A stretch of 10,912 bases of DNA, from the NCBI GenBank assembly GCA_003445095.1, contig DLVS01000449.1, positions 1-10,912 on the forward strand, given 5' to 3'. The position numbers and the translations under genes were made by a program. The notes under the pieces are model-generated. The model was not told where the DNA came from and made no database searches. It was given only the letters and a program-made list of their open reading frames with translations. This DNA comes from Verrucomicrobiales bacterium (GTDB taxonomy: Bacteria; Verrucomicrobiota; Verrucomicrobiia; Limisphaerales; UBA9464). Numbering within the stretch: position 1 is the stretch's first letter; each line of letters starts with the position of its first letter. Below, one piece after another: positions 1 to 10,912 of the stretch.

Positions 1-198
1 AGTGTGCGACCGCAGCCGCCCGTAGGCTGTGTAACCGAGTTGGAGATCAAATGAGCGTCAAAAACTGTATGGACGCCAGGATGCCGCATCCTACGACTGA
101 CTGCGTCGAACCAGTTGCCGGACTTATGCCAGTCCGAGTAAGCCGATGGAGCTGCTGCAGGGTGATTCCTAGTACCTCTTCTTCCTCGACGCACTAAC
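1..198. other. Left-edge region upstream of the first gene, no confident gene
   Basis: No recognisable protein is encoded here. Frame 1 is open from the window edge to a TGA at 52-54 (17 codons, ending in VTELEIK), which could be the tail of an upstream gene but is too short to identify. Frame 3 is open from base 3 to a TAA at 195-197, one base before the next ATG. Its translation is rich in Cys, Ser and Arg and looks like no protein I know, so I treat it as chance. I see no strong sigma-70 promoter and no hairpin followed by a T-run. Confidence 0.3.
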
Positions 199-669
199 AT
201 GAACAAGGCAATCTCATTCGGCCGATATTTCGAGGATTTCGACATCGGAGACGTTTATGATCATTTTCCAGGAAAGACTATCACAGAATCAGACAATAAC
301 CTCTTTTGCCTACTTACGATGAATCACCACCCGGTGCATCTAGACTGGCAATTCGCCGAGGGAACACAGCACCAGAAGGTGCTGGTTGTTGGTACATTAG
401 TCTTCAGTTTGATTGTGGGACTGACCGTTCGGGATGTGAGTGGTCGGGCGATTGCCAACCTTGAATATGAAAGTGTGGTTCATTTGGCGCCGGTGCATAT
501 CGGAGATACTCTCCATGCCCGGACGACTGTCCTAGACAAGCAACAATCCCAATCGAAGCAAGATCGTGGCGTAGTTCAGGTCGAGACGACAGCGTCCAAT
601 CAACTTGGAAAGCCCGTCCTGCGATTTCGGCGAAAAGTGTTAGTCCCACTTCGGAATGCTACCACATAG
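199..669 (+). CDS. MaoC-family single-hotdog enoyl-CoA hydratase (mesaconyl-CoA hydratase-like)
   Basis: A 156-residue protein of the MaoC hotdog family, which reversibly hydrates short 2-enoyl-CoAs in the cytoplasm. The N-terminus (GRYFEDFDIGDVY, residues 8-20, then PGKTITESDN at 24-33) and the later VRDVSG and APVHIGDTL stretches (77-105) follow the single-domain subfamily often annotated as mesaconyl-CoA or beta-methylmalyl-CoA hydratase. The hydratase motif is MNHHPVHLD (41-49): His47 is kept, but Asn42 sits where classical (R)-hydratases carry the catalytic Asp of their D-x4-H pair. I recall Asn there in relatives of this subgroup, so it may be a subfamily trait. The next gene, a CitE-type lyase, overlaps its end by 14 nt, as expected if the pair forms and dehydrates a malyl-CoA-type product. 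An itaconyl-CoA hydratase role beside a citramalyl-CoA lyase is an alternative. The family call is firm; the substrate is not. Confidence 0.85.
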   Translation: MNKAISFGRYFEDFDIGDVYDHFPGKTITESDNNLFCLLTMNHHPVHLDWQFAEGTQHQKVLVVGTLVFSLIVGLTVRDVSGRAIANLEYESVVHLAPVHIGDTLHARTTVLDKQQSQSKQDRGVVQVETTASNQLGKPVLRFRRKVLVPLRNATT

Positions 670-1486
670 CTTCCATTTTGTCCCAGCACACAAGCCGCGC
701 TTTTTCGAACGGCTTGGGCTGCTGCCGGCGGACCGCTATATATTCGATTTGGAAGACGCGGTTCCACCCGCGGAAAAACAAGCCGCCAGGACTTTCTTGC
801 ACGAATTTCTACGTGCGAGAAAGAGTGATCATTACTTCGTCCGTATTCATGAAGCGGGGAATCGAGAGCGCGAGCGGGATCTGCATTTTCTCAGAGGATT
901 GGATTCCGTCGGGCTGGTCATCTCGAAATTCAGCGGCCGCGCCTCGTTGGAAGGAGTCGAGCGCAGCCGTGGAGCCCGGGGCCGCCCGCTAATCTTTTTG
1001 ATCGAAAGTTTTGCCAGCTTCTCAAATCTTGAGCGCGCTTTGGAAGGTGAACTGGTCCTTCCATACGGAATCGGATTAGGTTTCGAAGACATGCTTAGTT
1101 GCGTCCTCCACGACGCAGACCAGCTGATACCCCTATTGCGCCACATTCGGACAACGCTGGCCATTTGGTGTCGCGCACACGGCGTACTAGCAATTGATGG
1201 AATGTCTAGCGCTGACGAAAGTGACCCAGACTTTGAGCGGCTCTGTGTGGAGGGACGCAGCTGCGGGTTGCACGGCAAATTCTCGATCCATCCCCGACAA
1301 GTTCCGATCATTAATCGCGTTTTCTCCGCCTCCCCGGAGTCAGTACGTTGGGCTCAAAACATAGCAAGCTTGACCGGTTTGCGTGACGATTTTGGGTACG
1401 AACGCTCCGGCGATGTAATCATTACACCGCCGAAGGTGAAGAAAGCACGTTACATTCTCGAACAATTTCACAACAAGATATTATGA
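656..1486 (+). CDS. CitE/HpcH-type acyl-CoA lyase, first and more divergent copy
   Basis: A 276-residue TIM-barrel protein of the HpcH/HpaI aldolase / CitE family (malyl-CoA, methylmalyl-CoA, citramalyl-CoA and citryl lyases). These cleave or form a C-C bond between a short acyl-CoA and a 2-oxoacid such as glyoxylate or pyruvate. Visible motifs: HFVPAHKPRFF (7-17), DLEDAVPP (31-38), Arg63 in FVRIHE, Lys91 in ISKF, Glu117 in LIES and Asp145 in GFED (the expected Mg2+ ligands), AIDGMSS (179-185) and IHPRQ (211-215). The C-terminal lid, normally a variant of GKMIDAP, reads GDVIITPPK (252-260), so the usual Asp is absent. Its start overlaps the hydratase gene by 14 nt, and the N-terminal alignment supports this ATG. 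The stop overlaps the next start as ATGA. It is the less canonical of the tandem pair and may act as a thioesterase, a lyase of other specificity, or a partner subunit. Confidence 0.85.
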   Translation: MLPHSFHFVPAHKPRFFERLGLLPADRYIFDLEDAVPPAEKQAARTFLHEFLRARKSDHYFVRIHEAGNRERERDLHFLRGLDSVGLVISKFSGRASLEGVERSRGARGRPLIFLIESFASFSNLERALEGELVLPYGIGLGFEDMLSCVLHDADQLIPLLRHIRTTLAIWCRAHGVLAIDGMSSADESDPDFERLCVEGRSCGLHGKFSIHPRQVPIINRVFSASPESVRWAQNIASLTGLRDDFGYERSGDVIITPPKVKKARYILEQFHNKIL

Positions 1487-2373
1487 CCACCAGCCTCAGA
1501 ACCATGACGTTTGTGCCGGGTTATAAGGAGCGCTTTCTGGAGAAGGCTCGTTCCTTTCCATCGGACGCATTAATCTTGGATCTTGAGGATTCCGTTCCGT
1601 TGCCTAACAAGGCCGATGCCCGAGTCTTTATTCGGAACAGCCTTGAGGAGAAATGGCATCCTCAGGAAGTGTTTGTGCGGGTGAACTCGATCGATTCTGG
1701 GATGCTGATCGAGGACTTGCGAGCCACACTTCACGCCCAGACTACCGGATTCATGTTCACCAAGGCCCTGGATGAACACGATATCATCTACTTCGACAAG
1801 TTACTGGCCCAACTCGAGCGGGATGCTGGATTTCCAGTAGGGCAGTTCAAAATGTGTCCTCTCATTGAAACCGGACGGGCCGTGCTACGTGCATATGAAA
1901 TGGCCACGGCTTCCACCCGAACCGTGGCCCTTGCGTTCGGTGGCGAGGACTATCTAACCGACTTGGATGGACTGCACAAAGAACATGGGACCAGCCTGAT
2001 CGTGCCTCGGTCGCTGATTGTCATGGCAGCCAGGTCCGCCCATGTCGGTGCTATCGACACGCCCTATTTAGACATCCAGAACCTAGCTGGCTTCCAGAAG
2101 GAGGCTGAATTGGCGCGAGAACTTGGATTTTCCGGCCAACTCATTATTCATCCTAGCCAGATTGAAATCGCTAATACCGTGTTTACACCGTCGGAGCAAG
2201 AGGTGCGGGAGGCGAAGCAGATCATCGAAGTTATCCACGAAAGTGAACGGCTCGGGTCAGGAGTGGCTTTGCTGGAGGGCAAGCTGATCGGGCCTCCGAT
2301 GAGGAAACGAGCGGAACATATCCTTAATAAGATGGCAGAAATCCAGCGTACCATCGATCAGCGGTTAGAGTGA
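1483..2373 (+). CDS. CitE/HpcH-type acyl-CoA lyase, second copy (malyl-/citramalyl-CoA lyase-like)
   Basis: A 296-residue paralogue of the preceding gene, closer to the family consensus. Motifs in order: FVPGYKERF (10-18), DLEDSVP (33-39), Arg66 in FVRVNS, Lys94 in FTKA, Glu129 in LIETG, Asp156 in FGGEDYLTDL (152-161), AIDTPY (190-195) and IHPSQIEIAN (222-231). These supply the Mg2+ and 2-oxoacid binding set of CitE-like lyases. The C-terminal lid reads GKLIGPPM (266-273), with Gly where many homologues have the Asp that reaches into the partner subunit's active site. The ATG overlaps the upstream TGA (ATGA), indicating translational coupling. Next to a MaoC hydratase and B12 mutase genes, a malyl-CoA or beta-methylmalyl-CoA lyase is the simplest reading. 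(S)-citramalyl-CoA lyase is equally possible from sequence alone. Confidence 0.88.
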   Translation: MTTSLRTMTFVPGYKERFLEKARSFPSDALILDLEDSVPLPNKADARVFIRNSLEEKWHPQEVFVRVNSIDSGMLIEDLRATLHAQTTGFMFTKALDEHDIIYFDKLLAQLERDAGFPVGQFKMCPLIETGRAVLRAYEMATASTRTVALAFGGEDYLTDLDGLHKEHGTSLIVPRSLIVMAARSAHVGAIDTPYLDIQNLAGFQKEAELARELGFSGQLIIHPSQIEIANTVFTPSEQEVREAKQIIEVIHESERLGSGVALLEGKLIGPPMRKRAEHILNKMAEIQRTIDQRLE

Positions 2374-2410
2374 GACCGGCTGTCTGTTGAAGCGCAGTTT
2401 GGACAAATAT

Positions 2411-3070
2411 ATGACAAAGCGCGTTATTATTCTTGGCGGAAGCGGTATCGGTATGATCGCTGCTTCGATCCTGACTCGGCAGCGACAGGTGAAAGTGCTT
2501 GGCTTCCTCAATGATGTGCTGCCGGTGGGCAGCTCGGTGGGAAAATTCCAGCAATACGAGGTACTAGGGCGCACCGACGATTTGCCGCGCTACCTGGACC
2601 AACCGGACGTAGTGGTTTTTATCGCCTACGTTGGTCTCACGAACGAAAAGGCCACATTTGCGAAAATATCGGCATTGAATATCCCGCCCGAACGATTTTG
2701 CAATGTGATCGACCAGACAGCCGTTATCCCTGAGGGGTTTTGCCGCATCGGAAATGGTGTTCTTATCGCACCACTGTCTCAGCTCAGCACGGATACAACC
2801 ATTTCGGACAATTGCATGTTGCTGCCAAATTCATTCGTGGGGCATGATAGCTTTTTGGACCGGTTCGCCCATCTGGCAACCAACGCGGTAGTTGGAGCGA
2901 ATGTTCATGTTGGCAAGGCTGTTCATATTGGAAGCAATGCAACAATCCGGGAGAAGGTTCGGATCGGAGACTTCAGCGTAGTTGGCGCCGGAGCCGTCGT
3001 ATTAGAACATGTGCCAGAGAACAGCATAGTCGTCGGCAATCCAGCTCGCCTTTTGCGACATAAGGAGTAG
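2411..3070 (+). CDS. PglD/NeuD-type left-handed beta-helix acyltransferase
   Basis: A 219-residue protein of the NeuD/PglD/VioB family, which transfers an acyl group (usually acetyl) from CoA to an amino or hydroxyl group of a sugar or nucleotide sugar. Residues 1-35 form a Rossmann-like sugar-nucleotide domain beginning [14 protein letters not shown]. From about residue 103 there are hexapeptide repeats of a trimeric left-handed beta-helix. His145 (FVGHD) is the probable catalytic base, and His154 lies in [11 protein letters not shown]. The C-terminus [10 protein letters not shown] is typical. I chose the ATG at 2411, preceded by GGAC at 2401-2404, because the family starts right at the first beta-strand; the frame also allows a TTG at 2387. 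It lies 37 nt after the lyase and 32 nt before the mutase, so it is embedded in an acyl-CoA operon. That makes a non-acetyl acyl donor worth considering (inference). Confidence 0.85.
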
Positions 3071-3102
3071 TCGGTGCCGCGAAGCACTCCGGAATTCTAT
3101 TG

Positions 3103-4743
3103 ATGAGCGAACTAGACGCAATTCGATTAGCCGAAGGGAATTGGCAACGTACGACGAAGGGCACCACTTCGCCGACAGCCGCTGAGCAACCGTTGCTTTA
3201 CACTCCACTCAACTTAGGTGGGACTCCGTATCTTAACGCCATTGGCTTTCCCGGATTCTATCCATTCACTCGAGGCATTTACCCCACAATGTATCGGGGG
3301 CGTCTGTGGACGATGCGGCAGTATGCGGGGTTTGGCGCAGCCGAAGATTCCAACGCCCGCTATCGCTACCTCCTCGAACAAGGCCAAACCGGCCTGTCGG
3401 TCGCCTTTGACCTCCCGACACAGATTGGTTACGACTCTGATCATCCGATGGCAGTAGGCGAGGTGGGGAAGGTCGGAGTGGCCATTGACAGTATTGCTGA
3501 CTTCGAAGTGCTGCTCGGTGGAATTCCTTTGGACCAGATTTCCCTCTCCATGACCATCAATGCTACGGCAGCGATCCTCCTGGCGATGTTCGTGGTCGCC
3601 GGGGAGAAGCGAGGCGTGGCCCCACAGGCGCTTCGTGGAACGGTTCAGAATGACATTCTCAAAGAGTACATTGCGCGCGGCACCTACATTTTTCCCCCGG
3701 AGCCTTCTCTGCGTCTCGTGGCCGACATTATCGAATTCTGTGCGCATGAAATGCCGCGGTTTAACGCTATCAGCGTCAGCGGTTACCACATTCGCGAGGC
3801 GGGTTCCACTGCGTCCCAAGAGGTCGCTTTTACCTTGGCCGATGGATTGGTGTATTGCGAAGCGGCGCTCCACCGCGGCTTAGCGATCGATGCATTTGCG
3901 CCGCAACTTAGCTTTTTCTTTGCAGCTCATAACAATGTTCTTGAAGAAACTGCCAAGTTTCGGGCAGCTCGCCGACTTTGGGCGCGCCTGATTCGGGACC
4001 GTTACGGCCCGAAAGATTCAAAATCGATGCAGCTGCGGTTTCACGCCCAGACCGCCGGATCCGCGCTCGCGGCCCAGCAGCCACAAAACAACATTGTTCG
4101 AGTCGCTCTCCAAGCCGCCGCCGCCATCTTGGGCGGAGCTCAGAGCTTGCACACCAATTCCTGGGACGAAGCCCTCGCCTTGCCCAGTGAGGAGGCCGCT
4201 CACCTCGCGCTCCGAACCCAGCAAATTCTTGCTCATGAATCCGGGCTTGCCGACACGGTGGATCCTGTTGGAGGTTCCTACTGCGTCGAGGCGATGACGG
4301 ATCGTATTGAAGCTGAAGCGACCGATTACTTGAAGCGGATCGACGATGCTGGCGGCATGTTACGGGCAGTCTCCGACGGCTACGTACAGCGCGAGATTGA
4401 GCAGGCCGCCTATTCCTATCAGCAGAAGGTCGAGAAAGGAGAGCGCATTGTGGTTGGCAGCAACCGGTTTCAGGAGGAATCTAATGGCGCCCTCGAACTA
4501 CCGGAGATTGGCCCAGATATTGGTGAACGGCAGATTGAGAAACTCAAGCAGGTTCGTCAGTCTCGTGACACAAGCCAAGTTGCCCAAGCGCTCAGCACCG
4601 TCCGGGAGACGGCGCATGGCGGCGGGAATTTGATGCCCCCCATCATCGCCGCCGTGCGAGCCTCTGCCACGGTGGGTGAAATTGCTGACGCCCTGCGGCA
4701 AGTATTCGGGATCTACAATCCGCATATATCAGGAAATAGGTAA
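3103..4743 (+). CDS. Methylmalonyl-CoA mutase, large catalytic subunit (split type, lacks B12 domain)
   Basis: A 546-residue catalytic chain of a coenzyme-B12-dependent acyl-CoA mutase, which interconverts succinyl-CoA and (R)-methylmalonyl-CoA by radical rearrangement. The barrel signature [18 protein letters not shown] starts at residue 60. Tyr74 and Arg192 ([10 protein letters not shown]) match Tyr89 and Arg207 of the Propionibacterium enzyme, which hold the substrate carboxylate; isobutyryl-CoA and 2-hydroxyisobutyryl-CoA mutases replace both, so a dicarboxylic acyl-CoA substrate is indicated. His229 (SGYH) and Gln316 (HAQTAG) are also present. Odd: FAPQLSFF (265-272) has Gln268 where methylmalonyl-CoA mutases normally have Arg (Arg283 by my alignment). 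There is no cobalamin domain; the next gene supplies it, overlapping by one base (TAATG). I chose ATG 3103 over the TTG at 3100. Ethylmalonyl-CoA mutase is the main alternative. Confidence 0.93.
4731..4740 (+). promoter_or_regulatory. Ribosome binding site for the B12-binding subunit
   Basis: The purine-rich AGGAAATAGG lies inside the last codons of the mutase large-subunit gene, with AGGA eight bases before the ATG at 4743. It is one of the clearer Shine-Dalgarno sequences in the window and supports a start overlapping the upstream stop. This would keep the two mutase subunits in balance. Confidence 0.6.
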
Positions 4744-5162
4744 TGCCTATGAGGACTACTCCGGTGCGGGTTTTGATTGCTAAGGTCGGTCTGGACGGCC
4801 ATGACCGCGGCGCCAAGTTCGTCGCCCAAGCGTTGCGCGACCGTGGATATGAGGTGATCTATACCGGAATTCGCCGGACGCCCGAGGAGGTTGTCAACAT
4901 AGCGATAACTGAAGACGTTCAGTTTCTCGGAATTAGCACCTTGAGCGGTGGACACAAGGCCCTGTGTCCGAAGGTTGCGTCCTTGCTAAAAGCACAAGGC
5001 GCTAGTGACATCATCCTATTCGCTGGTGGAATCATTCCTCCGACCGACCTCCCCACTTTACAAGCACAAGGCGTTCGCGCGGTATTTGGTCCCGGAACCA
5101 GTATCGATCAAATTGTCGCATTTATGGAAAAAGCCCATGCCAAACCTGCCAGAGTTGCTTGA
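4743..5162 (+). CDS. Methylmalonyl-CoA mutase, small cobalamin-binding subunit
   Basis: A 139-residue flavodoxin-like B12-binding protein that carries adenosylcobalamin for the catalytic chain encoded just upstream. The diagnostic base-off/His-on motif D-x-H-x-x-G is intact as DGHDRG (18-23), with His20 as the expected lower axial cobalt ligand. The later cobalamin-tail contacts are also present: S-x-L as STL (65-67) and GG (95-96, in FAGGIIP). Its length is normal for a stand-alone subunit. The start shares one base with the upstream stop and the end overlaps the GTPase gene by 26 nt, so all three partners of the mutase assembly are coupled. A short near-repeat, AGCACAAGGCG, occurs at about 4990 and 5063 and encodes the similar peptides KAQGA and QAQGV; I attach no function to it. 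Confidence 0.93.
   Translation: MPMRTTPVRVLIAKVGLDGHDRGAKFVAQALRDRGYEVIYTGIRRTPEEVVNIAITEDVQFLGISTLSGGHKALCPKVASLLKAQGASDIILFAGGIIPPTDLPTLQAQGVRAVFGPGTSIDQIVAFMEKAHAKPARVA
5126..5130 (+). promoter_or_regulatory. Ribosome binding site deciding the GTPase start
   Basis: GGAAA lies six bases before the ATG at 5137. It favours that start over the in-frame upstream start at 5005, whose extra 44 residues would lie wholly inside the cobalamin-subunit gene and look like no family extension. Confidence 0.45.
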
Positions 5163-6114
5163 AGGAGTAAAAGCCAGGCAGGTCCGAGCATTAGCCAAGG
5201 CCATTTCACTTGCGGAAAACGCCCCGAGTTCCGCGGAGCACTTGCTAGCCGGCCTGGGGTCCGTGGCCCCACGGTCACTAGTCGTTGGGATCACTGGTGC
5301 CACGGGCGTCGGGAAAAGCACGTTGATCAAAGCCCTGATCGAACAAGGGTTGAAGGATGACCTCCGCATAGCGGTGTTGGCGGTGGATCCCAGCAGCCCA
5401 CTGTCCGGAGGGGCACTGCTGGGCGATCGAATTCGGATGGTGGTGCCCGAGACCGAACCGGAGCGGCTATTCATCCGGAGCCTTTCCTCTCGAGGCAACG
5501 ACGGTGGCGTGTCACGCGGAATTGCGGTTACGATCCAGTTGGTGCGTCATGCCGGTTATGACGTCGTCTTGGTCGAAACAACTGGTGCAGGCCAATGCGA
5601 ATTCGACGTGGTGCGTTTCGTGGATTTGGTCTGCGTGCTGTTGGCGGAGGGATTCGGTGACGAACTTCAGGCCATGAAATCTGGCCTCATGGAGATTGCC
5701 GACCTTTTGGTAATAAATAAATGTCGCCGACCAGGCACTGCAAACCTGCACCGCGAGTTGGAGAGTCACCTAGCCCATTCGTCCCGCTTCGAGCGATTTG
5801 GGCTACTTCAGCCGCCCGTCCTATTAACCGACGCCCTCTCCGGTAACGGAATCGCAGAGCTTTGGCTTCGGCTCAAGGCGTTAGCGCAAGATGAGGCGTG
5901 CCTGGCGGCCTGTGCTCGGAAGCGTCAGCACCTTGCGCACTACAGCGCAGTAGCGTCGATTTTGGAGTTGCTAAAAGGCCGTCTGCTGGCACGGCTACGA
6001 GAAGACTCAGTCAGCGTCAACATCGCCACACTCCCCCCCCTGGAGCTCCGCCGATGGCTACTTGAAGTGTGTCACGAAGAGTTGTCTCGAAAACACTATG
6101 CCGAAGAAAATTGA
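5137..6114 (+). CDS. MeaB/ArgK-family G3E GTPase, mutase chaperone, with altered G4 motif
   Basis: A 325-residue P-loop protein of the MeaB/MMAA/ArgK family, which loads cobalamin onto acyl-CoA mutases and protects or repairs them using GTP. The P-loop is GATGVGKST (54-62). Switch regions include VDPSSPLSGGALLGDRIRM (from 83) and ETTGAGQCEFD (147-157, usually ETVGVGQSE), followed by GDELQAMKSGLMEIAD (174-189). The guanine-specificity motif NKxD reads NKCR (194-197): Asn and Lys are kept but Asp is replaced by Arg, while the following RPG still matches the family. I re-read the codons (AAT AAA TGT CGC) and see no frameshift. Helical C-terminal dimerisation sequence follows to the normal family length. 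A C8 run at 6033-6040 lies in the last tenth of the gene. The family assignment is firm; GTP dependence is doubtful. Confidence 0.9.
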   Translation: MPNLPELLEGVKARQVRALAKAISLAENAPSSAEHLLAGLGSVAPRSLVVGITGATGVGKSTLIKALIEQGLKDDLRIAVLAVDPSSPLSGGALLGDRIRMVVPETEPERLFIRSLSSRGNDGGVSRGIAVTIQLVRHAGYDVVLVETTGAGQCEFDVVRFVDLVCVLLAEGFGDELQAMKSGLMEIADLLVINKCRRPGTANLHRELESHLAHSSRFERFGLLQPPVLLTDALSGNGIAELWLRLKALAQDEACLAACARKRQHLAHYSAVASILELLKGRLLARLREDSVSVNIATLPPLELRRWLLEVCHEELSRKHYAEEN

Positions 6115-6535
6115 CCACATCGCAATCGCTGTCCGGTCCCTCGCCGAAGGAGAAGCATTGCTGAACGCTCTTGGCTTTACCTGTGAACGACAAGAATTGA
6201 TCGAAGAGCAGGGAGTCCGAGTAGCCTTCTTCGATGTTGCCGGTGTCCACGTCGAGTTGTTGGAACCGTTGAGTGCCGAAGGACCCATCCGCCGATTTTT
6301 GGGCGACCGCCTAGCAGTGGTCCATCACCTAGCTTTCGCCTCAAATGACATTGAAGCCGAGATGGCCGCGCTCCAAGCAAAGGGCATGCGTTTCATTGAT
6401 CCTGAGCCTAGAAATGGCTCGCGCGGCAAAAGGATAGCCTTCATCCACCCTAAATCATCTGCCAGCCTCCTGATCGAATTGTGTCAGGACGTAGCGGTTG
6501 AACAACCGAAAGTCGTGGCGCCTGAAATAACTTAG
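6098..6535 (+). CDS. Methylmalonyl-CoA epimerase (VOC superfamily)
   Basis: A 145-residue vicinal-oxygen-chelate protein that interconverts (R)- and (S)-methylmalonyl-CoA through an enolate held by a divalent metal. The two beta-alpha-beta-beta-beta modules are recognisable. Metal-site residues are His7 (DHIAIAV), a Glu in VELLEP (52-57), His77 (HHLAF) and Glu127 (LIEL). The catalytic-region Glu is present in EEQGVRVAF (36-44), and IAFIHPKS (113-120) is the usual epimerase signature. The start at 6098 fits the family N-terminus and overlaps the GTPase gene by 17 nt; an upstream in-frame TTG at 6062 would add an implausible 12 residues. The epimerase completes a mutase, chaperone and epimerase set. 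No propionyl-CoA carboxylase or methylmalonyl-CoA decarboxylase is present to use its product. Confidence 0.92.
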   Translation: MPKKIDHIAIAVRSLAEGEALLNALGFTCERQELIEEQGVRVAFFDVAGVHVELLEPLSAEGPIRRFLGDRLAVVHHLAFASNDIEAEMAALQAKGMRFIDPEPRNGSRGKRIAFIHPKSSASLLIELCQDVAVEQPKVVAPEIT

Positions 6536-6625
6536 TCCCGGTGAGTATAAGCATCCTGCTAAGCCCTCAAGTTCTTCCGCCGATATTTAGTAGGTCATTG
6601 ATCCGTCCGATCTGCTGACAATTTA
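6536..6625 (+). other. 90-nt spacer between the CoA module and the glycan module
   Basis: The gap separates the epimerase stop from the first glycosyltransferase start. I found no stable hairpin with a T-run, and no promoter with both boxes well placed. It could hold an internal promoter too weak to recognise by eye. As it stands nothing argues against read-through from the upstream operon. Confidence 0.4.
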
Positions 6626-7738
6626 ATGAGTAAATTATTCCCCCTGTATGAGGAGTCTCAAAGGCGCTTTAGCGCACAAACCGAATACTTGGGAAGCGAC
6701 AAACCTGTAAATCGGATACAACCGTTAGTGTCCGTATGTGTTGCGACCTATCAACATGGCGGCTTCATCGCCCAATGTCTCGACGGAGCACTGATGCAGA
6801 AGACTAGCTTTCCTTACGAAATTATTGTTGGCGAGGACGAATCAACCGATGAGACACGGGCTATCTGCATCGATTACGCCGACAGGTATCCGGACAAAAT
6901 CCGTCTGTTCCTGCGATCAAGAACCTTGTCGACTTGGAACGACAACGGAAAAACTCGCCCGTTCAACGGCATTTGGTGTCGCCGGTCGGCACGAGGAAAG
7001 TATGTGGCCATTTGTGAAGGTGACGACTACTGGACCGATCCGGAGAAGCTCCAGAAACAAGTGGACTACTTGGAGGCCCACCCCGAATGCGGGCTCTGCT
7101 TTCACAACGTCGGAATTGAAGATTCGACTGGGCACTACACAGGAAAGCCGACCTATGCTCATAACTGCCGACGCCTACCCTTGGAGCGAGACGCCACATT
7201 TACGATCGCCGACACGTTTCCAGGCGGGCTCATACCAACCTGCAGTGTCGTGTTGCGCAACGAACAAGACATACGTAATCCGCCGGACTTCTTCTATCGC
7301 ACCTTAACCGGCGACTGGCTGCTGTGGCTCCTTACCTGCAAAGACAGAACGATGTTCTATTTTCATCGTCCAATGGCTGTTTACCGGCCGACCACGACGG
7401 GAATGGCCCACGCCCTCCGCCAAAACTGGAATGCGGTCTATCGGGACCGAGTACGAATGCTTCTGGCCCTTGACCGATACTGGGGCTACCGGCTGCACGC
7501 CACCATTGCTCCATCTCTGCGCAACTATATCGAACTCTTGCCACCGGGGCGGACGTCGGTCGAAGCTTATGCACGATATGTATTGGCGCAGCCATTGGAG
7601 GGAACGAAGTTCGCTGTTAACCATGCCTCGCAGAAGGCTCGCGAACGGTTGAGGCTCGTGAAATCGCGCCTGTATCGCAGACCAGCCACGGCAGCCCACC
7701 CTGGCCCGCCCAGTCGAGGCCCCCAAACGCCACCCTAG
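6626..7738 (+). CDS. GT2-family glycosyltransferase (first copy)
   Basis: A 370-residue GT-A-fold glycosyltransferase, probably cytoplasmic or membrane-peripheral, adding a sugar from a nucleotide donor to a surface glycan. After an approximately 33-residue leader, the GT2 core begins VSVCVATYQHGGFI (35-48) and continues to IIVGEDESTDET (66-77, nucleotide site). The metal-binding DxD-like site is EGDDYWTDP (131-139), followed by KLQKQVDYLEAHPECGLCFHNV (from 141). A late GDWLLW stretch fits the acceptor or catalytic region. The last 20 or so residues are Pro- and Arg-rich and probably disordered. No transmembrane segment is obvious. It follows the epimerase after a 90-nt gap, the longest intergenic space after the left edge, and starts the glycan half of the cluster. 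Donor and acceptor cannot be told from sequence. Confidence 0.88.
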   Translation: MSKLFPLYEESQRRFSAQTEYLGSDKPVNRIQPLVSVCVATYQHGGFIAQCLDGALMQKTSFPYEIIVGEDESTDETRAICIDYADRYPDKIRLFLRSRTLSTWNDNGKTRPFNGIWCRRSARGKYVAICEGDDYWTDPEKLQKQVDYLEAHPECGLCFHNVGIEDSTGHYTGKPTYAHNCRRLPLERDATFTIADTFPGGLIPTCSVVLRNEQDIRNPPDFFYRTLTGDWLLWLLTCKDRTMFYFHRPMAVYRPTTTGMAHALRQNWNAVYRDRVRMLLALDRYWGYRLHATIAPSLRNYIELLPPGRTSVEAYARYVLAQPLEGTKFAVNHASQKARERLRLVKSRLYRRPATAAHPGPPSRGPQTPP

Positions 7739-7805
7739 ATTGCCGGCTTACCCACTAAACAATTAGTCATATCGCTTCGCGTTAACTTCGATCTCTATTC
7801 AAGCG
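7739..7805 (+). other. 67-nt spacer within the glycan module
   Basis: AT-richer than its surroundings, with a five-base inverted repeat (ACTAA at 7754-7758, TTAGT at 7763-7767) that is too short to call a terminator or operator. No Shine-Dalgarno stands before the ATG at 7806. Confidence 0.3.
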
Positions 7806-8579
7806 ATGGATCTGATTGCCTCATTCCGTAGAACTCTTCGCTATTCGCTGGGCAGGCAGTTACCGAACCTTCATAATGACCGCCGACTACGTCGCCTGAA
7901 GGATATTCACAAAGGCCGGCGCGCGTTTGTCATTGGCAACGGACCCAGTCTTAAAGTCCCGGATTTGGACAGATTAACTAATGACATCGCGTTCGCCTCC
8001 AACAAGATCTATTTGGCATTTGACCGGACGCCATGGCGTCCAACATACCTCACTTGCAGCGATAGTGTCGTCGCCCAGACGGTTGGTCCAAATATGGCCG
8101 CGCTGCCGATAACGAAGATATTCGGTCACAGTACATTTCCTTACTTCAAGCGCCACGCAGACATCACCTATTGCAACTCACCGTCGAGACGTACCGATCC
8201 TAAAGATTGGGATTTGATTAAAGGGGTCAGCACCGGGCATTCGGTGCTCTACTGGGACCTCGAGTTGGCCTTCTGGATGGGTATCCGGGAGATCTACGCG
8301 ATCGGCGTAGACTTCTCCTTCGAGGTCGCTTCCAAAGCAACTGGCGCAAAAGCCATGGGAAACGATGTCTTGGCCGCGGGCCGCGAGGTGAACCACTTTC
8401 ATCCTGATTATCGCAAACCTGGCGAACTGTGGACGATGCCTCAACTTAACAAACAACGTGACGAATTCGCTTTCGCGCTTGAAAAATACCGCTCCCACGG
8501 CGGTGTCATCTACAATGCTTCGCGCGAAACGAAGCTTGATGCTTGGCCTCGCGTAGACTTCGAGTCGCTTTTCAAATGA
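7806..8579 (+). CDS. MptE-like/DUF115 protein, GT42-sialyltransferase-like
   Basis: A 257-residue protein of the family annotated as 6-hydroxymethylpterin diphosphokinase MptE-like (DUF115). Key motifs are AFVIGNGPSLK (40-50), IGVDFSF (166-172) and NHFHPDYR (196-203), ending GVIYNASRETKLDAWPRVDFESLF (from 233). The GNGPSL loop followed by DLDRL, the mid-protein IREIYAIGVDF and the later His-rich segment run in the same order as CstII-type GT42 sialyltransferases (GNGPSL, EIYLSGIDF, catalytic His region). The MAF flagellin-glycosylation proteins carry a related domain. With two glycosyltransferases and a CMP-sugar synthetase as neighbours, a role in transferring a CMP-linked sugar is more likely than pterin metabolism (inference). 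Its stop overlaps the next start (ATGA). Confidence 0.75.
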   Translation: MDLIASFRRTLRYSLGRQLPNLHNDRRLRRLKDIHKGRRAFVIGNGPSLKVPDLDRLTNDIAFASNKIYLAFDRTPWRPTYLTCSDSVVAQTVGPNMAALPITKIFGHSTFPYFKRHADITYCNSPSRRTDPKDWDLIKGVSTGHSVLYWDLELAFWMGIREIYAIGVDFSFEVASKATGAKAMGNDVLAAGREVNHFHPDYRKPGELWTMPQLNKQRDEFAFALEKYRSHGGVIYNASRETKLDAWPRVDFESLFK

Positions 8580-9457
8580 GCAAAGTGTCTACAATCACGG
8601 CTATCCTCTGCAACTACAACGGGGCTGCCTACCTACAAGAAGCAATCGACAGTGTCATCAACCAAACGCGACTTCCCGAGGAGTTTATCATTGTCGATGA
8701 CGCTTCAACCGACAGCTCCAAGGAGATCATCCGTAAAGTGACCCAGAGGAATCCTGCATTAATCAAGTTCATTGAACATCCGCAACAGCGAGGGCAAGCA
8801 GCTGGATTTAATACTGCGGCATCAGCGAGCACCGGGGACTTATTGGCATTCCTCGACAGCGACGACCTCTGGTTTCCTCAAAAGCTCGAGCGAATGCAGC
8901 ACAAATCAATGAATTGTCCGGGTTTTGGTTTATTACAGCATAATTTGCAGATCTTGCAGGGGCGCGAGTTATTAGCTGAGCCCGTCATGCCAGGATTGGT
9001 TGTGGGAGACGCGTTTGAACTCTGGCAGCGTTATCAGACCTTTCCAAACTTCGTGCCAACCAGCGGTTTAATGGTGCGCAAGGCCATCTTCGAACAAATT
9101 GGTCCAATCCCCGAAACGCTGCGCATTTCCGCGGACTCGTTTTTGACGCGTGCCGCAATTTCTCTGGGGCCTGTCGAGTCGACCCTCGATTGTTTGGGAG
9201 CATATCGGCGGCATGCCCAAAACAACGTCGCTGGCAACAGCAAGCATGACTCGTGGCAGTTTTTTCTCAAGAACGTGAGTCCGCGCCTAGCGGAGTTCTA
9301 TGAAAGGACCGGTCGGCCCCTGCCGCGTCATATCCAAATGCCGACATCCAGCAAATTGAGCAACGGAAGATTTTTTAACCCAATACTTGATTTGTCTCCC
9401 CGTCGAGTGCTGCGAGTATTGAAAAAGTGGACACGAACAGGTGAATCATCGAAGTAG
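8576..9457 (+). CDS. GT2-family glycosyltransferase (second copy)
   Basis: A 293-residue GT-A-fold transferase. The core begins ITAILCNYNGAAYLQEAIDSV (from residue 7), with the nucleotide site IIVDDASTDSS (38-48) and the DxD-type metal site FLDSDDLWFPQKLERM (92-107). An acceptor-side region includes SGLMVRK and ISADSFLTRAA. The C-terminal 70 residues are basic and lack a clear membrane segment. I took ATG 8576, which overlaps the preceding stop as ATGA; the frame also allows a TTG at 8543, but that adds residues with no family counterpart. It is distinct from the first GT2 and presumably adds a different sugar. The next gene begins 7 nt after its stop. Confidence 0.87.
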   Translation: MSKVSTITAILCNYNGAAYLQEAIDSVINQTRLPEEFIIVDDASTDSSKEIIRKVTQRNPALIKFIEHPQQRGQAAGFNTAASASTGDLLAFLDSDDLWFPQKLERMQHKSMNCPGFGLLQHNLQILQGRELLAEPVMPGLVVGDAFELWQRYQTFPNFVPTSGLMVRKAIFEQIGPIPETLRISADSFLTRAAISLGPVESTLDCLGAYRRHAQNNVAGNSKHDSWQFFLKNVSPRLAEFYERTGRPLPRHIQMPTSSKLSNGRFFNPILDLSPRRVLRVLKKWTRTGESSK

Positions 9458-9464
9458 CGATAGC

Positions 9465-10058
9465 ATGAACAATTATTGGTCCCAATATCAACGGTGCCTG
9501 ATGCAGGCCCTCGCGTCGTCGCAGGTTACAGACGCCGAGGGACAGACGCTTGACGCCGAAGTGGCTGTCCAGCGTTTATGCGAATTGACCTTATCCGTGC
9601 GGGACGCTCGGCGAACCATCCATTTCGTGGGCAACGGAGCCAGTGCCTGCATGGCCAGCCACATGGCTGTGGATTGGACTAAAAACGCCGGAGTTCGGTC
9701 GCTCGCTTACAACGACCTCGCGTTTCTCACTGCCATTGGCAACGACCTAGGCTACGATCAGACTTTTTCCCAGCCGATAAACTGGTTCGGCGAGCCGGGC
9801 GACTTATTGGCAACGATCAGCAGCTCCGGCAATTCGCCCAACGTGGTTAACGCGGCGGCGGTCGCGCGGCAAAAAGGTTTGATACTGGTAACGTTTTCCG
9901 GCATGAAACCCGACAATAAGTCGCGACGAGCCGGGGACCTGAACTTTTACGTTCCGGCTACTACTTATGGTTTCGTGGAATGCGCGCACCAAGTACTGCT
10001 TCATACCTGGCTAGATTGCTACATGAACGTGCGCGAATGGGATACGACTCCACGCTAA
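9465..10058 (+). CDS. SIS-domain sugar-phosphate isomerase, GmhA-like with altered metal ligands
   Basis: A 197-residue SIS-domain protein related to sedoheptulose-7-phosphate isomerase (GmhA). Motifs: FVGNGASACMASHMAVD (54-70), LTAIGNDLGYDQTFS (88-102), and the phosphate-binding Ser/Thr loop ISSSGNSPNVV (118-128). The C-terminal helix VECAHQVLLH (171-180) aligns with the GmhA IQEIHxxxxH segment. E. coli GmhA binds zinc through His, Glu, Gln and His; here the counterparts read His66, Asp70, Glu172 and His180. The two changes are conservative, so a metal isomerase is still plausible, perhaps with another substrate. The ATG at 9465 gives a 7-nt gap after the GT2 stop; a GTG at 9441 is an alternative. 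Context suggests it supplies a sugar phosphate for the glycan, possibly a heptose. Confidence 0.8.
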   Translation: MNNYWSQYQRCLMQALASSQVTDAEGQTLDAEVAVQRLCELTLSVRDARRTIHFVGNGASACMASHMAVDWTKNAGVRSLAYNDLAFLTAIGNDLGYDQTFSQPINWFGEPGDLLATISSSGNSPNVVNAAAVARQKGLILVTFSGMKPDNKSRRAGDLNFYVPATTYGFVECAHQVLLHTWLDCYMNVREWDTTPR

Positions 10059-10094
10059 AGCCACCCTCGACCTCCACTCGTCCTCGATTCTGCT

Positions 10095-10757
10095 ATGATT
10101 GTTGCCATGATTCCAGCCCGCATGGGTAGCCAGCGCCTGAAGCAAAAGAATCTGCGCGAACTGGCAGGTGTGTCCCTGATCGCTCGCGCTATCCGAAAAT
10201 GCAAAACAGCAGCGGTATTTGATGAAGTCTGGGTGAACTCGGAAAATGCTGCCTTTGGCGAGATTGCCGCCGCCGAAGGAGTCGGTTTTCACCAACGGCC
10301 CGAGGCCCTCGGCAACAACGTGGCGACCAGTGAACAATATATCGCGGAATTTCTGCTGAAACATCCATGCGACTTTGTGGTACAGGTCCATAGCATAGCA
10401 CCCCTGCTCACCCGCGAAGATATCGTTGGCTTTGTTACCGAGCTACGGCACGGAGATCACGATTGTCTCCTGAGCGCCGACCTAATCCAAATCGAATGCG
10501 CCTATCGAGGTCAGCCGATAAACTTTCACTTCAGTGAAAAAACCAACTCCCAAGACTTGGAGCCGGTGCAACGAGTCAGCTGGAGTATCACCGGCTGGCG
10601 CCGTTCCACCTATTTGGCAGCGGTGGCCGAAGGACGCTGCGCCACCTACAGCGGCAGGGTCGGCTTTTTTCCGGTCAATCGCCTCGCCGGACATGTGGTA
10701 AAGCCCGAGGACGACATGCGGATGGCCGAGGCTCTTTTGCCCCTCGTCGGCAACTGA
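10095..10757 (+). CDS. NeuA-like CMP-sugar synthetase (acylneuraminate cytidylyltransferase family, divergent)
   Basis: A 220-residue nucleotidyltransferase that would activate a nonulosonic or related acid with CTP in the cytoplasm. The N-terminal CTP-binding signature is clear: VAMIPARMGSQRLKQKNLREL (from residue 3), with Arg9, Gly11, Ser12, Arg14 and Lys18-Asn19. In classical NeuA a later segment reads PTSPLR; here it is VHSIAPLLTREDI (98-110), lacking that Arg. After residue 155, PVQRVSWSITGWRRSTYL replaces the usual strand before the substrate-binding loop. KPEDDMRMAEAL (203-214) fits the C-terminal metal/Asp end of the family. It therefore probably activates something other than Neu5Ac. 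It lies between the SIS gene and a YhcH/NanQ gene, consistent with a sialic-acid-like sugar. No Shine-Dalgarno is evident. Confidence 0.82.
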   Translation: MIVAMIPARMGSQRLKQKNLRELAGVSLIARAIRKCKTAAVFDEVWVNSENAAFGEIAAAEGVGFHQRPEALGNNVATSEQYIAEFLLKHPCDFVVQVHSIAPLLTREDIVGFVTELRHGDHDCLLSADLIQIECAYRGQPINFHFSEKTNSQDLEPVQRVSWSITGWRRSTYLAAVAEGRCATYSGRVGFFPVNRLAGHVVKPEDDMRMAEALLPLVGN

Positions 10758-10777
10758 TTTCGTTATCCCGGTTTTTG

Positions 10778-10912
10778 ATGATCATCGGCTCTATCGAGCA
10801 AACACGGCTCGTTTCATTTCTGAGCCAGGTGCCCGTCCTGAAGCGCTCTTTCGAATGGATCAAGAGTATGCCGACGGACCTGCCGAAGGGCATTGTCGAG
10901 CTCGAGGGCCGC
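10778..10912 (+). CDS. YhcH/YjgK/YiaL (DUF386, NanQ-like) family protein, 5' part only
   Basis: An open frame of 45 codons starting at ATG 10778 and running off the window edge. The start MIIGSIEQ, then LKRSFEWIKSM (21-31) and DLPKGIVELEGR (34-45), follow the N-terminus of the cupin-like YhcH/YjgK/YiaL family. E. coli NanQ of this family is a sialic-acid anomerase acting in the cytoplasm. The frame begins 20 nt after the CMP-sugar synthetase stop, so it very likely belongs to the same operon and supports a sialic-acid-like sugar. The short fragment limits confidence; active-site residues lie beyond the edge. Confidence 0.65.
   Translation, partial: MIIGSIEQTRLVSFLSQVPVLKRSFEWIKSMPTDLPKGIVELEGR

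Follow-up and report, generated by a model that had tools for sequence, protein, structure and literature searches.

The stretch of Verrucomicrobiales DNA analysed here (10,912 bases; hereafter the window) probably encodes a nucleotide-sugar N-acylation cassette equipped with its own acyl-CoA factory. There is strong evidence that its core, consisting of a MaoC-type hydratase/dehydratase, the CitE-like protein CitE2 and the acyltransferase PglD, recurs as a unit in the glycan loci of different phyla, and the B12-dependent methylmalonyl-CoA mutase block of the window is a lineage add-on to this trio. The central idea that the gene set supplies a surface sugar with a dedicated acyl-CoA has good support.

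Organisation of the gene cluster

The window contains 13 complete genes, all on the forward strand, with neighbours that overlap or are at most 90 bases apart:

199–669, +: MaoC-type hydratase/dehydratase, RipB/Ich-like, cassette core (PF01575, 3.5e-20)
656–1486, +: CitE1, second CitE-like protein, with Thr in place of the lid aspartate (PF03328, 2e-12)
1483–2373, +: CitE2, malyl-CoA-lyase fold, lid aspartate replaced by Gly270, cassette core (PF03328, 5.5e-42)
2411–3070, +: PglD/NeuD/VioB-type hexapeptide N-acyltransferase, cassette core (TIGR03570, 159 bits)
3103–4743, +: methylmalonyl-CoA mutase, catalytic (large) subunit (TIGR00641, 773 bits)
4743–5162, +: mutase B12-binding (small) subunit (PF02310, 1.5e-22; TIGR00640, 167 bits)
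5140–6114, +: MeaB-type mutase chaperone GTPase (PF03308, 5.9e-67; TIGR00750, 237.3 bits)
6095–6535, +: methylmalonyl-CoA epimerase (TIGR03081, 119.5 bits, above the cut-off of 114.95)
6626–7738, +: GT2 glycosyltransferase of a type adjoining the trio elsewhere (PF00535, 1.1e-17)
7806–8579, +: DUF115/MptE-like protein, glycan block (PF01973, 1.1e-8)
8543–9457, +: second GT2 glycosyltransferase (PF00535, 7e-30)
9441–10058, +: SIS-domain sugar-phosphate isomerase, GmhA-like (PF13580, 2.3e-14; gmhA, 3.1e-21, under its cut-off)
10095–10757, +: cytidylyltransferase, distant PseF/KdsB relative (PF02348, 2.7e-20; PseF, 58.7 bits, cut-off 205.7)
10778–10912, +: start of a further reading frame, 45 codons, ending at the window edge

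Family matches bear out the initial annotation for all 13 complete genes; its YhcH/NanQ gene is not substantiated, as the 45 codons inside the window give no Pfam match. For PglD, a TTG at 2387 is an alternative possible start. The Rfam scan of the window at gathering scores returned no RNA element, and the scans for promoters (2 sites; shuffle mean 6.1) and terminators (13; 11.1) were uninformative.

A conserved MaoC–CitE2–PglD trio

All three core genes are present in 22 of the 24 genome loci that have a close PglD, and the two remaining loci are cut by contig ends. The trio occurs in one archaeon and in bacteria of at least seven phyla, and is surrounded by glycosyltransferase and sugar-amine genes, usually with a sugar 4-aminotransferase nearby. 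This upholds the earlier proposal that the hydratase, CitE and PglD genes serve the glycan. The MaoC copies, 56–65% identical, lie beside CitE2 and PglD in 22/24 loci, and CitE2 accompanies MaoC in every one of the 22 MaoC-bearing loci. In seven of the eight genomes searched the MaoC relative occurs once, as the copy in the cassette; the eighth yielded none. Relatives of the GT2 glycosyltransferase encoded at 6626–7738 occur in 10/26 loci and adjoin the trio in six of them.

The search for further cassettes with a PglD profile against whole genomes (E 1e-60; larger groups were sampled only) identified, in the order to which G008 belongs, 4/247 genomes, one of them new (G258). The other groups yielded 1/398, 3/39, 1/199, 1/247, 1/80, 1/397 and 2/13, all of them already-known genomes. 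The new locus L030 (3651 bases) carries the trio and lacks a mutase match. No relative was detected in the viral contigs searched, every PglD match on plasmids is below 60% identity, and the phage collection gave one MaoC match at 40%. Neither the cassette nor an Asp-less CitE is described in the literature as covered by titles and abstract openings, a scope that mostly excludes subscription journals and preprints.

Both Pfam domains of PglD score above their cut-offs (PF17836, 25 bits against 23.4; PF00132, 64.4 against 27), and the curated model TIGR03570 is missed by 1.8 bits (159 against 160.8). Its best PDB relative is VioB (7txp, 2.4e-23). The window protein is 61–81% identical to the 15 other rows of alignment A1, and His145 of the hexapeptide domain, which we take to be catalytic, is invariant in all 16 rows. 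For MaoC, the nearest NCBIfam model is RipB/Ich (2.2e-43; 148 bits, cut-off 340) and the best PDB relative is beta-methylmalyl-CoA dehydratase (8hgn).

Because neither an aminotransferase nor a dTDP-sugar gene lies in the 10.9-kb window, the acceptor sugar has to be deduced from relatives. The aminotransferase of one cluster is present in 18 of the 26 loci, and dTDP-4-dehydro-6-deoxyglucose aminotransferase was the best match for all six aminotransferases tested, each under its cut-off. The relatives' loci thus point to a dTDP-4-amino-4,6-dideoxyhexose as the expected acceptor, in place of the CMP-sugar that the downstream genes suggest and the initial annotation assumed.

CitE-like proteins lacking the lid aspartate

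The structure model of CitE2 and its matches indicate a TIM barrel with a C-terminal lid, as in malyl-CoA lyase (MCL) of R. sphaeroides (4l9y) and human CLYBL (5vxc). MCL carries Asp299 in the lid, a residue conserved throughout the CitE-like superfamily except for Glu in the thioesterase group, according to PMC3832036. The window CitE2 has Gly270 at this position and CitE1 a threonine. Among cassette CitE2 proteins the lid position is occupied by 22 Gly and one Ser (n=23), among ordinary CitE relatives by 96 Asp and four Glu (n=100), and two extra cassette CitEs have Glu. The lid aspartate of CitE lyases presumably takes the alpha-proton of the acyl-CoA. The Glu and Asp that bind Mg2+, as well as the arginine, are preserved in 21/21 aligned locus CitE2 and in both window proteins; over the CitE2 of this alignment the count is 22/22, and L011 was read by eye. 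The former description of two CitE-type lyases is therefore apt for the metal and arginine sites and fails at the catalytic lid aspartate, absent from both proteins. Asp100 is the only charged residue among the CitE2 positions that are conserved in the cassette and rare in ordinary CitE. Against the RipC model the two window proteins score 72 and 148 bits (cut-off 375). Relatives of CitE1 number 19 at E 3.8e-34 or better among the matches listed, followed by a drop to 3.8e-22.

The mutase block and carboxyltransferase cassettes

The window set is complete, with the large subunit, the B12 subunit, MeaB and the epimerase placed between PglD and the cassette-type GT2 gene; since relatives of this GT2 adjoin the trio in six loci, the mutase set is embedded in the cassette. 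All parts exceed Pfam or NCBIfam cut-offs, except MeaB against TIGR00750 (237.3 against 240.75 bits). The four parts are those of known two-subunit methylmalonyl-CoA mutase systems, with clear family matches, but unlike ordinary sets the one in the window lies in a glycan cassette and its large subunit belongs to a separate clade, formed with three listed sequences at 100/100 support in a tree built from 35 rows out of the 120 listed. Its substrate motifs are RQYAGF and ARGTYI, compared with RQYAGF and VRNTYI in human methylmalonyl-CoA mutase and RQIAGF and AQKEYI in 2-hydroxyisobutyryl-CoA mutase, which has Ile and Gln where the window has Tyr and Arg. On the strength of this Tyr/Arg pair, presumably part of the substrate site and the only two positions compared, an altered mutase substrate was rejected.

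A mutase gene is found in none of the 26 loci as fetched, and the idea that it is conserved together with the trio was dropped. The expectation that the CoA genes stay with the glycan genes across genomes consequently holds for the trio and not for the mutase block. A second mutase-bearing cassette, from a metagenome, is probably represented by P0123 (PglD, 80%) and P0243 (mutase, 74%), which come from one source and for each of which the longest contig listed is 6433 bases; shared figures of this kind are not proof, as the listed PglD and mutase rows have in common 57737 (the length of the contig that carries the window), 6433 and also 6868, the last from different sources. P0006, a relative of CitE1, is on a contig of 27,962 bases, a length that none of the listed PglD and mutase rows names as longest.

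Three loci carry in their cassette a PccB/MmdA-type (propionyl-/methylmalonyl-CoA) carboxyltransferase, which reverses the earlier argument built on the absence of a carboxylase. No mutase was found in these three genomes; among genomes without a cassette carboxyltransferase it is present in 18/21 (none found in G010, G014 and G023), and it is common anyway, occurring in 8/14 control genomes. The three loci lie in one PglD clade and the carboxyltransferase was therefore probably recruited once; L014 of the same clade shows no such carboxyltransferase in its fragmentary genome. In the CitE2 tree the window groups beside these three loci (88/87), but not in the PglD and MaoC trees. Sequence comparison of the carboxyltransferase gives no decision among an acetyl, propionyl or methylmalonyl substrate. 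The two add-ons, mutase and carboxyltransferase, appear to meet at methylmalonyl-CoA, and we place moderate confidence in such a methylmalonyl feed.

Proposed pathway and alternative explanations

In the scenario we favour, the mutase would convert succinyl-CoA to (R)-methylmalonyl-CoA and the epimerase would generate the (S) form. On CitE2, a small 2-oxo acid, e.g. glyoxylate or pyruvate, would be condensed with this C4 unit, used either as such or in the form of propionyl-CoA, and CitE1 might help CitE2 or act on a related substrate. A 3-hydroxy-dicarboxylyl-CoA of the methylmalyl type would then be dehydrated by MaoC to a mesaconyl-type acyl-CoA, with which PglD would acylate the amino group of a nucleotide-bound 4-amino-4,6-dideoxy sugar, and the GT2 glycosyltransferase encoded after the mutase set would add the acylated sugar to the surface glycan. 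For the condensation itself we only tentatively suggest that cassette CitE2 might use its malyl-CoA-lyase scaffold for a decarboxylating condensation. The enolate would arise from CO2 loss of (S)-methylmalonyl-CoA and attack the Mg-bound 2-oxo acid; because the lid aspartate is missing, no alpha-proton would be taken. Such a step would be irreversible and polyketide-like, outside any polyketide or fatty-acid synthase, and (S)-methylmalonyl-CoA would be supplied by the B12 mutase and epimerase in the window and by the carboxyltransferase in another lineage.

A variant within the same overall explanation, which we regard as unlikely, is that CitE2 works as ordinary malyl-CoA lyases do, on propionyl-CoA and glyoxylate, but with another base, the mutase-made methylmalonyl-CoA being converted to propionyl-CoA by a decarboxylase or a housekeeping carboxylase in reverse. 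The closest folds include a crystal structure of R. sphaeroides malyl-CoA lyase together with propionyl-CoA and glyoxylate, and the best structural relative of MaoC fits the same chemistry; however, the lid aspartate is missing in 23/23 cassette CitE2, Asp100 is the sole charged residue at the cassette-conserved positions that are rare in ordinary CitE, and no mutase was found to supply methylmalonyl-CoA in the three carboxyltransferase-cassette genomes. Less probable still is a direct transfer of methylmalonyl or succinyl groups from CoA by PglD, with non-condensing CitE-like proteins acting e.g. in thioesterase-like editing or binding. The lost catalytic aspartate agrees with it, as does the Glu of the two extra cassette CitEs, the lid residue given for the thioesterase group in PMC3832036, but the Mg2+-binding residues and the arginine persist throughout, and CitE2, needless for direct transfer, is present in all 22 MaoC loci.

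The mutase set might also be the organism's ordinary one, located beside the trio by chance, so that only MaoC, CitE and PglD serve the glycan. Its absence from the 26 other loci as fetched and the two normal substrate positions speak for this improbable coincidence; against it stand the tight gene run between PglD and a cassette-type GT2, the separate mutase clade and the probable second contig pairing PglD with mutase. Catabolism of itaconate, mesaconate or glyoxylate by an ordinary pathway, separate from the glycan genes, is very improbable. RipB/Ich and RipC are the nearest NCBIfam models for MaoC and CitE1, but the matches fall so far under the curated cut-offs that itaconate catabolism was rejected; moreover, no CoA-transferase is present among the window genes scanned, and the trio sits in glycan loci.

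Relation to known systems

VioA/VioB and anthrose-type sets combine an aminotransferase, a dedicated acyl-CoA enzyme and an acyltransferase acting on dTDP-4-amino-4,6-dideoxyglucose, and VioB is the best PDB relative of the window PglD. Anthrose involves an enoyl-CoA hydratase and a branched monocarboxylic acyl group, whereas the CitE-type C–C chemistry, MaoC and B12 mutase of the window suggest an acyl group that is dicarboxylic or else hydroxylated and branched. In the RipB/RipC and beta-methylmalyl-CoA dehydratase pathways, MaoC and CitE enzymes act in sequence on hydroxydicarboxylyl-CoA; the window proteins resemble them in sequence but are tied to PglD and glycan genes. N-malyl sugars are described for O-antigens of P. 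rubra, V. vulnificus and S. algae in PMC3210612. Their amide-linked 4-malyl group is what CitE-made malyl-CoA would give, whereas the window is predicted to make a methyl-branched or unsaturated analogue. A methylmalonyl-CoA-epimerase-like gene also occurs in a Vibrio nonulosonic acid cluster, according to PMC7371886, in a setting different from the window cassette.

If the proposed pathway is true, vitamin B12 would be tied to the acyl group of a surface glycan, and there would be an explanation for why a glycan locus contains a B12 enzyme. The sporadic, phylum-hopping cassette would then define a new class of N-acyl groups on sugars, and the malyl-CoA-lyase scaffold would, with the loss of its base, have turned from a reversible lyase into a one-way condensing enzyme, for which Gly or Thr at the lid position may serve as a sequence marker in finding further such enzymes.

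Results

The window holds 13 complete genes and the start of a 14th, all on a single strand and separated by intergenic distances of -37 to +90 bases. Domain searches identified MaoC, two CitE-like proteins (CitE1 and CitE2) and a NeuD/PglD-type acyltransferase in the first block, both methylmalonyl-CoA mutase parts, MeaB and methylmalonyl-CoA epimerase in the mutase block, and further downstream, in this order, GT2, DUF115/MptE-like, GT2, SIS and cytidylyltransferase proteins. The DUF115/MptE-like gene (7806-8579) lies within the glycan block. The terminal ORF had been called YhcH in the initial annotation; this identity found no support, because the fragment within the window comprises 45 codons and a Pfam search of these returned no family.

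Scanning a genome collection with the PglD alignment yielded 26 loci, two of which (L025 and L026) are remote or partial matches and were set aside. The complete trio of MaoC, CitE2 and PglD occurs together in 22 of the remaining 24 loci, with identities to the proteins of the window of 56-65% for MaoC, 35-42% for the CitE2-like proteins and 45-70% for PglD. Of the two exceptions, L002 contains PglD alone, from contig base 239 onwards, and L014 contains PglD and a partial CitE at a contig end. The bacterial hosts of the trio include members of Bacteroidota, Calditrichota, Electryoneota, Delongbacteria, Planctomycetota, Lachnospiraceae (Bacillota), Desulfuromonas and Malikia (Pseudomonadota), corresponding to seven phyla since the Electryonea genome is assigned to the Calditrichota phylum. 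Cultured organisms with the cassette include Gelidibacter sediminis DSM 28135, Sunxiuqinia elliptica and Malikia spinosa. The archaeal host is one Woesearchaeota archaeon, whose locus (L023) shows the gene order of the window, namely MaoC, a CitE1-like protein (29%), CitE2 and PglD. The MaoC relative is present as one copy, in the cassette, in seven of eight genomes searched, and none was found in the eighth, the fragmentary G014. The cassette is rare, as searching eight groups yielded one additional genome; the relatives are mostly metagenome-assembled and may be incomplete. No paper describing the cassette was found in the literature searched, the coverage of which was partial.

Extra CitE-like genes are found in three other cassettes (L009:9175-9954, L019:7845-8672 and L023:4142-4951). 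At the lid site, the position of the presumed proton-taking Asp of malyl-CoA lyase, their products carry Glu in two cases and Thr in one; Glu at this site is reported for malyl-CoA thioesterases in PMC3832036. A further two-CitE cassette (L030:2159-3639) encodes a strongly divergent CitE (about 21-23% identity) between PglD and MaoC, followed by a closer CitE2. Ser occupies the lid site in a single cassette CitE2, that of Desulfuromonas (L012:1011-1922), in which Cys also replaces the first Asp of the conserved LDxED stretch. Cassette MaoC proteins (window 199-669 and the 22 loci) have in common the near-invariant stretch E-S/C-DNN ... TMNxHPxH, in which Asn takes the place of the Asp of classical hydratase-2 proteins.

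Mutase, B12-subunit, MeaB and epimerase gave no match in any of the 26 loci as fetched. Among the 120 matches listed each for PglD and mutase and compared by eye, three longest-contig values were common to both: 57737 (the window), 6433 and 6868. A second mutase cassette likely exists, because rows P0123 and P0243 of the listings have one source and the same 6433-base longest contig; the 6868 coincidence, with two rows from different sources, is probably due to chance. The CitE1 relatives P0003 and P0007 match the PglD rows P0122 and P0124 in longest contig (5342 and 5543, respectively), the value 5543 also being found in one unrelated PglD row.

A PccB/MmdA-type carboxyltransferase is encoded within the gene run of L003, L009 and L013. 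A search for mutase in the genomes of these three loci gave no match; mutase is present in 18 of the 21 other genomes, the exceptions (G010, G014 and G023) also being devoid of a cassette carboxyltransferase, and in 8 of 14 control genomes. The cassette carboxyltransferase has no other close relative in genomes G003 and G013 (next match in G013, 39%), and G009 contains a second relative at 51%. In the PglD tree the three loci and L014 form one clade (100/99); G014, of the same clade, yielded no carboxyltransferase relative at the cut-off.

Discussion

The single PglD clade suggests that the carboxyltransferase was acquired in one recruitment; acquisition of the mutase is counted as a separate one. 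The CitE2 tree groups the window with L003, L009 and L013 at 88/87, which is not strong, and this grouping is absent from the PglD and MaoC trees. Relatives of the GT2 encoded at 6626 occur in 10 loci and adjoin the trio in six (L006, L007, L008, L015, L016 and L018). The mutase set of the window is thus flanked on both sides by cassette-type genes, a supportive, not decisive, placement given that GT2 is a large protein family.

A single aminotransferase cluster is represented in 18 of the 26 loci; among the 22 loci with the trio, there are 15 in which it adjoins the trio or lies one gene off. All six members tested matched dTDP-4-dehydro-6-deoxyglucose aminotransferase best, each under the cut-off. 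Two further clusters were judged by eye to be RmlA (6 loci) and RmlB (5 loci), and the closest solved structure to the PglD of the window is VioB. These data point to a dTDP-4-amino-4,6-dideoxyhexose as the probable acceptor, the genes for which would, for this cassette, have to lie outside the window. Individual loci also carry a LUD-domain gene between aminotransferase and PglD (L020:9176-10000) and a sulfotransferase-domain gene directly before PglD (L015:4338-5048).

Both add-ons would supply methylmalonyl-CoA. The mutase produces the (R)- and the carboxylase the (S)-enantiomer; an epimerase accompanies the mutase in the window and none was seen beside the cassette carboxyltransferase, a pattern consistent with both cassette types requiring the (S) form. 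CitE2 might condense by decarboxylation, a reaction that would permit a condensing enzyme to lack its proton-taking base; this reading joins the base-less enzyme and the methylmalonyl-CoA-supplying add-ons, neither of which proves it. MaoC, closest to beta-methylmalyl-CoA dehydratase and itaconyl-CoA hydratase, would then act on the CitE2 product. O-antigens contain N-malyl sugars attached via C-4, according to PMC3210612, so that this type of linkage is found naturally. In the reading proposed here, the acyl group placed on the sugar would be a methylmalonyl-derived product of CitE2 and MaoC.
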